A stretch of 64,000 bases of DNA from Dactylellina haptotyla (taxonomy: Eukaryota > Ascomycota > Orbiliomycetes > Orbiliales > Orbiliaceae), in contig CM062381.1 in the NCBI GenBank assembly GCA_031310005.1, forward strand, positions 2,604,001-2,668,000. The letters run 5' to 3'. The translations under genes were made by a program, and so were the position numbers. Positions 1 to 64,000 of the stretch are shown one piece after another. The notes under the pieces are model-generated. The model was not told the DNA's origin. It searched no databases and was given only the letters and a program-made list of their open reading frames with translations. Position 1 is the stretch's first letter; each line of letters opens with the position of its first letter.

Positions 1-254
1 AATTCTTTCCCAGGGGTACCATGTGTTAGAAGAAAAAAGAAACCAGAAGAACAAGGGATCTTAAGTAGGCTATGTCGACTTGCCGTGCTTCTCCCTGACA
101 TAGCCAGTCTTGATCCCAAGATTTATGCCATGATGTGAAAGGATCAGTGTTGGCCGCATTTTGCCTTGTGCTACAATGATATACCTCAACGATCTAAAAG
201 AATGATTTTCTTTGGATTTTTGACGATTATGGCTGATAGTCTCCAATAGCACAG

Positions 255-2214
255 ATTAAGAACACACCCAAAATACCTGGGCAGGATTTGGAGCATTCGC
301 TATTCTTCGTTCCACGTCGAACTCCGCTATGTGACAGAATCCTAGAGGACGAAGGTGTATTTGGAGATGTTACTATCAACGAATACCCACTCTACTTTAT
401 TCCTTTGGAGCCCGATATCTTGTCATTAGAACTAGATGATGCTTTCGAGGACCTCTATCTAGTAAGAACTTTCTCTAACGGGCGATCCATATAGCGATAT
501 TGGCTAATTCGGAGAGAATCGCTGGACTAGCACAAAACCTACTCTTCGATCTTTAATTCTGCGAAAGCATTGATGCTTTTGCAACAGCAATATGGTCTGT
601 TTCCTAGGATCACGGGCCAGGGCGACAAGGCCAAAAAGCTCCTTGATGCTTTATTGCGGATGCGAAACGAAGCAGCTGCGGAAGATGCATCAACATCTAT
701 GGCATTAGCTCCGAGCTCTATAATCGAGAACCTCGTCATCATAGACCGAGAGACTGACTTTGTAACGCCATTTCTAACACAGCTAACGTATGAAGGGCTG
801 ATTGATGAGGTATTTGGCATAAATAACTGTAAGGCTTCACGTACCCAAGTTAGTCCGGACATCGATTGTACCTAATTTTTGCCATATAGCACACGTGGAG
901 CTAGAAGCGAGCATTATAGGTTCCGCCATGCAAAACCCGGTGGAAGCAACGGGTAGGAGCGTGGGAGCACCCCCAACCACACCCCAAGGGAAGAAACGGA
1001 AAGTTCTTCTAGAGGGCAGCGATAGAGTGTTCAGTGACCTTAGGAACGTCAATTTTTCTGCTGTTCCAGGAATTTTGAAGAAAACCGCCTTGCGTATTGA
1101 TGCGGACTTTAAAAAGAAGGATGATTATAAAACCGTGTCTGAAATGAAAACCTTCGTAACCAAAGTTCTCGGCCCGGCCCAAAAAGATCGAACTTCGTTA
1201 TCAATGCGTAAGTTACATCTTGAATACAGTATCATAACTGTGAAGCTTTCTCTGACAAAATCCTCCAGACTTTAATATCGCAGAAGTGATACAAAAGCAT
1301 ATAAATACGGAGCTCTTTGAAAAGACACTCGAAATTCAACAGTCCCTGATAGCTGGATACTCTTCGAATCAACAGCACGAACTCCTGACGGAATTGATTG
1401 CGCGTGGAGCATCCTTGGAGACAGTCCTCCGCCTACTGTGCTTGTATAGCTGCATCAATACTGGGTTCAAGCCCAAGGATTTCGACCTATTCCGCCGTGA
1501 AATACTTCAAGGCTACGGTTATGAACACGTCTTGACGCTCGACGCACTTGAAAAAATAGCTCTTTTGCAATCCCGAACCGTGGCCGGGTCAACGGCTGCG
1601 GCTGCATCACGAACAAATTATGACTATTTGAGGAAGCCCTTGAAGTTATTTAGTGAAAATGTGAACGAAAGCGAACCGGACGATATTGTTTATGTATACA
1701 GTGTCTATGCTCCTTTGAGTGTCAGGCTGGTGCAGTGCGTAATTCAAAAGTCTGCGATGGCGCAGGCTGCTAGAGGAGCCGGAAACTTGAATCCAAATTC
1801 AGCAGGATGGAAGGGATTTGAGGATTTGGTTAAGAACGTTAGTGGGAAGACATTTGACGAAGTCCAAAGAGGCGAAGATAAGGCAGTTAGAGCAAGAAGT
1901 AAGTGGTCAGTTTTTATGGTTGTTTACCCAGGGCTAACCGGCGGCTTAGTGATATTGGATGGGCAAAACGACAAGAAGGTTACAGTAGTCTTCTTCCTTG
2001 GTGGTATCACTTACACCGAAATAGCCGCGCTGAGATGGATTGCAAAGCAGGAAGACGGTAAGTTTGGGCGTCTTTTCTCTGGTTAACAGATGATTTCTAA
2101 CACAATCCTTTAGGCCGACGCCAAATAATTATTGCCACAACTGGTATCATCAATGGAAACAAGATTATTCAAGCTGCGACAACTGACGCGAGAACTAAAC
2201 CTCGACAGGCTTGA
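255..2214 (+). CDS. VPS33: VPS33, Sec1/Munc18-family subunit of HOPS and CORVET (5' end unresolved)
   Basis: Sec1/Munc18-like protein that templates SNARE assembly as part of the class C core of the HOPS and CORVET tethers at the vacuole and endosome (family knowledge). Exons read 255-461, 531-828, 890-1207, 1269-1898, 1950-2057 and 2114-2214, and the phases agree at every junction. Recognisable stretches include FFVPRRTPLCDRILE, EYPLYFIPLEPD, LVIIDRETDFVTP, LTQLTYEGLIDEVFG and, near the end, VVFFLGGITYTEIAALR, all typical of Vps33. The N-terminal part is missing: positions 1-254 should hold it, or introns leading to it, but I could not place an exon there, so the gene is partial in this annotation. 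The 1899-1949 intron is inferred from frame and from a CTAAC branch site. It converges on UBA3 with about 280 bases between the stop codons. Confidence 0.9.
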
Positions 2215-2492
2215 TTGAGAGCACCAATGTATTTTCTTTGGTCTTCACCTTTGTGCTTTGTTCTTCTGCTGGTTTAACTTCCCTGTAGCGACACTATCTG
2301 AGCGCTTCTTTTTAGTCACAATTGGCCATAGGAATGATATAATTGATACAAGTCTCCCAAAACAGTTCTTTGGCGTGAGGAAATCAAAGAGATAACGCCG
2401 ATAATCGACGCAATTGTTACTATGAGACGGAAATTTTAATGTTGTATTTATTTGTTGATGACTAATTTGTGTGATCTAAGGGCATTTGACGA

Positions 2493-4162
2493 CTAAGAAA
2501 ACGAGATTATGAATCTCAAATTAAAAGGCATCCCAGGATCTGAAATAGACAGCTCATCTCCTTCTTCCATCAACTCTTTGCACTTCTTTTCTAGATTCGG
2601 TCGAGTTTGCTCCTCTAGTTGTTTAGGCGCCTGGAGGTATAAACTCTTAGAAGACGTTCTGAATGACGGCTTTTTCAAAGTACTATTTCAGTTTCAAACG
2701 GGTTAGCTGGGTGCCAAATACTAGGATATCATCAACAAGTGGGATGGTGGTCGACTTACGTCTCCGGTCTCTCCTGTAGTTTCTCCATGAGCTGCTCCAG
2801 CGTTGATTCAGGATCAACTGTAAGATTTTGTGGCAAGTTACCACAAACAGGACACTCCTCCTTCTTCTCGTGCTGGAAGGTATAGGTGTAGATGCTTTCG
2901 TCGCCGGTGTACATCATGTAGTTGTCAAGGTAAGGTGCAGCCGTTGTTGCGAGCTTTAGAGCCTCATTGCAACATGAAGCCGCAATGATTGCATTTGTGG
3001 AAGCGATTGCGGGAATGATATTTTTGACGACACCCTGAGTCATGGCATAAGTTACTCCTGGAATATTGAATTCTTTGGCACGACCAAGAGCCTGCGTGTA
3101 GAGCCAGCTGATGTGCTCCGGGTCATCGGTGTCGAGTTTCAGGTCACCCTTTTCCTTTGGCCATTGGATTACGCTGGCCCATTCGATGCAATGCGCAGGT
3201 TGCCGTGGGATAGATGCGAGGGTACAGAGCGGAACAGCCGCACGAGGGGTAAGCATGTCAAGGGTACATTCATAGCAGCAGGAAATAGTGGGTATCATGA
3301 CACGAGCCTGTCCCTTGAAGCCCTCGGTACCGCCGTCAATAAGAGGGATAAGAGTCTCATCATCGACCAAGTTGACAAGTGTGGCGTTTATCCACCTTCT
3401 AGCCTCCACAGAGTCGAGACCACAGACCACAATTTTGAACTGTCTGTAATAGTCGTCGTCTTTGTCTTGGATGGCGCAATTGAAGGGTGTAATTTTGACG
3501 CCTCGGACCCTCTTCATCACGAAAGCTGCCGCAACTTCGGCCTTCGACTTTCCGACATCAGCTTCTCTGAATAAGAACTGACGATTCAGGTTTGAAATAT
3601 CAATGGTGTCTATCGTGCTAACGTTCAGTGTCGGATATTGGTAAATTAATATTGCTCGGTGAGTAGTCCTGACGTACCCATATCGATGACATGGATGTCT
3701 TTGAAGCCTGACAAGGCTAAATTCTTGAGAATCTCACATCCTAAACCTCCAGCGCCACTACGATATTTTTTATAACACTCCAAATTAGAACGCATTCCAT
3801 CGACCCGGGTGGAGACGGAGTTGCTGCAAACATACATTACCCTAAAGAGACAATCACGACATAATTAGCACGGTGAAGTAAATTAAACAACTTGCAGGAC
3901 TGGGAATCATACAATATCTTTGCATCTGCGAGAAATTGTTTCGGGAAATCGCCCGGGGTGAAAGCTTCATCGGTGTACGGGCCGCTTCTCGTGAGGATAT
4001 TGTTTAGGTATTTCCTGTTGTTCACAGAAGCTTAGCAAGCTGTCCCGTTGCCCTGCTGCTGTATATCCTGGAGCTGGGCGGATAAGTAGATAGCTGGCTG
4101 GGGTGGGGCAAGTGTTACCATCGATCAGGTGACTCGGTTGTAAGAACGGTTGTGGTCGCCAT
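2493..4162 (-). CDS. UBA3: UBA3, catalytic subunit of the NEDD8-activating enzyme (E1)
   Basis: Adenylates NEDD8/Rub1 and passes it as a thioester to Ubc12 for cullin neddylation; it works as a heterodimer with Ula1/APPBP1. Exons in transcription order are 4162-4119, 4014-3913, 3841-3836 (only 6 bases), 3757-3678, 3609-2760 and 2682-2493, giving 1272 bases and 423 residues. The N-terminus reads [20 protein letters not shown]. The ATP-binding loop [11 protein letters not shown] is completed only if the 6-base exon is used. Zinc-binding pairs (SCCYEC and ECPVCG) and the catalytic cysteine in [10 protein letters not shown] are present. The last exon encodes the ubiquitin-like fold that recruits the E2 and ends FIISFS. 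The ATG at 4162 begins a 44-base exon spliced in phase. It diverges from CDC26. Confidence 0.95.
3836..3841 (-). other. UBA3: 6-base micro-exon of UBA3
   Basis: On the minus strand the six bases GGTAAT lie between a CTTTAG acceptor and a GTATGT donor. The preceding exon ends ATATT and the next starts TGGCGCTGG, so inclusion gives Ile-Leu-Val-Ile-Gly-Ala-Gly-Gly, the conserved E1 nucleotide-binding loop. Skipping keeps the frame but gives Ile-Phe-Gly-Ala-Gly-Gly, two residues short. Flanking introns are 71 and 78 bases. Confidence 0.85.
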
Positions 4163-5085
4163 GCCGTCTCAAAAGCACGAGTGGAGGTTCTGGATGCCTA
4201 TATGTGTCCACGGTGGTCGAAGGGCGAGAGAAACAGAGGTGAAGAAGTCGTGGGAGTGCGCCGGGACAGAAGCGCAAAGAGTGGGAAGGATCCGGCGGGT
4301 GAGGCAGGACGCTGGACAGCTCTGCGGGTGCAGCCCAGCCAGGCGGGACGCGAGCGCACGGCGTTGGCTAGCAGAAAGTGCAGGCTCGACGCGCGACAAC
4401 CCCACCGGACACGCCTGGCCGCTACGTTGCCGTTTTTATCAAGAAAAAAACGGCAGAAATCAGCCCGAAAACGTGTCCCGGACGACTCGGTGCAGGTCGT
4501 CGACCGACGAGCGGACAGGGCCCTTCTCTCGGGTGGTTGCAATGGCCTTCTCCAGCGAGGTGTTTCTGTGGAATTCCTCTCCGTGAGCAGACGAGATCCC
4601 TTCGGTGGGACGATATCGCGGTGAAGCGGTTGGAAGATGCACGTACATGCTATTGAGGGTGATGAGAATCTTCTGATATTCGACCAGGACGGCCTTCTCG
4701 GATTCTGTCAGAGTCCTATAAACATCAACCAACCAGCGGTTTAGCCCTCCGGTCACCGAGCGAATGGGCCACGAAGCGGCCGAGGTGCGGCATACTGGTC
4801 CCTGCTATCCATTCCCAGCTGAACGTCCTCTCCGTATCGCCCTGGCCTGAAAATGGTATCGAGTGAAGGTTGGGTGGAAGCTGAAGCTGTTGGTTGGCCG
4901 AGGTGCTGCTGCTGCTGCTGCTGCCGTGACAAATGTCATAAACGCTGCCGTTAATATCGGAGCACAAGTCGCAGCAACATCGAAAACAACAATCCTCCTC
5001 GCTCAACCTCCTCGCTCAACCTCCCCCCCCCCACCAGCTCATATAGCATACTCCACCCCACGCGCACGAAACCCTCCAGAAAGCC
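4163..5085. other. Intergenic region between UBA3 and CDC26 (divergent promoters)
   Basis: GC-rich region with overlapping open frames on both strands at 4152-5006, none with a recognisable protein or convincing splice pattern. It contains a (CTG)n microsatellite at about 4902-4924 and a C run near 5024-5033 just before CDC26. Probably the 5' leaders and promoters of both genes. Confidence 0.6.
4902..4924. repeat. (CTG)n trinucleotide microsatellite
   Basis: About seven uninterrupted CTG units in the intergenic region upstream of CDC26; CAG/Ser-run equivalents appear in the opposite frames but no gene is supported there. Confidence 0.9.
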
Positions 5086-5391
5086 ATGTCCCTTCTCCGT
5101 CGCCCGCCCACCAAGATCCTGCTGACCGCAGAGGAGGTCCGGCACTCGCTCGAGCAAGCCTCCAAAGAGGAAGAGCTTCGCAACCTTGAAAACGAGCGTC
5201 TCCGCCAGCTAGAAGAACACAAGCAAAATCAGCTCGCCATGCAAACCCAACAGCAGCAACAGCAGGCCACCGAGTCTAGCAAGAAGTCTACGAGAGCACG
5301 CGCTCGCGATGAACGTATCGGCGTGGGAAGCTCAAGGGCTGGCGGCACCGGCTCAGGCAGGATGACGGAGCACGTCAGGAACGCTAGATGA
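5086..5391 (+). CDS. CDC26: CDC26/APC12-like subunit of the anaphase-promoting complex
   Basis: Single-exon gene of 101 codons. The N-terminus MSLLRRPPTKILLTAEEV matches the short conserved signature of CDC26 (MLRR-P-T-I-L-T/K), the only well-conserved part of this family, which inserts into the TPR superhelix of APC6/Cdc16 and stabilises it (family knowledge). Residues of about 20-60 form a charged helix ending in a glutamine run. The tail has RARARDERIGVG, similar to the basic ERIG motif seen in filamentous fungal homologues. The start is the first ATG and gives the initiating Met needed by the signature. The identification rests on short motifs, so some doubt remains. It diverges from UBA3. 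Confidence 0.72.
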   Translation: MSLLRRPPTKILLTAEEVRHSLEQASKEEELRNLENERLRQLEEHKQNQLAMQTQQQQQQATESSKKSTRARARDERIGVGSSRAGGTGSGRMTEHVRNAR

Positions 5392-6337
5392 GGATGAAAT
5401 GCATGATGTTTCCTATTTTATGCTGAGGTAAACTTGGCTCTGAATGTGAATAAAGAAAACCTAGGCAACTGAAAACCCTCGTAAGTTCCCACTAAATTGG
5501 CGTGACTTGCGATGTCGGGACCTGCTGATGCTTTTGCAGATATAACTCCACCTTGCACTCTTAGCTTCGTATTGGTCTGAGGTTTGTCCGGGTTGTATAC
5601 ATCTATTGAGCAGGCCACACGAATTCCCTGTCAGGTTTCCAGGGTAGAAACTATTTTGCCCTTTCCTTTCCTTTTGGTTTTATTACATCTTACGGGACTA
5701 GTTGTATACGGAGTAGGGGAGCTAAGGCGGCGTTTTTGTACATTGCAGAAATTATATATCTATTAGGTATAGAGCTACGTAGAAAGAATGTATAATGAGT
5801 TCCGTAAGAGACACCGGGATAGAGGGTTGGAGAGTAACAGGAAATATAATTAAAAATGTAAAGCTTTGAGTACTGGTATCTATCATTCTATTTGTGGAAA
5901 TTTTCAAGATTGAGAACCATCACAACGAATAGTTGAGATTTAATACAGAAAGAGATAATTACTAATGGCAGGGAAAGGGTCTGTACATATGGTAGATGAT
6001 GTTGGAGCATACTATCAAAGAAGAAGCGGAAGGAAAAAAAAGATGTAATCTTGATGAAAAACCCTCCCTCTAACGCCAAAAACGATATTGGTAACATGTA
6101 CCGGAAAACAGATGAACGAAGCAAATGGAGACCCCGGTTGATGAAGAAAATGTAAAAAAAAAGACTTTGAGGAGTTCTAATATACAGATATTCTCCATTA
6201 AATGGATCGTAGAAGTCAAGAAACGTAAAAACAGGAATGTGCGTAGTTATAGGGGTATTTTAGACGCATCACTTTTAGAAGTTGGTTCAAGATATGGCAC
6301 ATAATTAAATTATTTTTAGGGGAAAGTGGCATATCAC
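5392..6337. other. Intergenic region between CDC26 and TAF2 (convergent 3' ends)
   Basis: AT-rich stretch holding the 3' untranslated regions of two convergent genes. Short open frames at 5418-5618 and 5888-6124 on the minus strand look like chance. No other feature seen. Confidence 0.6.
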
Positions 6338-9300
6338 TTAGTTTGGCGATCCACTCTTTGTGTTAAATTTGAGCTTAATCGATAACTTTTGGGGAGGTGG
6401 CTGCACTATCGGTGGTGGGACTGCAAGTGCTTTCAGCTTAAGAATAGTCTTTGGCTGGCCAGAGGTTGAGGAAGCTGCAGAGACAGGGGTAGGAAGCGAT
6501 TGTGGTGGTGAGAATGATGGATTCCGTGGCGGTGGGGGAGACGGTTTTGCTGATCCAGGGACAACCGGTGCCTTCAACACCAATTTAGGAATCGATGGCG
6601 GGGCTGAGCCAGCGGGGGCTGGAGGCTGTGGTCGTAGGTGTGGCCAGTCGATCGGGTAAAGTTTTACCAACTCTTTGGTTGATGGATTCATAATGAATCG
6701 AAGCTTGCCCTTTGCGCGAAAGTAAGTATGGGTGTTAGGAAAGATGATTTCTTGGACTGTGAATACTTACTTTGCCTTGGTGGGATACGGCGACCGAACG
6801 TGTCTTTCTCATTGGAACTCTAACGACCAGAGATTGAACCTCATCATATAGGAGAGCACAAAGGTTAATAATGATTCTTGTGTCTAAGAAACTAGTCACC
6901 GTGGACCTAAAAAATAGGAAATAAATATGTTAGCAATATAATGAGCGAAACCGTGCGAGAGAAGCATACTTTAAAATAGGCTCCAGCGCGTTCTTGAAGA
7001 ACTCCTTGTTTGCAATTTGATTCTTCAGGTTCGTAATAGCGCCTTCGATACTCTCTTTCGCCTCCTGTTCACGTTTCCTGGCACTATTTTCCTCGAGTAT
7101 AGTGAGCCCATTGCCATTGGTAGTCTCGTTAGAAGCAACCATGTCGTCGTCGCCAACTGCAATGCTACCTATCCCCTTCATCAGAGATTCAAAAACCGCC
7201 CGCCGGATCTTTGGTGATGGATCGGACGCTATAATGTAACAGATATAGCACAGCAAATTTGGATTCCGCACGGCGCCGTTCAATATCATGCAATCGATAG
7301 CCTTGATTCGAAGTTGTTCCGATGTTCCCTCCTTGGAATAAGCGAGAAATTCGAGAGGTGTGAATTTGTGAACATTCGCTTTGAGTAAGTCTGTCTTGAC
7401 ATCTAGACATGTGGTCGAGATTATATTGTGGTAGGAAGACATCCACTGATCCATGCGCTGGAGACGCTCGATTTCAGAGATAATATCATCTCGGCTGGTC
7501 GCGCGCTCTTCCGCATCGGTTTCGTCAACATCCATGTCCATAAGGCCATTGCGCTGCCCAGCCCCAGCTAGCAAACAGCCCCCAAGGCTACGAATGAGCG
7601 TGGCCAAATGGAAGCTATCCGAGAAACTGTTGTTTGAGTTATCGTTGTATCGTATGATGTCCAACAGATACCTTTGAACGGACAGTGGGCATTTCCCCAT
7701 ACCATCTCTGACACCACTGAGGCCGGCGAGAACTGCCTGCTGGACGAAATAGGATGTGAAGTCCGAAAAGTCGTTTGCTCTTGGGATCAGCGAATCTGGA
7801 AAACAGTAGAACTCCTGGAAAGCCTTTTGCAAGTGAAACTCGCCAACCCAACTAAGCTCTGCGGTTGCGCATCGGCTTAACGCCTTGGCTGCTTCACAGC
7901 GTATGCCATAGTAATATCGGCGATCCATAACTGTTCTGACCAGTATTGTCGAGATGAGGTGAGAGGGTTTCGCGCTCTTGAAATGCAACACCGATTCATA
8001 CTGAGCAGCAACATCTCTATCTTGTTGAAGTTGCGAAAGGTACATGTGATCAGGTTGATTCAGTCGCATATTGCATATCCATTCAAAATCCGCATCGACT
8101 CGTATCCATTCAAAGGCCTCTTGGGCCATTTTATCCTCTTCTTCTTTCGAGAAATCCGCCAATCTCCAGTCAGCAATGTCTTCATCGCTCTGAAGCACAT
8201 CTCCTAGGCAGTACAAAAGTACGTCTTCGGCCTGCGTTTCCGCATTGATGTCCATGCCAGCAAATGCAGCAAGCCGCTCTTTTTGTCTCCTCGTTCTTTT
8301 GAGCCGCTTGTATTTTGTATTATATGGAATTTCCAACCTAGATTGGGTTTCGTGGATTTGTACGACGTGCTCGTAGGGTGTACCATCGGCTTCGTGTATT
8401 CGGATCGTCATCGGTCCACTGAATATGTGATTCGGAGCATCCTTAGTTGCATCCTCCTGTTTATTTATCGCCTCTCTGATGAAACTTTGGGCGGTGATAG
8501 CCCGTGGAGCTGCCTCGGATGCCTGGGTTTGTCGGATGATCATTTCCACGATCATTTTCTTCTTATTAAACCGTTGAGAGATCTCGAAACGAGGATAGCC
8601 GCATCGAAATACCCATTGGTTGAAGAAAGAGTCCAGTTTCTGATGACCAACCTTCTCGCATTGTTTTATAAACTGTGTTGTACTCAAGTGGAGTGAGTGG
8701 ACGTCTCCCGTAAAGGCATTCAAGAATAGTTTCGAAATGACACGTGATACTCCCATGGAGCTACTAGCTTTTGTGAGCCGTCTATCAAGTATGAAGAGGA
8801 CAACCGGGGCTTTGAGAGCGATAAAGTCGAGTTCGGAAGCATCGAGAGGTATCTGCTGCGAATGATTCGAAAGCGCTGGCCGTCCGACATCCTGTCTACA
8901 TACTTCTTCTGCATCCTTCTTCATTCGAAACCTGTATTCGTTATTACCAGTAAGATTTTTCAAAAACTGCCCAGCAAGGAAATGCGCCAATCCAATTGTG
9001 AGCCACAGATCTTCCCAGGTTTTTGGTATAATTTGGACACCACACCATTGTGATGCCAGTGCAACAGCTAACAATTTCGTGGTGGTATAAATCGGATCTA
9101 TGACATCCTGTTTGAACAGCAAGCGACTGCTACAAACCGCTAATCCAGCAGATGACACAACATCCGAAGGGAAATCGTCCACAAATGCAAGCGAGAAAGA
9201 CGGATATGGGTAATGACCGGCATTCCGAACCATATAGTCGATAGCCTGGGGCAAATATTAGCAGTCATCAAATGAAATCTGCGACGGTCTCCCTAGTTAC

Positions 9301-10723
9301 CTTTTGCATGAACAAACAAGTGTTTTCGACCTCTTCTTTCCGGCCAGGCAAACAGAATCCCACAACTTCCACAGCATTTCTGCCTAGGGCTTCGTCTTCC
9401 TCAGCAGCGCGGTTTTCTGTCAAAACAGCCTTCTCGAAAGGTCCAATCGCGAAAGCGATTTGATGAGGTGCAGTTGGCTTCTCAATTGTGAAGTGGAAGA
9501 CTTTTTTGCGGACATCCTTAGCATCCGTAAACTATAAACGTAGTTAGCACCTATTCGAATCATGGGTGCATGAAGCTAGCATCATCGGGTCATATCGGCT
9601 TACTTCATTCACACAACTGCCAGAGCAGACAACCTGCATCTCTAGATCGCTTCCTTCGCCATGGTACTGAAAGGCGAAATCGGAATCTTCTTTTTTCGGC
9701 CGTTTTCGCTTTAATATTGAATTTGTTCCGTTAATAAGGGGTTCCTCGTGAGGTTCAATGTCGGCGCCAATGTCTCCTAATGTTCGAGGGCAAGTAATTT
9801 CAATATCCCATATCGAAGGTCGTTCCCATAAATCGTCAATACATGGAAATAAACATGATGCTGAGCCAGGCAAGAAACTGTTTGTAGTGAAGGCGTGTGG
9901 GTATCTCAGATCATCGTCGGAGCCAACAAAATGAAGTCCATCTCGGATACTGGGGATCGTGAAATCTATCCGGACAAGCAGCGCAGCATATACCGGGCCA
10001 TCTGTCGCGTTAGGGCCGGGCGTGTCTATTCGAGGAGAGTCTGCAACTGCGTTAGCTTATAATTTGACCTGTCGGCGGAATAGTTCGTAAACACACCTCT
10101 AGCCGAACCGGCCCGCGTATCCCTAGTAGGAACCAGCGTATTTGCCATCGATGGATCCTTGTTCCGTCAGCGAATCTGAAATTTCAATATACGGTCCTTA
10201 GTCGTGGCATTACCTCCAATTCAATCTTCATCTTGGTTGGGAGCGAAAGATAGAGCTCATCGTCGCCGACAGCGCTCGAGAAGAGAGGCTCAATCCTCTG
10301 TCGCAACATCCCCCATTGGTTGACCGTCGCTGTATCGTGGAGCCTCCATTTAGAATAGGGATCATTGTGCTTGAAGGTTCCGGGTGCTCGTCCGTTGATC
10401 GTTGCACGGGTAATGTCTGCTCCGCATTACTTTAGCCCTCACGCTATATCTTTTATTAATGCCATAGGCAACGACACTTACTACACTGCCGACAGTTGAA
10501 TCTTAGTATCTTCAAAGTCGGGTCGAGCGGCACCACACTAATCTCGGTGTACCCCTAGAACTCTATCCGTTAATATTCTTAAATCATGCTTTCTCTCATC
10601 ATCCTCCATTTAAAGGAAGACCCACCTTGATACTCCTCGTAGAAAAGTCGACATCTAGACCAACTTTCTGCTTAGCTGTGCACCGAACGTCAGCTCTACC
10701 CTCCTGCGAATTAAACCCGCCAT
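6338..10723 (-). CDS. TAF2: TAF2, TFIID subunit with an inactive M1-aminopeptidase-like fold
   Basis: TAF2 contacts the Initiator element as part of TFIID. Evidence includes the N-terminal KVGLDVDFSTRSIKG and GYTEISVVPLDPTLK, LRFNCRQC, the M1-like region at about 9254-8900 (HYPYPSFSLAFVDDFPS, LWLTIGLAHFLAG) and a long HEAT-like C-terminal half. The site matching the zinc-binding HExxH of M1 peptidases reads VALASQWCG, so the metal ligands are gone, as expected for TAF2. The large exon is 6930-9254; several smaller exons lie at 9300-10723. The start is proposed as a 7-base exon (ATGGCGG, 10723-10717) joined across a 41-base intron, because the open frame before KVGLDVDF has no in-frame ATG. 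The tail (6691-6338) is proline-rich with repeated alternating hydrophobic/lysine motifs. Confidence 0.93.
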
Positions 10724-11676
10724 CGTTGAAATCAGGGCTACTTATATTGTGTATTGTTTGGGCGGAGGAGATGCCGAAACAGTGATCTCTGGGGCCGACA
10801 TTAAGGTGGATTATTGCGGCCCGTGCAATCTCCTCCCTTAGATCCGCGATGCTCCGCGGTGCATATCAGAATGCACGATCGACGGGCTTTGGTTGGTTGC
10901 TTGTTGGCGTTTCTCTCGGTGTAAGTTGATGAGTCCACAGGAAGTTCGCAGGTTGCACGTTGGAATTGTGCGCCTCGTGTCGATAATATTACCGCGATTG
11001 AAATTGCAAACTCGAGAACCTGGCAGGCCGGGGGTGGTTGGAGAGGGTATGGCGTGAAGGTCTACGTAATGGCCTCAGTTTGATGTTCGTGTCGCGTGAA
11101 GCGGTGATGACTCCTAATTGACCGGGGAGCGGTATAGATGGGGACTGGAGGTCGGAAAAGGCGAATTATAGAGTTGATACGGCTGTGAGATATGCGATTC
11201 GATGATATCTAACCTGAGCGGGGTGAATGCAAGCGTCGGAAAGCGAGAGGTTGAAGGTGGCTGTCGGATCGCGAGATGAGGTGTTTGGAATGGGGAATGG
11301 AGCAGAAGCGCGCTTAGCTTGTTTTGTTGTGCGCGCAAAACGCGGCTACTCGGACAAACTGCCCGCGCAGACGTCGGGACACAACCGCGCATCTTTGCTG
11401 GATCGAGCCGAATCACGAAGAGATCTAGAGGCAGAGGGACAATATATTTGCAGTACACAGGATGCAGTGAGAGCCTCGATGTCAAGAAGATGGGCGAGAA
11501 CGGGTATTCAGTTTATGCTTTTTGTATAATTCGTTGTATATACACCTCCCTCTCAAATATAAAGCACTTATTTTACAAAGAAATGGCAAAAGGTGATCAC
11601 AATCGCTCCTACTGGTTCGATTCCACGCAATTCCGGAGATATCCCCATCACCAAACTATATGTTATTTCTCTAAAT
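10724..11676. other. Intergenic region upstream of TAF2
   Basis: About 950 bases between TAF2 and the end of the complex I gene. Open frames on both strands around 11114-11580 show no recognisable protein and are probably chance. Likely the TAF2 promoter and the 3' region of the complex I gene. Confidence 0.55.
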
Positions 11677-13419
11677 TTAACGATCGACCTGTGCACAGAC
11701 TGTCAGCAAAGGGGAAACATTTCTTTCATCCCAGGCAAAAAGGGAACTTATCTCCAAACACAAGATCCATAGTACCGATGACGGCGACGGCGTCAGCGAG
11801 TAAATGGCCTCTGCAGACTTGGTCGAAACAGCCAAGGTGGGCAAAACCAGGCGCCCTAATCTTACATCGGTACGGTCTCTGCACACTAGTGTTAACATAC
11901 CACAACTACCAGCTGCTCGAGTTTAATGTAGAAAACGCACCTCAGAACCATCACTGACGACGTAGACGCCCATCTCTCCCTTGGGCGCCTCGATGGCAGT
12001 ATAGGTTTCGCCCGGAGGCACAGTGTATCCCTTGGTGTAGAGCAAGAAATGGTGGATAAGAGCCTCCATGTTTTCCTTCATAGCTGCTCTCGGCGGTGGG
12101 GTAACTTTGTAATCCTCAGTTCTGACCGGGCCGGCTGGCATCTTGTTCAAGCACTGGTGGATAATCCGCAACGATTGTCTGAATTCCTCCATCCGGCAAA
12201 GATACCTGTCGTAACAATCTCCGTTGATACCAACGGGGACATCAAACTCAACCTGATCATATGCGTCGTAGGGTTGGGACTTTCGAATATCCCAAGGAAT
12301 ACCGCTGCCTCTCAACATGACACCAGAGAAACTGTAGTTCAAGGCTTCCGCCGCACTCACGACGCCAATACCTTGCGTTCTCGCCTTCCAGATAGGACTG
12401 TCGGTAAGCAACTCCTCGACTTCATCAACTCGGTCGCCGAATTGAGTGGCCCATTGATAAATATCATCCAACAATCCAATTGGAATATCCTGGTGGACAC
12501 CGCCAGGGCGAACGTATGCAGCATGCATACGGGCACCAGAGACACGTTCGTAAAACTCCATCAACTTCTCTCTCTCCTCGAAACCCCACAAGAAAGGTGT
12601 AAGAGCACCGACGTCCATGGCGTGAGACAAGACCGACATCAAGTGATTCCGTACTCTGGTGATTTCACCAAAGAGGGTTCTGATCCATTTGGCTCGTTCC
12701 GGGACCTCGATATTGAGCAATTTCTCAACAGCAAGAGAGAAGCACTGTTCATTCGTCATCATGGAAACATAGTCGAGACGGTCAAAGTACGGTAGGGCTT
12801 GGAGGTAGGTTTTGTATTCGATCAGTTTTTCGGTGCCACGGTGCAACAGGCCGACGTGAGGGTCTGCTCGGACGATTTCCTCGCCGTTCAACTCAAGAAT
12901 CAACCGTAACACACCATGAGCAGCTGGATGCTGAGGTCCCTGTACGATAGACGATCCATTAGCATCTACGCAATTTCCCGTAGTTCAATGAAGAAGTTTA
13001 TGGATATATTGTTTCCGTACGAAATTGACAGTATAATGTCTTATCTTCCTGCCTTCATGCGAGGTTTCGCCCAAAGCCTGATCGGGAGCTGCACGCCGCA
13101 TCGATTAGCCGAGATCAAGGTCAATTGCCCCGTACACATGAAGTCTTAACGTACTCATCTGCGTCGTATCAAAGTTGAGAGGAATATTATCTGCATCCTT
13201 CTCCGGCTCGGGACCAGTGAAACGGGCAACGGGGGTCGACGCCTGCACAACGTCATCATATTGGTCCTTCTCCGGAACCGGGGAGGCATGTCGGGGCATT
13301 GTGGTCGCGAACGACCTTATCGACGGCCATTTCGCGACGGATTGGATGGGTCTGTAGTTCAAGCAGCGGGTCCGGGTGACGAGCCGCCTCGTGGCGAGGC
13401 GGGCGAGAGGGACAACCAT
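11677..13419 (-). CDS. nuo-49: NADH:ubiquinone oxidoreductase 49-kDa subunit (NDUFS2/Nuo49)
   Basis: Core complex I subunit lining the quinone-binding cavity in the mitochondrial inner membrane arm. Exons are 13419-13151, 13039-13021 (19 bases), 12939-11941, 11878-11752 and 11690-11677 (14 bases), totalling 1428 bases and 475 residues. The N-terminus is Arg-rich and acid-poor ([14 protein letters not shown]), a mitochondrial presequence. Then come [67 protein letters not shown] and [14 protein letters not shown]. The conserved ending GEVDR needs an AT-AC intron at 11751-11691; without it the protein would end DKFPFCLG. The exon 1/2 junction is less certain than the others. It diverges from AC40 across 449 bases. 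Confidence 0.95.
11691..11751 (-). other. nuo-49: Candidate AT-AC intron (61 bases) in the 49-kDa subunit gene
   Basis: Minus-strand reading: GGAG, then intron ATAAGTTCCC...TCTGTGCAC, then AGGTCGATCGTTAA. A CTGAC branch-site match sits about 15 bases before the 3' end. Joining gives Gly-Glu-Val-Asp-Arg-stop, the usual terminus of NDUFS2 proteins. The 5' site ATAAGT resembles U2-type rather than U12-type AT-AC introns. No GT or GC donor nearby restores this ending. Confidence 0.75.
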
Positions 13420-13868
13420 GGTGATTCGAAGGAGTATCGCGGGGCGGCCTGAGTGGAGATCGAGAGGGTGGGTGGTCCGGCGGTATACTATTTAAACTGC
13501 GGTCATAGACCGAGAAACCTGTGAGGCCTTAAACAGATACCCAGACAGGAGGTCCGATGCCAACTGCTTCTCCAAAAGCGAAGCCCGAGTCTGCCCGAGT
13601 GCACTTCTGGCGGCGTCTTGGGGTGTCTTGGTGGTGGTGATGGTGGCCAGTGCAGTGGTGGTGTATGATATACGGCCCACGTCCGGCAAAGCATTTGAGG
13701 GTGCTCCCATTGGCCCTTCGAACTTCCTCGCAACACACCAACCCAAAAAAAGTTTCTGCGACGGGCTTTCTCGCTTCTTTCCTTTTGTGACCTTTTTTTT
13801 GCTAGCAGAGCTTCAACAACATCGCCATCGCTTTGCTTTGATTTGCCCGCGCTGTGCCAGACTTCGTA
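13420..13868. promoter_or_regulatory. Bidirectional promoter region, complex I 49-kDa subunit / AC40
   Basis: 449 bases between two divergent start codons. Open frames crossing it on both strands are not protein-like. CT-rich tract close to the AC40 start (TTTCCTTTTGTGACC). No specific factor site could be assigned. Confidence 0.6.
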
Positions 13869-15181
13869 ATGGCGCCCACAAAAGAAGAGCTAGAAAGGCG
13901 GCGGGTGCGTATCTTTTCTACCCGGGTCATCTTATCACTAGCTCACAATCTATCTATAGATAGTCGGTGTCGCAGCGGAACGAGTATCGAACGTCACGTC
14001 CACAGACTTCCCCGGCCATTACCCTGGTGAAGACTACGCCTGGGACCTTGAAAGATTCCGAAAAGTGCACACATATAAACCCTTCCAAAATGGAGAAATC
14101 TCAATGCTAACAGTCGGCTACCATTCCATAGAGCCTCAAAATCCAAATACACAAGGCGAACGACCTCGACTACGAATTCGACCTCATCGGCGTTGACGCT
14201 TCTGTCGCAAATGCCTTCCGAAGAATCCTGATCTCCGAAGTGCCAACATTAGCAATTGAGACCGTCTTCGTTCATAACAATACATCCATAGTTCAAGATG
14301 AAGTTCTGGCTCAGAGGTTGGGTCTTGTCCCGCTCCGAGGTGACAAGAAGGGTTTCCAGCAACTACGATGGCTAAAAAGTACAGTTCTTCAAAACCGGGC
14401 CCATATCCTCCGTTACTGACGAAAATCTTCTTTCAGAAAACCTAGACGAGCCAGCTGCCGAAGCCACTGACTTTAACACCGTGGTGATGGCTCTCAAAGT
14501 CGCCTGCACCCGAAATCACGCTACTCCAGCGACGGAAACCGACCCCGAAAAACTCTACTTCAATTCTTCAGTCTACGCCCGCGACATCAAATTCACCCCT
14601 CAAGGCCGACAGTCCGAGTGGTTCTCTGGCGCAGGTGAAATCCGCCCCGTAAACCCTGATATTCTGCTTGCCAAATTACGACCGGGTCAAGAAGTCGACA
14701 TCGAAATGCACTGCGTGCTAGGAATAGGACAGGACCACGCTAAATTCAGCCCCGTCGCCACCGCTTCCTATCGGCTACTACCCTCGATAATGATCAAACA
14801 ACCGATCACTGGAGAAGAAGCGGAGAAATTCGTCAATTGTTTCCCCAGGGGTGTGGCTGAAGTGCAAACAGATAAGAAGACCGGTCAGAAGAAGGCCGTT
14901 ATAGTGAACCCGAGGAAGGATACTGTTAGTAGGGAGGTTCTAAGGCATGATGAGTTCAAGGGCAAGGTGGAGTTAGGCAGGGTTAGGGATCATTTCATCT
15001 GTAAGTGTTTCCCGACGGAAATCTGCTATGATACTTTGTACGGATTACTAATATTTCAATGTGCTATACAGTCTCAGTTGAGTCTACTGGAATGTACAAC
15101 TCCGACGAACTCTTTCTTCAAGCGGTCCAGATCCTGAAAAAGAAGTGCATGGATTTCCACGAAAAGCTTCTGGACTCGTAG
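13869..15181 (+). CDS. RPC40: RPAC1/AC40, shared subunit of RNA polymerases I and III
   Basis: Alpha-like subunit that pairs with AC19 to nucleate assembly of Pol I and Pol III in the nucleus. Exons 13869-13904, 13960-14064, 14132-14378, 14437-15000 and 15072-15181 sum to 1062 bases and 353 residues, close to the family length (about 335-350). Diagnostic motifs are VSNVTSTDFPGHYPGED, LIGVDASVANAFRRILISE, VFVHNNTSIVQDEVLAQR, LGLVPLRGD and, later, GQDHAKFSPVATASYRLLP and FSVESTGMYNSDELF. The start is the first ATG after the CT-rich leader; its 36-base exon joins in frame. It shares its promoter region with the 49-kDa subunit gene. Confidence 0.96.
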
Positions 15182-15934
15182 GTCTATTCCCATGTCGAAG
15201 CTCAAGCCAGCAACAGGTTGGAATTTTTTCGGTGGCGTTTAGCTGTAAGAAACATCAAATATCTTCCTTAGACTCAGAGTCAGCTACGAAAAGCTTGTGT
15301 ACAATACGCGGGTTGTTTTTTTATCTTCTTTCACTTTTGTTGGGTTAGGTCTTTTGCGCATGCGCAATGCATTCAAGGAGTTTCTGAAGTTGTGCTTTCT
15401 GCAAAGGGTATATAGAGATATTTTTTCAGAGGGGTGGCGTGTAAAGTATGCGTAAGCTGGGAGAGAAATATCAAGATACTCTACGTATCTGCATAGTTGC
15501 GAAATAGAATGTAGATTGAAATCGCATATTAGCTTGGTAGCTGTCAGATGTCTCTTACTTCCGGCTCTCACGGATCAGTGGGCGAGGGTCATGAGAACCC
15601 CCTTTTGTTTTGCACAAAAGGGTAGAGTAATGGCACAAAAAGAGAAGTCCACAATCAAGAATGATATGTCTAGATCCTGAGCATGCTACAAAAACACCAC
15701 TCTAGGAGAATGATAAAACAGTCCTGGAAAACTCCAAAATCCCTATAAAACTCCGGAATAGGCCAGATGAAAAATGAGAAAGAAACTAGTTTATGGTAGA
15801 AAAAGAGGAATGAAATGGATAAGAAGAGACCATCCAATCGCCATTTGTCCAATTGCAAGCTTAAGAGTTAAGATAAAAATAGGAAGCGTTAGAGTGGCAC
15901 CATATACCTGAGCCCGATGTATGATAAAGCATAC
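15182..15934. other. Intergenic region between AC40 and the UBE2W-like gene (convergent)
   Basis: AT-rich 3' flanks of two convergent genes. A few short open frames (e.g. 15284-15571 minus) are not protein-like. No other feature seen. Confidence 0.6.
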
Positions 15935-16731
15935 TTAGACGGTATCATCGTCGTAAACAAAATTGATATTTCGTGGTGACCGATAGCCAGAGCGTACGAA
16001 ATTGTCGTCACCAGGAGGCCGTTCTGTTCCGTAAATATATGGGTTAGGGATCCTAGTCTAGGCTTCGCTTGGTGGACTAAAACATACCATTCTTCGTATT
16101 GCTTGTTAGCATGCTTTGGATGGACATGCAAACAGATTCGACGTTTTGGACCGGAGACCAGTTTTTCCCTAGGAGGTCAAGGCAAATAACCCCATTTGAG
16201 TAGACTATTGGAATAAAGTGGTTAGTAATCTGAGCGGATTGACTAAAACTCCGAGGGATTCAAACTTACTATGCGGGTGCATTGGTATCTCAATCCCATC
16301 CTCTTTCACAAATGTGACCTCCGGAGCTTCTATATTACCGCGGTAAATGTTAGGGATATAATCCAACATATGTGTGGCAACGGGCTAGCGGATTCTCACC
16401 GATTGGATAAGACTGCGAGAACTTGAATTGAAGCCTATAGATCTGATCGGCGTATAACGGATTGGTGTCAAGGACCTGGATATCCATCTTCCATATCGAC
16501 AGATCTGACGCCGAAGCGATGCCAATTCCCGGTGGAAGGTAGTTGTGTATCTAGTTGAGTCGGTTAGCTGACACGAGGCCGGGAGGATTCTAGGTCGAAG
16601 TCGCTAGAATGGGGGGCTAACATTTTTTAGCTCCTATCATAAGTAACAGGTTTATTAGTACGTTCTCTAGTTCATTGCGTAGATATGCAGAGGTCCTGCT
16701 GTACCTTTTGGAGCCTTTTCTGAGCGAACAT
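15935..16731 (-). CDS. UBE2W/Ubc16-type ubiquitin-conjugating enzyme E2
   Basis: E2 of the UBE2W class, which in animals transfers ubiquitin to substrate N-termini (family knowledge; the substrate here is unknown). Exons are 16731-16705, 16633-16622 (12 bases), 16550-16400, 16329-16270, 16204-16088 and 16023-15935, totalling 456 bases and 151 residues, the same length as human UBE2W. The start MFAQKRLQK continues ELKN through the 12-base exon and then IHNYLPPGIG. The catalytic cysteine lies in YSNGVICLDLL, followed by NWSPVQNVESVCMSIQSML, and the C-terminal segment reads ERPPGDNFVRSGYRSPRN before ending in DDDTV. The lack of the HPN found in most E2s (HPH here) also fits this class. Confidence 0.92.
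16622..16633 (-). other. 12-base micro-exon of the UBE2W-like gene
   Basis: GAGCTAAAAAAT (Glu-Leu-Lys-Asn) between a TGATAG acceptor and a GTTAGC donor, flanked by two introns of 71 bases each. It fills the gap in KRLQK-ELKN-IHNY so that the segment has the same length as KRLQKELLALQNDPPPG in UBE2W. Skipping it would stay in frame and remove four residues of helix 1. Confidence 0.82.
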
Positions 16732-19541
16732 TTCGGATGGCGTCAAGCTTGGAGGATCGATGTCGATGTAGGTGTCTAGAAATCGTCGGAGCAGTGGGGC
16801 TCTATCGCCAAGCAAGGAACGTACAACCAACGAGACCGGATATCGGATCCTTTTCAACGTTGAGGCCAGAGTCTAGATCATAAGACCCAGCAGACCAAGA
16901 GCGGCGACGTGAGCGGAGAAAGGAAGAACAAGATCGAGAGTGGAGAGGAGGAGAGGAGGGAGAGGAAGCTCGGTTCGGAGGGGAATTGCCCGAATAACGG
17001 GGTCTGAGAGCAGGTTTCAAACAAATTGCAGTTTACCACGGCAGCTAAAAACGCACGTAGCTAACTGTGCAGGCCAAGCCTCAACGAGGAGCACGAGTGC
17101 TTGCTGACTCAGGTACTCTTCTAAGGGCTTGCCTGTATATACGAAAATAAGCCAGCCAGGCAAGCACTCACAAGCTACATACACATGGAGCCTGGCTGCA
17201 TGGAACCTTTGAATGGAGAGGGCGGAAGCGCTACTTGGTTGTGCATTCTAGATCCCGGCAGATGCGCTGCAGACTCTGGGGCCCCTTGCCAGGCCGAGAA
17301 CTGGACTGGCGAGACTGGCTTCCACTTGACTAGCACATGACAACGGCAGCGAGCTGCTGTTAGTCAGTAATCTGGGTGCATTGGGCGGGATATCTGCATT
17401 CTGGCGACGGAGACGATCGATTGGAGTAGATATCTGGGTCGAGATGTATGACGTCCTGAGGCCGTGCTGGCGTCTCGTATTCAATGTGTTGGCAGCGCCG
17501 TCTCCTTCTCCTCCAGAGTCCGGGGCGCCAGCTCGATCTCCGGAGAAGGCAATTGCAATTGGGTAACCGATTGGTACCGTATACACCTAAGTGTAGATAT
17601 ATATATACATATTATTGTGGATGGTAGATATATCGCAATGGATCTATATCTACAACGCCTAGATACGAATATGGCCAGTCCAGGGGCGCCACTTGCCCTG
17701 TCATAATTATACTGAATAAATATCAGCGGGTATAGAAGACTACTTGTATCTATCTCACTTGGCTTTCTAATTGCGCCCGCTACGATCGATCACAATGAGG
17801 GTTCCGGGTGGGTATGCCAACAGGAATGTACCCAGAACAAGGTGCCGACGAGCTAATCGGATGCATTCCTTTCCGGGTCCTTCAAATGCTTCTCTTTTGT
17901 TCCGGTGGCCTTTAATACCTTTTAAACCTTGCAGTGATCCCATTAAAATGCTTCGCCATGTTGAAAACGCGCGGTCAAGCCAGGAACTGGAGCTTGGCTT
18001 GGGGAAGGGAACAAACGGGCAGGTGGGGCTCAAACGGCGGGGCCGTCAAGACAACCGGCTCCAACTTCCTAGAACGCGAGTCTGAGGGGTTGCGTGCATC
18101 ATCCTGTCCAAAATTCAAGAGAACAATCGCTCAGCTGCATGAGCTGAGAGGTCCTGCGAGTCGAGAGCCTGGAAATACAATCCAATATTGGCTTCCTCAA
18201 ATCCTTGGTAGCGGTCATGGATGAGAGACAAGAGTCAATAATCATCGACACTTTCGTTGTCGGAAAGCAAGCAAGGCACGGGAGAATCCGACTTGTTGGC
18301 TAACTAGCTCGCCTGCACAGCCTGACAAGGCTCGATGGGACAAGCACCTAAAACCTCCCCCAAAAAGGTTCAAGATGCAACTGTACGGAGCTGTTCCTTC
18401 TCATTAGGAGAAGAAGAATTACATGTATTGGCCTTTTAAGTTGCGGCTTTGCATTGTGGATCCTTCCTAGTTGCGACTACGCCGTCATTGCTTACGTTAG
18501 TCAGGCCGTTCAACATCGACCGTATCGAAGACATCATATCATGGAAAGGGTAATTCGGAACGGCTAACAGCCGCACCGCGTCCAACCCTAACATCAGCCC
18601 ACTGCCGGCGATGGGATGGGTGCATTGGACAATGGAATGGATGCATCGACTCGCTCGCACATGCTTGGGAATGTCAGATTGGCGGGTCGTGATACGTCGG
18701 TGCCTCCGTGGCGACCTGGAAACCGGCGGGGTTCGAGTTGCGATGCTGTCTCTCATTCGAGGACTCTCTCTCTAGCTGGATTGTCCATCAACATCATAAA
18801 TTATAATCTGTAATTAATTCGGCGGCGATATTATTTTTGGTAACAGGTTAATTGGGGGAAGGACCCCGCCTCGTGCGGCCCAGCCAAGATGCAATGCACC
18901 TGGCAAGCTAACCACCAAGCTCCAGCGAACTAAGCAACCAACCCTGCGCCCAGCGAGACGGATGAGTGACCGAGTGAACGAACAAACGAATCCAGACTTC
19001 GTACGCGGAGATAGCTATATCGAACAGTCGAGCTGAGGCGTGAGCGAGAGAGGGGAAAAAGTAATTTGCGGACTACAGTATGTTCTGCTCGATCCACCTC
19101 GGTCACTCGGGGAGCCGCTCAGAGAACCACGTCCTTCTGGCCATATTAATATATTAATATATATCCATCTCCGTCTGCACTTCTGGCACTTCCTCCTCCT
19201 CCTCCTCCTCCTCCTCCTCCTCCTCCTTCTCTTCCTCTTTCCTGTTGCTTCACGCCAAACGCCAAACCTGATCTCGCTCCCCGTGCACACCAACCTTGCC
19301 TTAAAAAGTGGTCCTAGCCGCGTTGCTCGATAACTTAACTCCCACTTTCCCTCTCACCTAAGCCAACCGACTTGCTTTCCCTCCCTTCCTTCTGGTCCCC
19401 TCCTCCTCCTCCCGCATTCTATCAGCTATCCGTACCGTATTGTTTTGTATCACATTTTATACAGATACATTACCCGTCCGAGCAGCCTCGCATACCGCTT
19501 CGATCTACGTCATCCTACGCCGTTGTCTGTCTGCTCCGAGA
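16732..19541. other. Long intergenic region upstream of the CaMK gene
   Basis: About 2.8 kb between divergent starts. Open frames at 16802-17020, 17248-17586, 17771-18224 and 18436-18756 lack recognisable domains or convincing splice partners. A (TCC)n tract lies at about 19191-19226 and CT-rich leader sequence runs up to the kinase start. I see no gene I can support. Confidence 0.5.
19191..19226. repeat. (TCC)n trinucleotide microsatellite
   Basis: About twelve uninterrupted TCC units in the putative leader or promoter of the CaMK-like gene, followed by further CT-rich sequence. Confidence 0.9.
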
Positions 19542-21297
<1,756 letters not shown>

Positions 21298-21920
21298 CAT
21301 GATTGTTTGGGAAGTAACAAAGAAGTCTCCCTCTAAGAGATGGCAAAAGGTTCTAGGATGGACATCTTTTGATCCGTTCGGTGGAATGGACAATAGGGAT
21401 GCATGCCACGTTTGTAGCAGGTTCTGCGTTTCCTTTCTTTCTTTTTTCTTTTTGATTCCTTCATACCTGGTTGAAATTTTACCTTTGTTGTGGGAAGCAT
21501 GCATCAACGTCTGTTCAATCTTTTATGCTTTTTTAAGTTGTGTGGCGCTCTCTTCTCCTCCCTTCAAATCGAGTAACGTATGACGCGGTGATAACTAAAA
21601 TAGTGGCGCTTGGGTTCTTTTCTTCTTCTTCCTCCTCTTTTTCTTCTTCTAGGCTTTATTTTCTATTGCGGCACAGAGATAAACGCCACCGCATTAGAAT
21701 ATTTAGATACGAGGTAAGTATAAATAACTGACTTGTAGTCTCAAGGCTCGTATTATGATCAAATGTGGTTCGTTGGATGTCTGGAGACTTTTTATTACTG
21801 GCAACGAATTTCTTATATACAATAGTGTCGCTATGTAGATGAAATTTTGGAAAAAATATTAATATATGTCATGCATTCGTATAAGAGAAAAGAAAGAACC
21901 GACGCCGCCCCCTGACTAGG
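21298..21920. other. Intergenic region between CaMK and VPS8 (convergent)
   Basis: AT- and CT-rich 3' flanks; short open frames only. Nothing else seen. Confidence 0.6.
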
Positions 21921-24900
21921 TTATCTACACACCACACACCGCATGCCCACTTCTTCTACGTCAGTTTCGTGTCGCGATACTGGTGAGAATGGGGTCTCGT
22001 CACCGGTATCGCCGTTCTCCGCCTTCACCTCGTCATTATGCAAACTTTCTAAGCAACTGCGGTGGTATACATGCCCGCAGAAGAATACCATGATGATCCC
22101 AGAAGGTTCTTTGCCTTCTACTACTCCTCCATCGTTCCTCTCGCCTTCTAGGTCCTCATTTTCGGGCTCTTTCCCGGTTTCATTGACATCTTTCAACCCA
22201 GGACCTAAAGTTGCTCTATCATCAGGCATGATGATTGGCATAGCTTTCCCTTTGCCTTTAGAAATGCTTCCGTACCTCTCTCGTTCCCGTCTAGCATCTT
22301 TCTCCATTCGCTCAGCCTTTGACTTCTCAAAAGCTTCTATCCTCTTATCCTCCCAAGCTCCATATATCCCACCAGCGGCACCCGCACCCCATAATTTCCT
22401 TCCACAGCCCTCGCAAAGCTGGCTCTTTGGCTTCCAGCCCTTTTGCCGGAGCGCAGCTGCGTCTTCTACTTTCAAAAAAAGGTCCTTCTCTAGCAGTTTG
22501 CCGGACAATTCAAGCAACTGTTCCTCGTAGGTGTATGTGTCGAAAATACTCGCTAGTACATTTCTCAGGTCAGCCAAAGACGGTGATGTGATGGCAGCTC
22601 TGTTCAAGAACGCCCTCAGGATCCTCAGGAATGAAGTGGTATTCTGCCCTCCAGTTGACGTAGCCGACAATAGTGCTGTGAATACATCGTGCACAAGTCT
22701 ATGTGTGGCTGCCAACAACCTTCGCTCGCCCATTATAGAAAAATGAGACCTCTGGCTCTTGCTACTCGCTCGAGATGCCGGTCTGGACGATGCAATTGAC
22801 TCTGCTAAACTCGCCACGCTCGGGCTTGCGACTGTTGACATTGAATATTGGGCATTTCTTAACACTCCACTGGCGGATTTAGATATATGGACGACACAAT
22901 CGATCAAATCGAGCCAGAGATCTTCTTCGGGTGTGAGCGCTGCGCTTTTGCTATTCAATGCTCTCTTCAAGGTCAGTCTTCCGGAACCTCTGAGCTTTGA
23001 CTCCAACGCCGCCATCTGTCCTTGACATAACCATATTCCCACTTTAGAGAACTTCTGCAGAGCGACAAGCATGGGGGCGACGTTGTCGTTTTCCTGGTAG
23101 CATTCGTCGTCGTCCACGCAACTCTGCAGCAACCCGACAAAAGCCGCCTCCAGGACTCCCAAGTGGTGGACTAATTTCATCATCGCATCCTTGACCAGCC
23201 CTTCTCTCGCCATCAATAGTACAACACCGTCTATTGCGCCCTTCTCTTCAAGCGCAGGTATCACCTTATCAAGTTTTAGGTCACCAGGGCTTAGTGACTC
23301 TAAGAATCCAGAAACTCGCTCGAAATCATAGGAGCACATCAGGCGAATGTACAGCTCTATCAACGCACCATATCCCACGATTGAATCCTTCTCAAATCTC
23401 CCGCTGTGATTTCCAGCAGTCTTTCCTTTCTTCTTTTCTGACATTTCGAAAACGATCCGAAGGTACTTATACTGTCGTTCTGGATATTCTCCACACGCTT
23501 CAACGACTTTTTGATGTAAATCCGGAGCTGTGACAGTCAATGTTCCCGCTGCTTTCTCTACATCAATCTCTGCTAGCTGTTCTGCATGCTCTTCTATCAC
23601 AGCCTTCACGTCCTCCCTCTGCTTGGCCGTCAAAACGCCATTCGGCCGTAACAAATCGTTAATACAGTCGAAAACTGTGTCGATCGCATCTGTATCTTCG
23701 AAATACATCTCCATAAGCCGGGGATAGTCCTTTTCTGTCCTAAAAACTGTCTTTAAGACCCGGTAAAAGCCAGCAGAGGCAAAAGAATCTATCAGAGAAT
23801 TCGTATCCGGCGGGTGGTAAACTGAGAGCAAGTATTCCGCGCTCAGCTGGCAGTCCTCTGCAATGTCTGTTCCAGGATAGTTACACAGTCCTAGAAGAAC
23901 CCGCTGGAGCGTGCTACCAGGGAACAGGAGGTACTGCGGGTATTTCGGTAAATTTCGGGCGATAAACATGTCTAGATAGACAGTGTCTTGCGGGCTAAAG
24001 TCGTTCGGATTCATGACTTCGAGTAGAATGCTGACTATGTATTGTCGATTCACGGAGCGGCCGAAGACCTGGTCTTCGCTTAGTTCTGAAGTTCCTGCAG
24101 ACGCGGCAAGGTCTGAATTCGGGTCGTCATTCAGAAAGGGATCTTCAAAAGCCTCGTTGAGGCAACTTAGAAAGCTCGGGGCATCGAACTCGAGAACCGC
24201 GCGAAGATAAGGGAAAGAGGGTTCGTCGTTGTGATTTGATGTTTTTGTGAGAATGTATTTGTTGGTGCCCTTGGGCCACTGTATTGGACGTCCTAGGAAG
24301 AGAAAATAGTAGAGCATAGCTTTCGAAGAAGTAGCTTCCGCGTCCGTCATAACATTGCCAGTCGGGTATGAGCGCCCAGTGAGGACGTATGAGAGGTATG
24401 GGAAAAGTTTAAGAGCATTGGTGCTATTTAAGCTTTGGACATCGGCGCCTTCATCGGCAGCAGCTATCAAGGGGATTATCAATGCGAGGAGTTCTGTCAT
24501 TGGAGTGACATAATCCGATAGTGCTTGGTTCCAGACGTATATCAGGGCATCATAGAGGCTATATTCCTTGCACAAAGATGTAACTTGGTGAATATCCATG
24601 GTCCGAGGATCCAAGTGGCAGATCATTTCCTCAAGCCTGCTCTCCAGATTTAAGGAAGTATAATGCGATATCAAAGATTTGACGACAATGGGTGGGAGAT
24701 ATGTGAGTTCTCCGGCGAGAATCAGAGGCTCCAAGGTCTCAAGAAATATTCCGTCTGCAGAGCCATCTTCAAATGCTTCGAATGCCGCATCGAAGAGGAA
24801 ATCCAAGGTCCCCATGCTCATACATGCAGTTACACAAGCTAAAGCAAGCTCATGCAGCTGTTCTCTCTCTTTAATCGGAACGGACTGCGCCGTTAAACCG

Positions 24901-27576
24901 AAGGCATATCGTAGAGATGCACCCATCATGTCAAGAAGTTTGTCCTTCACCATTGCATGGCGTGCATCATCGTCTTGCGGTAGACCAACAGTTACCATTT
25001 CGGCACCACCAAGATAAAATGAAGTTGCGAGTTTCAGTGCACCAATAAAATCGCCAACTTCCATTAGCGCTAGAAGTCTATCGGCCCAGTTTGAAAGCGC
25101 CCCGACCGACATATCAAACGAGCCCTATGTGCCGAGTTGTTAGCTCCCGTCTGTTGAAAGTTATATGAAACCGCGTGACCACGTACCAACAAGAATATTC
25201 TGCCTTTGAAAGTTTTCACACTGTTGTAATATGCATTTGCTACACTCGCATGCAGAGACCCTTCTTCATCCATAGTACCAACGAGAGATCTCAGCTGTCG
25301 AGCAAAGTAATCGTGATGCAAGACATGCTTGGGTATTAGGTCGAATCTTTCTGTAGCTCGCATCGTAGGTTCTTCGATTATTATCAGCCGTTGGCTAACT
25401 GTGATGACACAGAGAATCTATGATCAGAAAACTTCTTAACTTTCACTGCCACCAATAGATTCAAAATAAGGAACAGGAACATCAGACGCATAGGGGCGGT
25501 GTCTACCTGTCGATTGAGCCATTGGACGGCTACGATGGCTTCGTCGCTTTTCCATCTACTTTTCAGCCTGAAGTGTAAAGCCGGTGGTTTGTACGGATCA
25601 GGCTCTGCCGAGTCTTTCTCGGAATGCAGGATCTCCATGACAGTTAACACATTGGACCAAGAGTACGCGAGCCGCGGTTGAATGACCTGGTTCGCTTTTT
25701 CGCCTTTCCCTCCGTCATTCTTAAGCTTGATTGCGGGAAACCATGCCAAGCAGCCACTCAAGGCTGCTTCGCTAGCCACTTCCTTCGGCCTGGCGAGTTT
25801 ATGCTGGGTCTGTGCGATTGGTGTTGTCGATACAATAACCAACAGGTAGGGAGTGAGCATAGCTGTGAGGCCCATAGTATCCGTAGCCTGGGGGGCATTT
25901 CCTAGTGGTAGGGATGCGAAGGCCAATACTGAACTTGGTTTCCTAGGTCTTGATGCTGTAGAAATATCGAAAGGATATCGTCCGAGTATTCTTGTCGTTT
26001 TCACCACACGACCAACCAAGCTGCGACTCGCTAAATGGGAAAATGCCATGCCCTTGTCATCTGCTGATACTAGGGCAGTATGTCTAGTTCCGAGGAAGCC
26101 GAGATGGAGAACGGATGTACCTTGTACGTGGCCGTCTTCTTTCTTGCCTTCGACCTGGCCAAGAGGGATTGGTGGGATAGACAAGAACGGGCGAGATGAT
26201 TTTCCGATTTCCCAGGTAAAGATGTAGCCCTTTGAGTGGCCGCCGGCGATCGTGGTGTAATCAGCGGATATTGCCATAGATGTGATACCGCCGCATTCCA
26301 CGGCTTCTCGAGTTTGTAAGCCTTCGGTCTTGAATTATACTGATGGAAACTGAAACAAGCTTACCTTTCAAGTTTTGTCCAAGGACTGATATCAGAGTTT
26401 GATGGTAGTCAAATATCAAGACCAAGCCCTTCGTAGTGCCAATCGCTATCGAGGTGAAAATGTTGATACACGTCGGCTCGCCGTATGCCCGACGCCCGCT
26501 CTCAGAATATAGCTGCGCTTTGATTTTTTTTAGCTTTGTCCATCTGATGATATCCCAAGGAGTTGATGCCTCGTCGGCCTCTCCATCCAACTCTTCCGCC
26601 TGTATGGAAGCGGACGAGGACCGCGAGTGGGTATTAAAAAAAGCGGGCGAGGAAGGTCGAGGGGATATGAGTGGCGACGGTGATATCGATAATCTACTCT
26701 GAAATCTACGGTCAAATGGACGTAGGGATGGTATCAGACTGTTTTGCAGCGATCCCCGGCGAGGAATGATGTTACTACCTGGTGAGGATGTAACTGACGC
26801 CTATAAATATCATCAGCCATCTTATACAGTGCTGTATACTCTCGGAGATTCAATTGTTTACTACCCTCACAGAGAGCACATCATCGGGGGTCCCCGGGGG
26901 GCTAGGCAGGTGGGATCCGCCCTCGCTTTCCAGGTCTCCGTTATCAAGGATTCCGTTCTCGTGTTCGGTTTCGATATCTAGTTGCTCAACTTGCTCCGTA
27001 GATTTTGTGCGCTTGAATGTGAATCCATTCGGCCGGGATGATATGCCTACTCCGGTGTTCGTCTGCCCAATAGAGGCGGCGATGTCATCGCGAAGGTGAT
27101 CGATCTTGTCCGCCAGGGTATCAGGCGGTTCTCCTAGCGCATCTGCTTCTTCCTCCTGTGGTCCGGCATCTTTGGGTTGCGCGAAAGAGGGAGGAGGGGG
27201 GACTTGATCCGACAGGTCCTCCTCGAAGGGTTCGAATGTCTTTCCCTTGAGCTTGGGAGTATCATGGGGAGCCTCTAGGTCGAAGGCTTCGGCTGCCGGG
27301 GAGCTCATCGAATCGTTGACGCCTTCGCAATGAGCATCTCTTCCGGCGGGTAGAAACTGGGTATTCGTGTAACTAACGAAAGGGTCCACTGGGGTTCCTG
27401 GAGTACCGGCGACAGCGGAAATGCGTTTATCAGAGCTATCCCTCTGGTGTTTCAGCAACTGGAAGCTGCTCGGAACGGACGGTGTCTTCCAGGAAGGAGG
27501 TTGAGGAGTGTGGTTGGTGTGGAGTTGGTTAACTCGGGTTGCGCGTTTGCTGGGGTCTTGCGACCTGCTGCGCCAT
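21921..27576 (-). CDS. VPS8: VPS8, CORVET-specific subunit with beta-propeller and C-terminal RING-like domain
   Basis: Large tether subunit that binds Rab5/Vps21 on early endosomes. The N-terminal low-complexity exon (about 27458-26880) is followed by propeller segments such as ITSMAISADYTTIAGGHSKG and FLGTRHTALVSADDKGM, then NRQ-ILCVITVSQRLIIIE across an intron, and the Vps8 core NWADRLLALMEVGDFIGALKLA beginning at 25112. The last exon alone encodes over 1060 residues ending in a cysteine/histidine RING-like region (CEGCGRK, FFCGHVYHRSC, MRCVVCR). The 5' end is tentative: no in-frame ATG opens the first long exon, so I propose a 12-base starter exon at 27576 with a weak GTCGCA donor; another start is possible. 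It is divergent from the GPALPP gene at a distance of about 160 bases. Confidence 0.9.
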
Positions 27577-27737
27577 CAGACTCGTTTCCCGGAACCGAAC
27601 CACTCTCATCTCATCAACCGTCGCTCGTCCTGCGTTTCAGACCCGCGGCATCGAACACCGCGGCCCCGATTATATCAGCATCACCAAAGCCACAGACGGG
27701 CCCCTCGTGTATCCAGTAAACAACCCAGCTGCTAGCA

Positions 27738-28821
27738 ATGGCGGACATTGGGCCGGCTCTTCCGCCACACCTCCTGGCAAAGCGTAAACGCCAGCAAGAA
27801 GAAGCCGAGAAGGCGGCGGCGGCAGAAGCACTCAAGGAATCGGAAGGTAAAACATCACAGGAAAAAGACTCAGCCACCGTAGCTCCGGCGGCCAAGAATA
27901 ACGATATTGATGTTGACGAGAACCCTGAGAAGCGACGGCGAGTGGTTGGGCCGTATATGCCTGCACCCATTGATCAGATGCCCTCACGGGGTCCTGATGG
28001 AGACGACGTACTGAAGGATGAGGACGATGACTCGTCATCGGAGGATGATATCGGACCTTCATTGCCTGGTGTTGGGTCAAGTGCGGTATGCCAGAAAACA
28101 CCTTTTTCTGCTCATCCATGTTGAGATACCGCGAGTTTCAAATGGCTCCCTTTGTTCTAATACTCACGAATATTCTACACAGGCCGACGAAGAAGCCGCA
28201 GCCCAACGGCGTCTAGCATCCTACAACCGCCCCAAAGAAGAAAAGCTCACGCGCGACGAATGGATGATGGTGCCCCCGGAACAAGGCGACTGGACATCAC
28301 GGGTGGATCCTACAAAAATCAAGAGCCGGAAGTTTCAGACTGGAAAAGGAGCAAAGGCCCCATCTGCAAAGGGTGGCGATAACAGTTTGTGGACCGAGAC
28401 CGCTGCAGATAAAGCGAAGCGAGTGGCAGACGAAGTCATGGGGGTACGAAAGCCAGTTAACCAGGTGGGCGATGACGAGGATCCTAAAGAGAAAGCTGCA
28501 AGATTGGAAGCAGTGGAGACACAGAGGAGGATAGAACAGTTCAATGTGAGTTACCGAACAATCAAAAACCTGAAATCCCCATGTTTTATCGAGAAGCTAA
28601 AACGAAACGTTTGATAGTCAAAACATCGCGGAAAGAGTCTGATGGACCAGTACACCAACTCGAAAGACCGTAAGGAAGAAGATGATCCGAGCAAACGAGC
28701 GTTCGATCGAGAGAAAGACATCGCGGGGGGTGGGAAGAGAATTGGTGTAGAGCAGAAGAAGCAGATGCTGGCAAGAGCTGCGGATTTCGGATCGAGATTT
28801 TCCAAGGGGAGCTATCTGTAG
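27738..28821 (+). CDS. GPALPP-motif (DUF3752) nuclear protein
   Basis: Three exons, 27738-28085, 28183-28545 and 28618-28821, give 915 bases and 304 residues. The start DIGPALPPHLLAKRK, the later VVGPYMPAP and DDIGPSLPG are the repeated GP-A/S-LP motifs that name the family. The C-terminal DUF3752 block contains KLTRDEWMMVPPE, W-T-S-R-V-DP and SLWTETAADKAKR, and ends GSRFSKGSYL. The protein is highly charged and probably nuclear; related proteins have been linked to splicing complexes, but the precise role is unknown. Confidence 0.88.
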
Positions 28822-30107
28822 AAGATACAATGACGATATCGAAACCATACACGGGAAATTTTTTCTCGGTACCCACTGCATTCGGGGAGATAAACGATGT
28901 CGATCTTGATATCTTTTATTTTATCTTTTTACTTATTTTATTTTATTTTTTTCCCCCGTGAATGCCAACATGAATGAATCCATAAGCCTGCCCTCCGCGA
29001 TGAAGGCGGTACAAAACATTCGAGACCAAATATGCAGAGACGAGGCAGAAAAGGCGAGAGAAAGCTTGACCTGGTTGTCCATACCGGATGCGGCAAAAGC
29101 TGTCATTTTTGTGCATCAGGAACAGCGGCCATTTGGGGAAGTGCCTGAAACGGCGGTAGTGGAGGGAGAGTCCCCTGTGTGCGATGTGGCGTTGGTCAAA
29201 CGACACTGAAACGTTCACCGCCAGTCACCGCCAGCGATGAGGACGAGAGTTACGCGGACTGTCTTTGGGTGTCTCTGCGAAGATGTCCTTCTGGGCAGAA
29301 ATACGTTTAAGATGTTTATAAACATCAGGAGCAGGGCGGTGTCGGACCGTGCTTCAAAGACAAGTGCGTATCGAGATCCGATCACACACACACGCACACA
29401 CACACTACACCGTGCTACCCGAGAGAAGTAGAGACGCGAGTATATTAAAATATATATACACAGATAAGTACTTATATATTCGATTCCATGGTCCCGCCGG
29501 TCTTGACCTCTTGGTTCCCCATTTAATGCATTTCCCCTGCCCCGTCGGTCACACTGCAGCGCAGCACCTGCTCCATCCCAGCACTCGAGCCCGTTCCTCC
29601 TCCTCAAACCGGCCGACTTGAACACTCCCCCAGTCCGCTTCTCGCACGCTACTCGCTCTTTTGATTATATATTATTGGATACGGCCTCTCACTTTCTTTT
29701 CTTCTTCCTGTTCTCTCTCTCCCTCTCTTTTCAGTCTGACTCCTGCTTCCCGATATCATAACAACAATACGCATATATACCTACGCACATACATCCTGTT
29801 ATCATCATCATCTCCCTCGAACCCACCAGGCTGCCGTCTCTCCCTTCTCCCTTCTCGGCGCGGACGATTGCCTCGACTGCTTCCGGCCGGTTCTCCGCCC
29901 ACTTTCGGTGCCATTCGCCTGCCATTGGCCAGCCAGCCCATCGCCACAACGCATCCCTCATCCCTCGTTCCGAGACCAAGAGGGCCTGCTTGCTCAATTA
30001 TATTATATATCCTTTATTCGACCGCTCGACCAATTCTGAACCCTCTGGGCATTTGCTTCCAAGGCAGCGAGACTTGCACGAATCAAACTACAAAATTAAA
30101 AACGAAA
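28822..30107. other. Intergenic region upstream of the RCR-like gene
   Basis: About 1.3 kb holding a CA-rich tract at about 29387-29407 and CT-rich leader sequence before 30108. One small open frame (28970-29209 plus) is listed separately. Nothing else is supported. Confidence 0.5.
28970..29209 (+). CDS. Possible small protein of unknown function (79 codons)
   Basis: ATG-initiated open frame encoding MNESISLPSAMKAVQNIRDQ and onward to ALVKRH. The composition is protein-like (mixed charged and aliphatic, no low complexity) but I recognise no family, and an open frame of similar length exists on the opposite strand. It lies 150 bases after the GPALPP gene. May be chance. Confidence 0.2.
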   Translation: MNESISLPSAMKAVQNIRDQICRDEAEKARESLTWLSIPDAAKAVIFVHQEQRPFGEVPETAVVEGESPVCDVALVKRH

Positions 30108-30746
30108 ATGGCGCCTGTTCTTTATCCCCGCCAGGTCCTTCTCTACGACGACGACTACGGCTGGTGGTACTCTGACGTACGTTTTCGCAGGCCCTCTTGT
30201 CGTCTCACCCTGACGTCAAATTAAAATGAAATTCCACTAAACTGACAAGAAAACATACAGACCGCTATAATCGTTAAATGGACCATAGGCGCCGTTATAT
30301 TCGCCGTCATCCTCATATACTTCTGCGGCGGCTACATCCACGCCAAAAACCGACTGGCAAAGGGCCTCCCGCCCTTGGGCTATCACCGATGGATGGTCCG
30401 ACGACAGATGACGCCACAGGCATATCCCACCCATTTCGAAGGAAATAACGGCGGTTATGGCAACTATGGCGGATACGCGGAGCCTTACCAACCGCCACCG
30501 CCTGGTATGTTTTCTTCCGTCCTGAATGCGTTGAATGGATGAGAATGCTGATTTGTGATCTTCTTTTCTACAGTGTACAATCCTTACCAAAACCCTCCGC
30601 CGAGTTATTACCCTGACAACATGCCGCCTGGTATCCCGATGAATCCAACAAAGTCGAACCCGAACCAAGTCATGCCGCAGGCACACCAATTCAACGGTGT
30701 CACCGGCGGAGAGGCGAGTGGTAGCAACAACCCCCCGAGGCCGTGA
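30108..30746 (+). CDS. RCR-like single-pass membrane protein
   Basis: Exons 30108-30176, 30261-30504 and 30574-30746 total 486 bases and 161 residues. One membrane segment, IIVKWTIGAVIFAVILIYF, lies near residues 25-43, followed by GGYIHAKNRLAKGLPPLGYH, a basic juxtamembrane stretch, and a Tyr/Pro/Asn-rich tail with PPPSYYP and PPPVYNPY. This resembles fungal RCR-type proteins (resistance to Congo red; vacuole or endosome membrane), whose PPxY-like motifs recruit the Rsp5/Nedd4 ligase in yeast. Assignment to the family is by layout and short motifs. Confidence 0.7.
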
Positions 30747-31391
30747 ATGGTATAAAATATCTCTTATTTAGTATAAAAAGCATGCCTCCGCGCGAGCCCA
30801 GGTGGAAGCAGCATTTTCTGGGCAGTGTAACAACATTTTTCATTCATCAGCATTGTCATTTTACAGCAGCGGCAGCAACAATAGCGTTTTTTTGGTTTTG
30901 TTTTAAAGGGGTTGTCTCTATTCTTAGTATTATTACCGGTCTCTGCTCATATTTTGCATAAACTATTGTTGAATTTGGGGCATTACGGCCGGATTATAGG
31001 TGGGATGTGAAGGAGGATAGGGTGCATTTTGAGCTCCCGTTACTGTACTATTTACTATATACCCGTTAGCGAAGTCGTCATGCCAAAAATATTATCAACA
31101 TCACTATGACTCCAATTGAAGTTAAAATTTTTGGTAATAGTTAAGGATATATTATATAATATAACAGCACACATTAGACAAATAGCGTGAATGCGAAAAA
31201 GCAAAATAGAACGCCGATAACACCGTCCCGTCTACCGTGTCGTATGGTATATCGCCTCGTAAACCCCCACAGACAAAATCATGATGATGATATCAAAAAA
31301 AAACAAAAACAATGATAATCGCTTCCAACAGAAGCCAAAATTGATAACGCCCCATATCTGCTATCCATTATACGCCACTTTTGGTTGTCGC
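30747..31391. other. Intergenic region (convergent 3' ends)
   Basis: AT-rich 3' flanks of the RCR-like gene and the next gene on the minus strand; no gene seen. Confidence 0.6.
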
Positions 31392-32291
31392 CTATAGGTC
31401 GTCCAGAACCATGGCGTCCGGATCGTTATTCATCATTGCCACGGGCGTGAAGCTCATCGGGCTATCCATGAACCCTTGTCCCAGCTGCCCCATGCCTTGA
31501 TCCATCATCATATCGACAGCCGCGGTGGGTACCGCAGTCGTGGTGCTGCTGATCCCTTCCATGGTGCTGCCGCTGCTGCTGTTCCGCGATCTGATCCGCT
31601 CCCGAGCTTCCATGATCAACCGGTTCACCCCGCCGTCGTCGACGACTTTCTCAGGCGGACGGTAAAGGATGAGATCTGTGGAGCTGCCTGTCCCGGATCT
31701 CGCCGTGGGTAGTGTTTTCATTTGGACGCCGGATGGCGAGGCCTGGGTGGGAGAAGCTTTGAGGACGGCCAGAGGGATGCGGGACATCTCGCGCTCGACA
31801 TCGGAGAGGAAGATGATGGGGTTGGTGGCGTTCTTTCCGTTTTGCTTGTGGGGGGAGTCCAGGTCCGACTCATCAGAGGAGGAGTCGAGATCGTTGACGT
31901 AGATTTTGTACGGGGTGTCGTCCATGTCCATTACCGCGGGGGGTGGGGATGACGGGCGCTGGAAGGGCGGCGGGGTGAGGCTCCAGGGTTCTCCGTTGGC
32001 GGCAGCATTGTGGATGTTGTTGACGGCGCTGAGGGCGCTGTTGCTGGTGTTGGAATGGTTGAAGAGGCTGTTCCTGGCGGGCGAGCCGGTGCGTTTGGTG
32101 ACCTTTGAGGCCGGACCGACGAGGGTGTTGCGGAGGTTGAGCTTGCGGAAGCGCTTGGTGAGGGGGGATTCGACGGTGGGTTCGACGTCGGCTTTACGCT
32201 TTCGGAGATTGTAAGGGGAGGAGGGGGAGGGGGGGTTGATGAAGCTGTTGGAGGGCGCGGACGGGGAGGAGGGAGGGCTAAAGAGCGACAT
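31392..32291 (-). CDS. Conserved fungal Ser/Pro-rich protein of unknown function
   Basis: Single exon of 299 codons starting MSLFSPPSSPSAPSN. Ser-Pro and Thr-Pro sites are abundant (possible CDK/MAPK substrate), with basic NLRKRKADVEP and LTKRFRKLNLRN that could act as nuclear signals. A central block, YKIYVNDLDSSSDESD then IIFLSDVEREMSRIPLAVL, followed by LILYRPP and LIMEARERIRSRN, resembles a conserved block I recall from unnamed Pezizomycotina proteins. The C-terminus is acidic (DPDAMVLDDL). No enzymatic motif is visible. I do not know its function. Confidence 0.72.
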   Translation of the reverse strand: MSLFSPPSSPSAPSNSFINPPSPSSPYNLRKRKADVEPTVESPLTKRFRKLNLRNTLVGPASKVTKRTGSPARNSLFNHSNTSNSALSAVNNIHNAAANGEPWSLTPPPFQRPSSPPPAVMDMDDTPYKIYVNDLDSSSDESDLDSPHKQNGKNATNPIIFLSDVEREMSRIPLAVLKASPTQASPSGVQMKTLPTARSGTGSSTDLILYRPPEKVVDDGGVNRLIMEARERIRSRNSSSGSTMEGISSTTTAVPTAAVDMMMDQGMGQLGQGFMDSPMSFTPVAMMNNDPDAMVLDDL

Positions 32292-33550
32292 GGTGATGCA
32301 TCCGTGGATGAGACTATTGCAGCAAACGTTGGGATATCGATACGGGTATAACAGGAACTACGGTGGGGAGGGGGGAGGGCTGGCTAAGATATGGTGAAGG
32401 GGAGATTTATACCAGCGGAGGGTGAAACGGACATGGTTTGGAGGAGGAGGAGGAGGAGGAGGGGGGTGTCAGACGGGGCTGTGGTGGGCATATAAACGAC
32501 GATGCCCAGGAAATCGAGGTGGACGAGGAAGAAGGATGGTGTTTGTTCGACAGCCTTCTCGAAGAACGACCGCATGGCGCGCGGGCCAAGCGCGAGCTCC
32601 AATGCACTCTACGACACCACGATAAAGTAGAATGCATACATACATACATACATGGCCTCTGCGGTGGGATGCAGCTGGCAATTGGGTGCTCCACCGAATC
32701 TCGGACATCAGCGCGCGATAAGGCCGGTGCAATAGCGGGCGATGCTATACGGCATGAGGTCGCACAGAGCTGGCCGGGCCCCGTTGATACCAATATCATC
32801 CTATCTCGCTGGCTATCGGCGGCTGGATGACTCTTCTGGCCGGCCACCGCTGCAGAGACACCGACAGACCCCGTTGCATGTCCCTTTGATCTGTTATTTA
32901 TATTCGGATGCTCACCCTCCGCCGTCCTCCCGCAGCACCCTCCGCCGCAGCACCGATCTCAGCAGCAGCAGCACAAGTATCAAGAGCATCAAGAGCATCA
33001 AGAGCAGCCAGGCAGCGCATTGTCAGTGCTCCGTCCCGCCTTCGTCCTCGAGAACCCGCCCGCCTCTTCGTCCGCCGCCAATTTTGCTGCAGCACGCAAA
33101 CAGTTGCCCGAAGCGGGTTGCCAACGTCGTCTGCAACACAAACAACACGTTCCGCCCTCCGCAGATTCATCGCCCCACCGACTCTTCCTCTTCCTCTTCC
33201 TCCTCCCCGCCAACCCTCCTCCTCCTCCTCCTCCTCCAATCGCCCCTCCGCTTCACCTCTGCCACGACCGCTCGCCCTCATCCTCGACAGCGATAGCAGC
33301 ACTCCAGCAAGTAGCAATAGCAGGTATGTGCCCTTCTCGTAGGACCAATCGTACATTTCGTTCTTTCCCTCGCCGTTGCAGCTCCCCTCCCTTCAAAATT
33401 CCTTCCGCCTTCCTCTCCCTCTTCTTCTCACTCTCGATTCCAATATCTCTCCGTTGCTCCATTCGTCGGTAACCTTCATCCCATCACCCAATTCACAATC
33501 TCTCCCCTGTTAACACTCTGCAACCTTCATCACAATTCTCTTCCACCTGC

Positions 33551-33581
<31 letters not shown>

Positions 33582-33650
33582 ACAAATCAAAAGCAAGCCT
33601 GGAGGTGCAAAATTGTTGGAGCTCAGGCTTCATCAACTAGGGACCTCGTC
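32292..33650. other. Intergenic region between the Ser/Pro-rich gene and AlaRS (divergent)
   Basis: GC- and CT-rich. It contains a CATA tetranucleotide run near 32633-32653, CTC/CTT repeats at about 33182-33238 and a (CA)n tract at about 33553-33576. Open frames on both strands are caused by these simple repeats. Confidence 0.6.
33553..33576. repeat. (CA)n dinucleotide microsatellite
   Basis: A run of about a dozen CA units in the leader upstream of the AlaRS gene. Confidence 0.85.
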
Positions 33651-36600
33651 ATGGACTCAATCTTTGACTCAATCCAGTCCGTCCTCAGGACTCTGTTAAG
33701 TGCTGACTCGATATTCCACGAACTCAGCTTCCACGGACGACGAACCAACTCCCTACCTCCTCTCCCTCCCTTCGTACTTCCCGACCTTTGCAGCTTCGGC
33801 CCCAACTCAACCGCTCTCACGGCCAGGCTCCCTCAGCTTCGAATCACCCCCCTCCACTCGAATTCGAAACGCCTCGCATCTAGAATCTACCCTCCGGCCG
33901 GGTATCTCCTCCACCGTTGCATCAGCATGGCTACTACCTCGTCCGTTCCCAAGCTCGTTGTGCCCGAGTGGCCTGCCGCCAAGGTCCGCGAAACCTTCTT
34001 TAAATATTTCGAGAGCAAGGGCCACGAGTATAGTAAGTTCCCCCTTCCCGACATTGATCTACCTGTTTTGTCTCTGTCTTGGTGTAACCTGCTCACACGA
34101 GGCCCAATCGATAGTCAAGTCCTCCCCATGCGTCCCCGTCGACGATAAAACACTGCTGTTCGCCAATGCTGGTATGAACCAGTACAAATCCATCTTCCTC
34201 GGAACCGTCGACCCAAATTCCAAGTTCGGCAAACTGAAACGAGCTCATAACTCGCAAAAGGTACAAATCTACACTTCGCCGAAGAAACGTACATCCGAAA
34301 TGCTAAACCGACTGACTAGTGCATCCGTGCCGGCGGCAAACATAACGACTTGGAAGATGTCGGCAAAGACTCCTACCACCACGTAAGTTATAGTGATGCT
34401 TATTCTTCCCCTATTTTGGAGCCTTGCTAACCGCACCGCAGACCTTCTTTGAGATGTTGGGCAACTGGTCCTTCGGAGATTATTTCAAGAAGGAAGCTAT
34501 CGCTTACTCTTGGGAGCTGTTGACACAGGTCTTCAAACTGAACCCTGATCGCCTCTACGTCACGTACTTTGGTGGAGACACCGCCACCGGTCTTCCTCCT
34601 GATCTTGAAACCAAGGAACTTTGGGCTCGAGCCGGTGTCAGGGAAGACCACATCCTCCCTGGCAATCTGAAAGACAATTTCTGGGAGATGGGCGATCAAG
34701 GTCCTTGCGGTCCTTGCACGGAAATCCATTACGATCGGATCGGAGGTGGCCGCAACGCTGCTCACCTTGTCAACATGGACGATCCCAACGTCCTCGAGAT
34801 CTGGAACAATGTCTTCATCCAATTCAACAGAGAGGCCGATAAGTCTCTCAAACCCCTTCCCCACAGACACGTTGATACCGGTATGGGTTTCGAACGTTTG
34901 GTTTCGATTCTCCAAGACAAACCTTCGAACTACGACACGGATGTCTTCACTCCGTTGTTCAGGAAGATCCAAGAAGTCTCGGGAATGCGACCGTACCAGG
35001 GCAAGTTCGGCAAGGAAGACCCCGACCAGATTGACACCGCATACAGAGTCATCGCCGACCATCTCCGAACCTTGTCATTTGGCATTGCCGATGGAGGTCT
35101 TCCAAGTAACGAAGGCCGTGGCTATGTGCTCAGGCGTATCGTCAGACGTGGTGCCAGATATGCCCGAAGGAAGATGAACGTTGAAATCGGCTCGTTCTTC
35201 TCCTCTCTCCTCCCTACTCTGGTCGAGCAGATGGTATGTCATCCTACATAGACAACTAGAATTTATTTTCCACAAGGTCGCTAATATAATATGCAATCCA
35301 GAGCCCGATCTTCCCCGAATTAAAAAAAATGGAATCCAAGATCCAGCAAGAATTAAACTCCGAAGAAGTTTCCTTTGCCAAGGCATTAGACAAAGGCGAA
35401 AAACTCTTCGAAGATCTCGCTCAAAAAGCCTTGAAGGGTGACAAAGTCCTCACGGGAACCTCCGTCTGGGAGTTATACGGCACTTATGGTTTCCCAATTG
35501 ACCTCACTCGCATAATGGCTGAGGAGTTGGACATTACCATTGACGAGAAGGGACTGTTGGAGGCTGAGAAGACCGCCAAGGAGATTTCCAAACAGAAGAA
35601 GACCGTTGATGGAAAAGCTGCCCTCAGCCTCGATGTGCATGCACTTGCCATCCTTGATAACGAGAATATTCCTCGAACTCACGATGACGCCAAATTCAGT
35701 AAGACTACTCACGCTTCTTTCATTCTAGTGGGCCAATGCTAACTCATTACTCACAGAGTGGGGGAAGGACGCTATCATTAGAGACGCTAAGGTTATGAAG
35801 ATCCTTGTGGGAAAAGAATTCGTTCCATCTACTGGAGGCCTTCCTCAAGACGAACAAATCGGCATCCTTTTGGACAAGACTTGCATGTATGCCGAACAGG
35901 GTGGCCAGATTTATGACTTTGGGACTATCACTATCCCAGGAAAGGCACAGCTCCACGTCAAATATATCCAGCCATACCGTGGCCATGTTTTGCACTGTGG
36001 AACTCTCAAACAAGGCAACTTGAAAGTTGGTGATATTGTTGAAGTTGAATATGACGAAGTCCGCCGCCGACCTATTCGCATCAATCATACCGCAACTCAC
36101 ATCTTGAACTTTGCCCTTCGAGATATCCTCGGAGAGCATGTCGGTCAGAAAGGATCTCTTGTTGACCCCGAAAAAACTAGATTCGATTTCACCAATGATG
36201 GAGCTGTCGACCCTACCAAGCTCGAACAAATAGAGAGAAAGTCAAATGCATACATTCAGCAAAATCTTGCTGTCTACGATCAAGAGATAAGTCTCAAAGC
36301 CGCTGAGGAAATCACGGGAGTACGTGCCGTTTTCGGCGAAAAGTACCCAGATCCTGTCCGTGTCGTCTCCATCGGTATCGACTTGGATGACATTATGCAG
36401 AACCCCCAAAAAAATGATTGGCGTGATGTTTCCATCGAGTTCTGTGGTGGAACGCACCTCAAGAACACAGGCGACATCAAAGAGCTCCTCATCACAGAAG
36501 AAAGCGGTATCGGAAAGGGGATCCGCCGTATTGTTGCAGTTACCGAAAGTGAAGCTGCCAAAGTTCGTGTCATTGAAGCAAGCTACGACGATAGAATGAA

Positions 36601-37230
36601 TAAGATCGACCAAATGCCTTTGGGTGCTACAAAGGAGGCAGCTGCTAAAGCACTCTCCGGCGAGCTTAACACTGCTAGTATCTCTTGTGTTAGAAAGGCC
36701 CAATTGAAGAACGATATGGTCAAGATACAAAAGGCCATCGCAGATGATGCAAAGGCACGTGCTAAGGCTGAACTAAAGGAAGCGGAAACGAGCATCAAGA
36801 ATGCCTTTAGCAAAGGCGACAAGAACGCAGCTGTCATCACACTTCCCGCCGGGACATCTGTCAAGACCCTGACGGATCTCTTGAAAAGTGTGGCAAAGTC
36901 TCATCAGGATAAGGCAGTCTACCTCCTCGTTGCCCCAGAAAAGGCGGATCCAAATGCCAAGGTCAACCATGCATGCTACATTCCGGAAGTAAGTCTGCAA
37001 ACATCTCCATAGTACAAATAAAGACAGCTCACTGACTTGCTTTTCTACAGAGTGCCATCCAAAAGGGCGCCACCGCTCCTGATATTACTACCCAGATCAG
37101 CAAAATCGTTGGAGGAGGCGCTGGTAAGAGCAAGGATGGCAAAACTAGCCAGGGAGCTGGTAACGACGTGTCCAAATTCGATGAGGCCGTTGACACGGCC
37201 ACCAAGCTTTTCGCATCCTTGCAATTGTGA
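33651..37230 (+). CDS. ALA1: Alanyl-tRNA synthetase, probably dual cytosolic/mitochondrial
   Basis: Class II synthetase charging tRNA-Ala. From the downstream ATG at 33927 the exons are 33927-34032, 34115-34260, 34320-34382, 34442-35233, 35302-35698, 35757-36988 and 37051-37230, i.e. 2916 bases and 971 residues, as expected for a eukaryotic AlaRS. Motifs include [77 protein letters not shown] of the editing domain and [13 protein letters not shown] with the editing-site Cys and His. An in-frame ATG at 33651 adds 92 codons whose second half is rich in Arg, Ser and Leu with few acidic residues, a plausible mitochondrial presequence. I give the longer span; cytosolic enzyme would start at 33927. 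Confidence 0.94.
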
Positions 37231-38523
37231 TAACTTAATAGTTTTCACTTTGGTTGATGCAGATTTTTATGACATAGCCATTCTGTTTTCATATTCCATA
37301 CCCCCCAGATGTATCCACCTTACCTTCTTCTCTCACTTGCAACCTACCCCCTCAGGTCTCTTGTGCTTACCCTTCTATGTCAATATTTATTCACCGTGTT
37401 TATTTTACAACTTTTATTACGTCTCCCGGAAGCCTGAGGCTGCAAGTCTTTTCGTCTATTGTCCCTTTTAACAGGGGATACTCATGTTTTTTTCATATGG
37501 AGCTTCTTTTCTTCCCTTTTTATTTAACATGGCATGTCATTACTTGTTCTCTATTGTTTCTCATGATGCCCTAGATATGCATGTGTTTCGAAGGTTATCA
37601 TCGTGTTAATTAGAGACGTCCTATTATTATGGATGGGGGACTTTGAAAATTATTCCTTTTTCTTTCCTTATACGTTTTCTTACTACCTGACGACGTTAAC
37701 TTGCATGATATTTCTTTCAGCAAGCTCCTTTTTCTTTCAACTCGATAGATATCCTACTAGGTTCGTTCCTACAGTTAACCATTCGCCATTCAAACCACTG
37801 CCACAGCGATTGGCATTGTAAAACTCGTAAAATTGATTCTAAATGCGTGATTGAAAGTTGATTATAATGCGAAAATTGACCGGGAAGATGTTCCTTTTCC
37901 TCTCTCTCATAAGAAAAACGCCGCCGAGGATATTTGTGTATACTTCCTAGTATACCGAAGAAGAAAAAGTAAAGCTGGAGAAATGAAGAGAAAGGAAACC
38001 AGCAGCAGTATATACATTATTATATATTTGTTGAAATATATTCCCCCCGTTTTTCTCTCTTGTAGAATTGAATAAAATTCGTCCCAAAAAAACCAAATAT
38101 TTATGCATCCCTGATGAAGAAAGTAGAAGAGAAAGAAAAAAAGGAAAACGTCAAGGGAATAATTGCGAGACGATGCCACAATGAAAGATGAGAATGTCCC
38201 GACACTAAAATATAAAGGCTCCGTGAAAATGATAGAGGAAATAAAACGGGTATTAAGGTCTTAAATTAACCAAAGCTGGCTAAAAATATGCCTCTCTTTA
38301 TTGATTGTATGCACCTCCTTGGCTGTAGAAAGGAGAGAGCACATATGTAAAAGCATGTTGCTATTGGTGCTTATATGTACAGGGCGTGTGTGTGGTCCAT
38401 GGAGAATCCGAGTTGGGGATATGCGAATGAGCGAGCAAAGGTAGGTCGTCGAAGATGCGTTATGCGTGAAATAGATAAACCTCGAGGGGTTCAAGGTATC
38501 TTAGTTAGGAGGGGGCTTGCTCC
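37231..38523. other. Intergenic region (convergent 3' ends)
   Basis: AT-rich, about 1.3 kb. Short open frames only, none protein-like. Probably the long 3' flanks of AlaRS and the Whi5/Nrm1-like gene. Confidence 0.6.
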
Positions 38524-39642
38524 TTACAATCCGGAGGTGGGCGAAACTAGCTCGCCCCCCAACTCCATCCCCAGCCCCGTAACTTTGCCCTGCGAACCCT
38601 GTGACCCTTGCGATCCGTTCATCGGACTCGGTGGTACCAATCCATCAAAATTCAAACGTCTTCGAGCCGTCGTCATCATTGATGGTGTTCTTCCGCTCCC
38701 ACCGTTACCCCACATCCCCTGCGCGGGACTCGGCGTTATGTGCACAAAGTCATGAAAATTAAAGCTGCCGCTTCCACCACCGCCCGCGCCTCCTCCAGGC
38801 GTGTTCATCATCGAAGAAGGTAGCGCCACTGCACTGGATTTCGAGGGGGGCGTCGACGGGGCAACGGATACGTTCGCTTTCGTCATGGTGTTGGGCGACG
38901 GTGAGGTTGCGAGGTATAGTAATAAATCCGCACCCTCGCCGTCCCCTTGCTTCCCACCGGCGGCGACTCCATTCCTATTTCTATCCTCGACCTTCTCTCC
39001 TGCGGTAGTAAACACTGGTCTGGCTGGTATCGTCCTATGCGGGGGTGTCCTGGGCGGCGAGGAATGGAATATAGGTTGATGATGGTCGAAGTGTCCACCT
39101 CCCTGGCGACTATGGCTTTGTGATAGTAGCGTCGGACTGACCTCCCTTGTCGGCGAATTTGCAAACGAAAACTGCGGATGGCTCATGTCAAAACTGCTGT
39201 GATGATATCCTGGCGAGGATTGCGGTAATCTATGGGTCTCCTTCCATGCTCTGTTCTTATTATGATTTCGGAAACTATGTCGGGCCATCGGATTCGGCGG
39301 GTCGTATAACATCATGTCGATATCTTGGTCCTGGCCGTGAATGATATGTTGACCAGTATGGTCGTAGACCGGTGCTGCGGTGCGTGCTCTTTTCTTTCGG
39401 TGTGAGGAACTGTGCGAGGAGCCGTTACTCGGCCGCCGCCTTATACCTCTCATACTGTTGTTGTCGCTGTCGGTGTATGTCTGGAGTGGGGAGATTGTTT
39501 TGCCTTCCTGGATGGCCTGCATTCGTTTCTGCATGAGGTCCTGGTCAACTCTGGGTTCGATTGTGTCGAGATCGAGGTTTTCCCAGCCACGCTGGGTTTT
39601 AAAGCTGGCAACGGCGAGGCGGCTTTGCAATTGGCGAGCCAT
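38524..39642 (-). CDS. Whi5/Nrm1-like G1/S transcriptional corepressor (candidate)
   Basis: Single exon of 372 codons. Residues about 4-30, QLQSRLAVASFKTQRGWENL and the following DLDTIEPR, fit the short G1/S-factor-binding (GTB) motif of the Whi5/Nrm1 family, which docks on SBF/MBF. Further conserved-looking pieces are LLLYLATSPSP, FNFHDFVHITPSPAQ and RRRLNFDGL, with many Ser-Pro/Thr-Pro sites suited to CDK control; the rest is low complexity (Gly-, His- and Ser-rich). A basic RRRPSNG and KKRARTA could be nuclear signals. The start is the first ATG and places the motif at the N-terminus. The family call rests on short motifs; related fungal cell-cycle repressors are the closest alternative. 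Confidence 0.62.
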   Translation of the reverse strand: MARQLQSRLAVASFKTQRGWENLDLDTIEPRVDQDLMQKRMQAIQEGKTISPLQTYTDSDNNSMRGIRRRPSNGSSHSSSHRKKRARTAAPVYDHTGQHIIHGQDQDIDMMLYDPPNPMARHSFRNHNKNRAWKETHRLPQSSPGYHHSSFDMSHPQFSFANSPTREVSPTLLSQSHSRQGGGHFDHHQPIFHSSPPRTPPHRTIPARPVFTTAGEKVEDRNRNGVAAGGKQGDGEGADLLLYLATSPSPNTMTKANVSVAPSTPPSKSSAVALPSSMMNTPGGGAGGGGSGSFNFHDFVHITPSPAQGMWGNGGSGRTPSMMTTARRRLNFDGLVPPSPMNGSQGSQGSQGKVTGLGMELGGELVSPTSGL

Positions 39643-42600
39643 CTTTTTAATTTTTTAGAAAAGCATTTGTTAGTTATACAAGTTCTCCTTTGCAACGTAT
39701 ATCTCTCTCCTTTATAACATACTCTAGACACTTTAGCCCGCCGCAGAACCTTTTCTGAAGCTTCTGCGGTCTGTTCCTCGGTCCATGACCCTGTAAGCGA
39801 GTCTCCCTCCATACAGTCCTACGGTATGTTTAGATGTGAGGGAATTGTGAGGTTGTTAATATTAGGGGAGGCAGCGGCGTGTTGTTCGTCGATGTCTAGG
39901 TCGTTGTATATCGATAGAAAAAAATATATAGGTAGCGGGGGAAAGGAAAACTTTAGTGGAAAGGATGATTAGAGATAGAGCCTCCGGAAGAGTATTTCCC
40001 AAGTCCGAATAAATTATTTTTAGACGGAATGAGAGAAGTTCAAAGAACCGCGGAAATAAAATAAAAAAAGAAGGCGAAGGTCAATGCGGCACAAAAAAAG
40101 TTGCTGAAACTCGGGTGTCTCAATCCTGAAGAATAAGCAGCTTAAAGGTATTCGAGGTGAGTTCGTTCGCGGCGGGTTTGTGAGTTGTGCCGGGATTAAT
40201 TGCCCAAGAGAAAAGGGAGAGAGTGAGAAGGAGGGACCACTCCTCCAAATTTCCCAGTTGAAATGTGTTGAATTACTGGATTAGGCAGATATCAAATCGG
40301 TAACGGGAAGAATGCTCGGATGTATCTGACTTTGTCTTGCGGAGAGGAGGAGTATGGGGGGAGGGGGAACGAGGGACCGCTGGGAGGGAGAGTCGGAATC
40401 GAAGGGCACGATGACGATGGCGAACGGACAAACGAGCGAAGGAGCGGACGCCAGAAGGTATGGCCTAGACTGGAGGTCGTGAGAAAAGGGAAGGGAAGGC
40501 GTCCCGGGAGGGCTGTTGCTGCGGCGGTGGCGGCAGGAAGGGAAATAATTTAAAGAGGTGAAACGTCGAAGCGATTCTCGGATGGGTATATTATAAGAAT
40601 CCCCTTTCCGGTATTATAGCTAGGTTTCGAGGCTCGAGTCGTGGGGACGAGAGAAAGGGGAATTATATTTGATGATGTGACTGCAGCCCAGGTTCTGGCC
40701 TAGATTGCGGGTTGCTGTGATTCGACGGAGGGACAAACAGAGCAGATAGCCAGGAGGTTCGCAGAGCCACTGTGGAGAGTGAGCAGCGAGCGAGAGGCAC
40801 AGGGGATAGAGAAATCAGAGCTATAACGACGGTACTGTATATCTATCGTCGGGTGATACGAACAATAGGCAAACGGATATGTCAGCGAAGCAAATTCGAG
40901 GTGACCCGACGTTTGATCATGCATTCGCACTATTATAAAAATGAGATTGAACAAAAATTAAAAATGGACAAAAATTAAAAATGGAGGGAAATTGTGTGTG
41001 CGGGTGTGTGTTTGTGCGTCAGGTCTCTTCGAACAAAGAAATAATAAGGTCGTGAGACATCAGGAGGGCAAGGATTATATTGAAACAGTGCAGACAGACG
41101 GGGAATGCGGGTGTTCGTTCGATAACCCGCCCTCTGGGAGCTCGAGTCAAGGTCAAGGAACGGGGGCGATATCAAAGGAGCCTGAGGAAAGGGACAAGGA
41201 ACCGTCAATGGGGAAGGGCGCAAGATCCAGCAGAGAGAGAGCTTGCTTGCCTGCGAGAGTGTGTAAGACGGCGGCGGCGGATCGGTGCAGCAGCACAGCA
41301 GGCAAGTCAGTAAGGAAGTAAGGGAGTGCACGAGTGGTGATGCCCTGCGATGTGATGTGATGTTGGGGGGGCTAGAAAAGGTGCATGGCCTCGCAAGTGT
41401 AATCTCGATAAAGGCGGAAAAGTAAGGCCTAATTTCGATTAAAGAATAAAGAGCGAAGCAGAGGGAGCGGAAAAGCAATTACCAGGCAGGACCCGGCAGC
41501 AGCACAAGCACAGGCACAGGCACAAGCAGAGCGGCAACAGGCCCAGCAACAGGATACCAGAGCATCTATCCAGCGGAACTTACCTTGGCGGAGTTTTATT
41601 GTTCTTTCTTTCAGTTGGGTTGATCGAGGGGTGGGTATATTGATAATAATGGTGTTGCGTCTGGGCTATAAGGCCTGAATCCGGGGTACTGGATTCGAGA
41701 CTCTCCTTCGGCCAACGTTCGAGGATCTGGGCGACGGGAAAGGGGAATGTCGAGTTTAGGAACCAGCACGCTTCACTTCGATCCGGTGGCAGAGAAACCG
41801 TTTAGCGGAAGGGAAAGGGACACGGAGTATTTACGAGCTGAGGGGAGGAAGGAAGGAAGAAGGAAAGACGAATTTGACAATCTTGGCCCGACTGCGATCT
41901 TGTGCAGGTGGAGCTGAAATGAAGCCTCATTCCTATCAAGCGGGAAGGTCAATGTCTGTCTTGGTCAACTGCGGACCATGCACATGTACAGGCGGCAGGC
42001 TCACGCTACCAGGGAACGGGGACGGGCGAAAGAAGAAACGGATCGCGATGTAACAATGACAGCTGCAACGACGACGACGACGTTGAATCCCAGAAAGAAT
42101 TGAATCAGATGGGGGGAGGGAGGAGAGAGAAGACAGAAGAGAATGCGTCCCTCGACGGTCCCTGATTGTGATCGCGGACGAGGCTCAATCGGTCGAGGAG
42201 GGGGGAAAGCACATGTTCCGACGCCTGGCAACGCCGCGACAAGACGCAGACTAAACCTCCCGCCGATTCGCCAGCCCGTCGCAACTGGCAAAGCTCTCAC
42301 GACCTCGCCCACAAAACTTCCGTGGTTGTCTGTCTGCGGAGCGCGGCGTCTCCGCTATGCCCCAAGCAGGCTTGCATAGGGAGGGACGTTGCAGAGCTAT
42401 AACTCCACAGGACCCTTATTGCCCTGAGACTCTTCAATTAAACGACATTTGTTTAGGCGCTATCCCTATCTATCTACGTATGCGCATCTGTATTCTATTC
42501 CCAGTCAATTGTCGAGACACCCATCAGGATATCCTCACCGAACATTCAAAAGAAGGGAAAGAACCTCTTCGAGAATGAAATCTCCATTACATGTCCCCTT

Positions 42601-44617
42601 TCGGTGCACCCGGCTTACTGCCAAAAAGGCGTCTGGGAATAAACTCCGACAAGGTTAAATCACCCACCAACGCAGCCCCCCATGGAATTCTAGACGAAAA
42701 TTGCCAGGGGAAGAGCGCGCCTTCGATTGCATTGGGAAAGAACCCCCAATTGGCACCTGCTTCTAATCGGGAAGATCGGATATCATCCATACCTCAACGG
42801 AGAGGGTCTGTGATGTGCAAGATTACTATCCACAAGTCCTCAGCCTCACACCATCCTGCTCTTTCTCGCTGAAAAGTAGAATATTGTCTGTTAGCGAACC
42901 CACGCCACCATCACATTTACAATAACCCCCTACCCGATCTTATGTAAAATTTTAAAAATCCCAAGAGGGAGCGTGATTTTCAAATATGATTTTCCTTTCC
43001 TTTGACGCCTGCAATCGATAAGCCCGCCCGCTAGACAATCCAATTGATTACCAGAAATCATGAACGAGTTTTCCGAGATGGCAACATCCGGTCGATATTG
43101 GCCAATGGCAACGGCGTGCCTGAGCAATCCGGAAGAGTACTCTGTGCCGTTGCGTGAGTGAGCTGGACAAGTTTGAGGTCGCAACATGCACCAGATGTGC
43201 GACAATCCTCATTGGCCAGACACGCCCATGTCGCCACAATGGCAGATAGCTCGCTTTGCCGGGCTTGCATGCTGCTCAGAAGAGGAACCAGCTGGCTTCA
43301 CAGGAGGATCTCATCGCATCTGACAAGGAACAAAAAAAACTCTCTTTCCTATTACCTGATTTTTCTATAGCACAAAAATATCCCGGCTGACGGGTTTTAA
43401 AGAATTCTTCTGTAACCTTTTGTCGTCATAGCCCTTTTCCAAAATAAGAGGATTGTACCTAGCGCAAATTGCCGACAGGGTTAATGAATTAGAACAAATG
43501 ACTTTGGAATCTAGCTGATAACCCACCCGAAAGAGGGGCATGTTAAACATTTTACATTGCATATAGCATCACGCACATTCCGGTCATAATGATCGAAACG
43601 ATAGCCATCTCTCCTCCCCTTCTTTCGAGGCTACCTTTCTAAACCCCACCATATCACCTGATATCGCGGGAATACAAAGCACTAGCAGGAGCGAGGGGTA
43701 TGCTTTTTTTAAGGCAAGGCACCCGGTCTGCGCATCCAACGTATACGGGTTTCACAACAGACTCTGGACCCATTGTGTAACCGTCGTGCGTTCTTCCAGT
43801 AGGAGCTTTCATCTGCTTGGTTATTTGTTTCTTTCGGTATGACAATTATTTCGCTCACTGGCTTTCACCGCACTTCCAGAAGTCAAGCAAGAAGTGGTTC
43901 GCAAGTATAATTAAGAACTGCACCCCTTCTGAACGATCAGACGCCATCAGATCACCTTCGTATCTATAGAATTTCTGTAATAAGAGAAAAAGACAGTTCC
44001 GTGGTTAAAAAATTCTGTGCCATCCCTAAGGGCACACCTTTTCCATTTCAATTCGTATATCCTAACCTTATCGTATAAATACACCCAAAAAAATAGAAGG
44101 TGGGGTTCCAAAAAGGAGAAACGTGACTTAAAAAAAATAACACCGAAGACATGATGCTGGAACTTGCTAGCTAGGAGGAGACGACGGCTGCGAAAAGATA
44201 GAGGTAAGAAGAGGTCATAAGCTAAGGGGGGCGGTGAATGTCTTGAGTAGACGACGAGCAAGAAGTGATATGAATGGCCAAAAGCGAGGTATAAGGAGAA
44301 ATCGGATGGGTATATGTACGGCTGTGAAAAATCAAGAGCCAGGCTTTCGAAAAGGAGGTGATGACGGAGGCGTCAAGATCAAGATGTGTTAGGCTTTGTG
44401 TGACTGTAAAGCCATATAAGAGGGAATACCATTTCAATACGACGAGACGATATGTCTCTGGAAATCCGGCAGAATTTATTCTGTTACCAGATTCAAGATT
44501 GGAGAGAGAAGAAACAAAAAAGTAAAGAGAGCCACAGCAACACCGTCTAAAGGACAACGAAAGAAAAACATAAACCCAAGTCGTTAATTTAAGCGAAACG
44601 AAAGCAGAAAAGCGGGA
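39643..44617. other. Long intergenic region upstream of the Whi5/Nrm1-like gene
   Basis: About 5 kb. The first 2 kb (to about 41600) are purine-rich with CAG/CAGG low complexity near 41490-41560 and could be a long leader and promoter. The rest holds only short open frames, including one open on both strands near 42590-42870, none with recognisable domains. A noncoding RNA or degraded element cannot be excluded. Confidence 0.45.
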
Positions 44618-45998
44618 TCACCGTGTACCCGACGTAGAGTTATTGTTAGCAAGACCAGCTTCGAGGGTGCCAGGTGTCGGTTCCTCGGTAGCGGGGCTGG
44701 GATTGGTACCAGCATCGGGGTTAGGCTGTCGACGGAAACGGCCCAAGAACGAACCCGAAGAGGCGGCTTGTTGGACTTCGGGAGCTCCAGCAGCGGGAGT
44801 ACCAGCATTGGTACTACGGCCGAATGGGTTCCAACGGGGGCCTTGAGAGCGCCTCCGAGGATCATTCCGGGGTCGCTCAGTGCGATTAGCAGAGCTGGTA
44901 CCGGTGGGCAGCAGGTAGTTTTCAGCTCTGTACCACCACGCACTGAGCGGGTGTCTATGGATCTCGGCAGCCTGTTGTCGTCTTCGCTCACGAGCGGCTT
45001 CTTCGGCCTCGATCTCCGCTTCGGTCCGAGGTTTGGGTACATAATAGTCAGCTTTGCAAAGTGGACAAGAGGCGCGACGTGCGGTTAGCCATGGATCGAT
45101 GCAAGCGGTGTGGAAGGCATGACCACAGGTCAAGCCACGGACGTCATCGGAATCTTCGAGGTTATCGATACAGATCGCGCAAGTGTCACCACAGCTGTTG
45201 GCCATATCGGCGGGCAAAGATGGCATCGGCTCGTCATCGTCGTGGTTACTATCGTGGTCGTGGTCGGCGGGACTGTTACGGTTGCTCTGTACTCTAGCAA
45301 TCTCAGTAGAAGTTCGAGCCGCGGGTAGTTGGGTTTGGTTTTCGGTGCGTTCAATGGGACGTTCCTGTTCCTCGTGGGATTCGCGTTCCGGGGTGGTAGG
45401 TTTTGTGGGATCAGCTACCGGTTCGGGAATCTTCGGTAGCGGCGAGGCGGGGGGTTCGAGTTCTGATTGCGTCTCGGCGGTAACCACCGGGGCAGATCCA
45501 TCCGTGGGAGCAATTCCACCGGCGGTTGGGAGACCCAGGACCTCACGATTGGCACGCCATGTTTTGTATTTGGTGACGGGGAAGCGTTCGTTGACCTCGT
45601 CGACGGTCATGAGTTTCTTTTCCCTTCTCCGGCGGTGAGGGCGGGCACCGATGGCCTGGAGGTCGACCTCATCGACACCGTTCGCTCGAGCGCGGTTCCT
45701 TGCATTATATCTGAAGCAATATTTGACGCCGACAATGATCCTAAGGGTTCCCCGAATGAGAGAAATACGGTTAGAAGATCCAAATGGGGCCACGTGCATG
45801 TCGCGCGAAGGGAGGGTCTGCTTACCATAGATTCGTAAATACAACACCGAAGCCCAGCGCCACGAAAAACAGAAGCGGCGAGTTTTGGGTGCCGCCGCCG
45901 CCTCCACTGCTACCTGTGGGTGAGGGAGTGGGGGATATCGTGATAGACATTGTCGGAGGCGTACTCTCCGGAGCTATGCTGGGTAAGACGGAAGACAT
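44618..45998 (-). CDS. Membrane-anchored RING-H2 E3 ubiquitin ligase (candidate)
   Basis: Two exons, 45998-45826 and 45740-44618, give 1296 bases and 431 residues. A Ser/Thr/Pro-rich N-terminus is followed by one membrane segment, LLFFVALGFGVVFTNLW continuing IIVGV across the intron, then basic FRYNARNRARANG. The RING-H2 domain at about residues 240-280 shows CAICIDNLED, GHAFHTACIDPWL and CPLCK, i.e. C3H2C3 zinc ligands. After it comes a charged helix (EAEIEAEEAARERRRQQ) and a Pro/Gly/Ser-rich tail. This layout is common to fungal endomembrane RING ligases; substrate and compartment are unknown. The ATG chosen is the first in frame upstream of the membrane segment. Confidence 0.85.
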
Positions 45999-48900
45999 GG
46001 CGGAGGTGGTGATAGTGGTTGTGGGAGTGGCTGTTATTGCGTCCCGTCGGCTGGCTGGCTGTCTCTGGTGTCTCTGCGTCTCCAAAAACCAAATGTGTTG
46101 TTCCAACAACCCCCAAGTCGGGCTGATGTTGTCGAACCGCCCGATAAAACTGAACCGAGCCGGCCGAGTCTTGTCCTAGAACCAGCCTAAAATCCCCTTC
46201 TGGCGGTCATGTGTCGGCTCGAAGAGAGGCTGGCGGGCGAGGTCCGTTGTCAGTAAGGAGATGAGAGTGTCGTTCCGCTGTCGGAATGGAGCGAAAGACG
46301 AGAGGGAATGAGGTCGAGATGATGATGAAGATGAAGATGAGAAGAAGAAGGAGAGGAGAGGAGACGAGAGAGGAGAGGAAGAGGGCGGAGTGTGTGTTGG
46401 GTTGGCTGTGTTTGGGCGGGTTTGGGCTGGTTGGCTGACCGGCTGAGACGGGAAGACCAAACTAGCTGGGTAAAACGTACGATCGTACGAGCGAAATCCG
46501 ACAGGAACCAACCGATTTCTTCCACCGACAGCCGGATTGCGGATATCGATCGAGTCCTGCTCTGCTCCTGATCGGTCCAACGGTAGACGAGGAGGATGAG
46601 GAGAGAAGGAGATGGCTGAAAGATAGCAGCAAATGGAAAGAGAAATAATATCCCTGGTCACCGGGTGCGAGACCAGGAATGGAGCCCAAATAACGACCTG
46701 ACTACTCGACTATCAGGGCCGGCGGGTGAGAGGTGGGGGTGCTAAGAATAATAAGAACAATAAGAATAATAAGATTGGAATAACGAAATAAGGCCTAAGA
46801 AGGAGGAGGAGGATGAGGAGGGGGGCATCCGAAATATAAATTCGTATAAAACAAAATAGAACGATATTCAAACGAAATACCAGAAACTCCTTCAGGAAGG
46901 AAAAAGAGAATTAATTCATCCAGAAAACCAACAAAGAGGAAATGTGCACAGGATAAAAAGGAAAACAGTTTCGGGAAACCAAGTTTTAACTAACACCAAG
47001 CAGACCTACTACTACTTCTAACCATTCGAACGAATGGAGCCCAAGCGTCTGAAATGCACGCCGCCGCCGCCAGCCCAGAGTGCAAAGGAGGCAAAAGGAA
47101 AAGAAACCCTCCACTGGTCTCGCACACTAACGCCTGGCCAAGCTCCCCGGCAAGATCAGGAGCCAGCCAGAGTTGTGGTAACACCGACTCGAGCACTAGT
47201 TTTCGCTACTGTGACGCTTTGAAATCTTTTCGAAACCGCAGCCGGACGGACACCACCCAATCGAGCCAAGAACTCCCACTGTCGCCCACTGGGATAGGGG
47301 TCAAGGGGGAGTGAGCTGGGTATCCGCAGGGAGAAGAGATACAAAAAGACGGGTTAGCGAAAGGCGAAATGCTGACAAGCACTCCGCGCAAAACGTGGGT
47401 TTGGAAAGAGGTAAAAGTACCGACAGGGCACTCTCTGGATAAAGCGGTTCCAAGATACGATATCGATCCACCCAAACGAGAAGCTGCGAACAAATTCTTC
47501 CCCGGCATTTGCTTGGACAGACAAGTCGAGATGGTTCCTATCTGATATGCACAGCCCTTTTAAGAACCGACTTTTAAGATCCCCACACAGGTTGTATTTA
47601 CTCCAGGACTCCAGGAATGACTCGCTAACAGATAGGCATGTATCGCACATATCTCTATTCCAATATTAATATCCGTCGTCGGCGCAATCTGCGACTCGCA
47701 TCGACGCAAATAGAACCCAGCAGCCTGGTAGATTTGAATATCATCTCTTTCCTGTGCAATGCCAATAACCCGCTTTCAATTCTTAAGCCCCCTTCTGGCG
47801 ACCGTTTCCTAAAAGTTTGAAACCCTCAAGTGTAATTTATAATTTGTTTTCACCGAAAATCAAGGGAATCTCATCTCTTTGGTGGCTTTGATCAGGGCAC
47901 TTCCAAATATTAAAACCACCAAGCCGCGACCCGAAAATGCGGGAGCCAAAAAGTTTATTTATTCCTACTATTCCTTTCACTGTTTCCTGGTCACACGTAA
48001 GAGGAACCTTCTATAGTCTGTATCACTTAACATATCTAAACAGATGGGTAAAAGGGAAATCTGGAAGCCGCTCGCTTCTGTGCAATATTATCGTCTTTTA
48101 TCTCTATTTTCAATAAATCGATTGCATATGTGGAAGTTGAATCTACCCCGATTCTAGGCTGGCTGCGGGGACGACGCAGGTGGTCGATACCATATCAAAG
48201 AAGCAAACCCCACCTCCTCCTTGCAAGTCCCCTATCCTCAGCATGCTCCTGGTGTGTGCTTCCTGGCAATCTAGCGCCCAACAGGCTTGCTATGAGCATC
48301 TTGTATTCCTTTCTCTTCGTTTCAAAGGCCGAATTAAGAGGTTAGCTTGAGAAATGCGCCTTCTATCAACGCCATAATTAAATGTTGGCGAAAGGCATTT
48401 CAATGGCGACTTTCGTAATCAATGTTGATGATTAATTCTTGAACCCGCTGCATTTCTTCATTCATTTCTGTTAAGCATGCATGCCACCTCCACGTTTCCA
48501 AAAAAGCTCAATCGCTTCACGATCTGTGAGGGAACATGGCGCATCTGGACTCTCAGGTCCTTGCGCAATTGCTTGGCTCCTTCTTGTCCGTAGGTTTTCA
48601 GATCATTGCGCGATTAGGAAACCCGACATCGCTCAAAAAGCACCTGAGCATTACAAAATGTTGGAAACGGGACTTTTAAAACTGTAATAGCATTGCATTA
48701 CCTGTCCCGTCTATTTTGGGCCGCCTCTACTTTTCTCAGCGAGGGCTGACATATTCGACATTGCGCCTTCGGCTACCACCATTCGACGACCTACTTTAGT
48801 ATTATCACATTATCAAATAATAGGAAGGCCCGCTCTGTAGACGTCGGTATTAGGATCTTTTCTCGGCCCGTTGAAGTACCGTGCTTTCGGAAAATCAATA

Positions 48901-51202
48901 CCTTGTCGATGCATGACCCCACCATGAATCTTCCTCTGTCAAAACATTACATGGAATCTTGTGACTTTTTGTTTGAGTGACGGCAAAAAAAAGGACTTTG
49001 CCCGCCAACTCGCAAAAGCCTGGTGACCGCCCAGGTGCAGATATCGTCTCGAATCGGCATGGAACTCTCGGATCTGGCCAGCCAATCATAACCCTTAATA
49101 TGGTTCACCTTGCCCAACCTCTCAATGCGGGGAGCAAGGGTCAACCAACAAAAGAAAGCATGCCCAGTAGACAGTCTGGCAATTTTTTCGCTTTCGCTTC
49201 GTTTCTCAGGTTCTCTAGGTTGAGGGACGGAAGTTAACTCAGTGAGCTCAAAAAGTAAACATGACGACAGTGGTGCTCAACGGGCCTTCGGCAGGCTTTT
49301 CACCTAGATCAGGTACCTTTTTTTACCGTGCTTAAAAAATCACCTCCACCAGTTTTCTCTGCCGATAAGCTGAAGACATCCTGAATGCAGCCGACGGTCA
49401 AAAGAAGATAAAACGTGACATAATAACTTTCCGATTACGCAAAATTTGCCCAAGACAGCCCACCGAATGCAAGATTTTTCAGTAAATGATCTGATTCTGG
49501 AAAGACCAGCTCTTCCCTTTTCGCAAATACAGGACTTTTTGTCTGTTAGCTTTTTTATGCATATCAAAGGCTGAGTGGAATCAAGGAATCTTAGTCGCAA
49601 TTTGGTATCAATGAACTCGCTTTATCCCGCGCCGTGGGGGACGTAAACCAACTGGGGAAGAGCCAAGTTGGGTTCGTACTGGTTGACGGGTTGAGTTCAT
49701 CCATTATCTGCCATAGCCTCTATCTAGCCTTACAAACCCAGAGGGAAGAAAGGCTACCGAGGATCACCGGGTGCTCTGTTTCCCCGCAGAACGTAAGACC
49801 TCTCTTTCCCAGGAACACTTATATCCCGCATTTCTGCTACCCTGCTTGTTGCTTCCTGTCTCTCTTTGCTTTGCGAACACCCCCATCAAAAAAAAAATAA
49901 AAAAAATAACAAAATAAATAAATAAAATAAGTACTTACTTAGTCTCACAGAGCATTTAACATGCGCTTGGGAGCTCTTTGTGGAAAGAACTGTCTACGTT
50001 ATTATCGCGTTTTGGAACCACTGTCTACACGAGTCTAAGCCTCCAGCTTTCGATATCAGATGAAAAGGCAAAACCCAAACATGCCAAAGTCAGATATACC
50101 CGTGGGTCCTTCTACTCGTCGGCGTACGTATTCATGCCAACACGACCAGGGCATTCCGACGTGTTCCTGTCATCGCTTTGCAGATATTTACCCTTGTGGC
50201 GGGTAAATCACTGATCGAGAATATGCTTCTTCTCGAATTGGCCTTCGTGTAAATCAAGTGGGCCGATTGCTACTTTCGAAAAACAAAATAAAAAGCCCGG
50301 AACAATTTTCTGGTATTCCCATCGTATTGAAAGCACCAAGCGAAAAAGGAAATACTAGAATTTCCCTACTAAAAGGATCCGTCGTATCATTTGCGGTTTG
50401 CAAAAAATTGAGGCTGATAGGCGTAGAATCGTAGCTAGTTTCCGGTTATAACGGATCAAATCGTGGTAATGCCTGTCCGTAGCTGCGGACGCATCCAAAC
50501 CCAGAGGAGCAAGCTGTAAGGTCTTGGAGGCATTCGATGTCGCCGCGGGACTTTTTCGAACCCACGTTTTCTGCTATTTCTCCACATTTTACCAAACGTG
50601 GAATGGGTTACCTACAGCTGAAGGATAGCTTGCCCATGTTGGTGAGTGAATTAATGCGAGCTTCGCCCTGCGTCGTGGAGTTGAGGATATATAGCTGCAT
50701 ATGCGACGAGTTGTACTTAACTAAACTATACACTCAACTTTACACCGTTAGTGCGCTATGCTTAACTAAACTATACACTCAACTTTACACCGTTAGTGCG
50801 CTATGCTTTGAAGCTAGTCGTCGTATCGTTAAAATGAGTAAGATCGGACAGAGTTATACCACTTAGATGGTCGATAGTGTTTACCCGAACTGAAGGAGGT
50901 TTATAAAATTCCGCGCCACAGGTGGCAGGTGGCTTCAACCCCCCAAGACGATCCTCTAGGAACATTACCTGCAGGTACCTGTGATATATTTGTAGTTTAG
51001 CCGTTGATTGGAAATTTTCGATTTCCCGTGATTTCGCGTGCGCAGAGCAATATCACCAAAATTTTCCATATCGCGTCAGGATCTGAGTGCAACCTTTAAT
51101 TTGTTCGTTCAATATCGAAAGCCAAAACAGCTTCATCTGAAATACATCCATCTTGCATCTTCCCAAAAGTGGTACCCCCAAAAGCTTCAGAACAAAGCAA
51201 AC
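45999..51202. other. Gene-poor interval of about 5 kb
   Basis: I found no gene here. Purine-rich sequence precedes the RING gene to about 46900; beyond it the base composition is mixed with only short open frames (none above about 110 codons with a protein signature). It contains one perfect 45-base tandem duplication (50716-50805) and an A/T-rich tract near 49886-49935. The last few hundred bases should be the cyclophilin promoter. Confidence 0.45.
50716..50805. repeat. Perfect tandem duplication, 2 x 45 bases
   Basis: Positions 50716-50760 and 50761-50805 are identical by eye, starting CTTAACTAAACTATACACTC and ending GTGCGCTATG. The length is a multiple of three, so a short open frame (50537-50866) reads through it, but that frame has no recognisable protein. 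Confidence 0.95.
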
Positions 51203-52394
51203 ATGGCGACTATCTCAACCGAAACACCCGTCACGAACCCATCGAACCCAGTAGTCTTCTTCGATGTAGCCCTTGGAGGAATGAATGGTCGGTTAGCTAG
51301 ACGAAACCCCCATCCTCCTCGTTTCTCATGAACCGAAAAAAACAGTCGTTATTTTGCGAGCGGACATTTACAACATTTACAACGCAAAATACCGAGTAAG
51401 CCGCCAGAGAAATCATTTACTGACACGTGAGCATCGTTTTGTATTTTAGGTGAACCGCTGGGCCGCATCAAGATGGAGCTCTTTGCAGATATCACGCCTC
51501 TAACCGCAGAAAACTTTCGACAGTTCTGCACGGGCGAGTCTAAGAACTCGCAGGGACGGCCGCAGGGTTACAAGGGATGCAAATTTCACCGTGTGGTACG
51601 TTTCTTCAAATCATATTCCTTGGTTTTCATGTTTTCGAGCGCATCGCCTTTTGTATCCCATGTTATCGTTCGCAATATTGATGTATGCAATGTCTATACC
51701 CTCGCTTTTATTCGATAAAACACGGCAGAAGAGCGAGAAACTGATAGCTGGCATGCGATGTGGAGTTCGGAATGGCTTTTTTCGTGGCTGTGTAATGGAA
51801 GGCGTCGAACTAGATGTTGGCAAAAAAGCTTCGATATGTGATAATTGCTTTTGAGTACCCTAGGGGGCTGTGTCACGGACAAACCGCACACTAGAGTAAC
51901 TGGCTGACAGCATCGGCGTGTCGGGATAGATCAAAGGTTTCATGATCCAGGGAGGCGATTTCCTGAATGTAAGTTGTTAAATTCGACTCTTATTGAATGT
52001 GGTACATCCCAGTACAAGTGCTAAAATTTTTGTCGCACAGGGCGATGGAACGGGTGGGATTTCGATCTACGGGACCCGCCATTTTAAAGATGAGAATTTC
52101 ACAAAGAAACATGAAGGGCCCGGCTTCCTCTCGATGGCTGTGCGTATATGAAGATCTTACATATCGTTGGCGTGACGCGCGGAAGACTGATAACGGACAT
52201 AGAATTCTGGACCGGATACCAATGGCTCTCAATTCTTCATCACGGCGGACAAAACCCCACATCTGGATGGTAAACATGTGGTCTTCGGACATGTCGTAGA
52301 AGGGATGGATGTGGTAAGGAAGATCGGAGAAGCTAGGACGATTCTCGATCGTCCTACGTCGGACCTCGTGATTACACAGTGCGGAGAGATGTAA
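51203..52394 (+). CDS. Cyclophilin, peptidyl-prolyl isomerase H type
   Basis: Exons 51203-51287, 51450-51595, 51930-51968, 52041-52139 and 52203-52394 sum to 561 bases and 186 residues. The protein reads [94 protein letters not shown] and ends CGEM. The active-site residues (Arg in FHRV, Phe and Gln in GFMIQGG, QFFIT, the His in HVVFG) are conserved. The N-terminal VVFFDV and C-terminal ITQCGEM match the U4/U6-U5 snRNP-associated CYPH branch. The residue usually Cys in NGCQFF is Ser here. The second intron is 334 bases, long for this window. Confidence 0.93.
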
Positions 52395-52780
52395 CTACCG
52401 GAGGCCCCTTGGAATATTAGGAGATCATTTGAATAGAATTGATTGTTTGAATGAGGGAAGTTTGCACCGTGTCGATTAATATCCTGAATATGATACATAG
52501 CAAAAAGCCATGCTATTATGTGAACAACATACGTGATATGAAACCGAGATTAAACCGTTATTCTAACGCAAGCTATTGTTACACATCCCAAAAACCTGGA
52601 AATTCGAGCGATATCAGATAAACAAACCAAAGAGGTCGCTACTATCTTCTCTTGCCCTTGAACCAAAAAAGACAACGTACGAAAATGCCAAACGGAAGAT
52701 CCCCCAAAGTCAAATGAAAATGTGTGCCGCTCAATCATGACAAACCATATTACTACACCGAGCTACCCACTCTGTATGCC

Positions 52781-54260
52781 CTACTTCCTCACGATAGCTA
52801 CACCGGCAGACAACTCACCGGGCAACTCTTCGTCACCCATTGCCAACATCTTGTTTATAGTCCACATAATAGCCAGTGTTAGGGCGATGGCGAAGCTAGT
52901 AAACAGCAAGAACGGAACGCTAACGTCTTTCTTTTGACAAGCATTGCCTCCCCAATATGTGGTCTTGTTCAGTCCACCGACCTTGACAACTGTCGGGGTG
53001 CACATGCAGCTCCAACAATTGGACTGGGTGGTAGACTTGATGCATTGACCGCGGCCGTTACAGGCGTTGGTGGCATTTCCGCACACGTCATGGCTTTCGA
53101 AACAACCTGGTCTGGGGCGGGCGATCGTGTTTTTGTCTCTCTGGAGCGGGCTGGCGTTGGATTTGTCGTCGGCAGTAAATTTAGGTGAGTGGGTTGGTGC
53201 GAGAGGAGCTTCCTTGCGTTTAACGAGGCTAATGTCAAACTCGCCCACTAGTTCGACATTCTCGGACCGCTTTCCGGTCTTTGATACTGGTGGAATCAAT
53301 CCGACGATTGAGGGGTAAGCTGCGGTGGTTTTGATGACATCTTTGAGGATTTTGGACATGAGGGTTGAAGCGATCTTGTGCTTCTGGGAGTTGACACCTT
53401 CCTTGCGGGCGATGGTCTCGAGGGAGCCGATCTGGACAAATAGGGTGGCTTTCTCGGCGATAACCTGTTCGATTGTCTTATCGACCAGGGATTTGAGAAC
53501 CATGTATTCTTCGAAGAAGTCGACATCGCTGGGAGCATTCGATTTAAATCGGGAGGCGTCGGTTTCGCCAATAGCGGATTCGAAGAGTGACCACTTGCTC
53601 AGGTTGGGTACAAGATCTATCCCGGAGTTCTAAGGTAAACACCAGTTGTGTTAGTGGACTGGCTGTATGTGTAAAGGAGTGTAGATGTAAACAAGCGTAC
53701 GGTGTGCGGTGAGACGACATCCACAAAGCCGCCGTTAGAGTTGCTGTAAAGCGTTTTGGCGTCGTTGGCCATGACATTCTCGGCTTGGGATTCGAGTCTC
53801 TTGACGAGACTGCCTACATCGCTAAACGATGGGGAGTCTTCGACTTCAAATGTGGACGTCTCGGACCAGAATTCTATTCAAGATGCCGTAAGTAATTTGT
53901 ATATAAGTATGTACGTCATCGCATATGTGGACACTTCTACCCACCGGCTGGCTTTGCAACTCCTCCAATGGTGACCAAGATGTTCCCGTCGACCTCGTCT
54001 TTGTCGGTCCATAACCTCCGCTGCGAGCCAGCAACTCTCTGTAGCTTGTAGATGTTGACACCGGCGCCGATGGAGTGGAATTGCGAGAGACCGAGGCGCG
54101 ATGCCAGGGAGAGCCTGACTTCGACATGTGTCAGGACCTCCGGCTTATCCGTCTGACTTGTGGAATGAACGTTTGGCCATGTGTAGAAAGGGGCATTTGC
54201 CGCGGATACGGTTCGCAGGCTGGCTAGGGCCGCAAATGTGGAGAGAAGGACGGCCTTCAT
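52781..54260 (-). CDS. VPS3844-like (DUF3844) secretory-pathway membrane protein
   Basis: Starts with a signal peptide (MKAVLLSTFAALASLRTVSA), has a large luminal domain over three exons (about 54260-53943, 53870-53700 and 53630-52781) and ends with the DUF3844 block: a cysteine-rich EGF-like stretch (CFESHDVCGNATNACNGRGQ, CWSCMC, NACQKKD), one membrane segment (VPFLLFTSFAIALTLAIMW) and a short cytosolic tail. The family has been connected with vacuolar sorting in fungi, but its mechanism is unknown. Exon borders between the first two are approximate. It is divergent from the gene at 54887. Confidence 0.85.
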
Positions 54261-54886
54261 GGCGGTGTTGGAGGCTGGGAAGACGCGATGGAACCGCAGT
54301 CTGGGACGAGAAGGAACTCAAGTGCGGTGGTCCGTCGAAACGCCGGTGCAGGCGTGTATATATCCTTCTGCGTGCGTGTAGTACCCTAGTGCGTGGGACC
54401 GGCCTGTCGTCGAGGCCGTAGTCGTCGTCGGGAGTGCGTGGAGGTGGAGGTGGTGATGTGATGGAGGTGATGACGATGGCCGGTGGACGTGGAGAGGGCT
54501 GGCAAGTTCCGCGTGGGTGCACCTCCACGCCGGCCCCTGTTCTCGCTGTCAAACAAACCTCAACCTCGCCTTCTCCAACCCAACCCAACCAGCCCGACAG
54601 CCTCGTTCTGCCTGCGTATTGTATCGCTATTACCTCTGCCCACAGCGCTTCGGACCTCGCATCTGGCACCTGCCCCTTCCTCCGTCCAGCTTCTCGCCAG
54701 TCGACCGGATCCATGCCCGCCTGAGCTTTCGCTTCCGTCGTTGAATGCCCCGGCTGTCGCCGCTATCGCCGTCGCCGTCCTCGGAGCCGCAGTGGTCGCT
54801 TCTGTCCCGTCGACTCTCCCAGTCCGCCCCCTGGACGCCTCCGTACAAAAACACCCTAGCCCAGACCTCCTGCGATCTTTGAACGG
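54261..54886. promoter_or_regulatory. Bidirectional promoter region, VPS3844 / uncharacterised gene
   Basis: 626 GC-rich bases between divergent start codons. Open frames on both strands (54145-54935) are compositional. No specific factor site assigned. Confidence 0.5.
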
Positions 54887-56275
54887 ATGTTCAGCTTCCT
54901 GCGCACCTCGAGATCACTCTGGAAAAGCCGCCTAGCCCTGAATCCGGAGTTGCGTTACTACAAAGTCAAGTTTTTGCCTCCTCATGTATCTCGACGATGG
55001 GGGCTCCCAATGGCCGCGGCGGGGATGACGGTAGCTATGCTGTACTGGAACAAAGATCTCGTCGACAGGATTGTAACAAAAGATCCGTGGTATTTGCCGA
55101 TATGGTTCATGCATCCCACGACCGCCGTTCCTTATGAAGGAGATGGGCCTGAGATAAAGGAGTTCAATAGGCTCATGAGGGACCCCCAGCGTCGAGTTAA
55201 CGCCGAAGGTACGCATTCCCTCCTTCTCACCACAAAAATAATGTCGTGTCAATCAGCGTTTGAACTGTTTGATGCTAACTAGTGCGTCTGTGGGTGCAGC
55301 TGCGGTGTTACAAGCGGTTAAGAAGAGAATTCTGAAGTCGCAGTTGGACATCGGCCAATGGGAAGGATTTGCAAGTCCCTTTTGGATGACCTTTGCGCTT
55401 GCGAGCCCCCCGAAAGGATGGTCCCGGAAATAGTACGGCCTTCCCAACCTTTCTTGAAGAGTTTACGGGAACCGCTGCTAACTTGGTATTGCAGTCTTGC
55501 GATATCTCTCACCAGTTTGGACGTCGTCGAACGTCCCGTCCCGTCGGGAAGCGTCATGCGCCTATCCGTGGTCATGTACCCGCGAGCAACCGCTGCTGGG
55601 TTACAGGCCTTTTCCAGTTCTATCTTTAATTCCGTCTACGACATGTTTAATGCCGAAAAACCAATGGGCGCATATCAGCCTCCAGCAGTGCAACGTAATC
55701 CTTATCCGAATTCGCTGCCAGAATCCAATGAATCAGAAAAGCAGACTCCAACTGTCCCTCTCCTACCATCCGGTATCGTTATAGCTCTTCACGAGGCAGC
55801 CTCGAATGCTCAGCAGACTCTGACGAAAGAATTATCACGCGATTATCTAAAGAATCTCCCACCACCACCCCGGGGATGGGTCATCGCGGATGGAACAGTA
55901 AGATTGGTTGGCACAGAGCTCGCTCTGATATTCGACTTCAAGGTAGCTTTCAATCCTAAGAACAACGAGCAGTGTCTCATCTACGGGATGACGACAAGGC
56001 ATCATACGAGACGGCGGGGTATGCGAATCCAGACCTTTGAGAAGCCAAGTCTCCCGCCTCCACCGCCTCAGCCCATCAAACACCAACAGCCCACAGCCCC
56101 GCAGCCGGAGCAGCAGCTATCCCGCAAGTCCGACCATGGTCATGAGCAGCAACCAAGAACGCTTGAGAAACCAAGTATTCCTGTTCAAACGCCTGTTGCT
56201 CCCGAGCAACCGCAACAGCCACCGCCTCCCCAACCAGAGGTACCGCGGCCACAGGAAGCACCCCGGAAACGATAG
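54887..56275 (+). CDS. Uncharacterised fungal protein, possibly mitochondrial membrane
   Basis: Exons 54887-55208, 55300-55432 and 55495-56275 give 1236 bases and 411 residues. The N-terminus MFSFLRTSRSLWKSRLALNP is basic and acid-poor, like a mitochondrial signal, followed by a weak membrane segment around WGLPMAAAGMTVAMLYW and the stretch DPWYLPIWFMHPTTAVPYEG. Later come LAISLTSLDVVERPVPSGS, GLQAFSSSIFNSVYDMF and PPRGWVIADGTVRLVG, then a Pro/Gln-rich tail. I recall similar unnamed proteins in other Pezizomycotina with the same order of blocks, but no known function. The second intron (55433-55494) is required to pass an in-frame stop after WSRK. Confidence 0.72.
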
Positions 56276-57108
56276 AAACAGGTCTTGGTCCTGAAATTCG
56301 AAATCTTCCGGACCCATTAATCTCTTCTTTCTTGTATTATTCTTTTGGGGAAAGACATCCTCGCTCCTCCGTTCTAGAGTCGTATCGGTAAAAAAGCCAA
56401 CTGGTTGTGGTGTGCTGGAAAGCGACTGGTGCCCTACCTAGTGCTATTACTCTTCCTGTTGATATTTATATGATTTATCCTTAAAATAAAGCACCAGCGT
56501 TTTGGAAAAGACTTCTGCATCTTTTCCACTTTCTTCATTCCTTCAGCATCACGGCGTTCTATACGGTTGGTTTTCGGGTCATATTTGTTCTTCTGTTATT
56601 ACTTTTCGGCTCCCTTTTCTTTCCCTTGCCTTTACCGTTCTGCGTAATATACAATTGTTATATAAAATGAAAGCAAACTGTAGAATATGGAACTAGCAAG
56701 GTTTCACCTTGAGGTTGTGTTTATTAGTGGTTGGTCACAAGGTTTGGATGCACGTTTTACGTTTATGGTTATGATTATATGCCATAACACCAGATGTATA
56801 TAATTAGATCAAGAAGCAAAGTTTATGAGTTTACTATATATATTAGACGATTTTGTTTGGCGCCTCAGTTATCCCATCCCAGCTCCGGTTCAGTTTTCCG
56901 TCTTCCCAGTTGATCAGCTGCTTGCAATCCTATATGACAAAAGTTGAACGCTTCCAAACCGAGAACGAGAACTGCTATTAAACAAATTTTGACTTTTGAC
57001 CTCCCTTCCGACGTACTATTGCGGCGGTTTTATCAGCCCGATATTGGCCGAAGTGTAACCCGTATGCTGGACTTTGAGGGCTATAGAAACCACATACCAC
57101 TAGGGAGC
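56276..57108. other. Intergenic region (convergent 3' ends)
   Basis: AT-rich, about 830 bases, between two convergent genes; no gene seen. Confidence 0.6.
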
Positions 57109-57737
57109 CTAATTGATAAAGTTGACACAGAAGAAGTGCAGGGTCAAGCTACCAAAGACAAAGTCCGCGAATGCTCTACAGACAATACGGTTAGCAAATG
57201 CCCATGAGACAGAGCGGGGTGGGGGAAGATGCGTGCCTCTCCGGTGATACACTCGAAAATTCGGTCTTGTTCGCGGGGTTCGTCTGAATTCTTAACGAAG
57301 CGGTGAGGACGAATTGCCCAACGGTAGCGGCGAAACCAGCGAGGAAGGCATTGAAAGGCTACAATATTTAGCTATCGGATATTTCGTAAATATGGCGATA
57401 GGGGTAGATATAAGAAACATACATAGTTTCCGGCGAGAACGCAATACACAAATTGAACGATACCGACGACGACGAGGAAGCCCATGAACACATCAATCAG
57501 CTTCGTCCGCTGCGGGGTATCCTTCTGGTATTTCTCCCAGATAGCATTTGCAATATCAATTGGCGAGGAGTTCGCCTTTAGGTTGCCGGTCGACGACGAC
57601 GACGACGAAGGTGCTGGCGTGGACCTGGGCGTGGCTTTATTAGGAGTCGCTTCGGTGTTTGGGGTCGTCGGCCGGACTGAGGACGGGTCCGGGGTCGTCG
57701 GACGGGGAGCGGAGGAATTGGCGTTTTTACGTGCCAT
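57109..57737 (-). CDS. OST2: OST2/DAD1, subunit of the oligosaccharyltransferase complex
   Basis: Small membrane subunit of the ER complex that transfers the N-glycan to nascent proteins. Exons 57737-57423, 57358-57237 and 57175-57109 total 504 bases and 167 residues. A Pro/Thr/Ser-rich N-terminus is followed by [20 protein letters not shown], the first membrane segment, [36 protein letters not shown], and [20 protein letters not shown], ending VNFIN. The last junction uses a GC donor; without it the conserved SPER-AFADFV end is lost. It is divergent from the TMEM14 gene at about 400 bases. Confidence 0.95.
57176..57236 (-). other. OST2: GC-AG intron (61 bases) in OST2
   Basis: Minus-strand reading: CCGGAGAG, then intron GCACGCATCT...GTCTGTAG, then AGCATTCGCG. 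A CTAAC branch site (57190-57199 on the plus strand as GTTAGCAAA) lies about 15 bases from the acceptor. Joining restores Pro-Glu-Arg-Ala-Phe-Ala-Asp-Phe, invariant in DAD1/Ost2. No GT donor nearby does so. Confidence 0.85.
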
Positions 57738-58143
57738 TGCGATTGAGTGCTATCCCAGATGATACGATCGAGGTCTAATCGGAGCCTTGAGGACGAGTAC
57801 CTATACGCCGGGGGGGAAGACACGAGACGTTCTGATATTCGAGTCGAGGCGGCGTCGCTGGGATTGGATAGAAGATGACAGCATAGCTAGAGCCGTCCGC
57901 TCGTTCGCGCCCGTTTGGTTGGGTTGGTGGTTGCGTACACCGGCTGCGACCACACGCGCAACACAACGAACGAGATGAATTAGCTAAGCCGGCAGGTGCG
58001 CACTCCGATTTATAAGTAGCCAGGGCCCAGATCTCGCTCGCAAACCGCACCAGTATCGTACCATCTCGTCTCTCTTGCCCGCATACTTGAGCAAGTTCGA
58101 CAAACCGCCGGATCGAATAATCTGTATTTTCAGCGAAGTCAAG
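57738..58143. promoter_or_regulatory. Bidirectional promoter region, OST2 / TMEM14
   Basis: 406 bases between divergent start codons, GC-rich near OST2. Overlapping open frames are compositional. Confidence 0.55.
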
Positions 58144-58911
58144 ATGGTTAGTTACGATCAATTGTGTTCCGCGCCCGGTTTTGAACCGTTTTATCATTTG
58201 CTAATGTCTGTAAATTCTTCTGGCAGGAACATCCAGCATTCACCCTCGCCGCGCTCGTATGTGAAACTCTCACTTCTTGCGGTTCACGATTACAATCAAT
58301 CTAACATGCAAGGTGATTGTCTTTAGTGCGCCTTTGGCGGTACCATGGGATTTGTGTTCGTATTTCCAGCTTTGAAATGCATTAAATTTCATGAATTCAG
58401 TATCGGGCTAATTTTCATCCCCATATATACAGTCGAACCGGATCAAGTATATCTCAACCGTCTCGACGTGACGTACCAAAATTATTCATAGTCTAATGTC
58501 GTTTCTTCTGAGCAGTCCCGTCATTGGTAGCCGGTGTTGGAATCGGTGCCATGTACGGATACTCGGGCTATCTGTTGAAGAACAATGCCAACTACGGCAT
58601 TGAACTAGCGATTTTGGCTTCCGTCGTTCTTGGTAAGATACACATCTTCAACTGCACATATATGAGTTTTATTGCGTTTTATTCTAATGCGACATTCTCT
58701 GTGTAGGCGGTGCTATGATCCCACGAGCCATCAAGACCAGGAAACCGCTACCTGTCGCTCTGTCAGTTCTCGCACTCACTGGTGGTATATACTATATCAG
58801 AAAGTGAGTCTCCTACCATGTTTTTCTTTCTTTCTCGTGTGATATCAAAATAAAGGCTATGATATATACTAATTTATTCCGATGCGTAGGTACCGAGAAT
58901 TCAATTCTTAA
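58144..58911 (+). CDS. TMEM14/UPF0136-family mitochondrial membrane protein
   Basis: Seven exons: 58144-58146 (just the ATG), 58227-58256, 58327-58355, 58433-58446 (14 bases), 58516-58632, 58707-58803 and 58890-58911, summing to 312 bases and 103 residues. The product reads M-EHPAFTLAAL-CAFGGTMGFV-RTGSI-PSLVAGVGIGAMYGYSGYLL, then NNANYGIELAILASVVLGGAMIPRAIKTRKPLPVALSVLALTGGIYYI and a short KYREFNS end, the layout of TMEM14 proteins with three to four membrane segments. Animal TMEM14C transports a heme precursor in mitochondria; the fungal role is less clear. The RTGS motif exists only if the 14-base exon is used. Confidence 0.92.
58433..58446 (+). other. 14-base micro-exon of the TMEM14 gene
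   Basis: TCGAACCGGATCAA between an ATACAG acceptor and a GTATAT donor; it supplies Arg-Thr-Gly-Ser of the family motif. Skipping shifts the frame. The downstream intron (58447-58515) has a CTAAT branch-site match. Confidence 0.85.
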
Positions 58912-59135
58912 AAAAGGTACCTCGACACCTGGAATTTTGCGGTTTGGGGACCCTATTTTATACACCTTAGGTGGTATTGATATGAGGGACTGAATGAAGA
59001 CATCTCCGCTTCCAAATCACATAAAATTATTGTTATCTGAAACAAACGCCATGTCAAATCGCTACGACCTAATCGTGACACAAATGCCTTTACATTTTAT
59101 TTACCCATATCCTCAAATCCAGCGACTGTTGCAAC

Positions 59136-61944
59136 CTATTCCTGAAAATCGCCTTCGAAATCCTCTCCAACATCACCAATAGGCTTTCCACTACTTGTTT
59201 GCTTTCTGTACAGCATTGCAAGATCCTCGCTTGTACTTGCCTCCTCTATACTCTTGTCCTCTCGTTTACGTAGAAACCTAGGAAATCGTAGCGATAGCCC
59301 TCTTTCTTCGGACACCAGTCCGATCGCTGCGGTATAATTTGGGCTCAGAGTGATGTCGGCAAATACGATCTCCCATACTTCTTGGGGTTCGAACCAAACA
59401 TTCGGATGTAGATCAGGTGCCTCGATGTATGCCTTTTTGGCTCTTGTAGTATTCTCACCATCTTCGGAGTATTTTTCCTTCATCTCTTGGTAGAAAACAT
59501 CGGTGAACCCGGACATACATTTGCATACCGCCTCGAGAGAACCGGTCTCGGGGTTTCGGACAGCCAGCAACTATCTTAGAAGTTAGCAGAGTCAGGTTTA
59601 TATTTTAAAATAAGTAGAGATAGGCTTACGATCGGAGACCACCATTTGCTCTTTCTGCCCATACCGTGCCAACCGGCGACAGGTATTACATCGAGTGTAT
59701 CAGTGGAAGCGTCATAGTCTTTCTTCACCTTCAACCATGATTCTAATCGCTTATCTGGCTCGTACGTAGCTAACAGCGGCTTCCTTCTACCACTTTTCTT
59801 TACTTCCTTCCCTTTAGTCGCTTTACCCTTGTTGCTCGATTTAGGTCGTACCTCCTCTGTAAGCCTTTCAAGGTCAAAATCATCGGTTGCTTGGGCGGAT
59901 CCACCATCTCCCGTCGCTATCTCGTTATCCAGTAATTTGACCATAACGCCTTCGCATTTATCTTGCAAGCTGCCCTTGAAGAACTCGATAACTGCGTCTT
60001 GGTCATCCGCGGTCGCATCAAGACTTTTGACCCACGTAAACCTCTTGTCCACTTCAACAAACTCCCCTCGTAGCAATCTCCGTCGCTCACGAAATGGCCG
60101 CGATAGCAATTCCTCTCCATTCAGCTGCATCAGATCAAAGGCAAACATGCAAACGTTAATTTCGACAGCACCAATAGCAACATCTTTCCGCCCCCGTGAG
60201 GCTAAAGTTTGGAAAGTTTTGAGGTTTCCCGTATCGCTATCGATTGCAACAACCTCGCCTTCCATGATGAATGTTGTGACATTCGGTCCTCTGATCGATG
60301 GTATCAAGGCCACTAGATCTGGATATTTATCTGTCATATTTTCAAGGTGGCGGCTGAATATCGAGACTTTGCCTTTCTCATCGCAATGTATCTGCGCTCT
60401 CTGCCCGTCATATTTATATTCCGCGGTAAACTCTCGGGTCCCAAGACGGCCTAACATTTCCGGTAGATCCCTTGTTATGCTGCCTAACATTGGCTTTAAT
60501 GGGGTGTGAACCGTCAGTTTGCAAACGTCTTTAACACCTGATAAGCCGACTTGTAGCAACCCTGGCACTATTTGGTTATAGTTCGGGCATCTTGCAAAGC
60601 ACGCCTTGACGATCTCCTCTGCAGTAGAGAATATTTCCGTCTTTGCTTCTTTGGATAACTTTGATAAACCGGTCGGTGGATTAGAGGCGGGATTCAGAGC
60701 ACCTGGTGGGTGCGTCATAAGGAAGGCTCGAGAGAGGGCTATTAACATTGTTGTTTTGACTGCACCGATACGCAACTGTCATGGAGATTAGATAGCGTCT
60801 AGTGTTTAATACGAAACGTAGAGCTTCCTTACATGCTGTACTAAAGTTCTAGCGAGATATCTGACTTCCTCGCCCCGGGATTGAACAAGTAAACGTTCAA
60901 CGATTCTTTGTTTCGTTTCTTGAGATCCGGTACCTTTGGATTGCGAGATCTTTACGAGTGACGAGTAGACATCCTTCACGGCTGTAGAGTTCAGTATTGA
61001 TCCTACGACGATTCTAATGTTTACGGTTTTGACATACTCAAGGGTACAGGTTCCCGTAACCGCAACGTTCTCTGTTTGACCTTTGCTTCGAAAGCTGCAT
61101 CTCCGGCGTCTCCATACTTGTGATATAGCGTCCGAAGTCCTTTCTGATCCAATCCGCCCACTTTGATAAGTGCTTTACTAATAATAGAGCCTCCAATTCC
61201 GAGCTCTGTTTGTTCATAAGGTGGACCGATATCATTAGTTGTTAACCAGACTGCCGGTAAAAGAGAACCAGGATCGCAGGCGATAGCTGTTCTTAAGAAA
61301 TTTGTCAAAGTATCTACGATTTTAATGCGCGACCTCGTGGAATTTATGAGGACAAAGGTCCTAGTTAAAAGGGCGTATGTGATCTTGCCGTCCGGGAAAC
61401 TTTCAACGAGTGACTTATAATCTTCAGGGTTGAAAGAGACCGGGTCTTTATCAAATGGAAGTTCATCAACAAGTTTGTCCCATTCAGGCTTATATTCTAG
61501 TTGGATCTTTGCTTCCGACGGGGGAGTAGCCAATTTCGACGGTCCGGGTTCTGGTATAGAAGGGCCAGCCACGGCGAGGACCGGATTTGTATCATCTTCC
61601 AGAGATCTGGTAACACTATTGTTTTCTTCTTGTTGTAGTTTCCTCGCAAACTCTAGATCCTTTGCCTCCTGCTCCGCAGATGTCGAACGTTGGGATGGCT
61701 CCCCCGTTTCTCCGTCGTTTGGGGTACGACCTGATAGCAGAGCATCCTCTTTCGCCCACTGTTCCTGAAGCTTTCGGGCCAGTTGTTCATCCGTTAGCCC
61801 TTCGTTCGAGTCTGCATCGGAAACAAGTTTGAGCTTCGAAGGAACGGACTGTTTCCTCCCGAAAAAGTAATCAAGGGTTGGCCCTTTGCTTGGAGAGCTG
61901 GTCTTGTCGTTCTTCTTGCGCCGTTTGGCAGGACTCTCTGGCAT
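59136..61944 (-). CDS. CDC9: DNA ligase I (Cdc9-type, ATP-dependent)
   Basis: Replicative and repair ligase that seals Okazaki fragments. The N-terminal KRRKKND signal and the PCNA-interacting TLDYFFGRK are followed by a disordered stretch, the DNA-binding domain (PEWDKLVDELPFDKD; GSLLPAVWLTTNDIGPPYE) and the catalytic core at 60775-59576 with the adenylated lysine in EYKYDGQRAQIH and FIMEGEVVAID. The oligonucleotide-binding domain reads KSKWWSPI, LLAVRNPETGSLEAV, HPNVWFEPQEVWEI and GLSLRFPRFLRKRED. Introns near 60981-61036, 60783-60833 and 59575-59625 rejoin conserved sequence in frame. The PCNA box has Gly where Gln is usual. It diverges from the RINT1 gene. Confidence 0.96.
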
Positions 61945-62486
61945 CTTTGCTTTGCAGTAAATGGAGGTAATCTAGTCGGCTTGAGGGAGCGTCTAAGAGA
62001 GTCGCCTAGCTATGTTCTCTCTGGGCTGCAACATTTGGACTGGTATGAGATATCATTAGGTCATGGCGAGATCTCGAGAGTAAGGGACCAAGCGTGTGTC
62101 ATCGTGAGTTGGGAATGGTGTTGCGGGAGCCGCGAGTGTGGTCCACAGACCACACGAACTCGTCTGAGGTCATGATGTCATACAAATTGGCTAGCTCGCG
62201 CGAAGTTGAAGAGGCCTGATGGAGATATGCAACCGAGTCTCGATCCTGCAGATAGTGTCTATCGGGAAAGCTATTGCAGGTATTAACTTTAAAAACAAAT
62301 ATGCTGTGCGATATTCAAGGCGTGTATTTATATGGTGATGCGAGTTGGTGAGGGAACACCCGGATTTGAGGATTAGTGTTAGCGAACTGCATCTTGTGGT
62401 TCTGTGTCCTTTTAAACAAACTACAACATCCGAATATCAAGGTTTCGAGCTCGGTGCCTGTGGATACAGAGCAACCAAGTCCCGAT
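61945..62486. promoter_or_regulatory. Bidirectional promoter region, DNA ligase I / RINT1
   Basis: 542 bases between divergent start codons. I looked for an ACGCGT (MCB) box expected for a G1/S gene and did not see one. Confidence 0.5.
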
Positions 62487-64000
62487 ATGGCTTCCATCCA
62501 ACCAAGGCAGAAAGACGCGCGGGTTTATGACTATCTAAATGACAAAATACAGACATCAGCGGACTTGAAGTCTTTGGACTCGCTGCTCGGCGCACTGCAA
62601 AACCAACACAGTATCTTGCGTCAGCAGGTAATGCTAGTTTATACGCATTCTATTAATATACGGGTTTCTAAGAGTAATATATCTAACTCTTATAACGCAG
62701 CTTGATAAAGTCGGAAAAGACTTCGGCGAGGCAGAAGCAGAGCAAAAGCATCACGCAAGCTCTGTTCTCCTCAAGTCGCATGACTATCTACAAAGGCAGA
62801 CCGAAATCGACGACAGGCTGGAAAAAGTCCGAACTTCTCAGACAGTTTCTGATGTGGTATTGAACTATCGGAAAAATCTGGACAGGTTGAGACAACTTGA
62901 GATCGCAAAGGGCTACATAACTATTTTGCAGGCTGTCAATATTTTCAAAAAGCAAACCCAAGATGTCATTGCGAGTGACCCGAAGGCTGCATTGATACCT
63001 TACTATCAGCTACAGCAAATATCTGCTCAGCTCCGACGGACGCATGACACTGCGGAAGGCGCTGCCGTTCATTTGGTGGAATATGTCGAGCAAGCTGCCG
63101 CCCAGCTCTGGGACGACATGAAAGAAAGACTCTCGAAACAATTCCAGACCACGCTAGATGCCCTTGGGTGGCCTACTCAGGACCTTTCCTTGGATAAGAT
63201 GCAACAATTTGAGACCGAATTTACAAAGATTCTCGCATTAAGGAAAACGTATGTCCGAAGGGCTTCTTCCCAACGTAAATATATAGCTGTCTTACATATT
63301 TTATAGTGACCAGGAAATAGCAGCGAACGTCGACATTTCGATAGTTACCTCTCTCAACGAGATAACGAAAACATCGAGATACGCCCCATTACTTGCCTTT
63401 ACAGCTCTATCTAAAGCCTTCGCTCTGCGGTTTCGTTACCATTTTGAAGGCGAAAAACAAACTAATAAACTCGAAAAGGTATTAATTCTACCAAAAGAGG
63501 GCAGCTGTTTCAGTTTGCTAACCTTCCATTAGCCCGAATGGTATCTGCAACATGTCGAGAACCTCATAAGAGAATATCAAACATTTTGTACAGAGTTTCT
63601 CCAAGGAATTCTTGATTCCAACGAATTGGGTAATCACGATGCTGTGCAGGAATTTATCACTTCGCTGTTGCCGATTATTCGTCGTAAGATCGATCATGAC
63701 CTTCCTGCGCTCGCGACACAAGGTCCTCTGGCTTCCCACTTTATCCAAGAATCCATTAAATTCGATAAAATGTTACGAGAGGAATACATGTACAGCCCGT
63801 TTGGAATAGACCCAGATGACTGGCGGGGAATCACACATGAGGTTCTCACCGTCAATAATAGCGAGTTCTTTAAGAAATGGCTGGTTGTTGAAAAAGAATG
63901 TAAGTTCTGCTTATTCCTTCCTTGCGAATTGTCATCTTATTAATTTCAACAGTTGCACTGGCTCGATATGAGAACATTATTGCAGCAGAGGACGCGTGGG
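62487..64000 (+). CDS. RINT1/Tip20-like tethering subunit, partial at the right edge
   Basis: Subunit of the Dsl1/NRZ-type complex that tethers Golgi-derived COPI vesicles to the ER. The ATG at 62487 gives MASIQPRQKDARVYDYLNDK and a coiled-coil-rich N-terminus (LDSLLGALQNQHSILRQQ-LDKVGKDF). Later, RYHFEGEKQTNK, PEWYLQHVENLIREY, LIKFDKML-like ESIKFDKMLREEY and GIDPDDWRGITHEVL are typical of the RINT-1/TIP-1 family, as is FKKWLVVEKEFALARY at the window end. Introns near 62626-62700, 63249-63306, 63480-63532 and 63900-63951 are inferred from frame and family conservation. The C-terminal part lies beyond 64000. Confidence 0.9.

Follow-up and report, generated by a model that had tools for sequence, protein, structure and literature searches.

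A putative U2-type AT-AC intron ahead of the final exon in a fungal complex I 49-kDa subunit gene

Known AT-AC introns and the 49-kDa subunit gene

A U2-type subclass of AT-AC introns, with an ATAAGT-like donor, an AC end and a U2-type branch site, was reportedly the subject of a 1997 paper by Wu and Krainer. The U2-type AT-AC type is also named in a passage of PMC7072748, in which AT-AC introns make up 0.019% of annotated fungal introns; the corresponding passages elsewhere give 0.03% of SnowyOwl gene-model introns (PMC4084796), 69 cases among 14305 junctions (0.5%) of Trichoderma longibrachiatum (PMC4324775) and, for human fungal pathogens studied by RNA-seq, 0.09-5.19% of sites (PMC6176087). 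The AT-AC class is known in fungi and, as quoted in these passages, its published frequencies disagree widely. The passages on class frequency in these fungal reports name no 49-kDa subunit gene, and none of the titles and abstract openings among the matches listed named an AT-AC intron for this gene in a fungus.

The putative intron described here (intron 4 of the gene below) shared with the divergent ('type II') U2-type AT-AC introns the ATAAGT-like donor, the AC end and the U2-type branch site, but differed in lying within a presumed fungal respiratory gene and in having an AG two bases past the AC. U12-type AT-AC introns have the same terminal dinucleotides as intron 4 but different donor and branch sequences. 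As a predicted intron, intron 4 would add a case to a known rare class.

The window (the whole stretch of DNA that was analysed, 64,000 nucleotides) carried on its minus strand, at 13419-11677, the gene for the 49-kDa (NDUFS2/NuoD) subunit of complex I. The splice model gave five exons and 490 codons, all on the minus strand: (i) exon 1 (13155..13419), which encoded the mitochondrial leader and had its start codon picked by eye; (ii) exon 2 (13021..13088), the product aligning to 7zm7_C from residue 22 on; (iii) exon 3 (11941..12939), the main conserved part, also covered by PDB matches and PF00346; (iv) exon 4 (11752..11878), which ended GTGTTTGGAG (VFG + G) and was likewise covered by PDB matches; and (v) exon 5 (11677..11690), 14 bases reading AG GTC GAT CGT TAA, placed by the junction scan as well as the splice model. 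Introns 1 to 3 were all GT-AG (66, 81 and 62 bases), and removal of intron 3 (11879..11940, minus strand) yielded a protein stretch the same as that of relatives. Against PDB, the product hit 54 distinct sequences, with 7zm7_C at the top (E 5e-252); residues 220-490 of the product aligned to positions 1-271 of the 271-position profile PF00346, i.e., complete to the last position. The gene was single-copy in the 39.8-Mb, 11-contig genome, both genome matches being exons of this same gene; no relatives of the product were found among viral contigs.

Residue 208 of the 49-kDa protein was R (ITRVRNHLM; codon 12651-12649, minus strand), at a position held by L in the five printed PDB sequences and in 75 of 79 bacterial orthologues from the best 80 of 583 relatives (A in 2 and I in 2). 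The R208 codon, one base from CTG, would represent either an odd substitution or a base error.

Conserved C-terminus and the junctions that yield it

The end of the 49-kDa protein was compared across two sets of relatives. The best stretch reached the last residue in 50 of the 54 distinct PDB sequences; four of the five printed PDB alignments ended VFGEVDR, and the fifth chain was one residue short. The bacterial set comprised the best 80 of 583 relatives, all titled bacterial and with a full reading frame in 79, and it informs the protein end rather than introns: the endings were EIDR (51), EVDR (25), SIDR (2) and SVDR (1), with D489 and R490 identical in all 79. The PDB and bacterial conservation together indicate strong constraint on the last four residues, which exon 5 encodes in whole or in part, and agree with the original prediction that the C-terminal residues are strongly conserved. 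On the basis of this conservation, it is plausible that mis-splicing would harm complex I; a search for literature on mutants of the terminal arginine found nothing usable.

Intron 4 (11751-11691, minus strand, 61 bases) read ATAAGT...GCTGACAGTCTGTGCAC (longer form ATAAGTTCCC...TTTGCTGACAGTCTGTGCAC), with the donor ATAAGT and the acceptor GTGCAC. Its 3' end was preceded by GCTGAC, within which CTGAC (11702..11706, minus strand) was the branch-site candidate, its A lying some 12 bases before that end. Directly after the AC lay an AG (11689..11690, minus strand; CAC|AG|GTC), a competing canonical acceptor, and a GT lay four bases past the donor start; because of these two neighbours, other splice products are possible. 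Excision of the 61 bases would join GGAG of exon 4 to AGGTCGATCG and give a product ending VFGEVDR plus stop.

Junction scans were run at two widths. The narrow scan required exact FGEVDR and covered donors starting 63 bases ahead of the AT and sequence as far as 11560; just two placements survived, AT-AC and, with the 61 bases shifted, TA-CA. The widest scan took all donors from the exon 4 start while the frame was open, acceptors 25-999 bases away and sequence down to 10601, and accepted the looser ending VFG[EDS][VICL]DR; its sole hits were four placements, each again of those 61 bases: AT-AC and TA-CA (both VFGEVDR), AA-AG (VFGDVDR) and AG-GG (VFGDIDR). No GT-AG or GC-AG pair gave the conserved ending in any scan. 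The 300 bases that start at the donor were also put through 400 dinucleotide-preserving shuffles, with donors allowed at -15..+19 and acceptors at a distance of 45-199 bases; the ending arose from any dinucleotide pair in 10 shuffles, from GT/GC-AG in 0 and from AT-AC in 0. AT-AC was the only recognised class of ends yielding the conserved C-terminus. The original prediction had placed at 11691..11751 a 61-base AT-AC intron, ATAAGT...GTGCAC, with a CTGAC branch motif, and all these details were found; its statements that VFGEVDR is beyond the reach of a GT or GC donor and that excision gives exactly G-E-V-D-R-stop were reproduced by the widest scan and by the splice model and scans, respectively.

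Spliceosome class and competing readings

Intron 4 probably belongs to the U2-type AT-AC class and, within a nuclear gene of a fungus, is cut out by the major spliceosome. In a by-eye count over the nine positions of CAG|GTAAGT, intron 4 matched at 7, and introns 1 to 3 matched at 5, 4 and 6, respectively; the intron 4 donor fitted U1 better than the three other donors of the gene, despite the A at +1. Intron 4 also carried the U2-type 5' site (ATAAGT, by the class consensus) and, at the level of motif, the U2-type branch sequence CTRAY; in Trichoderma, the branch-to-end distance is described as peaking at 11-14 bases (a passage of PMC4324775). Three U1-like loci were found, with scores under Rfam's cut-off; all three began AUACUUACCU, so there was no altered U1 among them. 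The usual ACAGAG region was present in both U6 loci of the genome. Scans, shuffles, donor and U1-like loci together leave the predicted U2-type AT-AC intron before the last 49-kDa exon as the best supported reading of the sequence.

Some further features of the small RNA loci were recorded. Two of the U1-like loci (L155 and L156) were near-identical, and the other (L154) was divergent. The U6 locus L045:1470-1536 (contig C3) seemed to be interrupted by a 67-base intron of the mRNA type (GTAAGT...GCTAAC...CTTACAG) immediately ahead of CGATACAGAGAAG, and the sequence upstream of that intron, GACCTTCGGGTC...CAATTTGAAA, fitted the U6 5' part; U6 introns are known in other fungi. The second U6-like locus (L046, contig C1; 61.9 bits) had no such intron in its matched part. 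The 5.8S rRNA had no match in the 39.8-Mb assembly, though 9 of 14 control genomes matched, and rDNA may be missing from it.

In the proposed mechanism, the donor AG|ATAAGT, with consensus bases at intron +2 to +6, would be recognised by U1 and U6; the branch would form at the GCTGAC of intron 4; a C as the final intron base would make the A at +1 acceptable in the second step; and exon 4 would be joined to the 14-base exon 5, restoring the conserved end E-V-D-R. A partnership of the +1 and -1 intron bases has been described in published yeast and human work.

The main rival is a two-base assembly error, in which two G were lost and the true sequence, GGAGAGGTAAGT...CACAG|GTC, is an ordinary GT-AG intron; the assembly reads GGAGATAAGT at the donor, and the error reading predicts GAGGTAAGT in place of GATAAGT. 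Shifting both splice sites two bases downstream would indeed create a strong canonical donor and use an existing good acceptor (CACAG|G), and the odd residue R208 lies in the same gene; however, the long conserved genes of the window were uninterrupted (e.g., Vps8, 1067 aa, and TAF2, 774 aa), the remaining 1459 coding bases of the 49-kDa gene held no frameshift, and the lost bases would be a GG pair, with no long homopolymer, so that such an error is considered unlikely. A different protein end in this species, through retention of the segment in mRNA or through GT(+4)-AG splicing, has a small chance of being correct. The frame does stay open for a while, giving 494 aa on retention and 527 aa on GT(+4)-AG splicing, the latter adding a long tail; the retained frame stops after eight novel residues, as many short introns would do, and its translation agrees with the DKFPFCLG ending foreseen for the unspliced segment. 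The role of retention as a control point, raised in the original prediction, is speculative. Either product, however, would lose residues that are identical in the 79 bacterial orthologues (from the best 80 of 583) and present in the printed PDB relatives, whereas an exact E-V-D-R-stop lies 61 bases on, an ending that AT-AC or GT/GC-AG pairs produced in none of the 400 shuffles. Joining the AT donor to the AG two bases past the AC would also give the protein a different C-terminal end.

The two other readings are both highly improbable. Cutting the same 61 bases two bases later, as AA-AG, would use a real AG and give a conserved-looking product, VFGDVDR, with the spliced junction reading GGAGAGGTC in place of the AT-AC product's GGAGATGTC; but pairing with U1 makes the A of ATAAGT position +1, and none of the 79 bacterial orthologues (best 80 of 583) had D as the residue concerned, 76 of them having E and the other 3 S. 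To our knowledge, AA donors form no recognised class. Removal by the minor spliceosome as a U12-type intron would suit the AT-AC ends, and the U12 spliceosome is said in a passage of PMC7072748 to recognise most AT-AC combinations; but the donor is ATAAGT rather than ATATCC and the branch CTGAC rather than CCTTAAC (U12 consensus sequences as quoted in PMC3033335), neither U12 motif occurring in intron 4. U12 introns are moreover reported absent from Ascomycota in passages of PMC10639083 and PMC2846911, from which the U2-type class of the putative AT-AC intron would follow if the host is an ascomycete; its genome size, intron sizes and best hits suggest a filamentous ascomycete. U12 and U6atac had no match in the genome, a result that is no proof, as the control genomes gave none for either family too.

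Origin of intron 4 and search for a second example

A one-step origin of intron 4 is conceivable, if doubtful: GG would have been lost from the ordinary donor of a phase-0 intron GGAGAG|GTAAGT...CACAG|GTC, shifting both ends two bases upstream and turning GT-AG into AT-AC. Such a loss would be a single event that left the protein unchanged and passed through no AT-AG intermediate, and it would account for the AG right after the AC. An alternative that also fits has two substitutions in a phase-1 GT-AG intron, one replacing the initial G by A and the other the final G by C. U2-type AT-AG introns are poorly spliced. The same is said of U12-type AT-AG introns in a passage of PMC3584512. If the one-step origin were true, the old AG, which now opens exon 5, would be a built-in competitor; because it remains as such, the locus would be a natural test of first/last intron base pairing, made compact by the two-base distance between AC and AG, for matching by the major spliceosome. 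Were intron 4 real, the organism would depend on a rare donor kind to complete the conserved C-terminus of this complex I core subunit, and predictors restricted to GT-AG and GC-AG would mis-call the end of this core respiratory protein.

The genome was also searched for a second AT-AC intron. The pattern GATAAGT..CTRAC..CACAG occurred at four places, namely intron 4 and three others, none of which had a frame open for at least 20 codons on both junction sides. The pattern ATAAGT..GCTRAC..YAC occurred at 60 places (54 distinct donors) against 140 for the reversed control, i.e., it was not enriched. In a further step, 55 ATAAGT donors were read in all frames with the acceptor not required, and no second AT-AC intron was recognised among those that passed what is a weak filter (a frame open for 35 codons or more ahead of the junction and for 25 or more past it). 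This filter would miss intron 4 in its true frame, since exon 5 has only four codons; because it misses short last exons, the survey does not establish that intron 4 is unique, and because no second example was recognised, the class in this organism draws no support from one. Candidates set aside were L016, L028, L036 and L058, which ordinary GT-AG sites can splice (by eye), and L018 and L069, which were open without splicing. A further ATAAGT...GCTGAC...GTGCAC match lay in the window at 10678-10745 (minus strand), about 1 kb downstream of the 49-kDa gene, with no evident gene there, and it is probably a chance match.
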